Shown: positions 1 to 46,965 of the stretch, in pieces
Layout of the letters: each line of letters starts with the position of its first letter
Numbering within the stretch: position 1 is the stretch's first letter
Source: Actinomycetes bacterium
GTDB lineage: Bacteria > Actinomycetota > CALGFH01
Length of the DNA: 46,965 nt
Assembly: GCA_036000965.1 (NCBI GenBank)
Contig: DASYUT010000323.1
Span: 1 to 46,965, forward strand
Reading direction: 5' to 3'
The notes under the pieces: model-generated
Seen by the model: the letters and a program-made list of their open reading frames with translations, nothing else
The model's database searches: none
What the model was told of the DNA's origin: nothing
Program-made: the position numbers and the translations under genes

Positions 1-227
1 GTTTGGCCGGCGACGGCGACCGGCCAGGTCCAGATGCCTCTGGGCCCGGCCGTGCTGAGGAGGAACCCGAAGGTGGTGAAGATGCCGGTGGTGACCGAGA
101 TGAACGAGAATCCCACCCCGAACGACTCCCCCCAGCCCAGCATGCGGGCGAGCTTGGAGTGGTAGCCGAAGCGGCGCACCAGCGCGTCATCGTCGGGGGG
201 TGCGGTGCGGTCGGGGGTGGGATGCAT
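1..227 (-). CDS. APC-family amino acid permease, N-terminal fragment (runs off the window)
   Basis: The first 75 codons of a minus-strand gene are present and the rest lies beyond base 1. The frame reads from an ATG at 227 into a short hydrophilic head (MHPTPDRTAPPDDDALV) followed by RRFGYHSKLARMLGWGESF and hydrophobic segments with Gly, Ser and Thr at the helix break (FSFISVTTGIFTTFGF, then a TAGPRGIWTWP loop). This is the usual start of amino-acid/polyamine/choline (APC) secondary transporters, which act at the cytoplasmic membrane. A GGAGG lies nine bases before the ATG and fixes the start. It is 151 bases downstream of the aminotransferase gene on the same strand, so the two may be co-transcribed and linked to amino-acid use. 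Substrate cannot be told. Confidence 0.8.
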   Translation of the reverse strand, partial: MHPTPDRTAPPDDDALVRRFGYHSKLARMLGWGESFGVGFSFISVTTGIFTTFGFLLSTAGPRGIWTWPVAVAGQ

Positions 228-243
228 CCCGGGGGGCCTCCAG

Positions 244-307
244 GTCGTCGGGGGTGGTGGGGTCGTCGGGAGTGGTGGGGCGGTCGGGAGTGGTGGGGCG
301 GTCGGGG
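244..307. repeat. Short tandem repeat upstream of the permease start
   Basis: Three to four imperfect copies of an 18-21 base unit (gtcgggagtggtggggcg) lie between the aminotransferase stop and the permease ribosome binding site. No gene is seen in it. Confidence 0.7.
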
Positions 308-378
308 TACGCGTCGGGCCAGGCCAGCCCGAGGCTGGTCGTGCGGAGCGGGGATGCGGGACGGGCGGAGGTGGCGGG

Positions 379-1848
379 TCAGCCGCCGCGGTCCCGCGCC
401 GGTGCGTGCGGGGCGAGGTCAGCGCGGATGGCGTCGACCACGACCGGGTGGAGCAGCCCGTTGCTGGCCACGGCCAGCTGCCCCTCAACCCAGGGCCGGC
501 CGGTCAGGTCGGTGACCTGCCCGCCCGCCTCCTGAACGAGGAGGATGGGGGCGGCCAGGTCCCAGACCCGGTCGCCGGGCTGGCCGACCACGACATCCAC
601 GGCGCCGTCGGCCAGCAGGCACCACATGAGGAAGTCCCCGATGCCGCGGGTGCGCCAGCACACTCCAGCCAGCCCGAGGAACCACGGATCAACCCGCAGG
701 TCGCCATAAGCCAGGTGCGCGCCGGACAGCGCCTGCACCCGCGACACCGCCAGCGGCCGCGGCGTCGGGTCCAGCGGGCCGGTGGTCCAGGCGCCCTGGC
801 CGCGGACCGCCCACCAGCGCCGCCCCAGCGCCGGGGCCGACACCAGCGCGACCTCGACCTGCCCGTCAAAGGCGTCGTTGTCGGCCGGGGTGCCCACCGT
901 GACCCGCAGATGGCCGGCCAGGCCCGGCTGGTCGGATACATCCCGGACGGCGACCCCCCGATCCAGCAGTGCCCCCCGCACCCCGGCAGCCGTTCCCGGG
1001 ACGGCAAAGCACACGAAGTTGGCCTGGCTGGGCCAGGGCTCGACCCCCCGGCCGCGAAGCCCCAGCAGCGCACCGACGACCCGCTCCCGTTCGGCGACGA
1101 CCCGGGCGATGGTGGCCTGCAACTCCGCCAGGTGGTCCAGGGCGAGCAGCCCGGCGGCCTGGGCGAACCCCGACGGGTGATAGGGCAGGCGCACCCGCTC
1201 AAGCCCCGCCACGACGGCCGGGTGGGCCAGCAGGTAGCCAAGCCGCAGGTCGGCCAGCCCCAACGCCTTCGAGAAGCTGCGGGCCACCACCAGGTTGGGG
1301 TGCTGGCGCAGTAGCCCGACCGCGTTGGGCGCGCTGCTGAACTCGGCGTAGGCCTCGTCGACTACCGCCAGGCTGGTCGGATGCGCTTGGCAGAGGTGGG
1401 CCACGACCGGGGGCGGTATCACCTCGCCGGTGGGGTTGTTCGGCGAGCAGAGCACCAGGACGTCGGCTGCTGTGCCGTGTGGGACCGTGGTGGTACCGGT
1501 GATGGCGGCGAGATGCCGGTAGCCACCCCAGGTTGGCTCCGGGATGTGTACCGTCCGGCCGGAGCCGGCGAAGGCGAGGAGGACCTGCTGGAGAATTTCC
1601 CAGATGCCGGCGGCCACCCAGACCCCCTCGGCGGCGTGCCCATGTCGCTCGGCGAGCCGAGCGCGGAGCTGGACAGCGTCGAGGTCGCCGTAGCAATGCC
1701 ACGAATGGTCCCTGGCAAGCTCGGTCAGCGCGGCGCGCAGCCCGTTCGGCGGCGGGTAGGGGCTCTCGTTGGTGTCCAGCCGCACCGGCACCCACGGTCG
1801 CGGTGAGCTGTAGGGCACGTGGGCGGCCAAGTCGGAGCGGAGCGACAC
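379..1848 (-). CDS. Chimeric HisC-type aminotransferase fused to the C-terminal part of a HisN-type phosphatase
   Basis: Two histidine-pathway families are joined in one frame. The first ~325 residues match histidinol-phosphate aminotransferase (PLP, fold type I): CSPNNPTG, the VVDEAYAEF strand and the RSFSKALGLADLRLGY segment with the Schiff-base Lys are all visible. From about residue 330 the sequence becomes the C-terminal portion of an inositol-monophosphatase-like HisN: VSAPALGRRWWAVRGQGAW, GDFLMWCLLADGAVD, then WDLAAP with one metal-binding Asp. The N-terminal phosphatase half with the DPIDGT metal site is absent, so phosphatase activity is unlikely. The aminotransferase also lacks the usual NGSNE motif (AAGIWE here), so substrate choice may have changed. 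The GTG at 1848 is chosen because AGGAG lies five bases upstream; the frame is open to an ATG at 1980, but that extension is low complexity. It is divergent from the regulator at 2306. Confidence 0.78.
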   Translation of the reverse strand: MSLRSDLAAHVPYSSPRPWVPVRLDTNESPYPPPNGLRAALTELARDHSWHCYGDLDAVQLRARLAERHGHAAEGVWVAAGIWEILQQVLLAFAGSGRTVHIPEPTWGGYRHLAAITGTTTVPHGTAADVLVLCSPNNPTGEVIPPPVVAHLCQAHPTSLAVVDEAYAEFSSAPNAVGLLRQHPNLVVARSFSKALGLADLRLGYLLAHPAVVAGLERVRLPYHPSGFAQAAGLLALDHLAELQATIARVVAERERVVGALLGLRGRGVEPWPSQANFVCFAVPGTAAGVRGALLDRGVAVRDVSDQPGLAGHLRVTVGTPADNDAFDGQVEVALVSAPALGRRWWAVRGQGAWTTGPLDPTPRPLAVSRVQALSGAHLAYGDLRVDPWFLGLAGVCWRTRGIGDFLMWCLLADGAVDVVVGQPGDRVWDLAAPILLVQEAGGQVTDLTGRPWVEGQLAVASNGLLHPVVVDAIRADLAPHAPARDRGG

Positions 1849-2305
1849 TCTGACTCCTGGTAGCACGGTCGCTGCCGGCCCGCCTGATGCTCCTGCTGGC
1901 GGAGCCGCCGCCGTGACCGACGCCTGGATGGCCGCCTTGCCGACATAGGGCCGCCGCTGATCTGGTGGCCATGCGCTCACCTGCGCCCACCTCCCCTGGC
2001 GGCCCTCATCACAGGGGCAAGCGGGGCGTCAACCAAGACACGAGCGCCGGGTTCGACGCTGACGGCGAACCCGGCGCCGTCGGCAACCCACGTCCTCATA
2101 TTGCTGCCCTCGCGGTCGACGGCTGTCTCGCGACCCAACGTCGCGTATCCGCTGCAGCGTCGCCATTGGTCCGTCGTCCAAGTAGGATGACCAGCACGAA
2201 TGGGGCGACCTGCCCGGGTGGGGCAATGGCAGGCCTACAGAGCGGCGGACGTGAATCGTTGAGCCTACGCAGCCCGGAACGGGTCGAACGAACAAGGCAG
2301 GTGGT
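1849..2305. other. Divergent intergenic region between the aminotransferase and the regulator
   Basis: No convincing gene is seen in these 457 bases. The main content is the inverted repeat at 2044-2077 and, at its right end, an AGGTGG ribosome binding site for the regulator. The left part is open in the aminotransferase frame but does not resemble HisC. No clean -35/-10 pair was found. Confidence 0.5.
2044..2077. promoter_or_regulatory. Perfect 12-base inverted repeat in a divergent intergenic region
   Basis: Arms gcgccgggttcg (2044-2055) and cgaacccggcgc (2066-2077) are exact reverse complements around a 10-base loop. There is no T-run, and both flanking genes start rather than end here, so a terminator role is unlikely. 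Position and symmetry fit an operator for the adjacent regulator, or a leader hairpin of the aminotransferase mRNA. The role is inferred. Confidence 0.5.
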
Positions 2306-3844
2306 ATGGGGCGACGCAAGGCCGAGGTGAGCCGGGCGCGTCGGCGGCAGCTCATCCAGGAGGCGCGCTGGATCGCCACCCTCGGCCGGACCCGGGAATG
2401 GACCGTCGAGCAGATCCAAGACGAGATCCTGCGCCGCTTCGGTGGCGAGGTGTTCCCGGCCGAGGCCCGCATGCACGCCAACGGGTGGGGGGTCAGCTTC
2501 GTCCGCGAGGCCCTGCAAGCTCTGGCGACACAAGAGGGGCTGGATGCTTCCGGCTTGCAGGACGCCGACGTGCTGCGCTGGCTGCGCGGCGAGGTCTATC
2601 CCCGGGACTCCCTGGACCGGCTGTGCCGGCTGTTCGCCTGCCACCAGGCCAGACTCGGCTGGCCGGTGATCGGCAACGCCGACCCGATCGACTACACCCC
2701 AACCCAAGGCCCAGCAGAGCAGTCCTCCGGTCCGGCGGCGCAGGCGGCGCTGCCGGCTCCGCTCATCGGCGACCCGCCGGCCGACGACCAGCTCGACGAC
2801 ATCGGCGCCTCCGACGGCGAGCGCGCACTGCTGGCTCAGGTCGCCGCAATCCTTGGCGTGGCCGGCGGACCCGACATGCGGAGCGTGGTCGGCCAGCACG
2901 TCCACACTGGGCCGCTGGATCGGCTGTCGCTGGCCGTCCGCCGCCCAACGCGCGTGGATAAGGTCACGGTCGACCGGCTCGAGCGGGTGACAGCCATCCA
3001 CCGGGAGCTGTACCACAGCCTGAGCTCCTACGAGCTGGTCGACGAGGTGACCGGCCACCTGCACGCGGTGACCCGGCTGCTGCATGGCACCCAGCAGGGG
3101 GTGCTGCGGCGCAGGCTGGCCGCCATTGCCGGCGAGACGGCCGGGCACGCCGCCTGGTTGTCCCATGACCTCGACGACCGCCGGGCGGCCGAACAGCACT
3201 ACGCCACCGCGGCCATCGCGACCCGCGAGGCGGGCGACCCGGCCCTTGACGCCTATATCCGCGGGTTCAGAAGCCAGGTCCGGGGCAGCGACGGCGCGGT
3301 CGCCGACGCGCTCGCGCTGGCTCGCGGGGCGAGCGCGTCGGCCGCGCGTAGTGGGACGGCAACCGTCCGGTCGTGGCTGGCGACCCTCGAGGCGCAAGCC
3401 CTGGCCGCCATGGGAGACGCCGAGGGGTGCCTTAAGACCCTCAATCGCGCCGAGGTGGCGATCGAGCAGACTAGACCGGAGGAGGACCCGGCCTGGATGT
3501 ACCGGTTCGACCGCATCAGGTTCGCCGCCGTTGCCGGCTGCTGCTACCGGCGGCTGGGCGAGCTTGCAACGGCCGAGTGCATGCTCGGCAAGGCGCTGGC
3601 CGCCCTCGAGCCGTGGTGCACCAGGCGCCGGGCCGAGGTGCTGCTGGAACTCGCCTACGTCAAAGCCGACCAGCGAGACATCGACCGGGCGGGCTGGCTG
3701 GCGGCCGAGTCGCTGACGGCAGCGTTGGAGGCTCGGTCGGTGGCGGGCGTGGACCGCGTCCGCCGGTTCCGTAACGCCTACGAGCGGTGGCGCGACACCG
3801 AGGCCATGAAGGCCTTGGATCAGCGGCTCGCCGAGTGCCTGTGA
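2306..3844 (+). CDS. Actinobacterial helix-turn-helix regulator with a TPR-like C-terminal region
   Basis: The 512-residue protein starts with a basic stretch (MGRRKAEVSRARRRQL) and a region with DILRR-like helices ending in PRDSLDRLCRLFACHQARLGWP. That resembles the end of the HTH domain in large actinobacterial XRE-like regulators. After a Pro/Ala linker (about 130-165) the C-terminal ~330 residues are all-helical with regular Ala/Leu/Arg spacing (for example MLGKALAALEPW and AEVLLELAYVKADQRD), as in tetratricopeptide-repeat sensor domains. Such proteins are cytoplasmic DNA-binding regulators with mostly unknown ligands. It diverges from the aminotransferase and lies 62 bases before the S9 peptidase on the same strand, so it may control both. 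The family is recognised by architecture only, and the exact HTH limits are uncertain. Confidence 0.6.
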   Translation: MGRRKAEVSRARRRQLIQEARWIATLGRTREWTVEQIQDEILRRFGGEVFPAEARMHANGWGVSFVREALQALATQEGLDASGLQDADVLRWLRGEVYPRDSLDRLCRLFACHQARLGWPVIGNADPIDYTPTQGPAEQSSGPAAQAALPAPLIGDPPADDQLDDIGASDGERALLAQVAAILGVAGGPDMRSVVGQHVHTGPLDRLSLAVRRPTRVDKVTVDRLERVTAIHRELYHSLSSYELVDEVTGHLHAVTRLLHGTQQGVLRRRLAAIAGETAGHAAWLSHDLDDRRAAEQHYATAAIATREAGDPALDAYIRGFRSQVRGSDGAVADALALARGASASAARSGTATVRSWLATLEAQALAAMGDAEGCLKTLNRAEVAIEQTRPEEDPAWMYRFDRIRFAAVAGCCYRRLGELATAECMLGKALAALEPWCTRRRAEVLLELAYVKADQRDIDRAGWLAAESLTAALEARSVAGVDRVRRFRNAYERWRDTEAMKALDQRLAECL

Positions 3845-3906
3845 CGACTGCGTCCATGAGAGCGGCACGAGGACGGCGGCGGGCACGGGGCGCGTCGGCG
3901 AGGGTG

Positions 3907-5790
3907 ATGCCCTATGGGTCGTGGCCCTCCCCGATCACCGCCGAGCTGGTCGCCAGCCGGTCGACCGCCTATGACGCGGTACAGATGACCGACCGGGCGG
4001 TGTACTGGTTGGAAGGCCGACCCTGGGAGGATGGCCGCACCGTGGTGGTCCAGTGGACCGCCCAGGAAGGACGGGTGGACGCCGTGCCGCCCGGTTTCAA
4101 CGTCGGCACGCGGGTGCACGAGTACGGCGGCGGCGCCTACCTGGTCGCTGGCACGACGCTCCTGGTGTCCCGCCTGGACGATCAGCGCCTGTATCGGCTG
4201 GACGAGGGTCGGCCACCGCGACCGATCACCCCGGCACCGGCCATACCAGCGACGATCCGCTACGCCGACGCCCGCCTCACCGCGGACCGGCGGCTGCTGA
4301 TCTGCGTCCGCGAGCGGCACCAGGAGGGGGAGGTGATCAACGAGCTGGCGGCGCTGCCGTCGGACGGGTCGGCCGCTCCATGGGTGGTGGCCGGCGGGCG
4401 GGACTTCTACGCGGCACCCCGCCCGAGCCCCGACGGCCGGCGGCTGGCCTGGGTCACGTGGGATCGCCCGAGCATGCCCTGGGACGGCACCGATCTGTGG
4501 GTCGCCGACCTCACCGCCGACGGCCGGCTCGGCCCGGCCCGCCACGTCGCCGGCGGCCCTGCCGAGTCGATCGTCCAGCCCGAATGGCACCCCGACGGCA
4601 CGCTGCACTTCATCTCCGACCGCTCTGGCTGGTGGAACCTGTACCGGCACCGCAACGACCGGACCGAAGCCCTCCTGCCGATGCAGGCCGAGTTCGCCGA
4701 CGCGCCGTGGGAACTCGACTACGCAACCTACGCGTTCCTCGCCGACGGCCGCCTGGCCTGCCGCTACCACCAAGATGGCACAGACCACCTCGCTCTCCTC
4801 GACCCGCGGACCGGTCGGCTTGAGGACCTGCGGTCGCCGTTCACCTCGATCAAGCCCTACCTACGCGCCGTCAACGACCGCATAGCCCTCATCGGCGCCA
4901 GCCCAACCCACTACCAGACCGTGGCGACCGTCGACCTTGCAAGCGGGCGGGTGGAGGTGCTCGCCGGCACCGACATCGCGGTCGACCGCGGGTATGTCTC
5001 GGTGCCCCGCGCGATCTGGTTCCCGACCGTGGGCGGCCAGACCGCTCACGCGCTCTACTACCCGCCGACCAGCAAGGACGTGACCGGACCGGACGGGCAG
5101 CAGCCGCCGCTGCTAGTCCAGCCTCACCCCGGCCCCACCGCGAACGCCAAAGCGCGGCTCGACCTGCGCACGCAGTTCTTCACCAGCCGCGGGTTCGCCG
5201 TGGTCGACGTCAACTACGGCGGCTCGACCGGGCTCGGTCGCGCCTATCGGGAGCGCCTGACCGGCCAGTGGGGCGTCGTCGACGTCGACGACTGCCTGGC
5301 GGCTGCTCGCTACCTGGTCGAGGCGGGCCGGGCCGACCCCGAGGGCCTGCTGATCGCCGGGGCGAGCGCCGGTGGCTACACCGCCCTGTGCGCCCTTGCC
5401 TTCCGCGATCTGTTCACGGCCGGCGCCAGCTACTTCGGGATCGCCGACCTCGAGACCTTCCGCCACAAGGCCCCCAAGTTCCAGGCCCATTACCTCGACC
5501 GTCTCGTCGGACCCTACCCGGAGCAGGCCGATACCTACCGGGCAAGGTCACCCCTCCACGCCGCCGACCGGATCGCCTGTCCTGTCATCCTCCTGCAGGG
5601 CCTCGACGACACGATCGTCCCCCCGGCCCAATCCGAGGCGATGGCCCAGACGCTCGACCGCAAACGCATCCCGCATGTCTACCTCATGTTCCCAGGTGAA
5701 GGACACGGCTTTCGCCGAGCCGAAAGCATCCGGCACGCCCTCCGGGAGGAGGCGGCGTTCTATCGGCGGACGCTGGCTGAGCGCCGCTGA
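3907..5790 (+). CDS. S9 family prolyl-oligopeptidase-like serine peptidase
   Basis: The 627-residue protein has the two-part architecture of family S9. The first ~370 residues hold beta-propeller-type repeats (PSPDGRRLAWV, WHPDGTLHFISDRSGWWNLY), followed by an alpha/beta-hydrolase domain. The catalytic triad is visible: Ser487 in GASAGG, Asp568 in GLDDTIVPP and His600 in GEGHGF. It is predicted to cleave short peptides or acylaminoacyl-peptides in the cytoplasm, and no signal peptide is seen. The ATG at 3907 begins the conserved region (MPYGSWPSPITAELV); an upstream in-frame ATG at 3856 adds an Arg-rich head without family resemblance. It follows the regulator by 62 bases and ends before a strong hairpin at 5971. 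Length is normal for the family. Confidence 0.88.
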   Translation: MPYGSWPSPITAELVASRSTAYDAVQMTDRAVYWLEGRPWEDGRTVVVQWTAQEGRVDAVPPGFNVGTRVHEYGGGAYLVAGTTLLVSRLDDQRLYRLDEGRPPRPITPAPAIPATIRYADARLTADRRLLICVRERHQEGEVINELAALPSDGSAAPWVVAGGRDFYAAPRPSPDGRRLAWVTWDRPSMPWDGTDLWVADLTADGRLGPARHVAGGPAESIVQPEWHPDGTLHFISDRSGWWNLYRHRNDRTEALLPMQAEFADAPWELDYATYAFLADGRLACRYHQDGTDHLALLDPRTGRLEDLRSPFTSIKPYLRAVNDRIALIGASPTHYQTVATVDLASGRVEVLAGTDIAVDRGYVSVPRAIWFPTVGGQTAHALYYPPTSKDVTGPDGQQPPLLVQPHPGPTANAKARLDLRTQFFTSRGFAVVDVNYGGSTGLGRAYRERLTGQWGVVDVDDCLAAARYLVEAGRADPEGLLIAGASAGGYTALCALAFRDLFTAGASYFGIADLETFRHKAPKFQAHYLDRLVGPYPEQADTYRARSPLHAADRIACPVILLQGLDDTIVPPAQSEAMAQTLDRKRIPHVYLMFPGEGHGFRRAESIRHALREEAAFYRRTLAERR

Positions 5791-5970
5791 ACCACCGGTC
5801 AGGCGAGCGCAGCGGCCGGTCCTTGGCGTGAAGTTGACCCGCTCTGCTGTGGTGGACATCTCGACACCGGGGACGACCGTTCCCGGAGGAGTCCACGTCC
5901 CACGCACTCGTCGCCCTACCCGCAGGAGTTCCGCACTGAACCAGTCTGGCTGATCCGCTCCAGCCGCCAA

Positions 5971-6010
5971 CACGCCGCGGCTCCGGGAGCGCTCCCGGAG
6001 CCGCGGCGTG
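5971..6010. terminator. Bidirectional terminator hairpin between convergent genes
   Basis: Bases 5971-5990 and 5991-6010 are perfect reverse complements (20 of 20), giving an 18 base-pair stem with a tetraloop. It lies between the plus-strand peptidase and the minus-strand membrane gene and could end both transcripts. There is no T-run, which is common for terminators in very GC-rich genomes. Confidence 0.8.
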
Positions 6011-6037
6011 AGCCGGCGATGACTGGCCTGGAATGGG

Positions 6038-6964
6038 TCAACTCAGCGGCCGTGTCCGGTCATCGCCCGGCCGGTCCGGTACGGCCTCGCCTGGCCGGTC
6101 GGACGGCACCGGGCCTGGCCGGTCGGACGGTGCCGGGCCGGGCCGGTCCGGCGGCACCGGCACCGCGCCCGGCTGGCCTGATTCGGCGGCGCGCCGCCGG
6201 TCGGTGGCGATCGTGGTGGCGCCGGGGTCGACGGGGGGTGCGTCGGGCCGCACGGTCTGGGCCTGGGCCGAGGTCCGCACCTGGTCGCGGTACACGGGTC
6301 CGCGCTCCTCGACCCGGCTGGCGGCCCGCTCCCAGTACCGCTGCATGGTGCGGATCCCGCCGCCGCCGATGGCGACGACCGCCGAGCCGACCACGATCGC
6401 GAGCAGGGCGTACCACAGGCCGGTGACGATCCGCGGGGCGATCTTGAGCTGGTCGAGGGCGGCGAAGACGCCGAAGACCAGGATGGCCACGCTGGCCGCG
6501 GTGGCGATGAACCGGCCGCCCTCGACCGCGCCGAGCAGGCTCGTGAGCAGGTCCTTGACCGCCCGCGCGACGACCCCGGCGACCACGACGATGATGATCG
6601 CCACGACGACGTTGGGCAGGTAGGCGATCAGGCCCTCGAGCAGGTCGCTGACCGGGTTGCTGCCGAACACGCCGAAGGCGAGCTGCAGGGTGATCAGCAC
6701 CAGCGTCCAGAACACCAGCTTGGCCAGGATGTCGGAGGCGTCGTACTTGCTGCGGGCCAGCAGCTGCCTGATGCCGCCGCGCTCCACCGCGCGGTCGAAG
6801 CCGACCCGCTCGAGCACCTTGTTCAGCAGGCTCGCGGCCAGCCTGGCCACGAACAGCCCGACCAGGATGATGACGATCGCGGCGACCAGCTTGGGCAGGA
6901 AGGTGGCAACGTTCGACCAGGCGTTCTCGAAGCCGCGCCGGTACTCGATGGCCAGGATGCCCAT
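6038..6964 (-). CDS. Conserved-TM-helix (mechanosensitive channel-like) membrane protein
   Basis: The 308-residue protein has about five hydrophobic helices (roughly 23-45, 80-100, 115-137, 156-172, 180-204). Two of them belong to a repeated module, LPKLVAAIVIILVGLFVARL and LPNVVVAIIIVVVAGVVARA, each followed by an amphipathic helix. This is the pattern of the conserved TM helix family related to MscS channels, but the MscS beta domain is not seen. The last ~80 residues are a Pro/Asp/Arg-rich cytosolic tail with SDRPGP-type repeats, encoded by 24-base tandem repeats. Role: probably an inner-membrane pore or stress-response channel. The ATG at 6964 has AGGAG eight bases upstream; the longer open frame to 7405 lacks family character. 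It diverges from rplY. Confidence 0.75.
   Translation of the reverse strand: MGILAIEYRRGFENAWSNVATFLPKLVAAIVIILVGLFVARLAASLLNKVLERVGFDRAVERGGIRQLLARSKYDASDILAKLVFWTLVLITLQLAFGVFGSNPVSDLLEGLIAYLPNVVVAIIIVVVAGVVARAVKDLLTSLLGAVEGGRFIATAASVAILVFGVFAALDQLKIAPRIVTGLWYALLAIVVGSAVVAIGGGGIRTMQRYWERAASRVEERGPVYRDQVRTSAQAQTVRPDAPPVDPGATTIATDRRRAAESGQPGAVPVPPDRPGPAPSDRPGPVPSDRPGEAVPDRPGDDRTRPLS
6090..6137. repeat. Two 24-base tandem repeats in the channel protein tail
   Basis: The unit at 6090-6113 recurs at 6114-6137 with two changes; more degenerate copies flank it. It is in phase with the reading frame and encodes the Pro-Asp-Arg-Pro-Gly repeats of the C-terminal tail. Confidence 0.75.
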
Positions 6965-7209
6965 GTCCGTGCTCCTCTCGGGCGCGGCACCCTGCCGCGC
7001 TTCGCGTCGGCCTTGCCGGTGCGCTCGGGTTTCAAACCAAGCACTGCACAACCACCGAACGGGTTCCGGCACGAGGTTGGCCCACGGAATGGGGGGTACC
7101 AGGCCGCCATGGCCAGGATCCGGCGGGTCGACTGCTCCGGCCCCGGCATCGTACGCAGGCGCCACGGCCGGGGCTTCTCCTATACCGACGCGGCCGGGCG
7201 GCGCCCGCC

Positions 7210-7240
7210 TTCGACCTGTCCGCCTGAAGCGTGCTACCCT
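7210..7240 (+). promoter_or_regulatory. Putative rplY promoter (extended -10)
   Basis: This lies in the 385-base divergent gap 6965-7349, which holds no gene. TTCGAC (7210-7215) and TGCTACCCT (extended -10, hexamer 7235-7240) are separated by 19 bases. The expected start near 7247 gives a leader of about 100 bases for rplY. The rest of the gap contains the ribosome binding site of the divergent channel gene and no other clear signal. Confidence 0.45.
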
Positions 7241-7349
7241 CGCCGGGCCCCGCCGCAGGCCGGGGCTCTCGGCGCTGGCCCGCGCGTGCGGCGCGTGGCC
7301 GCGCCGCACCAGGATTCTGCGCTGTTCAACCTCGAGGAGGCCACCCCCC

Positions 7350-7985
7350 ATGTCCGAGTACAAGCTTGCCGCCGAGCCCCGGTCGGACACCGGGAAGGGA
7401 GCCAACCGCCGCGCCCGCGCCGCCGGGCGCGTGCCCGCCGTCCTCTACGGCCACGGCATGGCGCCGGAGCACCTGAGCATCGACGCCCGGGAGTTCGGCC
7501 ACGCCCTGCGCACCGGCGCCAACGTGCTCATCGCGCTGTCGGTCGGCTCGAAGCGGCGCCTCGCGCTGGCCAAGGAGGTCCAGCGCCACCCGGTCCGGGG
7601 CACCTTCATCCACGTCGACTTCCTGCTGGTCCGCCGGGGCGAGAAGGTCCACGTGCAGGTGCCGGTGCACCTGGTCGGCGAGGCGCCCGGCGTGCGCGAG
7701 GGCGGCATCGCCGACCAGGACCTCTACCAGGCCAACGTCGAGGCCGAGGTGACCAGCGTCCCCGAGCAGATCGAGGCCGACGTCTCCGGCCTCGCCCTCG
7801 GCGACGTGCTGCGGGTGGCCGACCTGAAGGCGCCCGAAGGAGCCACCATCCTCGACGACCCCGAGGCCCCGGTCGTCTCCATCGTGGCCCCCAGGGTCGT
7901 CGAGGAGGCCGAGGAGGCCGAGGAGGCCGCCGAGGGCGAGGAAGGCACGAAGGCGACCGCCGAGGGCGGCGCGGAGGAGGCGTAG
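7350..7985 (+). CDS. rplY: 50S ribosomal protein L25/general stress protein Ctc
   Basis: The 211-residue protein is the long Ctc/TL5 form of bL25, which binds 5S rRNA in the large subunit. The N-terminal domain (about 1-92) contains the family patterns TGKGANRRARAAGRVPAVLYG and HPVRGTFIHVDFL. The C-terminal beta domain (about 95-185) contains VPVHLVGEAPGVREGG and ADLKAPEGATIL. It ends in a Glu/Ala-rich acidic tail, usual for this class. GAGGAGG lies nine bases before the ATG. It is followed by pth, a conserved actinobacterial order. Confidence 0.95.
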   Translation: MSEYKLAAEPRSDTGKGANRRARAAGRVPAVLYGHGMAPEHLSIDAREFGHALRTGANVLIALSVGSKRRLALAKEVQRHPVRGTFIHVDFLLVRRGEKVHVQVPVHLVGEAPGVREGGIADQDLYQANVEAEVTSVPEQIEADVSGLALGDVLRVADLKAPEGATILDDPEAPVVSIVAPRVVEEAEEAEEAAEGEEGTKATAEGGAEEA

Positions 7986-8032
7986 GGGCCACGGTCGCAC
8001 TGCGGTTCCCCGGTCTCGCCGCGCTCCGCGCC

Positions 8033-8644
8033 GTGGCCGCGCCCACCACCGCACCCGGTGTCGGTACCGGTACCGACACCGGGCCCTGGCTCGTGCTCGG
8101 GCTCGGCAACCCCGACGACGGGTACGCCAACACCAGGCACAACGCCGGCGCCATGGTGGTCACCCGGCTGGCCGAGCGGTACGGCCAGAAGCTCAAGAAG
8201 TCGCGCAACCGCGCCCGGGTCGCCGAGGTCCGCGAGGGCGGCACCCGTGTCGTGCTGGCCCGGCCCGACAGCTACGTGAACGACTCGGGCGGGCCCGCGT
8301 CCCTGCTCTCGCGGTACCACAAGGTGCCGGTGGAGCGGGTCGTGATCGTGCACGACGAGATCGACCTGGCCGAGGGCCGGCTCCAGGTCCGCCAGGGCGG
8401 CGGCACGGCCGGCCACAACGGCCTCAAGGACATCGTCAAGGCGCTCGGCTCGCCCGCGTTCTACCGCGTCAGGCTCGGCGTCGGCCGTCCCCCGGGCCGC
8501 CAGGACCCGGCCGACTACGTGCTGGAGCCGATCCCCAAGCGGATCGCGGAAGACTTCGGGGTGCTCGTCGAGCGGGGCGCCGACGCGGTCGTGGACGTGG
8601 TCACCCTCCCGCTCGAACGGGCCCAGGACCGCAACAACCGGTGA
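8033..8644 (+). CDS. pth: Peptidyl-tRNA hydrolase
   Basis: The enzyme releases peptides from peptidyl-tRNA that drops off stalled ribosomes, recycling tRNA in the cytoplasm. The 203-residue protein has normal length and the Pth signatures: WLVLGLGNPDDGYANTRHN with the catalytic His in TRHN, LARPDSYVNDSG, VIVHDEIDL with the conserved Asp, and GGGTAGHNGLKDI. The GTG at 8033 is the only in-frame ATG, GTG or TTG after the rplY stop that precedes LGLGNP with enough sequence, although no good Shine-Dalgarno lies before it; translation may be coupled to rplY, 47 bases upstream. A perfect 30-base palindrome lies just inside the start and encodes residues linking the start to the first beta strand. 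Confidence 0.93.
   Translation: MAAPTTAPGVGTGTDTGPWLVLGLGNPDDGYANTRHNAGAMVVTRLAERYGQKLKKSRNRARVAEVREGGTRVVLARPDSYVNDSGGPASLLSRYHKVPVERVVIVHDEIDLAEGRLQVRQGGGTAGHNGLKDIVKALGSPAFYRVRLGVGRPPGRQDPADYVLEPIPKRIAEDFGVLVERGADAVVDVVTLPLERAQDRNNR
8054..8083. repeat. Perfect 30-base palindrome within the 5' end of pth
   Basis: Bases 8054-8068 and 8069-8083 are exact reverse complements and contain a repeated ggtacc core. It lies 22 codons or fewer into pth and could form a stable mRNA hairpin or bind a dimeric protein. It may lower expression of pth relative to rplY; this is inference. Confidence 0.7.
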
Positions 8645-8721
8645 GCCGGGGGGGCCGGCGGCGCACCGCGACCCGGCCCAGGCAGGCAGGAACAGGCAGG
8701 CACGAAGGAGGACCCGCCAGC

Positions 8722-9492
8722 ATGCCGGTGCTCCAGATCCACGGGCTGGCCAAGCGCTTCGGCGGCAAGGCCGCGGTCGCGGGCATCGACCTCGAGATCG
8801 AGCCGGGGGTGTTCTACGGCCTGGTCGGCCCGAACGGGGCGGGCAAGACCACCACGATCCGCATGAGCGTCGGCATGCTGCGTCCCGACGCCGGCAGGGT
8901 CCTGGTCGACGGCGTGGACCTGTGGCGGGACCCGGTGCGGGCCAAGGCGCGCCTCGGGGTGCTGCCCGACACCCTCAACCTCTACGAGCGGCTGACCGGC
9001 GCCGAGTACGTCGACTTCGCCGGCCACATGCAGCGCCTGCCCGGCCCCGAGGTGGCCAGGCGCCGGGACGAGCTGCTCGGCGTGCTCGGCCTCGAGCGGG
9101 ACGCCGGCCGCCTGATCGCCGACTACTCCCAGGGCATGCGCAAGAAGGTGGCGCTGGCCGCGGCGATCATCCACTCGCCCAGGGTGCTCTTCCTGGACGA
9201 GCCGTTCGAGTCGGTCGACCCCATCTCGGCCCGCACGATGTCGGAGGTGCTGCGCCGGGTGGTGGCCGGCGGGGCCGCAGTGGTGATGACCTCCCACGTG
9301 ATGGCGCTGGTGGAGCGGACCTCCGACCTGGTCGGCGTGATCCACGAGGGTCGCCTGGTGACCCAGGGGAGCGTCGAGGGGCTCTGCCGCCGGCACGGCG
9401 TGGCAGACCTCGACGAGCTGTTCTACCGCCTGATCGGGGTGGAGAGCCTGGCCGCATCGGACCTGGCATGGTTGGCCGCATCGTCTGGCTGA
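8722..9492 (+). CDS. ABC transporter ATP-binding protein
   Basis: The 256-residue ATPase subunit has all the expected motifs: Walker A GPNGAGKTT (36-44), the Q-loop region at GVLPDTLNLYERL (about 79-91), signature YSQGMRKK (135-142, the variant seen in ABC-2 type exporters), Walker B VLFLDEP (155-161) with catalytic Glu160, and switch His192 in TSHVM. It should power the permease encoded next, whose ATG overlaps its last 25 bases (translational coupling). AAGGAGGA lies before the ATG at 8722. The substrate is unknown; drugs, lipids or bacteriocin-like compounds are typical for this class. Confidence 0.92.
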   Translation: MPVLQIHGLAKRFGGKAAVAGIDLEIEPGVFYGLVGPNGAGKTTTIRMSVGMLRPDAGRVLVDGVDLWRDPVRAKARLGVLPDTLNLYERLTGAEYVDFAGHMQRLPGPEVARRRDELLGVLGLERDAGRLIADYSQGMRKKVALAAAIIHSPRVLFLDEPFESVDPISARTMSEVLRRVVAGGAAVVMTSHVMALVERTSDLVGVIHEGRLVTQGSVEGLCRRHGVADLDELFYRLIGVESLAASDLAWLAASSG

Positions 9493-11126
9493 AGTGGCGC
9501 CTGGCCGCTGGCGCGGTGGCGCGGGACTGGCGCCGGGCCCTGGCCCTGGTGCTCGCCCTGGTCGGGCTGCTGCCGATCGCCCTGCTGCTGGCCATCGGCA
9601 CCCTGGTCGCCTACCGCCGCCTGAGCCCCGACGCCGCCCGCGAGCTGCTGTTCACCGTGTTCTTCACCGTCTGGGTCCTGTGGCTGCTGCTCCCGGCGAT
9701 GGCGGTGAGCCTGACCGAGGGGCTCTCTCCGGCCCGCCTGGCCGTGTATCCCGTCGCCGGCTGGGAACTCTTGACCGGACTGCTCGCGGCGAGCGCGTTC
9801 GGCCTGCCCACTCTGCTCGGCGGCCTGTTCTTCCTGGCCGCCCTGGCCGGCTTCGGAGCGGGGCCGCTGGTCTGGCTCGGCGTGCTGCTCGGGCTCGCCC
9901 ACGTCCTGGTCGGCAACCAGGCACTGGTCACCCTCGCCTCCGGGTTCCTGCGCAACCGGCGCACCCGCGACCTGGTCGCGCTCCTGGTCCCCGTGGTGGC
10001 CGCCTCCCTCTGGCTGATGGTGCGCTTCGCCGAGGCCGACCCGTTCGGCGGCGCAGCCGGCGGCGCGGCGGCCGGGGACGCCCAGGGGCCGGGCAGCCCG
10101 CTGCTCTCGCTCGGGCCGTCGCGCTTCCTGCAGTTCACCCCGCCCGGGACCGCCGCCCGGGTGGTCGAGCGCGCGGCCGCCGCCGACGTGCCCGGGGCGC
10201 TCGCCTGGGCGCTGGCCTCCGCGGCCTTCCTGGCCGCCTCGGTCGCCCTGTGGCGCATGGCCCTGCGCCGGGCGATGACCGGGTCGCCGGCCAGCGGGGA
10301 CCAGCCCGGCCCGGGGTCGCGCCGGCGCGGACTGCTCGGCGCCAGGACCAGGGGCGTCGGCGGGTCGGTCATCGCCAGGGGCGTCGGCGGGCCGGCGCTC
10401 GCCTTGGCCGCCAAGGACCTCCGCTACGCCTGGCGCGCACCCCGGCTCCGGGCGGCCTGGGCCTCGGCCGTGGTCACCTCGCTCGTGCTGGTGGCGGCCG
10501 GTCTGGTCAGGGGCAGGGTGGGGCTCGGGCCACGCGAGCTCGAGCCGGCCCTGCTGCTGCCCACGGTGGTGCTGTTCGGCACCCTGAACGTCGGCTTCAA
10601 CGCGTTCGGCTGGGAGGGCCATCCGCTCGCCCAGCTGCTGGCCGCGCCGGTGCACGCGCGCGAGCTGCTGCTCGGCAAGCACCTGGCCCTGGGCGCCGTG
10701 CTGCTGGCCGGTGTGGCCGGGGTGGGCGCGATCCTCGCCGCCGTCACCGGCCGGGTGGGGGAGAGCCTGGTCGGGCTGGCCGCCGCCCCGGCCACGCTGG
10801 GCGTGGCGCTGGCCGTGGGCGGGCTCTGCTCGGCCCTGCTGCCCTACCCGGTGCCCGACGACGACGCGAACCTGCTGGCCACGTCCGAGCGGCAGGGGTG
10901 CACGGTGGCGCTGTTCCAGCTCGCCGCCTTCGCGGTCGTGTCGGTCCTGCTCGTCCCGGTGGCGGCGGCCGTGGCCTGGCCCCTGTTCGCCGGCCGCGCC
11001 TGGTGGGCGCTCACCCTGCCGCTGGCCACCGGCTACGGCCTCGCCGCCTACGCCGTCGCCCTGCTCCTGGCGGCCGCCCTGTTCGAGCGCCGCGGCCCCG
11101 AGATCCTCGCCGCCACCCGCCCCTAG
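9468..11126 (+). CDS. ABC-2-like transporter permease
   Basis: The 552-residue integral membrane protein has about 12 hydrophobic segments in two groups, split by a polar central region (about 275-305) that contains a short repeated element (RGVGGS and RGVGGP). The first segments include ALALVLALVGLLPIALLLAI and FTVWVLWLLLPAMAVSLTEG. It overlaps the ATPase gene by 25 bases, so the two form one exporter. No substrate-binding protein is present nearby. The ATG at 9468 fits the start of the hydrophobic region (MVGRIVWLKWRLAAG). A GGCGCCGG-rich segment and a short hairpin (11169-11186) follow the gene. Confidence 0.8.
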   Translation: MVGRIVWLKWRLAAGAVARDWRRALALVLALVGLLPIALLLAIGTLVAYRRLSPDAARELLFTVFFTVWVLWLLLPAMAVSLTEGLSPARLAVYPVAGWELLTGLLAASAFGLPTLLGGLFFLAALAGFGAGPLVWLGVLLGLAHVLVGNQALVTLASGFLRNRRTRDLVALLVPVVAASLWLMVRFAEADPFGGAAGGAAAGDAQGPGSPLLSLGPSRFLQFTPPGTAARVVERAAAADVPGALAWALASAAFLAASVALWRMALRRAMTGSPASGDQPGPGSRRRGLLGARTRGVGGSVIARGVGGPALALAAKDLRYAWRAPRLRAAWASAVVTSLVLVAAGLVRGRVGLGPRELEPALLLPTVVLFGTLNVGFNAFGWEGHPLAQLLAAPVHARELLLGKHLALGAVLLAGVAGVGAILAAVTGRVGESLVGLAAAPATLGVALAVGGLCSALLPYPVPDDDANLLATSERQGCTVALFQLAAFAVVSVLLVPVAAAVAWPLFAGRAWWALTLPLATGYGLAAYAVALLLAAALFERRGPEILAATRP

Positions 11127-11154
11127 GATCTCCGGCGGCCCGGCGCCGGCGCGG

Positions 11155-11186
11155 TAGGCTCAGTGGGCGCCGAGGGAGCCCTCGGC
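11155..11186 (+). promoter_or_regulatory. Candidate promoter -10 and leader hairpin before the dehydratase gene
   Basis: TAGGCT at 11155-11160 could be a -10 element; no good -35 precedes it. It is followed by an 8-base inverted repeat gccgaggg/ccctcggc (11169-11186) with a two-base spacer. The hairpin may be the end of the ABC operon transcript or part of the dehydratase leader. Confidence 0.35.
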
Positions 11187-11211
11187 GGGGGACAAACGAG
11201 AGGAGCACGGG

Positions 11212-12168
11212 GTGGACGCAGACGCGGTACGGTCGGCGGCGGCGCGCATCGCCGGCCGGGTGCACCGCACCCCGGTGGTCACCTCGGCCACCCTGGACCG
11301 CCGCACGGGCGCGACGGTGCTGCTCAAGAACGAGGCGGTCCAGAAGACCGGCTCGTTCAAGGCCCGCGGCGCGCTCAACCGGCTCATCACCCTGCCCGAC
11401 GCCGACCGCGAGCGCGGGCTCGTGGCCGTCTCGGCCGGCAACCACGCTGGCGCCCTGGCCTGGGCCGCGGCCCAGGTGGGGGCGAAGGCCACAGTGGTCA
11501 TGCCGCGCACCGCCCCCGCGACCAAGGTTGCCGCCTGCCGCGACTACGGCGCCGACGTGGTGCTCCACGGGGAGACCACGGTGGAGTCGTTCGCCGAGTG
11601 CGAGCGGCTGCAGCAGGAACGCGGCCTGTACTTCGTGCACCCGTTCGACGACCCTGAGATCGTGGCCGGCCAGGGCACGGCAGGGCTGGAGCTGGTCGAG
11701 GGCGCCGGTCCGGTCGACCTCTGGGTCTGCTGCGTCGGCGGGGGCGGGCTGATCTGCGGCACGGCCCTGGCCGTGCGCGACGCCAACCCCGGGTGCCGGG
11801 TCCTCGGGGTCGAGCCGGAGGGGGCCGCCGCGCTCACCGCCGCCCTGGCCGCCGGCCACCCGGTGCCGGTCGTGCCCCGCTCGGTGGCCGACGGGCTCTG
11901 CGCGCCGTTCGCCGGGCCGGTCACCCTCCCGCTGTTCCGCGAGGTCGTCGACGAGGTCGTGCTCGTGACCGACGGCGAGATCCTGGCCGCGGTGCGCTTC
12001 GTGATGGAACGGATGAAGGTCGTGGTCGAGCCGGCCGGCGCGGCGGCGGTCGCCGCCCTGCTCACCGGCCGAGCCGGGGACGTGGCCGGCGCGCGGGTGG
12101 GGGCCATCCTGTCGGGTGGCAACGTCGACCTCGGGGTGGTCGTCCCCCGGTTCCCCGCCGATGCTTGA
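11212..12168 (+). CDS. PLP-dependent threonine/serine dehydratase (catabolic type, no ACT domain)
   Basis: The 318-residue fold-type II PLP enzyme has the Schiff-base Lys50 in KTGSFKARGA, the SAGNHAGALAWAA substrate loop, the GGGGL phosphate-binding loop (in CCVGGGGLICG) and a C-terminal SGGNVDL. Enzymes of this type deaminate L-threonine or L-serine to 2-oxo acids; serine racemase and threo-3-hydroxyaspartate dehydratase share the fold and cannot be excluded. No ACT regulatory domain is present, which points to catabolism rather than isoleucine synthesis. The GTG start at 11212 has GAGAGGAG upstream. Next to a glycine/sarcosine/methylamine-type island, it could consume serine made from one-carbon units; that link is inference. 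Confidence 0.87.
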   Translation: MDADAVRSAAARIAGRVHRTPVVTSATLDRRTGATVLLKNEAVQKTGSFKARGALNRLITLPDADRERGLVAVSAGNHAGALAWAAAQVGAKATVVMPRTAPATKVAACRDYGADVVLHGETTVESFAECERLQQERGLYFVHPFDDPEIVAGQGTAGLELVEGAGPVDLWVCCVGGGGLICGTALAVRDANPGCRVLGVEPEGAAALTAALAAGHPVPVVPRSVADGLCAPFAGPVTLPLFREVVDEVVLVTDGEILAAVRFVMERMKVVVEPAGAAAVAALLTGRAGDVAGARVGAILSGGNVDLGVVVPRFPADA

Positions 12169-12211
12169 TGCCTTTGCGCGAAGCACCTGCTCAGACCAAG
12201 CCGGCGGGCGC

Positions 12212-13045
12212 TCAGGCGAACGGGTCCGGGGAGGGGATGACAGCGCCGGTGGGCGCGCCCAGGTTGCGCGACAGCTCGCCGGCGCGGGGGAGCAGCAGGT
12301 CCAGGGCCCGGCGCATGCCGATGCGGTCGAAGCGTTCGGCGGGCCCCTCGATGGCCAGGGCGGCGATGGCCCTGCCCGTCGCGTTCTCGACCGGCGCGGC
12401 GATCACGTTGACGCCGGGCTGGTGCTCACCCTCGGTGACGGCATAGCCCAGCCTGCGGATCTCGGCGAGCTGGGAGCGCAGCGCGGCCGGGTCGGTCACG
12501 GTCCGCGGGGCGAGCCGGTCCAGGGCGCGGCCCAGCTCGGCCTCGGAGACCTCGTCCGGGGCGTGGGCGAGCAGCACCTTGCCGTCCGCGGTGGCGTGCA
12601 GCGGCCGGCGCATGTTGAGCCAGGCGAGCTGCGGTGCCGACCGCCGGCTCGGTACCACGTCGACCAGGGTGGCCGTGGCCTGGCCGCGCACGTCCAGCAC
12701 GACCGTCTCGCCCGTGCCCTCCTCCAACAGGTAGAGGGTGCGGCGGGCGACCTGGCGGAGCTCGCGCTCGCCGGCGGCGACCGCCACCGGCGCCGAGCTG
12801 GCCAGGCGGACGGCGCCCAGGCCCATCCGGTACCGGCCGGTCACCGGGTCGCGGGCGGCGAGCTGGGCGGCCACCAGCGAGGCGAGCAGCCGGGAGGCCG
12901 TGCTCGGGTCGACGCCAAGGCGCTCCGACGCCTCCACCACCCCGAGGCCGGCTTCGCCGTCCTCGTCGGCCAGCATCCACAGCAGCGCCAAGCCGCGGTC
13001 GACCGACTGCACGGTCCGTGTGGCGGGCTTTCCGGTACGCGGCAC
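12212..13045 (-). CDS. IclR-family transcriptional regulator
   Basis: The 277-residue protein has an N-terminal winged HTH (about 14-75: TRTVQSVDRGLALLWMLA, then LGVDPSTASRLLASL) and a C-terminal IclR effector domain containing PLHATADGKVLLAHAP, LGYAVTEGEHQPGVNVIAAPV and AIAALAIEGP. IclR proteins bind small carbon compounds and control catabolic operons, often divergent ones. The GTG at 13045 is chosen because GGGGGA lies five bases upstream and the frame begins with the family's usual basic head. It diverges from the flavin reductase gene with 85 bases between them, so the flavin reductase and perhaps the permease are likely targets. Confidence 0.9.
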   Translation of the reverse strand: MPRTGKPATRTVQSVDRGLALLWMLADEDGEAGLGVVEASERLGVDPSTASRLLASLVAAQLAARDPVTGRYRMGLGAVRLASSAPVAVAAGERELRQVARRTLYLLEEGTGETVVLDVRGQATATLVDVVPSRRSAPQLAWLNMRRPLHATADGKVLLAHAPDEVSEAELGRALDRLAPRTVTDPAALRSQLAEIRRLGYAVTEGEHQPGVNVIAAPVENATGRAIAALAIEGPAERFDRIGMRRALDLLLPRAGELSRNLGAPTGAVIPSPDPFA

Positions 13046-13086
13046 TTGTGTCCCCCTGCGCGACACGCTAGGCTTTTGGGTGAGCC

Positions 13087-13119
13087 GCAATAGCAATTGG
13101 CTCCTTGGCAATAATAGCA
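13087..13119. promoter_or_regulatory. AT-rich element with repeated GCAATA between IclR and flavin reductase genes
   Basis: In an otherwise very GC-rich region this short stretch contains gcaatagca (13087-13095) and gcaataatagca (13108-13119), 21 bases apart, with caattg and ttggcaat between them. The site spans the divergent control region and may be the IclR operator. The assignment is by position only. Confidence 0.4.
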
Positions 13120-13130
13120 GAGGAGGTCCG

Positions 13131-13715
13131 TTGCTCGCCCACCAGGAGGACACTGGCCGGGAGGTCCTCGACCACCGTGCCGGCGTGCCGCACGCCGACC
13201 TCGGCGCCGACGCCGCTCCGGTCGAGCTCGACGAGGACGCCGAGCGGATCGCCGTCGAGGACTTCAAGCGCGCCGCTGGCTCGTTCATCACCGGGGTGAC
13301 CGTGGTGACCACCCGGGCGCCCGACGGCAAGCTCATGGGCTTCACCGCCAACTCGTTCACGTCGGTGTCGCTCGACCCGCCGCTCGTGCTCGTCTGCCTG
13401 CACCGCAACGCGCCCAGCCTGCAGGCCTTCCAGGTCGGGTGCGGCTACGCCATCAACGTGCTCAGCGCCGACCAGGAATGGGTCTCCCGCCACTTCGCGC
13501 GGCCCTCGGACGACAAGTTCGCCTCGGTGCCCTACTGGATCGGGGCGACCGGGGCACCGCTCATCGAGGGGTGCATCGCGCACATCGACTGCTCGCTCGA
13601 GGTCTCCTACGACGGCGGCGACCACGTGATCCTGCTCGGCAGGGTGCAGAGCGTGGCCACCGACGACGGCTCCCCGCTGATCTTCCACCGTAGCCGGTAC
13701 CTGCGGGCCGTGTAG
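13131..13715 (+). CDS. Flavin reductase-like FMN-binding protein
   Basis: The 194-residue protein belongs to the split-barrel flavin reductase family (HpaC/DIM6/NTAB type). Motifs: FKRAAGSFITGVTVVTTR, MGFTANSFTSVSLDPPLVLVC (FMN binding), YAINVLSADQEWVSRHFA, and a C-terminal HVILLGRVQSV with PLIFHRSRY. Members use NAD(P)H to reduce free FMN or FAD for a partner monooxygenase in the cytoplasm. A TTG start at 13131 is chosen because GAGGAGG lies four bases before it and no ATG or GTG is better placed. The N-terminal ~35 residues are an acidic extension. No oxygenase component is directly adjacent; the nearest candidate is the acyl-CoA-dehydrogenase-fold protein at 23095. Confidence 0.88.
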   Translation: MLAHQEDTGREVLDHRAGVPHADLGADAAPVELDEDAERIAVEDFKRAAGSFITGVTVVTTRAPDGKLMGFTANSFTSVSLDPPLVLVCLHRNAPSLQAFQVGCGYAINVLSADQEWVSRHFARPSDDKFASVPYWIGATGAPLIEGCIAHIDCSLEVSYDGGDHVILLGRVQSVATDDGSPLIFHRSRYLRAV

Positions 13716-14023
13716 GAGCTACGCAGGAGCTACGTAACGAGCTGCTAGGTGCGCGCTGGCGCAGGCGCTATGGTATGGCCCGTTTGGCCCCCTATCGTCG
13801 GAGGTGGCCTGGCCACCAGAGAGGATGAGCCGTCTTGGCCTGCTCGGGCACGCGCCTCAGCCGCTCCCCGCCGGACTGACGCCACGCACCGGCACGCCTC
13901 CTGACGGCAGCCGGGGTCGCCGCGCACCCGACCCCGACCCGGACCGAGGGGTCCGTGCCCGCTCGTGGTCCCTGCCAGCTAGTGCAACGCCCCCAACCTT
14001 CTGACACCGGCGGGAGAAGGACC
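13716..14023 (+). other. 308-base leader of the permease gene, with hairpins but no gene
   Basis: No coding signal is seen. The stretch starts with two copies of aggagctacg just after the flavin reductase stop. A TATGGT at 13769-13774 could be a -10 element, without a clear -35. Downstream are two adjacent GC hairpins: ggggtcg/cgacccc (about 13914-13936) and cggacc/ggtccg around a gagg loop (about 13940-13955). GGGAGAAGG precedes the ATG at 14024. No known riboswitch consensus was recognised. Confidence 0.4.
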
Positions 14024-15529
14024 ATGGATCATGTTGCCCCAGCACAAGGCGGCGTCGTCGAGGTCGACGACCGCCAGTTGCTGAAGCTGCTCCACTGGTA
14101 CGACGGCTTCGTCGTCTGCCTGGCCAACCCCGGCTTCCTCATCGCCAGCCTCGGAGCCTCCATCGGCTCGCTCGGCGCGTGGGGAGCCTTCGCCCTGTGG
14201 ACCGCGTCGATGCTGATCGCGGTCGTGCAGAACAAGGTGTACACCGAGCCGGCCACGATGTTCCCCGACCGCGCGGGCGGCATCCCGATCTACGCCCACG
14301 AGGGCTGGCGGCGGTACTTCACCCTGGCCGGGCCGATGGCGGCGCTCGGCTACTGGGCCGGCTGGACGGTCGTGCTCGCGATCAACGGCCTCGTGATCGG
14401 CGGGCTCATCCACGCCCAGTGGTTCGCAGACGCCACCTGGGAGACCAGCATCCTCGGCGTGACCCTCACGTTCCCGCGGGTCGTCGCCATCGTGCTCATC
14501 GTGGCCGTGTGGGTGCTGAACACGCTGGGCGTCAAGCCGGCTGTGTGGGTCGCCTACGTGACCGGCGCGCTGCTGCTCATCCCGCTCGTGCTGTTCATGT
14601 TCGTCCCCTACCTCACCGGTGACTTCCACGGCTCCAACCTCACCTGGGAGATCGACGCCGCAGGCACGACGTGGGACAGCTGGCGGCTGGCCCTGGTGTG
14701 GCTCTACCTGATGGCCTGGTCGTCGTATGGCGTGGAGGCGGCGGCCACGTTCGCGCCGGAGTACAAGGACTCCGAGCGCGACACGGCGCTCGCCCTGCGC
14801 CGGTCCGCGATGTTCTCGCTGGTGGTGTACGCGCTCCTCCCTATCGGGGTGGGCGGCGTGCTGCCGGGCAGCGAGATCGCCAAGGGGGCGCTGGACTACA
14901 CCTTCTACGTCACCGAGCTCAACCAGATAGTCGGGGTGGGTGCCAACCTGGTGATCCCGCTGCTCATCGCGGCGTTCATCCTGGCCATGAACACGGCCAC
15001 CATGGACGGCTCCCGGGCCCTGTACGGGATCTCCAAGTCGGGCATGACGGTCCGGTGGCTCGGGCATCTCAACCGCTTCCACGTGCCGGCCCGGGCGATG
15101 ACCGTCGACATGGTCGTCAACGTCGTCGCGGTGCTCGTGCTGAACTCCACCATCGCCATCCTGGCCGCCAGCAACCTCGGCTACGTCCTGTGTCACGTGT
15201 TCGCGCTGTCGGCCATCCTGCTGCTGCGGCGGGACCGGCCCGACTGGCCGCGACCGCTGCGCCTGGCGCCCGTGTGGCTCTACGCGGCGGGGATCCTTGC
15301 CGTGGTCAACCTGGTGTTCCTGCTCATCGGCGCCCCCTCGTTCGAGCTCACCGGCTACGGCAGCTTCAAGGAGCTGCTGATCGGGATCGTGACGCTCGTC
15401 GTGGCCATCCTGCTCTACGTCTACCGGCGGGTCGTCGAGGACAAGCTGCCGTTCCGGCTCCAGGACAACACCCCGGCCGTCCCGGCCCAGGCCGACCGGT
15501 CGGCGACGGAGGCCGCGCCGCCGAGCTAG
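14024..15529 (+). CDS. APC-family amino acid/amine permease
   Basis: The 501-residue integral membrane protein has about 12 transmembrane helices. Helix 1 contains VVCLANPGFLIASLGASIGSLGAWG, with the small-residue break typical of the APC superfamily. YAHEGWRRYFTLAGPMAALGYW, ATFAPEYKDSERDT and MDGSRALYGISKSGM follow at family-typical positions (loops 2-3, 6-7 and 8). It probably imports an amino acid, amine or methylated amine by cation symport. Its location just before the ligase and glutamate-synthase-like operon makes an N-methyl compound a reasonable substrate guess. The ATG at 14024 has GGGAGAAGG upstream. A strong terminator-like inverted repeat (15542-15595) follows the stop. No binding protein is needed for this class. 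Confidence 0.87.
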   Translation: MDHVAPAQGGVVEVDDRQLLKLLHWYDGFVVCLANPGFLIASLGASIGSLGAWGAFALWTASMLIAVVQNKVYTEPATMFPDRAGGIPIYAHEGWRRYFTLAGPMAALGYWAGWTVVLAINGLVIGGLIHAQWFADATWETSILGVTLTFPRVVAIVLIVAVWVLNTLGVKPAVWVAYVTGALLLIPLVLFMFVPYLTGDFHGSNLTWEIDAAGTTWDSWRLALVWLYLMAWSSYGVEAAATFAPEYKDSERDTALALRRSAMFSLVVYALLPIGVGGVLPGSEIAKGALDYTFYVTELNQIVGVGANLVIPLLIAAFILAMNTATMDGSRALYGISKSGMTVRWLGHLNRFHVPARAMTVDMVVNVVAVLVLNSTIAILAASNLGYVLCHVFALSAILLLRRDRPDWPRPLRLAPVWLYAAGILAVVNLVFLLIGAPSFELTGYGSFKELLIGIVTLVVAILLYVYRRVVEDKLPFRLQDNTPAVPAQADRSATEAAPPS

Positions 15530-15541
15530 GCGGACGAGCAT

Positions 15542-15595
15542 CCTCGCCCCAGTGGGCGGCAGACCGGTCCCGTCCAGGCCCCCACTGGGGCGAGG
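15542..15595 (+). terminator. Terminator-like hairpin after the permease gene
   Basis: Arms 15542-15556 (cctcgccccagtggg) and 15581-15595 are perfect 15-base reverse complements around a 24-base loop, starting 12 bases after the permease stop. It separates the permease from the following operon. Confidence 0.7.
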
Positions 15596-15635
15596 GGCGA
15601 GCCCCCGGCTCGCAGGCTCGCAGGCTCGCAGGCAA

Positions 15636-15710
15636 GGACGAACGACGGAAGAGGCAAGGACGAACGACACAACAGGCAAGGACGAACGACAACAGGTGAG
15701 GACGAACGAC
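15636..15710. repeat. Four phased direct repeats of GGACGAACGAC
   Basis: Exact 11-base copies lie at 15636-15646, 15658-15668, 15680-15690 and 15700-15710. The periods are 22, 22 and 20 bases, about two DNA helical turns, and the wider unit is approximately aggcaaggacgaacgacana. They are followed by two related gaggtcgtatcg/gaggtccgtatcg elements, and preceded by three copies of ctcgcagg. This is an iteron- or operator-like array upstream of the zinc-ribbon gene and the ligase operon. Confidence 0.8.
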
Positions 15711-15748
15711 AGAAGAGGTCGTATCGCTCGACAGAGAGGTCCGTATCG

Positions 15749-16138
15749 GTGGCAGAGGTGGAGAAGGTCCCCCACGTCCAGGGCGTGTCGCTGAAGGTCA
15801 CCTGCACCTGCGGCGAGTCTGCCCGGGTGCCGATCGGCACGGTCTGGCGCTGTGGGCGCTGCGGGACCGCCTGGGACACCGGCAAGGTCCCGGCCGACGA
15901 GTACCGCGCCTACGCGCTGGCGGTCCGCCGCGCGAAGTGGACGACGTTCGCCGGGGTGCTGGTGATCGTGCCCGTGTTCGCCGTGCTGGTCCTGTTCGTC
16001 GACCGGTCCTTGCTGCTGGCCGGCCCAGTGGCCCTGGGCGTCTGGTACTACTTCTCCCTCCCCGGCCACCGGCGGCGCGTACGGAAGCTGTACAGGAATC
16101 TTCCCCGCTGGGAGATCCGTCCGGAGCCGCCCGACTAG
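15749..16138 (+). CDS. Small zinc-ribbon membrane protein of unknown function
   Basis: The 129-residue protein has a four-Cys ribbon (Cys19 and Cys21 in CTC, Cys35 and Cys38 in CGRC) typical of a small zinc knuckle, then two predicted transmembrane helices (about 63-83, GVLVIVPVFAVLVLFV, and 87-104) and a basic C-terminal tail (GHRRRVRKLYRNLPRWE). The ribbon probably faces the cytoplasm. It sits between the permease and the ligase operon, directly downstream of the phased repeat array. The GTG at 15749 has GAGAGG upstream. It is not recognised as a member of a named family; a role in membrane regulation or transporter assembly would be a guess. Confidence 0.65.
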   Translation: MAEVEKVPHVQGVSLKVTCTCGESARVPIGTVWRCGRCGTAWDTGKVPADEYRAYALAVRRAKWTTFAGVLVIVPVFAVLVLFVDRSLLLAGPVALGVWYYFSLPGHRRRVRKLYRNLPRWEIRPEPPD

Positions 16139-16153
16139 ATGGCGAGGCGCCTC

Positions 16154-16182
16154 TTGCCCGGCCTCCTCCTGCTTCGTATCAT
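16154..16182 (+). promoter_or_regulatory. Putative promoter of the ligase/glutamate-synthase-like operon
   Basis: TTGCCC (16154-16159) and TATCAT (16177-16182) are separated by exactly 17 bases, close to the housekeeping sigma consensus. The implied start near 16190 gives a leader of about 80 bases before the TTG at 16269. A gaggcgcctc palindrome (about 16145-16154) abuts the -35. Confidence 0.55.
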
Positions 16183-16268
16183 CCGAGGAGATCTCGTTCA
16201 CTCGAAGGAAACGATTACCGGCCTGATCCTGCCAGGTTCGCGCCGGTTCTGACCGAGAGGGGAAACGC

Positions 16269-17666
16269 TTGCCTACCGACCTGGAACGTTTCCTCGCCCA
16301 GGACGGGCGTGACGACGCGATCGCCGAGGTGCGTCGACGGATCGACGCCGACGGCATCACCTACGTCTACTACCAGTTCGTGTCGGTGACCGGCCGGATC
16401 GTCGGCAAGGGCATCCCTACCCCGCACTGGGAGGCGATCGCCCGTAGGGGCTTCCAGCTCGTCTACGGAGCCACCGCGAACCTGTTCATCGACCGGCACG
16501 GCGACTACATCGGCTACGGGCCTGAGGCTCGCGAGCTGGTCGGCCTGCCCGACGTCGACACCTTCCAGGCGCTGCCCTGGGACCCGAAGGTGGCCCGGGT
16601 GTTCTGCACCCTGTTCCGGGGCCGCGAGGAGGAGGTCGACGGCGGCGCCTACCTCACCTCCGACTGTCGCGGCAACTTGAGGCGCATCCACGACCAGTTC
16701 GAGCAGGACACCGGCCTGCACCTGCGGGCCGGCTGCGAGCCCGAGATGATGTGGCTCAAGCTCGGCCCCGACGGCAAGCCGAGCGTCGAGGGCATGACCA
16801 AGCCCTACTGCTACCACATCGACCAGTTCTCCGAGCTGCAGCCGATCATCCACAAGGTCGTCGAGTACGGCCAGAAGCTGGGGCTGGACATGATCCAGGG
16901 CGACCACGAGGACGCCCCCGGGCAGCTCGAGCTCAACTTCATGTTCGACCGGGCCGAGCTCACCGCCGACCGGCTCACCACCTACCGCCAGATCTGCCGG
17001 CAGGTCGGCCGCGAGACGGGCACCTTCGCCTGCTTCATGCCCAAGCCGTTCATGGGCGTGTCGGCCAACGGCTGCCACCACAACATCTCGCTGTGGCAGG
17101 GCGACGAGAACATGTTCCTGCCCGACGGCGACAACCCGCGCCTGCCGGGCAAGACCGGGCTGAACGCGATCGGCGGGGTGCTCGAGCACCTGCGCGGCCT
17201 GTCGGCGATCACCTCCCCGACGGTGAACTCCTACCGCCGCTTCGCCGACGCCGGCTTCTGGGCCCCGATCTTCGCCGACTGGGGCTTCCAGAACCGCACC
17301 ACGGCCCTGCGGATCAGCGCGCCGGGCCGGTTCGAGTTCCGCTCTGTCGACTCCGCGGTCAACCCCTACCTGTCGTTCGCCGGGCTGCTGGTGAGCATGA
17401 AGGACGGCATCGAGCGCAACCTCGACCCCGGCCCGCCCGAGGAGCGCAACATCTACGAGGCGATCCAGGCAGGCAAGCCGGTGCAGCGGATCCCGTCCAC
17501 GCTCGGCGAGGCGCTGGACGCGCTCGAGGGCGACCAGATCGTCAAGTCAGCGCTGCCCGGCGAGATGTACAGGGTCTTCATGCACTACAAGCGCGACGAG
17601 TGGGAGCGCTTCATCGCGACGGTCTCGGACTGGGACGTGAAGGAGTACCTCGACATCCTTCCGTGA
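16269..17666 (+). CDS. Glutamine synthetase family ligase, probable gamma-glutamyl-alkylamide synthetase (GmaS/GlnT-like)
   Basis: The 465-residue protein has the glutamine synthetase catalytic barrel. Metal and substrate residues are visible: Glu157 and Glu159 in GCEPEMMW, Glu214 and Glu221 in DHEDAPGQLELN, His270/271 in NGCHHNIS, and the RFEFRS Arg/Glu pair near the end of the barrel. Such enzymes join ammonia or an amine to the gamma-carboxyl of glutamate with ATP. The neighbouring three glutamate-synthase-like subunits and the distant sox-type operon make methylamine (giving gamma-glutamylmethylamide) the likeliest substrate, but the sequence alone does not fix the amine. Its N-terminus (ITYVYYQFVSVTGRIVGKG) is not a standard GlnA start. 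A TTG at 16269 with GAGAGGGG upstream is chosen. It is first in a plus-strand operon running to 27012. Confidence 0.85.
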   Translation: MPTDLERFLAQDGRDDAIAEVRRRIDADGITYVYYQFVSVTGRIVGKGIPTPHWEAIARRGFQLVYGATANLFIDRHGDYIGYGPEARELVGLPDVDTFQALPWDPKVARVFCTLFRGREEEVDGGAYLTSDCRGNLRRIHDQFEQDTGLHLRAGCEPEMMWLKLGPDGKPSVEGMTKPYCYHIDQFSELQPIIHKVVEYGQKLGLDMIQGDHEDAPGQLELNFMFDRAELTADRLTTYRQICRQVGRETGTFACFMPKPFMGVSANGCHHNISLWQGDENMFLPDGDNPRLPGKTGLNAIGGVLEHLRGLSAITSPTVNSYRRFADAGFWAPIFADWGFQNRTTALRISAPGRFEFRSVDSAVNPYLSFAGLLVSMKDGIERNLDPGPPEERNIYEAIQAGKPVQRIPSTLGEALDALEGDQIVKSALPGEMYRVFMHYKRDEWERFIATVSDWDVKEYLDILP

Positions 17667-17671
17667 GGCGT

Positions 17672-17706
17672 CCTGCCGGACCGCGACAAGGCAGCGGTCC
17701 GGCAGG
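17672..17706 (+). terminator. Intra-operon hairpin between the ligase and glxB
   Basis: Perfect 13-base arms (17672-17684 and 17694-17706, cctgccggaccgc/gcggtccggcagg) surround a 9-base loop just after the ligase stop. It looks like a partial terminator or an mRNA-stabilising stem that would lower or uncouple expression of the downstream genes. Confidence 0.6.
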
Positions 17707-17736
17707 CCCGGTATGGCGTAGGCAGGAGGCACCCGT

Positions 17737-18666
17737 ATGTGCGGTATCGCCGGAATCATCCACAGGGACGGCCCCGCGGACATCGGCCAGGAGATGACCC
17801 GCATGCTCCAGGCGATGAAGCACCGGGGGCCCGACTCCAGCGGCTTCGCGCTGTACGGTCCGCCCGGCGACGGGCTGGTCATGCGCCTCAAGCTCGCCGA
17901 CGCCAACACCCCGCGCGACTTCGGCTTCGCCGAGCGGCTCGAGCAGCACCGCATGGAGCTGGACGCGCGGCTGGGCAAGATCGGCGCCACCGTCGACCGC
18001 GTCGAGGGGGCCACCGAGTACGCCTACCGGGTGCGGCTGAGCTACGACGGCGACCTCAAGGCGCTCACCGACTACGTCGAGGACATCCCCGACTGTGAGG
18101 TGCTCTCCCTCGGCAGCTCCCTCGAGATCGTCAAGGACCTCGGGGACGCCGAGACGGTCGCCCGCCAGTACGGCCTCGAGTCGTTCCGCGGCACCCACGC
18201 CATCGGCCACGCGCGCATGGCCACCGAGTCCGACGTGGACATCTCCGGCGCCCACCCGTACTGGGCCTACCCGTTCTCCGACATCGCCGTCGTCCACAAC
18301 GGCCAGCTCACCAACTACCACCAGTGGCGGCGCCGCCTCGAGCGGCTCGGCCACCGCTTCCAGTCCGAGTGCGACTCCGAGATCATCGCGGTCTACATCG
18401 CCGAGAGGCGCGCCGAGGGCCTGTCGCTGGAGACGGCGATGAAGCAGAGCCTCGAGGACTTCGACGGGGTCTTCACCTACGCGGTGGTCACCGGCGACAG
18501 CCTCGGGGTGGCCAAGGACGAGATGGCGGCCAAGCCGCTGGTGCTCTACGAGACCCCGGCCCTGGTCGTCCTGGCCTCCGAGGAGGTCGCGATCCGGGCC
18601 GTCGTCGACCGCGAGATCGACACGGTCGACCCCTACGAGAGCGAGGTGCTGGTGTGGAGCAGGTAG
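17737..18666 (+). CDS. glxB: Class II glutamine amidotransferase subunit, GlxB/MgsA type
   Basis: The 309-residue N-terminal-nucleophile amidotransferase begins MCGIAGI; after removal of Met, Cys2 is the catalytic nucleophile. Other family features: LQAMKHRGPDSSGFALYG, the substrate-binding loop ARMATESDVDISGAHPYW, VVHNGQLTNY and the SECDSEIIAVYIAERR segment. It is the free-standing counterpart of the glutaminase domain of glutamate synthase and pairs with GlxC and GlxD. In methylotrophs this trio is N-methylglutamate synthase (MgsABC); in rhizobia it is named GlxBCD. In the N-methylglutamate pathway it would handle gamma-glutamylmethylamide. Its stop overlaps the chosen glxC start by 13 bases. 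Confidence 0.9.
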   Translation: MCGIAGIIHRDGPADIGQEMTRMLQAMKHRGPDSSGFALYGPPGDGLVMRLKLADANTPRDFGFAERLEQHRMELDARLGKIGATVDRVEGATEYAYRVRLSYDGDLKALTDYVEDIPDCEVLSLGSSLEIVKDLGDAETVARQYGLESFRGTHAIGHARMATESDVDISGAHPYWAYPFSDIAVVHNGQLTNYHQWRRRLERLGHRFQSECDSEIIAVYIAERRAEGLSLETAMKQSLEDFDGVFTYAVVTGDSLGVAKDEMAAKPLVLYETPALVVLASEEVAIRAVVDREIDTVDPYESEVLVWSR

Positions 18667-19562
18667 GGGGCTTGGGGGCTCGGGCAGGCGGACCCGAGGG
18701 CGGTGGCCCCCAGACGAGCCAGGCCGGTGGCCCCCAGATGAGCCAGGCCGGTGGCCCCCAGATGAGCCACCAGCCTGGTGGCCCGAGCGCGCGGCGCATC
18801 ACCTACGACGCGCGGGGGCTGGTCGAGCCGGTCGCCGAGGTGCCCAGGATCGCCAAGATCGAGGGTGACCGGGCCGAGTTCGACGCGGCCGAGCTGACCG
18901 CCCGCCGGATCAACCTCGAGCTGCGCTGGCTCCTGTACGAGCAGGGCGTGCGCGACGTGGTGGTGCGCAACCCGGGCGCCAAGCACTCCATCGGCGTGGG
19001 CATCCTGCAGCGCTGCACCCTCCGGTTCGAGGGCAGCTTCGGCTACTTCGGGCTCGGCCTCATCGACGGGCCGGAGGTGACCGTGACCGGCCGGGTCGGC
19101 TGGTCGGTGTGCGAGAACATGATGTCGGGCGTGGTCGTGATCGAGAAGAACGCGGGCTCGCTCACCGGAGCGGCCCTGCGTGGCGGCGACCTCGTGGTCA
19201 AAGGCAGCGTCGGGGCCCGCACCGGCATCGACCAGAAGGGCGGCACGATCGTGGTCGGCGGCGACGCCGGGCTCATGAGCGGCTTCATGATGCAGCGCGG
19301 CCGGCAGATCATCTGCGGCAGCGCCGGCCCGGGCCTCGGCGACTCGATGTACTCGGGATCGATCTACGTGGGCGGCAAGGTCGCCTCGCTCGGCGTCGAC
19401 TGCGTGGAGGCCGAGCTCGGGCCGGCCGACGAGGAGCTGCTCGACCGCAAGCTCAGCGCGTACGGGGTCGACCGGCCCGACTCGTTCCGCAAGTTCGTCT
19501 GTGGCAAGAAGCTCTGGAACTACGACAGCCTCGAGCCCAGCGAGCGCAAGCTCGTCCTGTAG
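18654..19562 (+). CDS. glxC: Glutamate-synthase C-terminal-domain-like subunit, GlxC/MgsB type
   Basis: The 302-residue protein is a right-handed beta-helix like the gxgxg (GltB C-terminal) domain of glutamate synthase. It has regularly spaced Gly/Val coils: GGDLVVKGSVGARTGIDQ, GGTIVVGGDAGLMSGFMMQ and GSIYVGGKVASLGVDC. This structural domain carries no chemistry of its own and docks the glutaminase and FMN subunits. The GTG at 18654 overlaps glxB and keeps translation coupled; an ATG at 18738 or 18762 would remove the unusual Gly/Pro/Gln-rich head. That head is encoded by three 24-base tandem repeats (18702-18773) giving QAGGPQMS-type octamers, and it is not part of the conserved domain, which begins near ARRITYDARGL. 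Confidence 0.87.
   Translation: MEQVGGLGARAGGPEGGGPQTSQAGGPQMSQAGGPQMSHQPGGPSARRITYDARGLVEPVAEVPRIAKIEGDRAEFDAAELTARRINLELRWLLYEQGVRDVVVRNPGAKHSIGVGILQRCTLRFEGSFGYFGLGLIDGPEVTVTGRVGWSVCENMMSGVVVIEKNAGSLTGAALRGGDLVVKGSVGARTGIDQKGGTIVVGGDAGLMSGFMMQRGRQIICGSAGPGLGDSMYSGSIYVGGKVASLGVDCVEAELGPADEELLDRKLSAYGVDRPDSFRKFVCGKKLWNYDSLEPSERKLVL
18702..18773. repeat. Three 24-base tandem repeats at the 5' end of glxC
   Basis: Units at 18702-18725, 18726-18749 and 18750-18773 are nearly identical and in phase with the frame. They encode repeated GGPQMSQA octapeptides. Confidence 0.85.
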
Positions 19563-19618
19563 GCACCCCTGTGGGCGCACCCGTGTAGGCACCCTCCGCG
19601 AGCCAGGAGCATCGATCG

Positions 19619-21013
19619 ATGGAAGACGCGGTTTCCAGAAAGAACGTCCTCGGCAGGAGCAGCGTCTTCACGCCCGACGTCATCAACGACATCCACGTGA
19701 AGGCCGAGATCGGGCGCTACCGGATGCGCGGGTTCTCGATCTTCAAGCCGATCCCGAGCTGGGACCAGCTCATGTTCCTGCCCGGGACGCTCACCCGGTT
19801 CGTGATCGAGGGCTACCGCGAGAAGTGCGAGACCAGGACCGTGCTGGGGGCCCGCTTCGCCAGGAAGCCCCTGGAGCTCGACATCCCCGTCTACATCACC
19901 GGGATGAGCTTTGGCGCGCTGTCGCTCGAGGCCAAGATGGCGCTGGCCAAGGGCGCCTCGATGGCCGGGACGGCGACCTGCTCGGGCGAGGGCGGCATGA
20001 TCCCGCCTGAGCGGGACCTCTCCACCAAGTGGTACTACCAGATCATCCAGAGCCGCTACGGGTTCAACCCGCACCACCTGATGCTCGCCGACGGGGTCGA
20101 GTTCTTCATCGGCCAGGGCTGCAAGGTCGGCCTCGGCGGCCACCTCATGGGCCAGAAGGTCACCGAGCAGGTCGCCGAGATGCGCTCGCTGCCAGCCGGT
20201 ATCGACCAGCGCAGCCCCGCCCGCCACCCCGACTGGCTCGGTCCCGACGACCTGTCGCTCAAGGTCCAGGAGATCCGCGAGGCCACCGACTACCAGGTCC
20301 CCATCCAGCTCAAGCTCGGCGCCGCGCGCGTCTACGACGACGTGCGCATGGCCGCCAAGTGCGGGCCGGACATCATCTACCTGGACGGCGCCGAGGGCGG
20401 GACCGGGGCCGGCCCCCACATCGCCACCGAGGAGACCGGCATCCCGCTGATGGCCGCGATCCCCGAGGCCCGCCGCGCCCTCGAGGACGTCGGCCTGGTC
20501 GACGAGATCGACCTGGTGGTGGCAGGCGGCATCCGCAACGGCGGCGACATCGCCAAGTGCCTGGCGCTCGGGGCCAAGGCGGTCGCCATCGGCCACAGCG
20601 CGCTGATCGCGCTCAACTGCAACAAGGAGATCCCCGGGGTCACCGACTACGAGGGCACCATCGGCGTCAAGGCCGGCCACTGCTACCACTGCCATACCGG
20701 ACGGTGCCCGGTCGGCATCACCACCCAGGACCCCGAGCTGCGCCGGCGCCTGGTCGTCGACGAGGCCGCCGAGCGCGTCTACAACTTCCTGCACACCCTC
20801 ACCCTCGAGGTGCAGATGCTCGCGCGCGCCTGCGGCAAGACCAACGTGCACAGCCTCGAGCCGGAGGACCTCTGCGCCCTCACCGTCGAGGCGGCCGCCA
20901 TGGCCAAGGTGCCGCTGGCCGGCACCACCTACGTCCCGGGCGTGACCGAGGAGCGGACCCTCGAGGAGATCCGCACCCTGCTCGCCAAGCACCTCAACGA
21001 GCCCGGCAGCTAG
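19619..21013 (+). CDS. glxD: FMN/iron-sulfur glutamate synthase-like subunit, GlxD/MgsC type
   Basis: The 464-residue subunit matches the FMN-binding synthase domain of glutamate synthase: ITGMSFGALSLEAKMALAKGA, the phosphate loops DGAEGGTGAGP and VVAGGIRNGGDIAKCLALGA, and an iron-sulfur motif with Cys355, Cys358 and Cys363 (CYHCHTGRCP), which fits a 3Fe-4S cluster. It should carry the reductive step that moves the amide or methylamide group onto the 2-oxo acid or glutamate. The C-terminus EAAAMAKVPLAGTTYVPG is the normal family ending. GGAG lies about 12 bases before the ATG. Its 3' end is repeated almost exactly inside the next gene and, decayed, at 40748. GlxB, GlxC and GlxD are expected to form one cytoplasmic complex. 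Confidence 0.9.
   Translation: MEDAVSRKNVLGRSSVFTPDVINDIHVKAEIGRYRMRGFSIFKPIPSWDQLMFLPGTLTRFVIEGYREKCETRTVLGARFARKPLELDIPVYITGMSFGALSLEAKMALAKGASMAGTATCSGEGGMIPPERDLSTKWYYQIIQSRYGFNPHHLMLADGVEFFIGQGCKVGLGGHLMGQKVTEQVAEMRSLPAGIDQRSPARHPDWLGPDDLSLKVQEIREATDYQVPIQLKLGAARVYDDVRMAAKCGPDIIYLDGAEGGTGAGPHIATEETGIPLMAAIPEARRALEDVGLVDEIDLVVAGGIRNGGDIAKCLALGAKAVAIGHSALIALNCNKEIPGVTDYEGTIGVKAGHCYHCHTGRCPVGITTQDPELRRRLVVDEAAERVYNFLHTLTLEVQMLARACGKTNVHSLEPEDLCALTVEAAAMAKVPLAGTTYVPGVTEERTLEEIRTLLAKHLNEPGS
20888..20928. repeat. 41-base repeat, copy 1 (glxD 3' end)
   Basis: This segment recurs at 21063-21103 with one mismatch in 41, and as a shorter, changed copy at 40748-40787. In glxD it encodes EAAAMAKVPLAGTT, the conserved C-terminal tail. 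Confidence 0.85.
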
Positions 21014-21026
21014 AGGGGTCCTGACA

Positions 21027-21518
21027 GTGGCTGAGACGGCACCCGACGAGACGGCACCCGACGAGGCGGCCGCCATGGCCAAGGCGCCGCTGGCCGGCAC
21101 CACGCGGCGCATCGGGATCGACGCCGAGGAGCTGGCCGGGCAGAGCTTCCCCTACCAGCACGACATCTCGCTGGTGAAGGACATCGACCTGATGGCCGCC
21201 ACGCCCGGCCCCGACCTCAACTGGCTCGAGGACGTCGAGCTGCTGAGCGAGGACGGGGTGCCCGCGGTCTTCGACCGCTACTCCAACTCGTTCCTGAAGA
21301 TCCACTTCCCGATCCCGGCCGGCCGGGAGGACGAGATCGCCCGCAAGGTGCTCATCGCCCATCTGCAGGCGGGCAACTCCTACGGCATCCAGCTCAAGCG
21401 GCGGCACGCCAAGTTCCCCCAGCCGGCGCTCGGGCCCTGGGTGGAAGGGTCGGAGACGGTGGGAGAGCACTGGCAGCCGCCCAGGCTGGAGGGCTGGGAG
21501 GCCCCCACAGGTCACTAG
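21027..21518 (+). CDS. Unknown 163-residue protein inside the glx operon
   Basis: I do not recognise this protein. It starts at a GTG 14 bases after the glxD stop with GAGGGG upstream. The first ~27 residues hold a duplicated ETAPD and then AAAMAKAPLAGTT, a near-copy of the glxD C-terminus. The remaining ~135 residues look like an ordinary soluble globular domain: SFPYQHDISLVKDIDLM, NWLEDVELLSEDGVPAVFDR, FLKIHFPIPAGREDEIARKV, AGNSYGIQLKRRHAKF. There is no signal peptide, membrane helix or Cys cluster. Its tight position between the FMN subunit and the FAD oxidoreductase suggests an accessory subunit or small enzyme of the same pathway. The 3' end runs into a degenerate repeat tract, which may have lengthened its C-terminus. 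Confidence 0.6.
   Translation: MAETAPDETAPDEAAAMAKAPLAGTTRRIGIDAEELAGQSFPYQHDISLVKDIDLMAATPGPDLNWLEDVELLSEDGVPAVFDRYSNSFLKIHFPIPAGREDEIARKVLIAHLQAGNSYGIQLKRRHAKFPQPALGPWVEGSETVGEHWQPPRLEGWEAPTGH
21063..21103. repeat. 41-base repeat, copy 2 (5' end of the unknown gene)
   Basis: It is identical to 20888-20928 in 40 of 41 bases, the single change being gtg to gcg. The copy is in the same reading phase and adds a glxD-like tail sequence to the N-terminus of the next protein. Confidence 0.85.
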
Positions 21519-21690
21519 GTCACCAGGAGGGCCGGGGAAAGGCCCACAAAGAGGCTGGAGGCCCCACAAGGTCACGAGAGGGCACAAGGTCACTGGCAGG
21601 GCTGGGAGGCCCCGCAGGTCGCTAGGAGGGCCGGGGAGGCCCCACAGGTCACTGGAGAGGGCTTTGGGAGGCCCACACAGGTCCTAAAGG
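21483..21690. repeat. Degenerate repeat tract rich in AGGTCAC before the FAD oxidoreductase gene
   Basis: About five imperfect units of the form gctgggaggccccacaggtcact fill the end of the unknown gene and the 182-base gap 21519-21700. The core aggtcac or aggtcgc occurs at least five times. The tract ends just before AAAGGAGG of the next gene. No separate gene is seen in the gap. Confidence 0.7.
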
Positions 21691-21700
21691 AGGTACCAGC

Positions 21701-23035
21701 GTGTCGCTGCCGGAGGGCGCGCGGTTCGTGGTCATCGGGGCCGGCGTGCACGGGCTGTCGACGGCCTGGCACCTCGGCGAGCGGCTCAGGGCCCGCGGCC
21801 TCGGGTCGGGCCGGGACGTGGTCGTGCTCGACAAGGCCGGGATCGGCGCGGGCGCGTCCGGGATCGCCTGCGGGGTGATCCGCAACAACTACTTCCAGCC
21901 GGCCATGCGCGCGCTGATGGCCCACTCGGTCTCGGTGTGGGAGTCCGACCCGGAGGCGTTCTCGTTCCACCCGGTCGGCTACATGCAGGTCGCCCCGGAG
22001 GTGATGCACGCCGACGTCGCGCAGATCTACGCGGAGCAGCAGGCGATCGGCTACCCTTCGACCCTCATCGAAGGGAAGCGGGACTGTGCGCTGTACATGA
22101 AGAACCTGTTCCACGACTGGCAGGCCAAGGGCATCACCTGCGTCCTGCACGAGAAGCGCGGCGGCTACGCCAACAACCTGGCGTCGCTTCGGGGCCTTGC
22201 CGCCAAGGCCGAGGCGACCGGGGTGCGGGTCTTCCCGGGGGCCCCGGTGACCGGGGTGCGGACCGCCGGCGCCGCGGTGACCGCGGTCGAGACCGGGCAG
22301 GGCACCATCCGCTGCGAGCAGCTCGTGGTGGCCGCCGGGCCCTGGGTGCGCGACCTCTGGAGCATGCTTGGCCTGCCCGACACGGTGCGCGTCCTCGGCC
22401 GCGACGGGCAGGTCTACGACCGGCCCGCTTGGACCTACTGGTCGCTGCAGGAGGGGACGCTCAAGGTCGACCCGAGCTTCCTCACCGACAACGACGGCAA
22501 CCTGCCGCCGGTCGTGCACGTCGACACCGACGCCCCGCTGTACGACGACGCCGACGGCTCGCTCGTCACCGACCGGCTCTGGGGCATCTACTACAAGCCC
22601 GACTTCTCGTTCGGCGGCGTGCAGGGCGGGGCCATGCCGTTCGTGGTGGACCGCCCGGCCGACGACGTGGCCGTCGACCCCTACGGCCCGGCCAGCCCCG
22701 ACTTCGTGGTCGGCCGGGAGTTCGCCCGCATGTGGACCTCGGCGCTGGCCCACTGCCACAAACGGTTCGAGGGCAAGGGCCACCTGTTCTCCGAGGAGCC
22801 GTCGGGTGGCATCGGCGCGTTCACGCCCGACAGCTTCCCGGTCTTCGACGTGTTCGCCGGCAACGCCTACGTCATCGCCGACTCCAACCACGGCTACAAG
22901 ATGATCGGGGTCGGCGCGCTGGTCGCCCGCGAGCTGCTCGGCGAGCGGCAGGAGCTGCTCGAGCCGTTCCGGTTCTCCCGCTACGCCGAGGGGCGCCTGC
23001 ACCCCGTCAGCCACTCACCGTTCCCCTGGAGCTGA
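21701..23035 (+). CDS. DAO-family FAD oxidoreductase (sarcosine/dimethylglycine oxidase-like)
   Basis: The 444-residue flavoenzyme has the N-terminal dinucleotide fold VVIGAGVHGLSTAWHL (10-25, GxGxxG) and the loop GIGAGASGIACGVIRNNYFQPAMRAL, which resembles the flavin-contact segment of sarcosine oxidase beta subunits. AAGPWVRDL and FPVFDVFAGNAYVIADSNHGYKMIGVG lie at the usual C-terminal FAD positions. It should oxidise the C-N bond of a secondary or tertiary amino acid (N-methyl amine, dimethylglycine, sarcosine or similar). It has no folate-binding GcvT domain of its own; one is encoded two genes downstream. AAAGGAGG lies seven bases before the GTG at 21701 and fixes the start. Confidence 0.85.
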   Translation: MSLPEGARFVVIGAGVHGLSTAWHLGERLRARGLGSGRDVVVLDKAGIGAGASGIACGVIRNNYFQPAMRALMAHSVSVWESDPEAFSFHPVGYMQVAPEVMHADVAQIYAEQQAIGYPSTLIEGKRDCALYMKNLFHDWQAKGITCVLHEKRGGYANNLASLRGLAAKAEATGVRVFPGAPVTGVRTAGAAVTAVETGQGTIRCEQLVVAAGPWVRDLWSMLGLPDTVRVLGRDGQVYDRPAWTYWSLQEGTLKVDPSFLTDNDGNLPPVVHVDTDAPLYDDADGSLVTDRLWGIYYKPDFSFGGVQGGAMPFVVDRPADDVAVDPYGPASPDFVVGREFARMWTSALAHCHKRFEGKGHLFSEEPSGGIGAFTPDSFPVFDVFAGNAYVIADSNHGYKMIGVGALVARELLGERQELLEPFRFSRYAEGRLHPVSHSPFPWS

Positions 23036-23094
23036 CCGGGCACCCCCGGGCGCCCGCCAGCCCAAATCGACAACTATCCACAAGGAGGAGCCTC

Positions 23095-24504
23095 GTGCCG
23101 GACACCGAGAAGATGTGGGGCAGCGAACCGTTCTGGGGCCTCGGGTATGACTGGGACCCCGACTGGGTCCTGACCGACAGGCAGAAGGAGCTGCGAGAGC
23201 AGCTCATCGAGCTGTGCCAGCGAGAGATGCGGGCGAACGCCAAGCGCTTCGACGACGGCTTGGAGTTCCCCAGGCGCAACCTCGAGATTCTGGGCGAGCA
23301 CGGCTTCCTGGCCCTGACCGTCCCCGAGGAGTACGGAGGCCTGGGCGAGAACCATGCCGCCTACGCGATGGTGTGCGAGACGATCGCCCGCTATGGCTGC
23401 GCCTCCACCGCCATGTGCTACGTGATGCATATCGGCGCGGTGAACTGCATCATGCTCCGCCCCACCGAGTACCTGATCGACAAGTACATCCGGCCGCTTG
23501 GCACCGGCAAGATCGGCACCCTGTCCTACTCCGACCCGGAGACCGGCAGCCACTTCTGGTACCCGATCTCGTCGGGGGCCGAGCGAGTCAACGGCGGCTT
23601 CAAGGTCCGCAAGAAGGCGTCCTGGACGACCTCGGCCGGGTTCGCCGACTTCTACGTGGTGCAGACCACCAGCCCCGACTTCACCGGCTACGACGACCTG
23701 TCGGTCTTCGTGGTGGACGCGGCCGACGCCCAGGCCCGGCCCGAGCTGTGGGACGCGCTCGGTCTGCGCGGCAACCAGTCCGGCTCGCTCAACGTCGACG
23801 GGCTGGTCCCCGGCGAGCAGGTGGTCGGGCCGGTTGGCGACGGCGCCGCCTCCAACGACGAGTCGGTCGACCCCTGGTTCCTGATCGGGTCGTCGTCGGT
23901 GTGGAACGGCATCTCGCTGGGCGCGATCGACATCGCCAAGCGCCACACCACCCGCAAGCGGCACGTGGACGTCGGTCTGCGCGTGGCCGACTACCCGACC
24001 ATCCAGGACTACGTGGGCGAGGCGCTGATCGACACCAACGCGTCGCGCCTGTTCGTCTACTCGGTCGCCCGGGCCCTCGACAGGGCCACCGACGACAACA
24101 CCAGGGTGCTCGGCCCGGGCGAGACCGCCCGCGCCGACTTCCTGCACTGGTGCTGGCAGGTCAAGTTCGTGGCGGCCAAGAACGTCGCCCACGTCACCGA
24201 CAAGATGCTCCACGCCTGCGGCGGGTCGGGCTACAAGCGGGACATGGAGCTGGAGCGCTACCTGCGCGACGGCAAGGCCGGCTGGGTCATGGGGCCGACC
24301 AACGAGGTCCTGCGCCAGTTCGTGGGCAAGGCCGTGCTGCTCGGCTTCGACTCCCTCGACTACTGGAACCAGCACGTCAACGAGCGGGCCATCCAGAACG
24401 AGACCAAGAAGCTCGACCCGGCGGGCAAGCGCGCCCTGGCCGAGAAGCTGCTCGCCGAGGCGGAGAAGGACGAGGCCAAGGAGCGGCAGCCCGCGGGAAG
24501 GTGA
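23095..24504 (+). CDS. Acyl-CoA dehydrogenase-fold flavoprotein lacking the usual catalytic Glu
   Basis: The 469-residue protein has the acyl-CoA dehydrogenase layout: helical N-domain (RNLEILGEHGFLALTVPEEYGGLGENHAAY), beta domain (GTLSYSDPETGSHFWYPISS) and C-terminal four-helix domain (HACGGSGYKRDMELERYLRDGK). In medium-chain-type enzymes the catalytic base sits in a YEGTSEI-like motif; the matching segment here is VMGPTNEV with Gly400 at that place. It may therefore be a dehydrogenase with its base elsewhere (as in isovaleryl-CoA enzymes) or a flavin-dependent monooxygenase of the DszC/nitroalkane-oxidase branch. The extreme C-terminus is a charged helix (KRALAEKLLAEAEKDEAKE). AAGGAGGA precedes the GTG at 23095. 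The substrate is unknown; the neighbours are amine and folate enzymes, not fatty-acid genes. Confidence 0.82.
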   Translation: MPDTEKMWGSEPFWGLGYDWDPDWVLTDRQKELREQLIELCQREMRANAKRFDDGLEFPRRNLEILGEHGFLALTVPEEYGGLGENHAAYAMVCETIARYGCASTAMCYVMHIGAVNCIMLRPTEYLIDKYIRPLGTGKIGTLSYSDPETGSHFWYPISSGAERVNGGFKVRKKASWTTSAGFADFYVVQTTSPDFTGYDDLSVFVVDAADAQARPELWDALGLRGNQSGSLNVDGLVPGEQVVGPVGDGAASNDESVDPWFLIGSSSVWNGISLGAIDIAKRHTTRKRHVDVGLRVADYPTIQDYVGEALIDTNASRLFVYSVARALDRATDDNTRVLGPGETARADFLHWCWQVKFVAAKNVAHVTDKMLHACGGSGYKRDMELERYLRDGKAGWVMGPTNEVLRQFVGKAVLLGFDSLDYWNQHVNERAIQNETKKLDPAGKRALAEKLLAEAEKDEAKERQPAGR

Positions 24505-24564
24505 GGGAGCTGCGATGACCACGGCGGGCGCCACCCCGAAGCCACGCGGACAGGAGGAGCGCCG

Positions 24565-27012
24565 ATGACCGTCCTGGACCGGCCCCGGCTGATCCTCCCC
24601 GGGCTCGCGCCCGTCGAACCCGGGGTGGAGCGCTACTGGGTGAAGGGGGGCGGCGCCACCGTGCTCCGCCTCGAAGGCGGCGACGAGCTGACGGTGATCG
24701 ACTGGCACGGCCGCCAGCCCGGCGAGCTGACCTTCCTGCGACCGGGCCGGGGCGAGGGGCGGTCCGCGTCCGTGCGGCAGGGCCGGGGCGACGGGCGGTC
24801 CGGGGGGCTCAAGGGCAGCCTCCCGGTTGGCGGGTCCGGGGGGCTCAAGGGCAGCTCCCCGGTGGACGGGTCCGCGGCCGTGGGCGCCCGGGCCGACGCG
24901 CCCGCGACCGGCCTCGCGGACCTGGTCCGCAGTGACGCCGAGGACGCTGCGGCCGTGCTGGCCGCGCTGGCCGGCATGGGGCTCGACCCGGGCCAGGCAC
25001 GCGCGGTCGCGGTGTTCGGCCCCTGGTCGGAGCCTGGCGAGTCGGTCACCTTCACCGCCACCGACGAGGTCGTCTGCGTGGCGGTCGCGCCCGGCGGCCC
25101 CATGGCCGTGGACGAGCAGAACCCGCCGTCGGACCTGCGCCTGGTCGTGCGCCGGGCCCGGCCCCGGGTCTCCGACGAGGTCGAGCCGCCACCGCCGCTG
25201 GCCGCGCCCCTGGTCGACCTGCGGGTCGACCGGGCGACCGCCTCGGCCTACGAGGTCAAGGCGGGGGAGTACATCCAGATCATCGACGTGCAGGGCCGGC
25301 AGTGCTCGGACTTCCTCGCCTTCGACCACCAGCGGCTCGACGCGGGCGTCGAGCGCGGCCTGGACGGCACCACCACCCGCACCCTCATGGGCAACGCCTA
25401 CCCCGGGCCCGGGCTGTACTCCAAGTTCTTCGACCAGGACATGCAGCCGCTGGTCGAGGTCGTGCGCGACACCGTCGGCCGGCACGACACCTTCAACCTG
25501 GCCTGCACGGCCAAGTACTACGAGGACATGGGCTACCCCGGCCACGTCAACTGCACCGACAACTTCAATCAGCAGCTCGACCGGTACGGCATCGCCGCCC
25601 GCAAGGGGTGGCCGGCGATCAACTTCTTCTACAACACCGGGATCGACGCCAACAACGCGATCTACTTCGACGAGCCGTGGTCGCGGCCGGGCGACTACGT
25701 GCTGCTGCGGGCGCTCACCGACCTGGTCTGCGCCTCGTCGGCCTGCCCCGACGACATCGACCCGGTGAACGGGTGGGACCCGACCGAGATCCATGTCCGC
25801 ACCTACCCGGCCGAACGCACCTTCTCGAAGGCGGTGGCACGCCGAGTGACCCCTGATGCCGAGCCCGTCCTCACCCGCGAGACCGCCTTCCACCCGCGTG
25901 TCTCGGCGCTGACCAGGCGCCTGGTCGAGTACCGGGGCTACTGGCTGCCGAGCAGCTTCTCCTCCCAGGGATCGCTCGAGGAGTACTGGGCCTGCCGGGA
26001 GCGCGCGGTGGTGATGGACCTGTCGCCGCTGCGCAAGTTCGAGGTCACCGGCCCGGACGCCGAGGCGCTCATGCAGGCGACCGTGACCCGCAACGTCCGA
26101 CGCCTGGCCGTCGGCCAGGTCGTCTACACCGCGATGTGCAACGACACCGGCGGGATGATCGACGACGCCACGATCTTCCGGCTCGGGCAGGACAACTTCC
26201 GCTTCGTCGGGGGCGACGAGCACGACGGGGTCTGGCTGCGCGAGCAGGCCAGGCGCCGCGGCCTGCGGGTCTGGGTGAAGAACTCCACCGACCAGCTCCA
26301 CAACCTGGCCGTGCAGGGCCCAGCAAGCCGGGACCTGCTGCGCGAGATCGTCTGGACCCCGCCCGCCCAGCCCCGGTTCGAGGAGCTGACCTGGTTCCGG
26401 TTCGCGATCGGCCGGATCGGCGACTACAACGGCATCCCGATCCTGGTCTCGCGCACCGGCTACTCCGGCGAGCTCGGCTACGAGCTGTGGTGCCACCCGC
26501 GCGACGGGCTCGCGCTGTGGGACGCCGTGTGGGCCGCGGGCCAGCCGCACGGCATGCTCCCGCTCGGCCTGGACGCCCTGGATGTGCTCCGGATCGAGGC
26601 CGGGCTCATCTTCGCCGGCTACGAGTTCGACGACCAGGTCGACCCGTTCGAGGCCGGCATCGGCTTCACCGTCCCGCCGACCAAGGAGGACGACTTCGTC
26701 GGCAAGGACGCCCTGGACAAGCGCCGGGCCCACCCGCAGCGGGTGCTGGTCGGCCTGGAGCTCGAGGGCAACGAGCCAGCCGGGCACGGCGACTGCGTGC
26801 ACGCCGGCCGCCCCCAGGTCGGGGTGGTCACCAGCGGCACCCGCTCACCGACCCTGCGCAAGAACATCGCCTTGTGCCGCATGGCGGTCGAGTACTCGAT
26901 GGTCGGCACCGAGGTCGAGGTCGGCAAGCTCGACGGCTACCAGAAGCGCATCCCGGCAACGGTCGTGCCCTTCCCCTTCTACGACCCGAAGAAGGAGCGA
27001 CCGCGGTCCTGA
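24565..27012 (+). CDS. Double DUF1989 - GcvT-type aminomethyltransferase fusion
   Basis: The 815-residue protein has three parts. Residues ~20-200 look like a diverged DUF1989 (urea-amidolyase-associated) domain, with GGGATVLRLEGGDELTVIDW matching AGEYIQIIDVQGRQCSDFLA of the second copy. The first copy is interrupted by a Gly/Ser-rich insert made of 12-residue repeats (79-102). Residues ~225-430 are a canonical DUF1989 domain (RTLMGNAYPGPGLYSKFFDQD, HVNCTDNFNQQL with its Cys). Residues ~450-805 are a GcvT/DMGDH-type folate-binding aminomethyltransferase (VVMDLSPLRKFEVTGPDAEAL, MCNDTGGMIDDATIFRL, SRTGYSGELGYELW, GLDALDVLRIEAGL). It should accept a methylene or methyl-amine group onto tetrahydrofolate, perhaps for the FAD enzyme upstream. 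The ATG at 24565 has AGGAG upstream. It is the last gene of the operon. Confidence 0.85.
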   Translation: MTVLDRPRLILPGLAPVEPGVERYWVKGGGATVLRLEGGDELTVIDWHGRQPGELTFLRPGRGEGRSASVRQGRGDGRSGGLKGSLPVGGSGGLKGSSPVDGSAAVGARADAPATGLADLVRSDAEDAAAVLAALAGMGLDPGQARAVAVFGPWSEPGESVTFTATDEVVCVAVAPGGPMAVDEQNPPSDLRLVVRRARPRVSDEVEPPPPLAAPLVDLRVDRATASAYEVKAGEYIQIIDVQGRQCSDFLAFDHQRLDAGVERGLDGTTTRTLMGNAYPGPGLYSKFFDQDMQPLVEVVRDTVGRHDTFNLACTAKYYEDMGYPGHVNCTDNFNQQLDRYGIAARKGWPAINFFYNTGIDANNAIYFDEPWSRPGDYVLLRALTDLVCASSACPDDIDPVNGWDPTEIHVRTYPAERTFSKAVARRVTPDAEPVLTRETAFHPRVSALTRRLVEYRGYWLPSSFSSQGSLEEYWACRERAVVMDLSPLRKFEVTGPDAEALMQATVTRNVRRLAVGQVVYTAMCNDTGGMIDDATIFRLGQDNFRFVGGDEHDGVWLREQARRRGLRVWVKNSTDQLHNLAVQGPASRDLLREIVWTPPAQPRFEELTWFRFAIGRIGDYNGIPILVSRTGYSGELGYELWCHPRDGLALWDAVWAAGQPHGMLPLGLDALDVLRIEAGLIFAGYEFDDQVDPFEAGIGFTVPPTKEDDFVGKDALDKRRAHPQRVLVGLELEGNEPAGHGDCVHAGRPQVGVVTSGTRSPTLRKNIALCRMAVEYSMVGTEVEVGKLDGYQKRIPATVVPFPFYDPKKERPRS
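24799..24870. repeat. Two 36-base in-frame repeats in the DUF1989-GcvT gene
   Basis: Units 24799-24834 and 24835-24870 encode SGGLKGSLPVGG and SGGLKGSSPVDG. They form a linker-like insert inside the first DUF1989-like domain; a related 21-base motif precedes them. Confidence 0.8.
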
Positions 27013-27204
27013 GCGCCTGCTCAGAAGTCCTGTCCCTACCTTGGGGCGAGCGCACGGTCCCGCTCCAGTCCGGTGCGGTGTAGTCGACGGCCGCCGCGGC
27101 CCCGAGCCGGCGTACGCGCTCGAGCTTGGCCGCGCCGCCGGCGACGCCCCCCGGCGACTGTGCCGCCGGCGACGCCCACGACGACCGCGCAGGCGGCGGG
27201 CTGC

Positions 27205-27669
27205 TCAGCCGTCCGGATGGGACGACAGGTGGGCGGCGATGAGCTCGTAGGCGGCCGGGTGCAGGGTGCCGTCGGCACCGAGCGGGACATCGTCGGCGGC
27301 GAGCGGGGCACCGTCGGCACCGAGCGGGGCACCGTCGGCGGCGAGCTGGGCGAGCACGACGTCGAGGGCGGCCGGCGACCAGGGCGCCTCGATCTCGACC
27401 CGCTCGGCGCCGACCGCGGTCCGGCGGACCTGCGCCTTGTAGGTCAGCAGGACCGCGCCGTCGACGGCGCGGACCCGCAGCGCGATGCTGCGCGTGCCCA
27501 GGGCCCGGTCGGGCGTGTCCACGTAGGTGTCGCGGATCGACTGGGCCGGCCGGCCGATGAGCCGGAACCCGGGCAGCGAGCCCAGCCCGGCGAGCCGTTC
27601 CCGGACCGCCAGTGGTGCCGGGGAGCAGACCACCAGCGCCGCCTCGACCTCCCGGGCTTGCTGAGTCAA
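27205..27669 (-). CDS. Short CYTH-domain-like protein with a repetitive C-terminus
   Basis: The 154-residue protein begins with the CYTH hallmark EVEAAL (ExExK-like, but the Lys is replaced) and continues with RLIGRPAQSIRDTYVDTPDRAL, SIALRVRA and VLLTYKAQV, the first strands of a triphosphate tunnel metalloenzyme. The domain is cut short: after about 115 residues it passes into four ADGAPLG-type heptads (encoded at about 27265-27340) and stops. It is probably a fragment or a non-catalytic relic rather than an active thiamine-triphosphatase or adenylate cyclase. The TTG at 27669 is preceded by GGAGGAGG at five bases; the frame is open to an ATG at 27813, through tandem repeats. It is convergent with the amine operon; no clear terminator lies in 27013-27204, which is GC-rich with gccgccggcgacgcc repeated. 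Confidence 0.55.
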   Translation of the reverse strand: MTQQAREVEAALVVCSPAPLAVRERLAGLGSLPGFRLIGRPAQSIRDTYVDTPDRALGTRSIALRVRAVDGAVLLTYKAQVRRTAVGAERVEIEAPWSPAALDVVLAQLAADGAPLGADGAPLAADDVPLGADGTLHPAAYELIAAHLSSHPDG

Positions 27670-27699
27670 CCGGACCTCCTCCTGGCCGTCGGCCCCTTC

Positions 27700-27783
27700 G
27701 TCACCCACGACACCCTGGCGGTTGCCCACGACACCCTGGCGGTTACCCAGGACACCCCGGCGGTTACCCACGACACCCCGGCG
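27700..27783. repeat. Four 21-base tandem repeats upstream of the CYTH-like gene
   Basis: Units of the form gttacccacgacaccccggcg lie at 27700-27720, 27721-27741, 27742-27762 and 27763-27783 with few changes. They fill the gap between the lipoprotein stop and the CYTH-like ribosome binding site. Confidence 0.85.
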
Positions 27784-27793
27784 GGCACGGTCT

Positions 27794-28177
27794 TCAGCAG
27801 GGCCAGGCGCCACCGGTGCTGGTCGTGCAGGGCGTGGCAGTCATCTCCGCGCAGGCCCGGGTGGCCTCGCGGTCGACGAACGCGACCGCCGCCGCCCGGC
27901 CTTCCCGGGCACGGAGCTTCTTGGCCCGCCCGGCGATGTCGAGCACGGCCACGTACTGGGTGCCGGTCAGGGCCATCTCCTGGTAGTCGTACCCGGCGGC
28001 GTCCTTGGCGTCGAGCAGGACGGTGCCCCAGTGGCGGAGCTGCCCGGCGCAGACCTGGACCGGGTTCGAGGTCTGGGTCGTGGCCGCCGCCGTGGCAGCC
28101 GTGCTCGACGGCCCCGAGCCCGAGCAGGCGGTCAAGACGAGTGCCATCGCGACCAGCAGGATCCGGCGGGTCACCAC
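27794..28177 (-). CDS. Small secreted lipoprotein, unknown function
   Basis: The 127-residue protein has a type II signal peptide: basic start, hydrophobic core RILLVAMALVLTAC with a lipobox Cys18, then a Ser/Thr/Ala linker. The mature part (VCAGQLRHWGTVLLDAKDAAGYDYQEMALTGTQYVAVLDIAGRAKKL, too long to be a short tag) is helical with four further Cys, probably two disulfides outside the cell. It is not recognised as a known family. Its GTG overlaps the stop of the MarR gene by seven bases, so the two are translationally coupled and probably co-regulated. Confidence 0.7.
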   Translation of the reverse strand: MVTRRILLVAMALVLTACSGSGPSSTAATAAATTQTSNPVQVCAGQLRHWGTVLLDAKDAAGYDYQEMALTGTQYVAVLDIAGRAKKLRAREGRAAAVAFVDREATRACAEMTATPCTTSTGGAWPC

Positions 28178-28686
28178 GCCGGCCGGCCCAGGGTTGGTGA
28201 GGATCTCGGTGAGGCGGCCTTCTCGGCCGTCTCGGCGGCGACCATCTTGCGCAGCAGCTCGACGAAGTCCCGGCGCTCACGCTCATCGAGCCTGCGGATG
28301 CCGGGCAGGTCATCGAAGAACTCGTGCTGCAGCCTCGACCGCACCGCCGCTCCCTTGCCGGTGAGGACGAGGTTCTTGCTGCGCCGGTCGGTGCGGTCGA
28401 TCTCGCGTCTGGCCAGGCCTCGGTCCTCGAGCACGTCGGCGATGGCGGTCACGAAGGACGGGTCGCATCCCAGCTTCCTGCCCAGCTCCTTCATGGGGAC
28501 GGTGCCGTCGATCTGCGCCAGTGCGAGGGCGTACGGGGGCGGGAGCTCGAACTGCCGCATGGTCTGCTGCAGGCCAGCGTGCATCAGTTCGAATAGCTCG
28601 AACAGGGTGTCAAGGATCTCTCGCGTCGGGAGGGGGCCTTGCGAGCTGTCGTCCGCCTCTTCGCGTGACCGTTGCGTCGGGCTCAC
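28171..28686 (-). CDS. MarR-family transcriptional regulator
   Basis: The 171-residue protein is a winged-helix MarR-type repressor: dimerisation helices (REILDTLFELFELMHAGLQQTM), a winged HTH (VPMKELGRKLGCDPSFVTAIADVLEDRGLARR) and the wing with the family DRR motif (REIDRTDRRSKNLVLTGKG), then a C-terminal helix (DERERRDFVELLRKMV). Such proteins bind phenolics, peroxides or other small ligands and repress adjacent genes. A GTG at 28686 is chosen over a TTG at 28692; neither has a clear Shine-Dalgarno. It diverges from the yceI-like gene, with the inverted sites of 28701-28762 between them, and is followed by the lipoprotein gene. Confidence 0.88.
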   Translation of the reverse strand: MSPTQRSREEADDSSQGPLPTREILDTLFELFELMHAGLQQTMRQFELPPPYALALAQIDGTVPMKELGRKLGCDPSFVTAIADVLEDRGLARREIDRTDRRSKNLVLTGKGAAVRSRLQHEFFDDLPGIRRLDERERRDFVELLRKMVAAETAEKAASPRSSPTLGRPAW

Positions 28687-28700
28687 GTCCAAGAGATTAC

Positions 28701-28762
28701 CTGAGCGACTGAACGGTTGACAAGCTCAAGCGCATCTGGCTAGGCTCCGTTCAGCGGCTCAA
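28701..28762 (+). promoter_or_regulatory. yceI-like gene promoter with an inverted pair of MarR-type sites
   Basis: TTGACA (28717-28722) and TAGGCT (28741-28746), 18 bases apart, form a near-consensus promoter toward the yceI-like gene. A 16-base motif lies in opposite orientation on both sides, at 28701-28716 and 28747-28762 (minus- and plus-strand ccgttcagNNgctca), matching at 14 of 16 positions. They cover the promoter and the start of the divergent marR gene, so autorepression and repression of the yceI-like gene are likely. Confidence 0.65.
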
Positions 28763-28820
28763 CCATTGACCCGCTCAGAGATTTCCACCGACGGCGCGAG
28801 CGTCAAGGAGGACGGCTGCG

Positions 28821-29390
28821 ATGGCCACCACAGAGGACGGAGCACCGGGCTCGACTCCGGTGGCGGTTCGGCTGCGCGACGGGTCCATGGCGGGCGTCTG
28901 GGAGCTGGACCCACGACGATCCAGCGTGGAGTTCCACGTCAAGCACTTCTGGGGGATGGTGACGGTCCGCGGACACTTCACGAAGTTCCAGGGAGCAGCC
29001 ACCATCGACCGCTCTGGCGCCATCTCGGGGACGATGCGCATCGACGCCACCTCCGTCGACACCAAGCATCCAAAGCGCGACCCCCACCTGCGCTCGGCCG
29101 ACTTCTTCGACGCTGACAACCACCCCTCGATCACGTTCCAGACCCGCGACGTCAGCCCACGAGGAGGCGACCAGGTGTGGGTGGCCGGGGACCTGACCGC
29201 AGCGGGACGCACGCGGCCGATCGAGTTCGAGACGCGCGTCACCGCCGCAACGGCTGAGCGCCTGACGGCCCGTGCCGAGATCACCATCGACCGCACCGAG
29301 TTCGGGATGACCTGGAGTCCCATGCGCACGGCCTCACCCCAGGTGCTCGTAATCGTCCAGGGCGAGCTCGCAAGGTCCCCCTCAAGCTAG
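28821..29390 (+). CDS. YceI-like lipocalin-fold protein
   Basis: The 189-residue protein matches the YceI family: MAGVWELDPRRSSVEFHVKHF, VRGHFTKFQG, RIDATSVDTKHPKRDPHLRSADFFDADNHP (typical), and a C-terminal EITIDRTEFGMTW. These beta-barrel proteins bind long isoprenoid or fatty chains and are often induced by stress. No signal peptide is seen, so it is probably cytoplasmic here. CAAGGAGGA precedes the ATG at 28821. Its promoter overlaps candidate MarR sites. The stop codon lies inside the first unit of a perfect 30-base tandem duplication. Confidence 0.9.
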   Translation: MATTEDGAPGSTPVAVRLRDGSMAGVWELDPRRSSVEFHVKHFWGMVTVRGHFTKFQGAATIDRSGAISGTMRIDATSVDTKHPKRDPHLRSADFFDADNHPSITFQTRDVSPRGGDQVWVAGDLTAAGRTRPIEFETRVTAATAERLTARAEITIDRTEFGMTWSPMRTASPQVLVIVQGELARSPSS

Positions 29391-29430
29391 AGGCGCAGGC
29401 CAAGGTCCCCCTCAAGCTAGAGGCGCAGGC
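29371..29430. repeat. Perfect 30-base tandem duplication at the end of the yceI-like gene
   Basis: Bases 29371-29400 and 29401-29430 are identical. The first copy contains the stop codon of the yceI-like gene, so the second is outside the coding region. Exact identity suggests a recent slippage event. Confidence 0.9.
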
Positions 29431-29720
29431 AGAGAAGCCTCTACGTGGCCCGCGCGGGCAACGAGCCCGCGCGCCAGCGCCGGCTCGGCCGCCTCGAGCT
29501 GGGTGACCACCCCGGTCAGGCCCTGGGCCAGGGTGTCGCGGATCCCTAGCCGCTCCCAACCCGCCCGCTCGCCCTCGGGCAGCTCGCCTCGCCTATGGCG
29601 CCGCGCGGCCGGAGTCGGCTCGGCCACTACGCCGCCGGACCCGGGGTCGGCCGATCGGCTGATGGCGCCCGGCGGCCGGCCCGCACCCAGCCCGGACCGG
29701 GTACGGGCGCGGCCGCGGTG
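29431..29720. other. Stretch without a convincing gene between the yceI-like and cupredoxin genes
   Basis: The only candidate is a 71-residue minus-strand frame (29412-29627, Arg/Glu/Ala-rich) without a recognised family or good ribosome binding site; it overlaps the 30-base duplication and is more likely noise. The rest is GC-rich (several ccggcc/ggccgg steps) and shows no clear terminator for the two convergent genes. Confidence 0.4.
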
Positions 29721-30263
29721 CTACACCACCGTGATGCTGCCTTTCATGCCGGCGGCGTAGTGGCCGATGACGTGGCAGCCGATGAGCACCGTGCCGCGGT
29801 CGGGGAAGCGCCAGGTGAGTCGCTTGGTCTGGCCGGGCAGGACGGACACGGCGTTGAGGTGGTCGTGCATGCGCGTGTCGTCCAGCTGCTGCATCATCAG
29901 CTCGTGTTCGTCCTGGGCGGCCCGGTTCCCGATGACGAACTCGTGCTCGAGCTTGCCGACGTTGGTGATCAGGAACGTGACCGTCCGGCCCCGCTCGACG
30001 GTGATCCGGGACGGCCGGAAGCGGAACGCGTCGGTCATCTCCACCTCGACTGTTGCCGACCCGGCCGGCCGGGTCGCCGGTAGCGGTGCCTGCGGATGGG
30101 ACGGGCTGTGCTGCTCGTGGGAGGCGGCGCCCGCCTGCCCGTGCCCTGACCTGGAGTGCTGGTGGGACGGGGCGCTGGCGCCGGGCGCCGCGCAGGCGGC
30201 GAGCAGCGCCGCGCAGGCGGCGGCGAGCAGCGGGGGGCGGCGGGGGACGGGGCGCTGCGGCAT
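29721..30263 (-). CDS. Lipoprotein cupredoxin (copper-binding, plastocyanin-like)
   Basis: The 180-residue protein has a lipoprotein signal (PPLLAAACAALLAAC, Cys24), a His-rich linker (about 34-57 with many His) and a C-terminal cupredoxin domain. The copper ligands are visible: His107 (KLEHEF), Cys163, His168 and Met173 (GCHVIGHYAAGM), the type-1 set. It is anchored outside the membrane and should shuttle electrons or hold copper; the His-rich linker may bind further metal. The ATG at 30263 is preceded by GGAGGA at eight bases. It diverges from the His-rich membrane protein, and two perfect inverted repeats lie between them. Confidence 0.88.
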   Translation of the reverse strand: MPQRPVPRRPPLLAAACAALLAACAAPGASAPSHQHSRSGHGQAGAASHEQHSPSHPQAPLPATRPAGSATVEVEMTDAFRFRPSRITVERGRTVTFLITNVGKLEHEFVIGNRAAQDEHELMMQQLDDTRMHDHLNAVSVLPGQTKRLTWRFPDRGTVLIGCHVIGHYAAGMKGSITVV

Positions 30264-30282
30264 GGGTGCTTCCTCCGGAGGG

Positions 30283-30330
30283 CCGGGCGCAGGCACGGCG
30301 GGAAGGGCTGACCGCCGTGCCTGCGCCCGG
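30283..30330 (-). promoter_or_regulatory. Perfect 19-base inverted repeat in the cupredoxin leader
   Basis: Arms 30283-30301 and 30312-30330 are exact reverse complements around a 10-base loop, starting 20 bases before the cupredoxin ATG. The location is upstream of a gene start, so an operator or a regulatory mRNA hairpin is more likely than a terminator. Confidence 0.6.
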
Positions 30331-30392
30331 GGGTCGCCGAGCGGACTGGTGGAGCGTGGCAAGCCCGGCTAACGGGTCGGTAACCGCCCGTT

Positions 30393-30416
30393 CGCCTCCC
30401 CCGCGCGGGGGAGGCG
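30393..30416. promoter_or_regulatory. Perfect 24-base palindrome between divergent cupredoxin and membrane genes
   Basis: The cgcctcccccgc/gcgggggaggcg palindrome lies midway between the two starts and could be an operator shared by both. The gap also holds two perfect 20-base tandem repeats (30469-30488 and 30489-30508, accaacaaggaaccaacagg) before the ribosome binding site of the membrane gene. Confidence 0.5.
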
Positions 30417-30532
30417 GAAGATCCCTCGGCGGACGGAACCCGAGCGGGCCGCCGCCCGTAGACTCCTTACCAACAAGGAACCAACAGGACCAACAAGGAA
30501 CCAACAGGGAAGCAGCAGCGAGGAGGTCCCCG

Positions 30533-31687
30533 ATGCCGCCGTCGTCGCTCCCGACCCATCCCGACGAGACGGCGCGGACGCCCGCGGCGGCTGGCGCGAA
30601 CAGGCCGAGCCCGGCCAGGACGGTCCGGGCGCCCGCGACCCGCATGAGCTGGGGGGCCGACCTGCTCACCGTCGTCCTGTCCGCCTGGCTCATCGGCGGG
30701 CTGTTCGTGGACGGCTGGGCCCACAGCACCCGCCCCCTGCTCGAGACGTTCTTCACCCCCTGGCACGCGATGTTCTACTCGGGCTTCGCGGCCACGGCGC
30801 TCTGGGTGGGGTGGTCGGTCTGGTCCCGCCACCGGGCGGGCGCGGCCTGGCGGGACTCGGTCCCGGCCGGCTACGGGCCGGCCCTGGCCGGCCTCGTCCT
30901 GTTCGCCGCCTCCGGGCTCGGCGACATGGCCTGGCACCTCGCCTTCGGCATCGAGCGGGACGTCGCCGCCCTGCTCAGCCCCACCCATCTGGGGCTGTTC
31001 ACCGGGGGCTTCCTGGTGGTGACGGCGCCGCTCCGGTCGGCCTGGGCCGACCCGTCGCTCGGCCGCCGCGCCGGCCTCGGCGCGCTGCTGCCCGCGGTGG
31101 CCTCGGCCGCCCTGACCGGGAGCGCCACCGGCTTCTTCTTCATGTACCTGCACCCGGCTTATGACAACGTCGTGAGCCTCGGCCACGGGAGGTTCCTCGA
31201 GCAGTTCTTCACCCCGTCGCAGTCCGGCTTCGTCCAGGATCTCGACCTGGCGGCGGGCGTGGCCGGGTTCATCCTGGCCACGGTGTTCCTGCTCGGGCCG
31301 GTGCTGTATCTGCTCCGTCGCTGGGACCTGCCCGCCGGCAGCGTCCTCCTGGTCGCCGGCCTGCAGTTCGTCCTGATCCAGGCGCTGACCGGCTTCGCCG
31401 ACGGCGGGCTGGCCGTGCTCGGCGTGACCGGCGCGCTCGCCGTGGAGCTGCTGCTGCGACTGCTGCGCCCCAGCGCGGCCGCGCCGGCCAGGCTGCGGGT
31501 GTTCTGCGCGACCGCGCCCGTGGCCCTGTGGGGGGTGTGGTTCGCCGGCATCGCCCTCCACGACCGCGGCCTGGGCTGGGAGCCCGAGGTGTGGGGCGGC
31601 GCGCTGGTCTGGTCGGGCCTGTCGCTGCTCGCCCTGAGCCTCTTCATGGTCCCGCCGCCGGTGCCGGTCGCGGCCGAGCCACGCTGA
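30533..31687 (+). CDS. Integral membrane protein with conserved Asp/His/Glu clusters, unknown function
   Basis: The 384-residue protein has about nine predicted transmembrane helices after a ~38-residue polar head. Charged residues sit near the membrane in patterns like metal sites: FVDGWAH (Asp60, His64), PWH (His78), GDMAWHLAFGIERD (Asp131, His135, Glu141) and SPTHL (His152). Later helices carry MYLHPAYDN. I do not recognise a named family. Divergence from a cupredoxin suggests a copper- or redox-linked membrane enzyme or transporter; this is inference. The ATG at 30533 has GAGGAGG six bases upstream. It is convergent with fchA; the 42 bases between them hold no clear terminator. Confidence 0.7.
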   Translation: MPPSSLPTHPDETARTPAAAGANRPSPARTVRAPATRMSWGADLLTVVLSAWLIGGLFVDGWAHSTRPLLETFFTPWHAMFYSGFAATALWVGWSVWSRHRAGAAWRDSVPAGYGPALAGLVLFAASGLGDMAWHLAFGIERDVAALLSPTHLGLFTGGFLVVTAPLRSAWADPSLGRRAGLGALLPAVASAALTGSATGFFFMYLHPAYDNVVSLGHGRFLEQFFTPSQSGFVQDLDLAAGVAGFILATVFLLGPVLYLLRRWDLPAGSVLLVAGLQFVLIQALTGFADGGLAVLGVTGALAVELLLRLLRPSAAAPARLRVFCATAPVALWGVWFAGIALHDRGLGWEPEVWGGALVWSGLSLLALSLFMVPPPVPVAAEPR

Positions 31688-31729
31688 GCCAAGGGAATTG
31701 CCGTCGATGACGCTGGCGGCCACGTCCCC

Positions 31730-32350
31730 TTACCGCCTGGCGTCCATCGCCCGGCGCGCGGCCCCGGCGGCCGCGTGGGCCAGGTTCCCCGCCCGCACGG
31801 CCCGCTGGTCGCCCGCGCCCACGTTGATCTCGACCAGGCAGGCGGCCGACCAGGCCCCCGCCTCGGCCAGCAGCGCGGCCGTGACCGCGTCGCCGCGCAG
31901 GTTGGGGTTGCCCCCGGCCGCCAGCACGGCGGCCAGGTCGGCGACGTCCGCGGCGATCTCGGCCACGGTCAGGGGCACGTCGGCGGCCCGCGACAGCGCG
32001 GCCCGGATCTGCCGGCGCCGGGCCTCCGGCTTGGGCTCCCGCGGCAGGCGGGTGGCGGCCAGGTAGTCCCGGTAGGCGTCCGCGTCGGCCTGGGCGAGCG
32101 GTGCCACCCGCCGCCGCAGCACCTCGGCGCAGGACACGACGTCGGTGGCGTCGGCGAGGTGGTCGACGGCGAAGCGGGCCGCCATCCCGACCAGGCCGGC
32201 GGCCATCGCCACGGTCACCGCGGCGGCGGCGCCACCCCCGGGGGCCGGCTGCTTGGAGGAGACCTGCTCCAGGAAGCACCCGAGCGTGCCGTCGAGGTAG
32301 CTGGCCGCCTGAGGCTCGGCCGGCGCCTCGCGTGCGGTGACCGGAGTCAT
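31730..32350 (-). CDS. fchA: Methenyl-tetrahydrofolate cyclohydrolase (FchA/cyclodeaminase family)
   Basis: The 206-residue protein is a formiminotransferase-cyclodeaminase family member: SYLDGTLGCFLEQVSSKQPAPGGGAAAA, the conserved start with PxPGGGxxAA, followed by the helical bundle (RFAVDHL) and PLTVAEIAADVADLAAVLAAGGNPNLRGDAVTAALLAEAGAW. It converts 5,10-methenyl-THF to 10-formyl-THF in the cytoplasm. The ATG at 32350 overlaps the fhs stop by four bases (ATGA), so expression is coupled. It is the last gene of the sox-type operon and feeds one-carbon units to Fhs. Confidence 0.92.
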   Translation of the reverse strand: MTPVTAREAPAEPQAASYLDGTLGCFLEQVSSKQPAPGGGAAAAVTVAMAAGLVGMAARFAVDHLADATDVVSCAEVLRRRVAPLAQADADAYRDYLAATRLPREPKPEARRRQIRAALSRAADVPLTVAEIAADVADLAAVLAAGGNPNLRGDAVTAALLAEAGAWSAACLVEINVGAGDQRAVRAGNLAHAAAGAARRAMDARR

Positions 32351-34050
32351 GACAGCCCCACGATCTGGTCGTGTTCGTCGATGTCGATGCGCTCGGCGGC
32401 CGGGTGCAGCCCGAGACCCGGCATGGTCCGCATGTCGCCGCAGATGGGGTAGATGAAGCCGGCCCCCACCGACGCCCGCACCTCCCGGACCGGCAGCACC
32501 CAGCCGGTCGGGGCGCCCTTGAGGGCGGGGTCGGACGAGATCGACAGGTGCGTCTTGGCGATGCAGACAGGCAGGTTGCCGAAGCCGTTGCGCTCGTAGC
32601 TGTCGAGCTGGCGGGCGGCGGCCAGGTCGTACTCGACCTCCGCGGCGCCGTACACCTTGGTCGCGATGGTCTCGATCTTCTCCCGGAGCGAGGCCGAGTC
32701 CGGGTAGAGGAAGCGGAAGTCGGTCGGCTCCTCGGCCGCCTCGGCGACCGCCTCGGCCAGCTCGACGGCACCGGTGCCGCCGTTGGCGAAGTGGGTGCAG
32801 ACCGCGGCCCGGGCGCCCATCGACTCGGCGATCTCGCTGACCGCCGCGTGCTCCGACGGGTGGTCGCCGGGGAACGCGTTGATCGCGACCACCGGCGAGA
32901 CGCCGTGCAGGCGGATGTTCTCGATCTGCTTGCGCAGGTTGGCGCCGCCCATGTGGACCTCGTCGGGGTTCTCCTCGAGCAGCGCGGGCGGCAGCGGCCT
33001 GCCGGCGACGATCCGATGGCGCCCGGAGTGGGCCTTGAGGGCGCGGATGGTGGCCACGACCACCGCGGCGTCCGGGCGCAGGCCCGATGTGCGGCACTTG
33101 ATGTTGAAGAACCTCTCGGCGCCCATGTCGGCGCCGAACCCGGCCTCGGTGATCAGGAAGTCCCCGCCGTGGATGCCGATGAGGTCGGCGACGACCGAGG
33201 AGTTGCCGTGGGCGATGTTGCCGAACGGGCCCGCGTGCACCAGCACCGGGGTGTTCTCCATGGTCTGCAGCAGGTTCGGCTTGATCGCCTCGCGCATGAT
33301 CACGGTCATCGCGCCGGCCGCCTTGAGCTGCTCGGCGGTGATCGGCGCGCCGTGGCGGTCGTAGCCGATCACCACCCGGCCGAGGCGGCGGCGCATGTCC
33401 TGCAGGGAGGTGGACAGGGCGAGGACGGCCATCACCTCGGAGGCGGCGGTGATGTCGAAGCCGCTCTGGCGGGGCACGCCGTCGGGCTTCGCGCCCAGTC
33501 CCACGACGAGGTTGCGCAGGGCCCGGTCGTTGACGTCGAGCACCCGGCGCCAGGTCACGTCGTGCTGCACGATGCCGAGCTCGTTGCCCTGGTAGATGTG
33601 GTTGTCGATCATCGCCGCGAGCAGGTTGTGGGCCGCGGTGACCGCGTGCATGTCCCCGGTCAGGTGAAGGTTGAGCAGCTCCATGGGCACGACCTGGCTG
33701 TAGCCGCCGCCGGCGGCACCGCCCTTGATGCCGAAGGTCGGTCCCATGGACGGCTGGCGGACGGCCACCGTGGCCCGCCTGCCGATGTGGCTGAACGCCT
33801 GGCCGAGGCCGACCGTGGTGGTGGTCTTGCCCTCTCCGAGCGGGGTCGGCGTGATCGCCGAGACCACCACGTAGCGGGCCCGGGGCCGGTCGGCCAGCTC
33901 GTCCACCGCGGCCAGCTTGACCTTGGCGACGCCCTCCCCGTAGGGCTCCAGCAGGTGCTCGCCGAGTCCCATCTGGCCGGCGATGTCGGACAGCGGCTTG
34001 AGCTTGGCGCTGCGAGCGATTTCGAGGTCGGTCGGAAAGGTGACAGTCAT
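32347..34050 (-). CDS. fhs: Formate-tetrahydrofolate ligase
   Basis: The 567-residue enzyme has the length and motifs of Fhs: the P-loop TPTPLGEGKTTTT (67-79), RQPSMGPTFGIKGGAAGGGYSQV, the folate and formate region TGDMHAVTAAHNLLAAMIDNH, and GNSSVVADLIG. It interconverts formate + ATP + THF and 10-formyl-THF in the cytoplasm. Downstream of an N-methyl-oxidising complex the likely direction is formyl-THF to formate with ATP formation, as in the dissimilatory use of methyl groups; supply of formyl-THF for biosynthesis is the alternative. Its ATG (34050) overlaps the soxG stop by four bases. Confidence 0.96.
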   Translation of the reverse strand: MTVTFPTDLEIARSAKLKPLSDIAGQMGLGEHLLEPYGEGVAKVKLAAVDELADRPRARYVVVSAITPTPLGEGKTTTTVGLGQAFSHIGRRATVAVRQPSMGPTFGIKGGAAGGGYSQVVPMELLNLHLTGDMHAVTAAHNLLAAMIDNHIYQGNELGIVQHDVTWRRVLDVNDRALRNLVVGLGAKPDGVPRQSGFDITAASEVMAVLALSTSLQDMRRRLGRVVIGYDRHGAPITAEQLKAAGAMTVIMREAIKPNLLQTMENTPVLVHAGPFGNIAHGNSSVVADLIGIHGGDFLITEAGFGADMGAERFFNIKCRTSGLRPDAAVVVATIRALKAHSGRHRIVAGRPLPPALLEENPDEVHMGGANLRKQIENIRLHGVSPVVAINAFPGDHPSEHAAVSEIAESMGARAAVCTHFANGGTGAVELAEAVAEAAEEPTDFRFLYPDSASLREKIETIATKVYGAAEVEYDLAAARQLDSYERNGFGNLPVCIAKTHLSISSDPALKGAPTGWVLPVREVRASVGAGFIYPICGDMRTMPGLGLHPAAERIDIDEHDQIVGLS

Positions 34051-34790
34051 GGGTCAGATCTCCTTGTCCGTGAACCGGTCGCCCGTGAACCCGTGCCCGT
34101 GAACCCGTCGGGCTCGATGCCGAACTCGCGGCCAGCGTCCAGGATCGCGTCGAACAGGTACTGGCCGGAGGAGCGCTCGCAGTGGAGCAGGTAGGAACGG
34201 GTGCCACTGCTGCTTGCCTGAGGCGCGCCAGGCGGGGTTGCCTGAGGCGCGCCAGGCCTGTCGTCGCGCACGACGTCGGTGGCGACCTTCGCGACCGAGC
34301 TGCGGAAGGCCGTGCCGTCGGGCGTGACCCGGTCGGCGAAGTCGACCGAGCAGACCTTGGCCAGCAGGTGCGGTGCGTCGGCCCCGGTCAGGCGCATGAG
34401 CGCCCGCCCGTGGGTGAACAGCTCGACCACGCTCACCAGCCCAGGGTCGTGCTCGCCCGTTGCAGCGCGGGCAGCAACCGCCCGGACCCGCTCGGCCACC
34501 TCGGACTCGGTGCCCGGCGGGGCCAGCAGCAGCCATTCGTCCGGGCCGGAGCCGACCACCAGGGTGCCGTGCCGGTCGCGGCGGGACCGCCCATGGCCGA
34601 CGCCGAGGTGGCGGGCGACCGGCCCGTCGGGGTCGGCGCGGACCAGCACCTTGGCCAGGGGCGTGCAGTCGACGAGGCGCAGAGGCGCGGTCGAGCGCCG
34701 GCCCGACACCTCCCAGCCGTCCATCACCACGACCGGAGCGGCCGGGGCGACCGGGCTGCGGGCCACGGGGATTGTGAAGGCGTCAGCCAC
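34047..34790 (-). CDS. soxG: Sarcosine oxidase/N-methylglutamate dehydrogenase gamma subunit
   Basis: The 247-residue protein is the small GcvT-like gamma subunit of heterotetrameric sarcosine oxidase (SoxG) or NMGDH (MgdG/MgdD type). Supporting features are the pattern DCTPLAKVLVRADP, DEWLLLAPPG, VVELFTHGRALMRLTGADAPHLLAKVCSVDFAD (typical) and a C-terminal SYLLHCERSSGQYLFDAILDAGREFGIEPDGF. A Pro/Gln-rich insert (GAPQAT, GAPQAS) is encoded by a 24-base period repeat at 34214-34257. The GTG at 34790 overlaps the soxA stop by eight bases. Gamma subunits are non-catalytic and stabilise the complex. Confidence 0.85.
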   Translation of the reverse strand: MADAFTIPVARSPVAPAAPVVVMDGWEVSGRRSTAPLRLVDCTPLAKVLVRADPDGPVARHLGVGHGRSRRDRHGTLVVGSGPDEWLLLAPPGTESEVAERVRAVAARAATGEHDPGLVSVVELFTHGRALMRLTGADAPHLLAKVCSVDFADRVTPDGTAFRSSVAKVATDVVRDDRPGAPQATPPGAPQASSSGTRSYLLHCERSSGQYLFDAILDAGREFGIEPDGFTGTGSRATGSRTRRSDP

Positions 34791-37700
34791 GCAGGCGCAC
34801 CCCCTCGGGGTCGAAGTGGGCGTGATGGGCCTGGACGGTGGCTGGGACGCGCCGCCCGTCGGGCAGCTGCACGGTGACGACCGTGCCCGGCTCGGCCAGG
34901 TGGGGCGCGACGAACCCGAGGCAGATGGACCGTCCCAGGGTGGGCGACATCCGGCTCGACGTGACCCGCCCGACGATGGTGTTGCGGCCCTCCACGATCT
35001 GGCTCGCCTCGGCCGGCACCACCTGCCCGTCGACCGGCTGCAGCCCGACCAGCCGCATGTCGCCGTTGACGCGGCGCTGCCAGACCAGCTCGGGCTTGCC
35101 CAAGAAGTCGTCCTTGTCGAGCTTGATGGCCCAGTCGAGGCCGGCGCTGAACCCCTTGGTGAGCCCGTCGGTGTCCTGGCCGACGATGAAGTGGCCCTTC
35201 TCGAGGCGCATGATGCGCTGGGCCTCGACCCCGAACGCGGCCACGCCGAGGTCGGCGCCGCGCTCCATCAGGGTCTCCCAGACAGCCAGGCCGTAGGCGG
35301 CGGGCACGTGGATCTCGTAGCTCAGCTCGCCGGTGAAGCCGATGCGCCACATGAAGCAGTCGGGCACGCCGGCCACAGCGCCGAGCCGCACCCGCATGTA
35401 CGGGAATGCCTCTGGCGACAGGTCGACGCCCTCGGTCACCCGGCCGAGCAGCTCGCGGGACCTCGGCCCGGCCACGTTGATGCTGGCGTACGCGGTGGTG
35501 ACCGGCGTGACGTGCACCCGCCAGCCGGGGTGCTCGGTCTGCAGCCAGTTCTCGACCAGCTCCCAGACGGTGGCCGCGCCCGAGGAGGTGGTGGTCATCA
35601 GGTAGCGGTCGTGGTCGAGGTGGCCGGTGACCCCGTCGTCGGCGACCACGCCGTCCTCGGCGCACATCACCCCGTAGCGGACCGAGCCGATGTCGAGCTT
35701 CGACCACTTGTTGACGTAGAGGAGGTTGAGCAGCTTGGGCACGTCCGGGCCGCGCAGCTCGAGCTTGCCGAGCGGGGTGACGTCGATCAGGCCGACGTGC
35801 TCGCGCACGTTGCGGACCTCGGCGGCCGGGTCGCCGTAGCTGTCGGGCCGGATCCACTGGCCGGCCACGAGTGGCCGGGCCCCGTGTGCCTCGTGCCAGG
35901 GCTGCATGGGGGAGTAGCGGACCGGCTCGAACACCCGGCCGGCCAGCGCACCCAGGCTGATCGGCACATAGGGCGGGCGCCACACGGTCGTGCCGAGGTC
36001 GCCGATGGTGCTGCCGACGGCCTCGGCGAGCACCGCCACCGCGTTGACCGTCTCGAGCTTGCCCTGGGACGGGCCCATGGTAGCGGTGGTGAAGCGCTTG
36101 ACCAGCTCGATCGAGTCGTACCCCTCGCGGGCCGCCGCCACGATGTCCTTGGACGACACGTCCTCGCTGTAGTCCACCATGCCGTGGGTACTGGCCCGGA
36201 ACAGCGCCGGGTGGGACCGGACCGGCAGGCTCGGCACGGCCCCGTCGTCCGGACCACCCGAGGCCGCGTTGCCCGGAGCGCCCGAGGCCCCGTCACCTGA
36301 AGCAGTTGCCGCGTCGCCCGGAGCAGTGGACCCGTTTCCCCGGACGCGGGAGGCTCGGGCGGCGGCGGTGGTGCCGACCGCGCGGGCGTGCTCGAGGAGC
36401 TCGTCGAGGGTGCCGTCGCCGGCCAGCCCGCCGGCCACGAGCACCGAGTCGGGCAGCCCGCCGCCGGGCACGAAGCGGGCCGCCTCGGGCACGTAGACCG
36501 GGCGGTCGCCGGCCATGTTGAGCAGGGAGGTGGGCGCGGTCCAGCCGATCGAGGTGACCAGCAGGTCGCAGTCGACCTTGGTGCCGTCGGCGAGCACCAC
36601 CGCGCCGACGCCGCGCCCGCCGGTGGCCCGGCGGATGCCCTCGCCCTTGCGGGCGTCGACCACCCGGGCGACCTCGACACCGGCCCGTTCGAGGTCGGCC
36701 ACGGCGGCGTCGCCCTCGGCGTTGGCGGTGAGCACCACCGCCCGCTCGCCCGGCCGGACCGCGTAGAGGTTGACCAGCCTGCGCACGGCCGTGCCGAGCA
36801 TGACGCCGGGCAGGTCGTTGCCCTCGAACACGTAGGGCCGCTCGACCAGGCCGGGCGCGGCCACCAGGGTGGCCGCCCGGGCCTTGACGAGCCGCTCCTC
36901 CACGTGGGGGTCGGCCGGGCTGTGGCCGAGGCCCGGGCTGTGGCCGAGGGCCGGGTCGCGCTGCAGGATCGCGACCCAGTTGTCGTCGTAGCGGCCGGTG
37001 ACGGCCGAGTTGACCAGCACCTCGATGCCGGGCTGGCCGGCCACCGCCTCGCGCAGCTCGGCCAGGACGGCCAGCTCGCTGGCGCCGCCCCAGCGGAGGT
37101 GGCCGCCGAGCTCGTACTCCTCCTCGACCAGGATGACCAGGGCGCCGGCGCGGGCGGCGGCGAACGCGGCCGCCATGCCGGCCGGGCCGCCGCCGGCCAC
37201 GATCACGTCGGCGTGCGCGTAGCGCTTGTCGTAGTAGCCGTGGGCCGCGTCCGCGCGGACCCGCCCGCCGGTCGCGAAGCGGGCCAGGACCTTCTGGTAG
37301 GCGGGCCAGAGGCGCTGCGGCTTGATGAAGGTCTTGTAGTAGAAGCCGGCGGTGAGGAAGCGGCCCACGGCCTGGTTGGCCGCTTTCATGTCGAAGCGGA
37401 GCGACGGCCAGGTGTTCTGCGAGCTGACCGCCATGCCGGCCGCGAGCCGGCGGTGCGCGCCGCGCACGTTCGGCTCGTCGTCGACCTGGACCGTGCAGCC
37501 CGGGTCGAGGAAGTCCCCGGAGAGGATGCCGCGCGGGCGGTGGTACTTGAAGCTGCGCGAGAACACCCGCTCGCCCGAGGCGGCCAGCGCCGACACGATC
37601 GTGTCGCCCGCGAACCCGGTGCGCTGCCGGCCGTTCCAGGTGAAGTCGAGCGGCGCGTCCCGGTCGATCACCTCGCCCGGCTGGGGCCCGAGGCGCATGG

Positions 37701-38151
37701 AGGTACTGGCTTTCCTGGCCATCGCGCTCACGGCCGGCCTCCGGCACCCGCCGCAGTCCCGGCACCCTCGGCGGTCCCGGCACCCGCCGCGGTCCCGGCA
37801 CCCTCGGCGGTCCCGGTGCCATGGTTCGCCTGTTCGCCGCCGCCAGCGGCGGCGGGCGGGGCGGCAGCAGGCGGGGGGGGCGGCGGAGCGGGTCCGCGGC
37901 TGGTCCGCCGGCTCGGCCCGCCGGACCTCGCCGCTGACCGTGTGGCGCTCGACCACCAGGTACTTGCGGCAGCCGAACCGGTGGTACCAGTTCTCGCTCG
38001 TCCAGCCGGCCGGGTTGCGCTTGTCGTAGAGGTAGGAGCGCCACTCGGCGGGCGTGGCCGCGTTCGGGTCGGGCCGCGGCCTGCGCTCGCCGACGTAGGC
38101 GAACTCCGAGGAGTTGCGCGGCCCGCAGTGGGGGCAAGGGATGAGGATCAT
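34783..38151 (-). CDS. Fused sarcosine-oxidase-type delta (SoxD) and alpha (SoxA) subunits
   Basis: A single 1122-codon frame encodes two subunits that are normally separate. Residues 1-~80 are SoxD with its zinc ligands Cys6, Cys9, His57 and Cys61 (CPHC, YHRFGC). A ~60-residue linker follows, ending in four hexapeptides of RDRRGC type (112-136). SoxA then runs from about 144 to the end: the N-terminal ferredoxin-like part (PLDFTWNGRQRTGFAGDTIVSALAAS), a Rossmann fold with GGGPAG (320-325), and a C-terminal GcvT folate-binding domain (MRLEKGHFIVGQDTDGLTKGF). It would bind NAD and deliver methylene groups to THF. A GTG at 37731 has GGAGG six bases upstream and could start a separate alpha subunit. 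No stop separates the two. Another Gly/Ala/Ser-rich insert (about 36240-36330) lies between Rossmann and GcvT parts. Confidence 0.88.
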   Translation of the reverse strand: MILIPCPHCGPRNSSEFAYVGERRPRPDPNAATPAEWRSYLYDKRNPAGWTSENWYHRFGCRKYLVVERHTVSGEVRRAEPADQPRTRSAAPPACCRPARRRWRRRTGEPWHRDRRGCRDRGGCRDRRGCRDCGGCRRPAVSAMARKASTSMRLGPQPGEVIDRDAPLDFTWNGRQRTGFAGDTIVSALAASGERVFSRSFKYHRPRGILSGDFLDPGCTVQVDDEPNVRGAHRRLAAGMAVSSQNTWPSLRFDMKAANQAVGRFLTAGFYYKTFIKPQRLWPAYQKVLARFATGGRVRADAAHGYYDKRYAHADVIVAGGGPAGMAAAFAAARAGALVILVEEEYELGGHLRWGGASELAVLAELREAVAGQPGIEVLVNSAVTGRYDDNWVAILQRDPALGHSPGLGHSPADPHVEERLVKARAATLVAAPGLVERPYVFEGNDLPGVMLGTAVRRLVNLYAVRPGERAVVLTANAEGDAAVADLERAGVEVARVVDARKGEGIRRATGGRGVGAVVLADGTKVDCDLLVTSIGWTAPTSLLNMAGDRPVYVPEAARFVPGGGLPDSVLVAGGLAGDGTLDELLEHARAVGTTAAARASRVRGNGSTAPGDAATASGDGASGAPGNAASGGPDDGAVPSLPVRSHPALFRASTHGMVDYSEDVSSKDIVAAAREGYDSIELVKRFTTATMGPSQGKLETVNAVAVLAEAVGSTIGDLGTTVWRPPYVPISLGALAGRVFEPVRYSPMQPWHEAHGARPLVAGQWIRPDSYGDPAAEVRNVREHVGLIDVTPLGKLELRGPDVPKLLNLLYVNKWSKLDIGSVRYGVMCAEDGVVADDGVTGHLDHDRYLMTTTSSGAATVWELVENWLQTEHPGWRVHVTPVTTAYASINVAGPRSRELLGRVTEGVDLSPEAFPYMRVRLGAVAGVPDCFMWRIGFTGELSYEIHVPAAYGLAVWETLMERGADLGVAAFGVEAQRIMRLEKGHFIVGQDTDGLTKGFSAGLDWAIKLDKDDFLGKPELVWQRRVNGDMRLVGLQPVDGQVVPAEASQIVEGRNTIVGRVTSSRMSPTLGRSICLGFVAPHLAEPGTVVTVQLPDGRRVPATVQAHHAHFDPEGVRLRG
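37743..37814. repeat. Four 18-base in-frame repeats in the SoxD-SoxA linker
   Basis: Units at 37743-37760, 37761-37778, 37779-37796 and 37797-37814 are nearly identical. On the minus strand they encode RDRRGC, RDRGGC, RDRRGC and RDCGGC, so the linker gains four or more Cys residues. Confidence 0.85.
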
Positions 38152-38179
38152 CGAAAGCGGCTCCCGTCTCCGGTCCTGC

Positions 38180-39577
38180 CTAATGCCCGACCGACGCCGC
38201 GCCCTTCTCGCCCACCAGGCGGCCCTCGGCGAAGCGGGCGAGGTCGAAGGCGGCGATGATCTCGGGGGTCTTGCCGGTCGCGACCAGCTCGGCCATGGCC
38301 TCGCCGGCCACCGGGCCGGCCTTGAAGCCGTAGGTGCCCCAGCCGACGTCGACCAGGAACCCGTCGACGGGCGTCACCCCCATGACCGGGGAGTAGTCGG
38401 GGGTCATGTCGCACAGGCCGGCCCACTGGCGCAGCACGCGCAGCCTGGCGATGGAGGGCATCAGCTCGAGGACGTGGCCCGCCAGCTCCTCGGTGAACTC
38501 GAGCGAGCCACGCATGGAGTACGACGGGTAGGGGTCGACGCTGGCCCCGAACACCAGCTCCCCACGGTCGGTCTGGCTGACGTAGATGTGCAGCGTCCCG
38601 GACACGACCACCGTCTCGAGGAAGATCTTGACCGGCTCGGTCACCGCGGCCTGCAAGGGGCTGGTGATGATCGGCATGGTCACCCCGGCCATGCCGGAGA
38701 TGAGCGAGGACCACCCGGCCGTGCAGTTCACCACCGTCGGGGTGGCGATCCGGCCCCGGCTGGTGCGCACGCCGGTGACCTTGCCGGCGGCACCGCCTGA
38801 AGCGGGCGCGGCCTCGACGTCGATGCCGAGCACCTCGGTCTTCTGGTGGATCTGGACGCCGCGGGCGTCGGCGGCGCGGGCGTAGCCCCAGTTCACCGCG
38901 TCGTGGCGGATGGTCCCCCCGGGCGGGTGGTAGAGCGCGCCCAGGATCGGGTAGCGGGTCTCATCGGAGACGTCTATGAACGGGACCAGCCTCTTGATCT
39001 CGGCCGGCCCGATGACCTCGGAGTCGATGCCCTCGAGCTTGTTGACCTCGGCCCGCCAACGCATCGTGCGCAGCGAGCTGTCGTTGTGGGCCAGGGTCAG
39101 GTGGCCGCGCTGGGAGAACATCACGTTGAAGTTGAGGTCGGCCGCGAGCGCCTCGTACAGCTTCACCGACCGGTCGTAGAAGCGCACGCCCTCGGGGGTG
39201 AGGTAGTTCGAGCGCACGATGGCGGTGTTCCGCCCCGAGCCGCCCCCGCCGATGTAGCCCTTGTCGAGCACGGCCACGTTGGTGATGCCGTGGTTGGCGG
39301 CCAGGTAGTAGGCGGTGGCCAGGCCGTGCACGCCGGCGCCGACGATCACCACGTCGTAGCTCGGGGCCAGGTCGTGCTCGCGCCAGCTGCGGGGCCAGTC
39401 GGTGTGGGCGAGGCCCCGGCGGAGGAGGCCGAGGGCGGAGTAGCGGGCGGGCTTGCGAGAGCCGTTCGCCTGGCCGTTGCGGCCGTTGGGATCGTTCACC
39501 CGCACGATTCCCCTGGTCGGGCGTGGTCGTGAGACCCCGCTGCTGGTCGTAGCCGACGGGGTGCGATGCGTCGGCAT
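38180..39577 (-). CDS. soxB: Sarcosine oxidase/N-methylglutamate dehydrogenase beta subunit
   Basis: The 465-residue flavoprotein carries the catalytic FAD and covalent FMN of the heterotetrameric enzyme. It has VVIVGAGVHGLATAYYL (76-92), GGGGSGRNTAIVRSNYL, and PPGGTIRHDAVNWGYARAA with His225. Allowing for a ~48-residue N-terminal extension, this His lies where SoxB enzymes attach FMN. WAGLCDMTPDYSPVMG and GWGTYGFKAGPVAGEAMAELV close the substrate site. The conserved part begins LLRRGLAHTDWPRSWRE. The ATG at 39577 would give a leaderless message from the promoter at 39587-39616; a GTG at 39505 or 39499 with AGGGGA upstream would remove the low-complexity head and is a good alternative. It is first in the sox/fhs/fchA operon. 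Confidence 0.9.
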   Translation of the reverse strand: MPTHRTPSATTSSGVSRPRPTRGIVRVNDPNGRNGQANGSRKPARYSALGLLRRGLAHTDWPRSWREHDLAPSYDVVIVGAGVHGLATAYYLAANHGITNVAVLDKGYIGGGGSGRNTAIVRSNYLTPEGVRFYDRSVKLYEALAADLNFNVMFSQRGHLTLAHNDSSLRTMRWRAEVNKLEGIDSEVIGPAEIKRLVPFIDVSDETRYPILGALYHPPGGTIRHDAVNWGYARAADARGVQIHQKTEVLGIDVEAAPASGGAAGKVTGVRTSRGRIATPTVVNCTAGWSSLISGMAGVTMPIITSPLQAAVTEPVKIFLETVVVSGTLHIYVSQTDRGELVFGASVDPYPSYSMRGSLEFTEELAGHVLELMPSIARLRVLRQWAGLCDMTPDYSPVMGVTPVDGFLVDVGWGTYGFKAGPVAGEAMAELVATGKTPEIIAAFDLARFAEGRLVGEKGAASVGH

Positions 39578-39586
39578 GCAGACCTT

Positions 39587-39616
39587 AACCTAACAGGGTC
39601 TAGGAAACAATGTCCA
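39587..39616 (-). promoter_or_regulatory. Putative promoter of the sox-type operon
   Basis: On the minus strand TGGACA (39616-39611) and TAGGTT (39592-39587) are 18 bases apart. The start is expected near 39580, only about three bases before the soxB ATG at 39577, so that start would give a leaderless mRNA; the GTG at 39505 would have a leader of about 75 bases. Confidence 0.5.
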
Positions 39617-39640
39617 CCGGCAGTGAACTGTGGTTCGCGA

Positions 39641-39745
39641 GCTCAGGACCGTGACCGCTCAGCAGGGCCCATGACCGCCCGCTCAGCTCAGCGGCGCCTG
39701 TGACGCTCAGCTCAGCAGCGCCCGTGACCGCTCAGGGCCCCGTGA
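39641..39745. repeat. Repeated GTGACCGCTCAG-type elements upstream of soxB
   Basis: Copies or near copies lie at 39651-39662, about 39671-39686 (with an insertion), 39699-39710 and 39724-39735, mixed with ctcagctcag. The tract is 60-165 bases upstream of the predicted soxB start and runs into the 3' end of the XRE-cupin regulator gene. It may be an activator-binding array. Confidence 0.6.
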
Positions 39746-40373
39746 CCGCGCCGTATGCCTTGACTGAAAGGAACTGGATCGGCAGGGACTGAAGCTGCGA
39801 CGGCCCGTGGGTGACCTCGCCGTTGAACTGCAGGGCGTCGCCAGGTTCGAGCAGGTAGGTGGCACTGCCGTAGCTGTACTCCATCTTCCCGGCCAGCATG
39901 TAGATGAGCTCGGTGCCCGGGTGCTGGTAGGCGGGGAACACCTCGCTGCGCTCCATGAGCGTCACCAGCAGCGGCTCCATCCGCTTCTGGGGGCCGCGCA
40001 TGCTGCCGAGCATCTGGTAGCGGTGCCCCGCCCTCGACCCGCGGTGCATGACCTCAAGACCCTGCCCCGCCTTGACGAACAGGACGTCGCGCTCCTCGTC
40101 GAGCCCGCGGAAGAAGGCCGTGATCGGCACCGAGAGCGCCCCGGACAGCCGTGCCAGCGTCGCCAGGCTGGGTGAGGCCTGCGCGTTCTCCATCTTCGAC
40201 AGCATGCCCTTGGACAGCCCGCTGAGCTGGGCGAGCTGCCCGACGGTGAGGCCGAGCAGGAGGCGGTACTCGCGGACCCGCTGGGCGATGACCGAGCCGA
40301 GGGCCCGCTCGAGCTCGAAGGGGTCGACCTCCGGCTGGTGGAGGTGCTCCGGGAGGTGCTCCGGTTGGTCCAT
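39732..40373 (-). CDS. XRE-family regulator with a C-terminal cupin
   Basis: The 213-residue protein has an HTH (about 32-86: VREYRLLLGLTVGQLAQLSGLSKGMLSKMENAQASPSLATLARLS, containing the classic XRE helix-turn-helix) and a small cupin domain (about 125-205: EVFPAYQHPGTELIYMLAGKMEYSYG, LEPGDALQFNGEVTHGP). Proteins of this type sense a small ligand in the cupin barrel and control amino-acid, amine or sarcosine operons. It lies just upstream of soxB on the same strand and is the likeliest regulator of the sox/fhs/fchA operon. The ATG at 40373 begins a short acidic/His head (MDQPEHLPEHLHQPE). Confidence 0.9.
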   Translation of the reverse strand: MDQPEHLPEHLHQPEVDPFELERALGSVIAQRVREYRLLLGLTVGQLAQLSGLSKGMLSKMENAQASPSLATLARLSGALSVPITAFFRGLDEERDVLFVKAGQGLEVMHRGSRAGHRYQMLGSMRGPQKRMEPLLVTLMERSEVFPAYQHPGTELIYMLAGKMEYSYGSATYLLEPGDALQFNGEVTHGPSQLQSLPIQFLSVKAYGAVTGP

Positions 40374-40826
40374 GGCGCCGGCCTCGGTGCGTGCGCGTGA
40401 CGCGGGTGTGGCTCCGGGTCCGCTGGGACAGGAATCAGTATCTTACGGAACTCGCCCGGGACGCGCCGGATTCTCGTATCTCCTCAGTGGACATTGGTAC
40501 TTGCATGGAAACGTAGAGGGAGTCAAGCTCACCCCACCTTGTGCCCTTGAGACGCCGCCCTCGTGCCGTGTTGGAAAAGGGGGTGCCGATCGACCGAGCG
40601 AACGAGCCGATCCAGGCGACCACCGCGTATTGCCGCGAGCCAAGCGCAGAAGGGGTGGGAAGGCAATTGGCTACTCCGATGGACAAGCTCGAGTACTCCG
40701 GGGGCGGCCTCCGGCAGGAGACGGACTGGCGGGGCGCCTTCGTCATCGAGGCGACCGCCATGGCCAAGGTCCCCTGGCCGGCACCGACTGGATCCCCGGC
40801 CACCCCGCCTCCAGGTGAGGTGGCGC
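40374..40826. other. 453-base gap with a decayed glxD-like end
   Basis: No intact gene is seen. A plus-strand frame (40541-40855) is open but has no start signal. Near its end the segment 40748-40787 matches the conserved glxD tail; restoring one base lets it read EATAMAKVPLAGTDWIPGH, the normal family ending. The rest has no recognised similarity and is less GC-rich between 40435 and 40530. No hairpin or promoter of note was found. Confidence 0.5.
40748..40800 (+). pseudogene. Remnant of a glxD-like C-terminus with a frameshift
   Basis: This segment is the third copy of the 41-base repeat but continues further into the family pattern (LAGTDWIPGH) than the repeat itself. One base is missing after the MAKVP codons. 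The upstream translation GAFVIEATAMAK loosely fits the glxD tail, and nothing before it does, so only the 3' end of the lost gene survives. Confidence 0.45.
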
Positions 40827-41249
40827 TCAGCGGCCGTCGGCCGGGAGCAGGGTGAAGGCCTCTCCCCAGAGCGGCCGCATGCACCGGAAGTGCCGCTCGT
40901 CCAGGGTGAGGAGGCGAGTGGTTCTCGACTTGGCCGCGATCACGGCCACAGACGCGTCCGCCAGGCCGATCTGGAGGTCCCGGTACCGCTCGATCAGCGC
41001 CACCGCGTCAGGGACGTCCGCCGTCCCGAACGACACGAGGTCGTAGGCACCGCCGGCCAGCTCGCGCAGGAACGCGACCTCGGCCTGGACCCCGACCTTG
41101 GTGAGCAGCAGGTAGTCCAGCTCGGCGAGGACGAAGGGGGAGAGCAGCAGCGGGCCCGGGTCGGACTGCAGCACCGCTCGCGCGCGCTCGTGGTGTCGCT
41201 GGTCGGCGTCGAGCGCGGCGAGCAGGCCGCTGGTGTCGAGGACGATCAC
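40827..41249 (-). CDS. vapC: VapC-type PIN-domain ribonuclease toxin
   Basis: The 140-residue PIN domain has the acidic metal residues Asp5 (VLDTSGLLA), Glu43 (LAELDYLL), Asp98 (GLADASVAVIA) and Asp117 (LTLDERHF), so the active site looks intact. VapC toxins cleave specific RNAs and are held inactive by VapB. It overlaps the vapB gene by four bases (41246-41249), the usual antitoxin-first order, and follows the DUF742 gene. Confidence 0.9.
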   Translation of the reverse strand: MIVLDTSGLLAALDADQRHHERARAVLQSDPGPLLLSPFVLAELDYLLLTKVGVQAEVAFLRELAGGAYDLVSFGTADVPDAVALIERYRDLQIGLADASVAVIAAKSRTTRLLTLDERHFRCMRPLWGEAFTLLPADGR

Positions 41250-41464
41250 TCCCCGAAGCCTGCCAAGGCGTCGTCGACCCGTTCGGCGAGCGTCGGGTCG
41301 CCACTCCGGAACAGCGGCAGCGTGGGCCGCGGCCGCGCCTCTTCGGCCAGGAGCCGCTCGATCGCCGTGCGGATGAGCACCGCCTCCGGTTCTCCTCGCC
41401 GATGTGCGGCTTGGGTCAAGCGGCGCTTGAGCGCGTCGGGCAGGTAGACGGTCGTCTTGTGCAT
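41246..41464 (-). CDS. vapB: VapB-type ribbon-helix-helix antitoxin
   Basis: The 72-residue antitoxin has an RHH DNA-binding head (MHKTTVYLPDALKRRLTQAA, then EAVLIRTAIERLLAEEA) and a C-terminal toxin-binding tail (LPLFRSGDPTLAERVDDALAGFGE). It should neutralise the downstream PIN protein and repress its own promoter. The start ATG at 41464 lies about six bases downstream of a -10 element, suggesting a leaderless transcript. Confidence 0.88.
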   Translation of the reverse strand: MHKTTVYLPDALKRRLTQAAHRRGEPEAVLIRTAIERLLAEEARPRPTLPLFRSGDPTLAERVDDALAGFGE

Positions 41465-41470
41465 GAACGT

Positions 41471-41499
41471 ATGGTAACAGGTATGGCAGTGTTGGTCAC
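41471..41499 (-). promoter_or_regulatory. Putative vapBC promoter
   Basis: On the minus strand GTGACC (41499-41494) and TACCAT (41476-41471) are 17 bases apart, with repeated CCATAC around them that could be VapB sites. The -35 overlaps the last codons of the DUF742 gene. The start would fall near the vapB ATG. Confidence 0.5.
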
Positions 41500-41861
41500 A
41501 GGCGCTGCAGGCCTCGCAGTACCTGCTCGAGCAGGGCGACGCCTGCGGGCCCCTCGTGGTCGGGGGCCCGGTGGACCACCACGATGCCGCGGTCGACCAG
41601 GTCGCTCACCAGGATCCGGGCGACGCCGAGGGGGAGCTCGAGGCGGGCGGCGATCTCGGCGACCGACAGCACCTCCCGGCAGAGCCGGGCGATCGACCGG
41701 TGCTCGAGGCTCAGCCCGGTCGGGCTGGTCCGCTCCGCCGCCGGGACGGCCCGGACCAGGTCTTCGATGGCCAGGTCGGCTCGGCTCGACTCCGTCCGCC
41801 CGCCCGTCAACGCGTAGGGCCGTAGGAGCGGGCCCGGGTCCAGGCCCCCGGCGGCACTCAC
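41496..41861 (-). CDS. DUF742 protein (conservon CvnC-like)
   Basis: The 121-residue protein matches the DUF742 family: LLRPYALTGGRTESSRADLAIEDLV (typical opening), LSLEHRSIARLCREVLSVAEIAARLELPLGVARILVSDLVDRGIV, a winged-helix-like core, and a C-terminal LLEQVLRGLQRL. In conservons it follows a sensor kinase and a roadblock protein and precedes a small GTPase; here it directly follows the kinase with a 27-base gap and is followed by vapBC, so roadblock and GTPase genes are missing. A GTG at 41861 is used. Membrane-associated signalling is the usual role. Confidence 0.88.
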   Translation of the reverse strand: MSAAGGLDPGPLLRPYALTGGRTESSRADLAIEDLVRAVPAAERTSPTGLSLEHRSIARLCREVLSVAEIAARLELPLGVARILVSDLVDRGIVVVHRAPDHEGPAGVALLEQVLRGLQRL

Positions 41862-41888
41862 CGGGCTCGCCGCCGGCCGGAGGCACGC

Positions 41889-44015
41889 TCAGTCGGCCGG
41901 GCCATCGTCGACCTGCATGACCGGCGAGTCCACCGCGCCCGGCCCTGGAAGCCGCTCCGCGGCGACGGCGCCCCGTCGCCGGACGTGGGAACGCCAGCCG
42001 TTGGGGGAGGCGCCGTCCGGGGCGGCCGTCTCGAGCGCCGGCGCGGGCGCCTGCGCCGGCACCGGTGGCGCGGTGGGGCCGCGGCCCGCCCCAGCGTCCT
42101 CGGGCGCCGTTTCCAGACCGGTCTCGAGGAGCTCGCTGAGGAGGCTCGGGGGCAGGAGGACGAGGGCGGTCACCCCACCGAACCAGGAGGGCCGGAGCCG
42201 GACCTTGATGCCGTGCCGGACGGCCAGGCGGGCGACGACGTCGAAGCCGAGGCGCCGCGCGGCCGTGAAGTCGACCGCCGGGGGGCTGGCGAGCTGCTCG
42301 TTGATCTCGGCCAGGTCGCCGTGGCTCATGCCGATGCCCCGGTCCTCGATCTCGACCAGGTAGCCGTGCGGTGTCGGCTCGCCGGTGACCTGCACGCGCG
42401 TCCCGGGCGGGGAGAACGTGGCCGCGTTCTCGATCAGCTCGGCGAGGAGATGGATGACGTCGCTGACGTGCTGCCCGACGATGCGGGCGTCGGCCATGGG
42501 CATGACCGCGACCCGGCTGAAGTCCTCGATCTCGGAGCTGGCGGCTCGGATGACGGTGGCGAGCGGGATGGGGTCGCTCCAGCGCCGGACGGGCTCGGCG
42601 CCTGACAGGACGAGCAGGTTGTCGGCGTTGCGGCGCATGCGCGTGGCCAGGTGGTCGAGGAGGAAGAGGCTTCGTAGCTGCTTGGAGTCCACCTCCGTCC
42701 GCTCGAGCTGGTCGAGCAGCTCGAGCTGGCGGTAGACGAGCGCCTGGAGGCGTCGGCCAAGGTGGAGGAAGAGCTCGCCGACACTGCGGCGCAACGCCGC
42801 CTCCTCGGCCGCGACCCGCACGGCAACGCTGTGGACCGTGTCGAAGGCCCTGGCCACCTGGCCGATCTCGTCGCGCGCGCCGATGCCGATCGGCCGCGAC
42901 TCGGCGTCGAGGTCGATCGGCTCGGACCGCTGGAGCTTCTCCACGACCCCGGGCAGGCGCACCTGGGCGACGTCCTCCGCGGTGGCCTTGAGCAACCCGA
43001 GCGGGCGGAGCATGGAGCGGGCGACCAGCAGCGAGAGGCCGACCGCGAGCGCGAGCACCAGCGCGACGACGATGCCGTCGAAGGTCGCCCGCTCGCGCGC
43101 GTCCGACTCGATCGCCTGGCTGCGGGCCACCGAGGCGGCACCGAGCCGCCCCTCGACCTGGTGCAGCAGCTCGATCTCGGCAGTTGTCACCGACCACCAT
43201 TCGGCCGGGTCGACGTCGGTCGCTCTGCTGCCCTCGCTGGCGACCACGGAGGCCTGGAGCTCCTTGGCCCGTTGCACCTCAGGGCCGACGAGGGTGTCGA
43301 CGAACTGCGCCCGCTGGACGTCGTTGGCGGCGCCTCGGAACTCCGACAGCAGCACCGCCCGGGTCGCCAGGGTGGAGGTGAAGCGCCGGTACTGCCCGGT
43401 CGCGAAGCGGCCGCGTGCGAGCACGCTGGTGACCAGCTCCCGCTCCAGGGCCGCCAGCTCCTTGATGCGGGAGAGGGCCACGAACGCCCCGACGCTCTGG
43501 GCCAGCTCGCGGTCGGCGATCCCGGCCGCGATCTCGCGGTTGGTGTTCAGGAGGTCGGCGATGGTGCCGTTGTAGAAGTCCAGCGCCGCGGACACTGCGA
43601 CCACCCTGCCGTCCGCGTCCCGCCTCAGCTGGGCGAGCCCGTCCAGCCGGTTGCTCGCCGAGCGGAGCTTGTCTCGGGTCGACGGCGCGAGCGCGCCCTC
43701 GTCCAGCACGCCGACGCTGGCGCGGTAGGCGGCCAGGGCGCGGTCGACGGGGCCGCGCTGGGCGGGCAGGGCGCGGCGGTCCGCGCCGGCCTTGGGAGCG
43801 AGCAGGTAGCGGACGGTCAGGCCACGCTCCTTCTGCAGCTCGTGCGCGAGCGCGGTGCCGCGCAGGGCGAACTCGGTGAGCTTGGTCACCCGGTCGGCCT
43901 GGCGGCTGGTGGAGACGGCCGAGCCGACCTGGAGACCCGCAAGCGCCACCAGGGCGACGGCCGGGATGATGAGGATGAGCGCGAGCTTCGGCCTGATCGG
44001 GAGATCGTTCAGCAT
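41889..44015 (-). CDS. NIT-domain sensor histidine kinase (conservon CvnA-like)
   Basis: The 708-residue protein has TM helix 1 (about 10-30, LALILIIPAVALVALAGLQV), an extracytoplasmic nitrate/nitrite-sensing-like domain (about 45-300, with ELQKERGLTVRYLL and WSVTTAEIELLHQVE), TM helix 2 (about 312-335), a HAMP region, a DHLATRMRRNADNLLVLSG segment usual for this kinase class, and a HATPase domain (about 500-620: ELIENAATFSPPGT N-box, EDRGIGMSHGDLAEIN). A ~100-residue Pro/Ala-rich tail follows. It should sense an extracellular signal and act with DUF742 and partners. The ATG at 44015 (GGGGAGG seven bases upstream) is preferred to the GTG at 44018. No response regulator is adjacent. Confidence 0.88.
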   Translation of the reverse strand: MLNDLPIRPKLALILIIPAVALVALAGLQVGSAVSTSRQADRVTKLTEFALRGTALAHELQKERGLTVRYLLAPKAGADRRALPAQRGPVDRALAAYRASVGVLDEGALAPSTRDKLRSASNRLDGLAQLRRDADGRVVAVSAALDFYNGTIADLLNTNREIAAGIADRELAQSVGAFVALSRIKELAALERELVTSVLARGRFATGQYRRFTSTLATRAVLLSEFRGAANDVQRAQFVDTLVGPEVQRAKELQASVVASEGSRATDVDPAEWWSVTTAEIELLHQVEGRLGAASVARSQAIESDARERATFDGIVVALVLALAVGLSLLVARSMLRPLGLLKATAEDVAQVRLPGVVEKLQRSEPIDLDAESRPIGIGARDEIGQVARAFDTVHSVAVRVAAEEAALRRSVGELFLHLGRRLQALVYRQLELLDQLERTEVDSKQLRSLFLLDHLATRMRRNADNLLVLSGAEPVRRWSDPIPLATVIRAASSEIEDFSRVAVMPMADARIVGQHVSDVIHLLAELIENAATFSPPGTRVQVTGEPTPHGYLVEIEDRGIGMSHGDLAEINEQLASPPAVDFTAARRLGFDVVARLAVRHGIKVRLRPSWFGGVTALVLLPPSLLSELLETGLETAPEDAGAGRGPTAPPVPAQAPAPALETAAPDGASPNGWRSHVRRRGAVAAERLPGPGAVDSPVMQVDDGPAD

Positions 44016-44227
44016 CACGTGCCTCCCCGGGCGGCCCGTGCATGCAGCGGCAGCACAGCGAGCGCGCCGTTCGGCCGTCCGGACGTAGGGCTCGGGGGAC
44101 TCGGGGACTTGGGGGACGCCGGCGCGGCGGCATTACCGAGGTAGTCTTACGGCCTCGATGAAGCGATGCAAGTCGTGCGCGCTGATCTTTCAGGTTGGGG
44201 CCCGATCCGAGGAGCACGGAGGAACCC

Positions 44228-45190
44228 ATGAGGAGCACGGAGCAACCGAGGAGAACGCTCGAGCCCCGTCGCCTGCTGCTGCCGCTGCTCGCGCTGGCCC
44301 TCGTCGTCAGCGTGGCCGCCTGTGACGGCCCGGCGGGGCGAGCCGGCGAACAGCGCCAGGACCAGCCCGTGCGCGAAGGCCTGACCGACCTCGGCAGGCG
44401 GCTGCCGGCGCGCATCCAGCGCGCTCGGGAGATCAAGGTCGCCTCGGACGTCTCGTACGCGCCAGTGGAGTTCTACGACGCCTTCGCGCCAGACGTGCTG
44501 GACCGTCCCGTCGGCGAGCCCGAGCCGCAGGTGCGCGGGATCGACCCGGACCTGGCCTCCGAGCTGGGCCGGAAGCTCGGGGTGCGGTTCGTCTTCAGCA
44601 ACGTCGCGTTCGACCAGCTGATCCCGGCGCTCCGGCAAGGCCGCCACGACGTGGTCATCTCCTCGATGACCGTCACCGCCGAGCGTGCCAGGCAGATCTC
44701 CTTCGTCGAGTACTTCCAGGCGGGCACCTCCATCATGGTCGCCAAGGGCAACCCGAGCCGCATCCGCTCGCTGGCCGACCTGTGCGGCAGGACCGTGACC
44801 CTGCAAGCCGGCACCATCCACGAGGAGCTGGTCGCCCGGCAGCAGCGGGGCTGCGGTGCGCGGCCGGTCAAGACCAAGGTCCTGGACAGCGGGACCCAGG
44901 TCATGCTGGAGGTGAAGTACCGACGGGCCGACGCCGCCCTGGCCGACTTCCCGGTCGCCGCGTACAACGCCAAGGTGTCCGGCGGGGGCAGGGACTTCCA
45001 GGTGGTCGGGGAGCAGATCGAACCGGGTCCCTACGGCATCGGCGTGCGCAAGCAGGACGAGCAGCTCCGGGACGCCTTGCAGGCAGCGCTCCAGCGGATC
45101 ATCGCGGACCGGAGCTACGACCAGGTGCTGGCCAGGTGGAACGTGAACGACGGTGCGCTGAGGACGGCCCGTCTCGCCGGCGCCCCGTAG
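44228..45190 (+). CDS. Family 3 solute-binding lipoprotein (amino-acid type)
   Basis: The 320-residue protein has a lipoprotein signal (LLLPLLALALVVSVAAC, Cys32) and the SBP_bac_3 fold: SYAPVEFYDAF, GIDPDLASELGRKLGVRFVFSNVAFDQLIPALRQGRHDVVISSMTVTAERARQISFVEYF (the family core) and ADFPVAAYNAKV. It binds an amino acid or similar ligand outside the membrane. No permease or ATPase gene is next to it, so it is either an orphan receptor or serves a transporter elsewhere; divergent position to the sensor kinase fits a signal-binding role. GGAGGAACCC precedes the ATG at 44228, and the aggagcacgga motif is repeated around the start. Confidence 0.87.
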   Translation: MRSTEQPRRTLEPRRLLLPLLALALVVSVAACDGPAGRAGEQRQDQPVREGLTDLGRRLPARIQRAREIKVASDVSYAPVEFYDAFAPDVLDRPVGEPEPQVRGIDPDLASELGRKLGVRFVFSNVAFDQLIPALRQGRHDVVISSMTVTAERARQISFVEYFQAGTSIMVAKGNPSRIRSLADLCGRTVTLQAGTIHEELVARQQRGCGARPVKTKVLDSGTQVMLEVKYRRADAALADFPVAAYNAKVSGGGRDFQVVGEQIEPGPYGIGVRKQDEQLRDALQAALQRIIADRSYDQVLARWNVNDGALRTARLAGAP

Positions 45191-45198
45191 CCGCCGTC

Positions 45199-45232
45199 CA
45201 CCGTGACAGGTTCGACCGTGACAGGTTCGACT
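45199..45232. repeat. 15-base tandem repeat downstream of the solute-binding gene
   Basis: Two copies of accgtgacaggttcg lie head to tail just after the stop of the binding-protein gene. The rest of the 200-base gap to 45390 holds a short ggggatcagaattcccc inverted repeat and the AGGGAGG of the next gene, but no other gene. Confidence 0.7.
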
Positions 45233-45390
45233 CAGTTGATCGAGGCTTGCCCAGGGGATCAGAATTCCCCGACACCGTGCTGACCGACGAGATGGTAACT
45301 GCGGGCGCCGTACGAGCCCGGACCTGAAGGGCTCGCCCTGGATCTGCGTCTCCGGCCCGCCATCCCCCACGAGTCCAGGGAGGTTCTCCA

Positions 45391-46359
45391 TTGAGTGTCT
45401 TCGAGCAGAGCGCGACGAAGACCCTGCAGGCCGAGCAGACCCGGCCGCAGTTCCAGCGGGTCGTGCGCGGGTACGATCCGCTGCAGGTCGACCGGTATGT
45501 GATGCAGCTCATCGCGCTCATCGAGCAGCAGCACCGCCGGGCCGAAGAGGCCGAGCAGGCGTCGCGCCAGCTCCAGGTCGACCTGGACACCGCCCGCGGC
45601 GAGCAGGCGCCGCCCTCGTTCGTCCATCTCGGCGCCGAGGCAGCCAAGATCCTCGAGCAGGCCGGGAACTCGGGCGAGCGCCTGCTCGGCGAGGCCAAGG
45701 ACCGGGCCCGGGCGATCGTCCAGGCCGCCGAGGAGGAGGCCGCCGACCGGGTCAAGGAGGCGGAGGATCGCGGCGCCGACCTCGAGCTGGCCGCCCGCCA
45801 GACCCTGGAGGCGGCGGAGGCGCAGCGGGACGAGACCATCGCCGACGCCAACCAGACCGCCGGCCAGACCCGCGCCCGCGCCGACGAGGAGGCCCGTCTC
45901 GTGCTGGCCGAGGCGCGCGACGCCAGCGACATGGTCTGGCAGGAGCTGCAGCAGGACCGCGCCATCGTGGAGACCGAGACCAACCGGCTGCGGTCGTTCC
46001 GCGAGAACATGCTCGAGCACTTCGAGCAGATCCACTTCCACCTCCGTGACCTGCTCGAGGACGCCCGCGACGGCGACGACATCCAGGCCGAGGCCCGGGC
46101 GGCTGAGGCGAGAGCGGTCGCGGCCGAGGCGCAGGCCCAGGCGAATGCCGAAGCGCGGGCCCGGGCCGCGGCCGAGGCGCGGGCCCAGGCAGGGGCCAAG
46201 ACCGCCGGCGAAGAGGCGGAGGGCGACGTCCCGGCCGAGGCGGCGCGCGAGCAGTCTGCACCCGCACAGCCCACCCTCCCGACGGCGCAGCCCGGGCCGG
46301 CCAAGGCCCAGGCGCCGCAGGGCGGCGGCAAGCCGGCCGCCAACCGCCCCGAGGCGTAG
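45391..46359 (+). CDS. DivIVA-domain coiled-coil protein
   Basis: The 322-residue protein opens with a DivIVA-like segment (RPQFQRVVRGYDPLQVDRYV, about 18-37), followed by long coiled coils (about 40-245) rich in Ala/Glu/Arg (ELQQDRAIVETETNRLRSFRENML), and an Ala/Glu/Gln/Pro-rich tail. DivIVA/Wag31-type proteins sit at curved membranes and organise polar growth or septation in actinobacteria. A TTG at 45391 is chosen: AGGGAGG lies seven bases upstream. The Ala-rich tail contains near repeats (AEARARAAAEARAQAGA). A strong hairpin follows the gene. Confidence 0.85.
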   Translation: MSVFEQSATKTLQAEQTRPQFQRVVRGYDPLQVDRYVMQLIALIEQQHRRAEEAEQASRQLQVDLDTARGEQAPPSFVHLGAEAAKILEQAGNSGERLLGEAKDRARAIVQAAEEEAADRVKEAEDRGADLELAARQTLEAAEAQRDETIADANQTAGQTRARADEEARLVLAEARDASDMVWQELQQDRAIVETETNRLRSFRENMLEHFEQIHFHLRDLLEDARDGDDIQAEARAAEARAVAAEAQAQANAEARARAAAEARAQAGAKTAGEEAEGDVPAEAAREQSAPAQPTLPTAQPGPAKAQAPQGGGKPAANRPEA

Positions 46360-46434
46360 CGCGGCCGAGGTCGCGACCGGGCCGAGGCGTGGCGCGGCCG
46401 AGGTCGCGGCCAGCCGGCGTGCCGGGACCGCGCT

Positions 46435-46480
46435 GACGGTAGCGGGTCGAGAGGAGCCTTCCTCTCGACCCGCTACCGTC
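46435..46480. terminator. Terminator hairpin between convergent genes
   Basis: Arms 46435-46455 and 46460-46480 are perfect 21-base reverse complements with a four-base loop. It lies between the DivIVA gene and the convergent beta-helix gene and should end both transcripts. Confidence 0.88.
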
Positions 46481-46493
46481 CTGGCCGCGCCTG

Positions 46494-46965
46494 CTACCGC
46501 TCGAGGGCGCCGCGGTCGTCGTAGGGGCGCGGGCCGGTGCCGGTGTTGGCCACGCCGGGGTCGTCGACCCGGGCGTGGCCCTGGGCGTCGCTGGCCTGCT
46601 GCCCGCTGGCCCCGGAGGCGGCCGAGTCGACCGCGGGCGAGCCCGCGCCCAGGCGGAAGTCGCCCGCGCCGGCGCCGGCGAACCGCGGGTTGGCCTGCAG
46701 GCCGTGTGGCTCCTGCCCGCTGGCCGCCCGGAACGCCGCCAGCGAGGCGTAGCCGGTCGAGCCCCAGGTGTACATGACCGCGGCGGCGCGCAGAAACACC
46801 AGGTTGGCGTCCACGGTCGTGCCGGCGACCGAGGTGGCGTCGACGCGGATGTTGCCCCTGGTGCGGGGGGAGCCGATGGCGTTGTCGACGCTGAGGTTGT
46901 TGGCCACGGTGGCGCCGGGGGAGTCGCCCTCGACGTTGATGCCGGCGGTGACGTTGTCGTAGACG
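46494..46965 (-). CDS. Right-handed beta-helix protein, C-terminal fragment (runs off the window)
   Basis: This is the 3' part of a minus-strand gene that continues beyond 46965. The frame is open to the window edge, and the visible coils VYDNVTAGINVEGDSPGATV and ANNLSVDNA, with spacing of Val/Asn/Gly, fit a parallel beta-helix (pectate-lyase-like) repeat. The following ANPRFAGAGAGDFRLGAGSPAVDSA is the usual end of extracellular proteins of this type. The final ~45 residues are Gly/Ala/Asp-rich. It probably acts outside the cell on or as part of a polysaccharide. An internal GTG at 46907 is not a true start. Confidence 0.78.
   Translation of the reverse strand, partial: VYDNVTAGINVEGDSPGATVANNLSVDNAIGSPRTRGNIRVDATSVAGTTVDANLVFLRAAAVMYTWGSTGYASLAAFRAASGQEPHGLQANPRFAGAGAGDFRLGAGSPAVDSAASGASGQQASDAQGHARVDDPGVANTGTGPRPYDDRGALER

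Follow-up and report, generated by a model that had tools for sequence, protein, structure and literature searches.

What is the small protein encoded directly behind glxD, and does it belong to the GlxBCD enzyme? The question is raised by a stretch of 46,965 nucleotides of actinomycete DNA, called the window throughout, in which an open reading frame designated X lies between glxD and a gene for an FAD oxidoreductase (Table 1). The sequence-only reading had described X as a 163-residue protein of no recognisable family, had taken its position to indicate a new subunit or accessory enzyme, and had remarked that its first residues copy the end of glxD.

Table 1. Features of the window around X, with the evidence for each assignment
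Feature	Position	Strand	Evidence or remark
Glutamine-synthetase-like protein, divergent from GmaS	16269..17666	+	TIGR03105, 318.6 bits vs cut-off 469.6
glxB, class II glutamine amidotransferase subunit, N-terminus MCG	17737..18666	+	PF13522, PF13537
glxC, GXGXG subunit	18738..19562	+	PF01493 (scanned on longer frame from 18324), gene call
glxD, FMN-binding glutamate-synthase-like subunit, X-linked clade	19619..21013	+	PF01645, E 1.6e-92; clade placement
X, small protein after glxD	21027..21518	+	ORF from GTG to TAG, 163 codons; or 147 aa from ATG 21075
46-nt copy of glxD 3' end (source 20883-20928)	21058..21103	+	96% identity, absent from homologues
DAO-fold FAD oxidoreductase	21701..23035	+	PF01266
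Acyl-CoA-dehydrogenase-fold protein (flavoprotein), adjoins Tdm	23095-24504		
Tdm, TMAO demethylase, DUF1989 and GCV_T domains	24565..27012	+	NF053776, 1231.7 bits, cut-off 1100

An undescribed protein family behind glxD

The 163-codon frame between glxD and the FAD oxidoreductase gene was confirmed in strand and position; its first codon follows the glxD stop by 13 bases, and the oxidoreductase gene begins 182 bases 3' of X. Where translation starts is uncertain. GTG 21027 has a better Shine-Dalgarno-like stretch (AGAGGGG) than ATG 21075, which falls inside the copied piece of glxD and would give a product that fits the sizes of the homologues (126-156 aa). Because the latter start near ATG 21075, X may really have 147 residues, and the invariant residues named below are numbered from this codon.

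X represents a real, conserved and undescribed protein family, and its presence sets one distinct clade of GlxBCD-type enzymes apart. We traced homologues in 27 genomes, which belong to Actinomycetota, Pseudomonadota and Acidobacteriota. Even sampling of 397 genomes from the window's phylum gave 11 of them, that of the window included, a species-representative collection added 14, and the phyla of the pseudomonadotal and acidobacteriotal members contributed another genome each; the family is thus conserved well outside the genome in which it was noticed. X lies directly 3' of glxD in all 27, and the gap mostly measures -14 to +36 bases, which suggests translational coupling. The order GS-glxB-glxC-glxD-X, with variable flanks, is kept in nearly every locus that extends far enough to reveal it; in one exception (L075) the synthetase gene has the reverse orientation. 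A weak match in genome G347 (E 0.0063) was dismissed as chance, its profile E value being 3.8 and no homologue of window genes lying nearby. One entry filed as viral (IMGVR_UViG_3300006306_000019, L032) carries the end of an X-clade GlxD followed by X and is probably cellular DNA within the viral collection.

The X family could not be assigned to anything known, in agreement with the sequence-only reading. When the window's protein and 24 homologues were scanned singly, neither Pfam (best E 0.0034, to LED_rpt, in 6 of the 25 members) nor NCBIfam (best 0.019) gave a convincing match, and a sequence profile search of the PDB with X gave none at all (best E 0.65). An AlphaFold2 model built from the 25 sequences reached a mean pLDDT of 84.9 and a pTM of 0.76. 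It predicts short irregular helices, strands at residues 57-59, 62-67 and 72-75, and longer helices at 85-98 and 103-111, and a Foldseek comparison of this model with 350,542 PDB chains yielded no significant similarity (best E 1.3, TM-score 0.17). Profile searches and structure prediction therefore revealed no known unrelated domain, and no named homologue turned up in searches of a plasmid collection and the literature. Invariant residues in the alignment include D47, N49, W50, L51, E52, D53, E59, V65, F66, D67, R68, N71, A89 and R90; no cysteine or histidine is among the invariant positions, and no cofactor motif was seen. The actinomycetotal proteins have about 35 additional C-terminal residues that are missing in those from Pseudomonadota and Acidobacteriota. 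Pairwise dN/dS values of 0.03-0.45 between homologues demonstrate that X is under purifying selection.

The copied end of glxD was borne out as well. The two segments listed in Table 1 form a direct repeat in the same codon frame, which is translated as EAAAMAKVPLAGTT in GlxD and as EAAAMAKAPLAGTT in the window's X; it makes up some 15 residues close to the N-terminus of X and is adjoined by a 15-nt tandem repeat. The copy was not seen in any other aligned homologue, is private to the window's genome and probably goes back to a recent duplication. A functional meaning is not supported, and we rejected a targeting signal because no homologue has the copy. Degenerate short repeats also fill intergenic gaps of the window (15607-15748, 18697-18769, 21497-21688, 27269-27351 and 27703-27784), five 22-nt copies of GGAGGCCCCACAGGTCAC lie 3' of X, and Tdm carries an in-frame 36-nt tandem repeat close to its N-terminus (24797-24874). 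The glxD copy and the 15-nt repeat within X may reflect the same repeat-forming tendency as that of the intergenic gaps.

Two clades of GlxD and the relation to known synthases

A survey of genome neighbourhoods for co-occurrence of X with glxBCD placed X only after glxD of one clade. The GlxD proteins found fall into two groups: those with 71-100% identity to the window's protein have X, and those with 50-58% have no X in the flanks searched. In even samples of the three phyla, all 15 genomes that possess a first-clade GlxD also possess X, against none of the 55 in which GlxD belongs to the second clade only. By phylum, these are 11/11 vs 0/11 in the window's phylum (where the first-clade GlxD of genome G095 is represented only by a fragment at the end of a contig), 2/2 vs 0/42 in Pseudomonadota and 2/2 vs 0/2 in Acidobacteriota. 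The corresponding Fisher value, for the first two phyla only, is 5e-14 and ignores kinship. On the GlxD tree a single change suffices to explain the X trait (branch length 0.91, support 100), and the statistics therefore describe one origin without loss in the sampled genomes, not many repeats. Both kinds of GlxD coexist in many genomes, in one locus (L068) within a few kilobases. Thirty-six positions are fixed differently between the clades, several of them in the conserved GEGG and GTGAG segments, and in the alignment the cysteine segment CYHCHTGRCP is nearly common to the X-less clade too. Between phyla, GlxD proteins are about 78% identical and X proteins about 35%.

The closest known counterparts are the mgsABC-gmaS operon of Paracoccus aminophilus plasmid pAMI6 (PMC4543880) and the glxBCD-glnT genes of SAR11 (PMC3160333). 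We read the P. aminophilus operon (L107) directly: genes for an amidotransferase, a GXGXG protein, an FMN synthase and a type III ligase follow in a row, and X is absent. The window's module resembles MgsABC plus GmaS in possessing all three core subunit types (PF13522/PF13537, PF01493, PF01645) in the same order, a type-III-like glutamine synthetase, and neighbours for the demethylation of methylated amines. It differs in that GlxD is only 50-58% identical and forms a separate clade, in that the synthetase is 32-38% identical to GmaS and remains below the TIGR03105 cut-off that P. aminophilus GmaS exceeds with 642.5 bits, and in that X follows glxD. P. aminophilus MgsC falls into the X-less clade, and the window's GlxD is a sister branch that does not group with it. 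The synthetase-like protein retains the residues common to all eight aligned synthetases; its loop before the conserved WAP is shortened. Since parts are shared and sequences diverge, we regard the module as related to GmaS-MgsABC but divergent from it, and as extended by one protein.

Two other comparisons suggest themselves. Like SoxD and SoxG of heterotetrameric sarcosine oxidase and N-methylglutamate dehydrogenase, X is small and encoded in an N-demethylation operon, but it lacks their profile matches, and true SoxD and SoxG are separately present in the window and its relatives; an identity with either was rejected, as PF04267 and PF04268 matched none of the 25 members. As in glutamate synthase, where GltD accompanies GltB, an extra protein stands beside a glutamate-synthase-type core, and the solved structures nearest to GlxD are GltB chains. 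GltD, however, has about 480 residues with Fe-S and FAD/NADPH domains, whereas X has 126-163 and matches none of these domains.

Pathway context and function

The neighbours of the X module serve the demethylation of trimethylamine compounds. In the window, the FAD oxidoreductase, the acyl-CoA-dehydrogenase-fold protein and Tdm follow 3' of the module, and SoxB, a SoxD-SoxA fusion, SoxG and formate-THF ligase are encoded further on, on the other strand. Other X loci contain Tmm (NF058570, above cut-off), SoxB, SoxD, SoxA, SoxG, class I amidotransferases and an ammonium transporter. The FAD oxidoreductase is a frequent partner of the module and keeps 61-65% identity as far away as Pseudomonadota. 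In the window's genome, which is 99.1% complete, neither another GlxD at E<=1e-100 nor a glutamine synthetase above the TIGR03105 cut-off was detected, and the canonical GmaS/MgsC pair is thus missing; a methylamine route through N-methylglutamate, if it exists there, would consequently have to use the X module.

Several details of these loci deserve mention in their own right. The SoxD-SoxA fusion is one protein of 1122 residues (34786-38151, minus strand), while relatives have separate SoxD genes. The flavoprotein of acyl-CoA-dehydrogenase fold stands beside Tdm in the window and in four further loci (L067, L070, L074, L075), and the five genomes with this arrangement (G000, G073, G084, G111, G221), two of them only 89% complete, have no Tmm above cut-off genome-wide; in G269 and G263, Tmm lies near Tdm and the stretch read contains no such flavoprotein. 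The flavoprotein may take the place of Tmm without being related to it. Genes for class I amidotransferases or Peptidase_C26-like proteins come directly or almost directly after X in five loci (L007, L012, L013, L069, L074) and possibly encode gamma-glutamyl hydrolases.

We consider it somewhat better than an even bet (roughly 0.55) that X is a fourth, non-catalytic subunit, or a dedicated assembly or docking factor, of a variant N-methylglutamate-synthase-like complex, GS-GlxBCD-X. In such a complex, the glutamine-synthetase-like enzyme would join an amine, most likely methylamine from trimethylamine or TMAO breakdown, to glutamate, GlxB would then release it, and GlxC and GlxD, with FMN and an Fe-S cluster, would put it on 2-oxoglutarate to form N-methylglutamate. 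The FAD oxidoreductase or a sarcosine-oxidase-type enzyme would next oxidise the methyl group, probably onto tetrahydrofolate. X itself would keep the synthetase-like protein attached to the GlxBCD core, or else make the core of GlxD complete, in a structural and not a catalytic role. That X is probably an overlooked extra part of the enzyme follows from its constant association with one GlxD branch in three phyla and never with the ordinary branch; that this part is non-catalytic is suggested by the missing invariant cysteine or histidine and the missing match to a catalytic fold. Of the original proposal, the new subunit or accessory protein is thus strongly supported by the obligate linkage to glxD, and an enzymatic role is not, as invariant Cys/His, cofactor motif and fold match are all absent. 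What we observe is linkage, co-inheritance, selection, gene order and pathway context; the binding, partner and role of X, and the substrate of its module, we infer. In-frame fused GlxD-X readings were taken from five loci (L010, L012, L013, L016, L073), and the natural read-through of the first, modelled as a fusion, gave a poor whole model (pLDDT 60.5, pTM 0.56), which counts neither for nor against binding. Several points weigh against a subunit: the linkage to GlxD goes back to a single evolutionary event, X diverges faster than a tightly buried subunit would be expected to, canonical MgsABC works without X, and the substrate is deduced from the neighbours only.

Other readings have to be set against this one. 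GS-GlxBCD-X could, as a tentative option, be a distinct amine-transferring synthase with a substrate of its own, other than methylamine, or with its own channelled mechanism, X bridging synthetase and core into one particle; in genomes that have the X module as well as canonical MgsABC, the two would then handle different amines. The small size, solubility, strict operon linkage and, relative to GlxD, faster divergence of X would also suit a PII-like pathway regulator that is not a constant subunit but responds to an intermediate, for instance 2-oxoglutarate or a gamma-glutamyl amide, by switching GlxBCD or the synthetase-like enzyme. We think this rather unlikely, as X resembles neither PII nor any other ligand-binding family or fold, and the fact that three phyla have strictly retained one X per GlxD suits a subunit at least equally well. 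Doubtful, too, is the view that X works on a pathway intermediate, for example a gamma-glutamyl amide, as an enzyme or carrier in its own right: the invariant polar residues (D47, N49, E52, D53, E59, D67, R68, N71, R90) and the possible gamma-glutamyl hydrolases near some X genes speak for it, but X resembles no enzyme fold or family, offers no invariant cysteine or histidine, and the same kind of pathway exists without it.

A maturation factor, which would act during insertion of the Fe-S cluster or FMN into the X-linked GlxD clade and then leave, would explain why X is tied to a GlxD sequence type and why several of the 36 clade-specific positions lie in the GEGG and GTGAG segments; it is nevertheless improbable, given that the X-less clade has nearly the same cysteine segment and needs no such factor. 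Finally, the glxD copy at its start might make X look like a chance open reading frame or a decayed glxD duplicate. This can be practically discounted and was rejected on the basis of the alignment and dN/dS, since the copy covers only about 15 residues; the other 135 or so experience purifying selection and are conserved across three phyla in proteins that lack the copied piece.

Consequences for surveys of methylated amine breakdown

The X module raises a directly testable question, namely why one glutamate-synthase-like branch needs an extra protein. Surveys of trimethylamine and methylamine breakdown rely on gmaS, mgsABC and tmm as markers. Bacteria that use the X module could be missed or misread in them, because X has no family model, the synthetase stays below the type III/GmaS cut-off and GlxD is distant from those known so far. 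For the methylamine steps, no candidate other than the X module was found in the window's genome.
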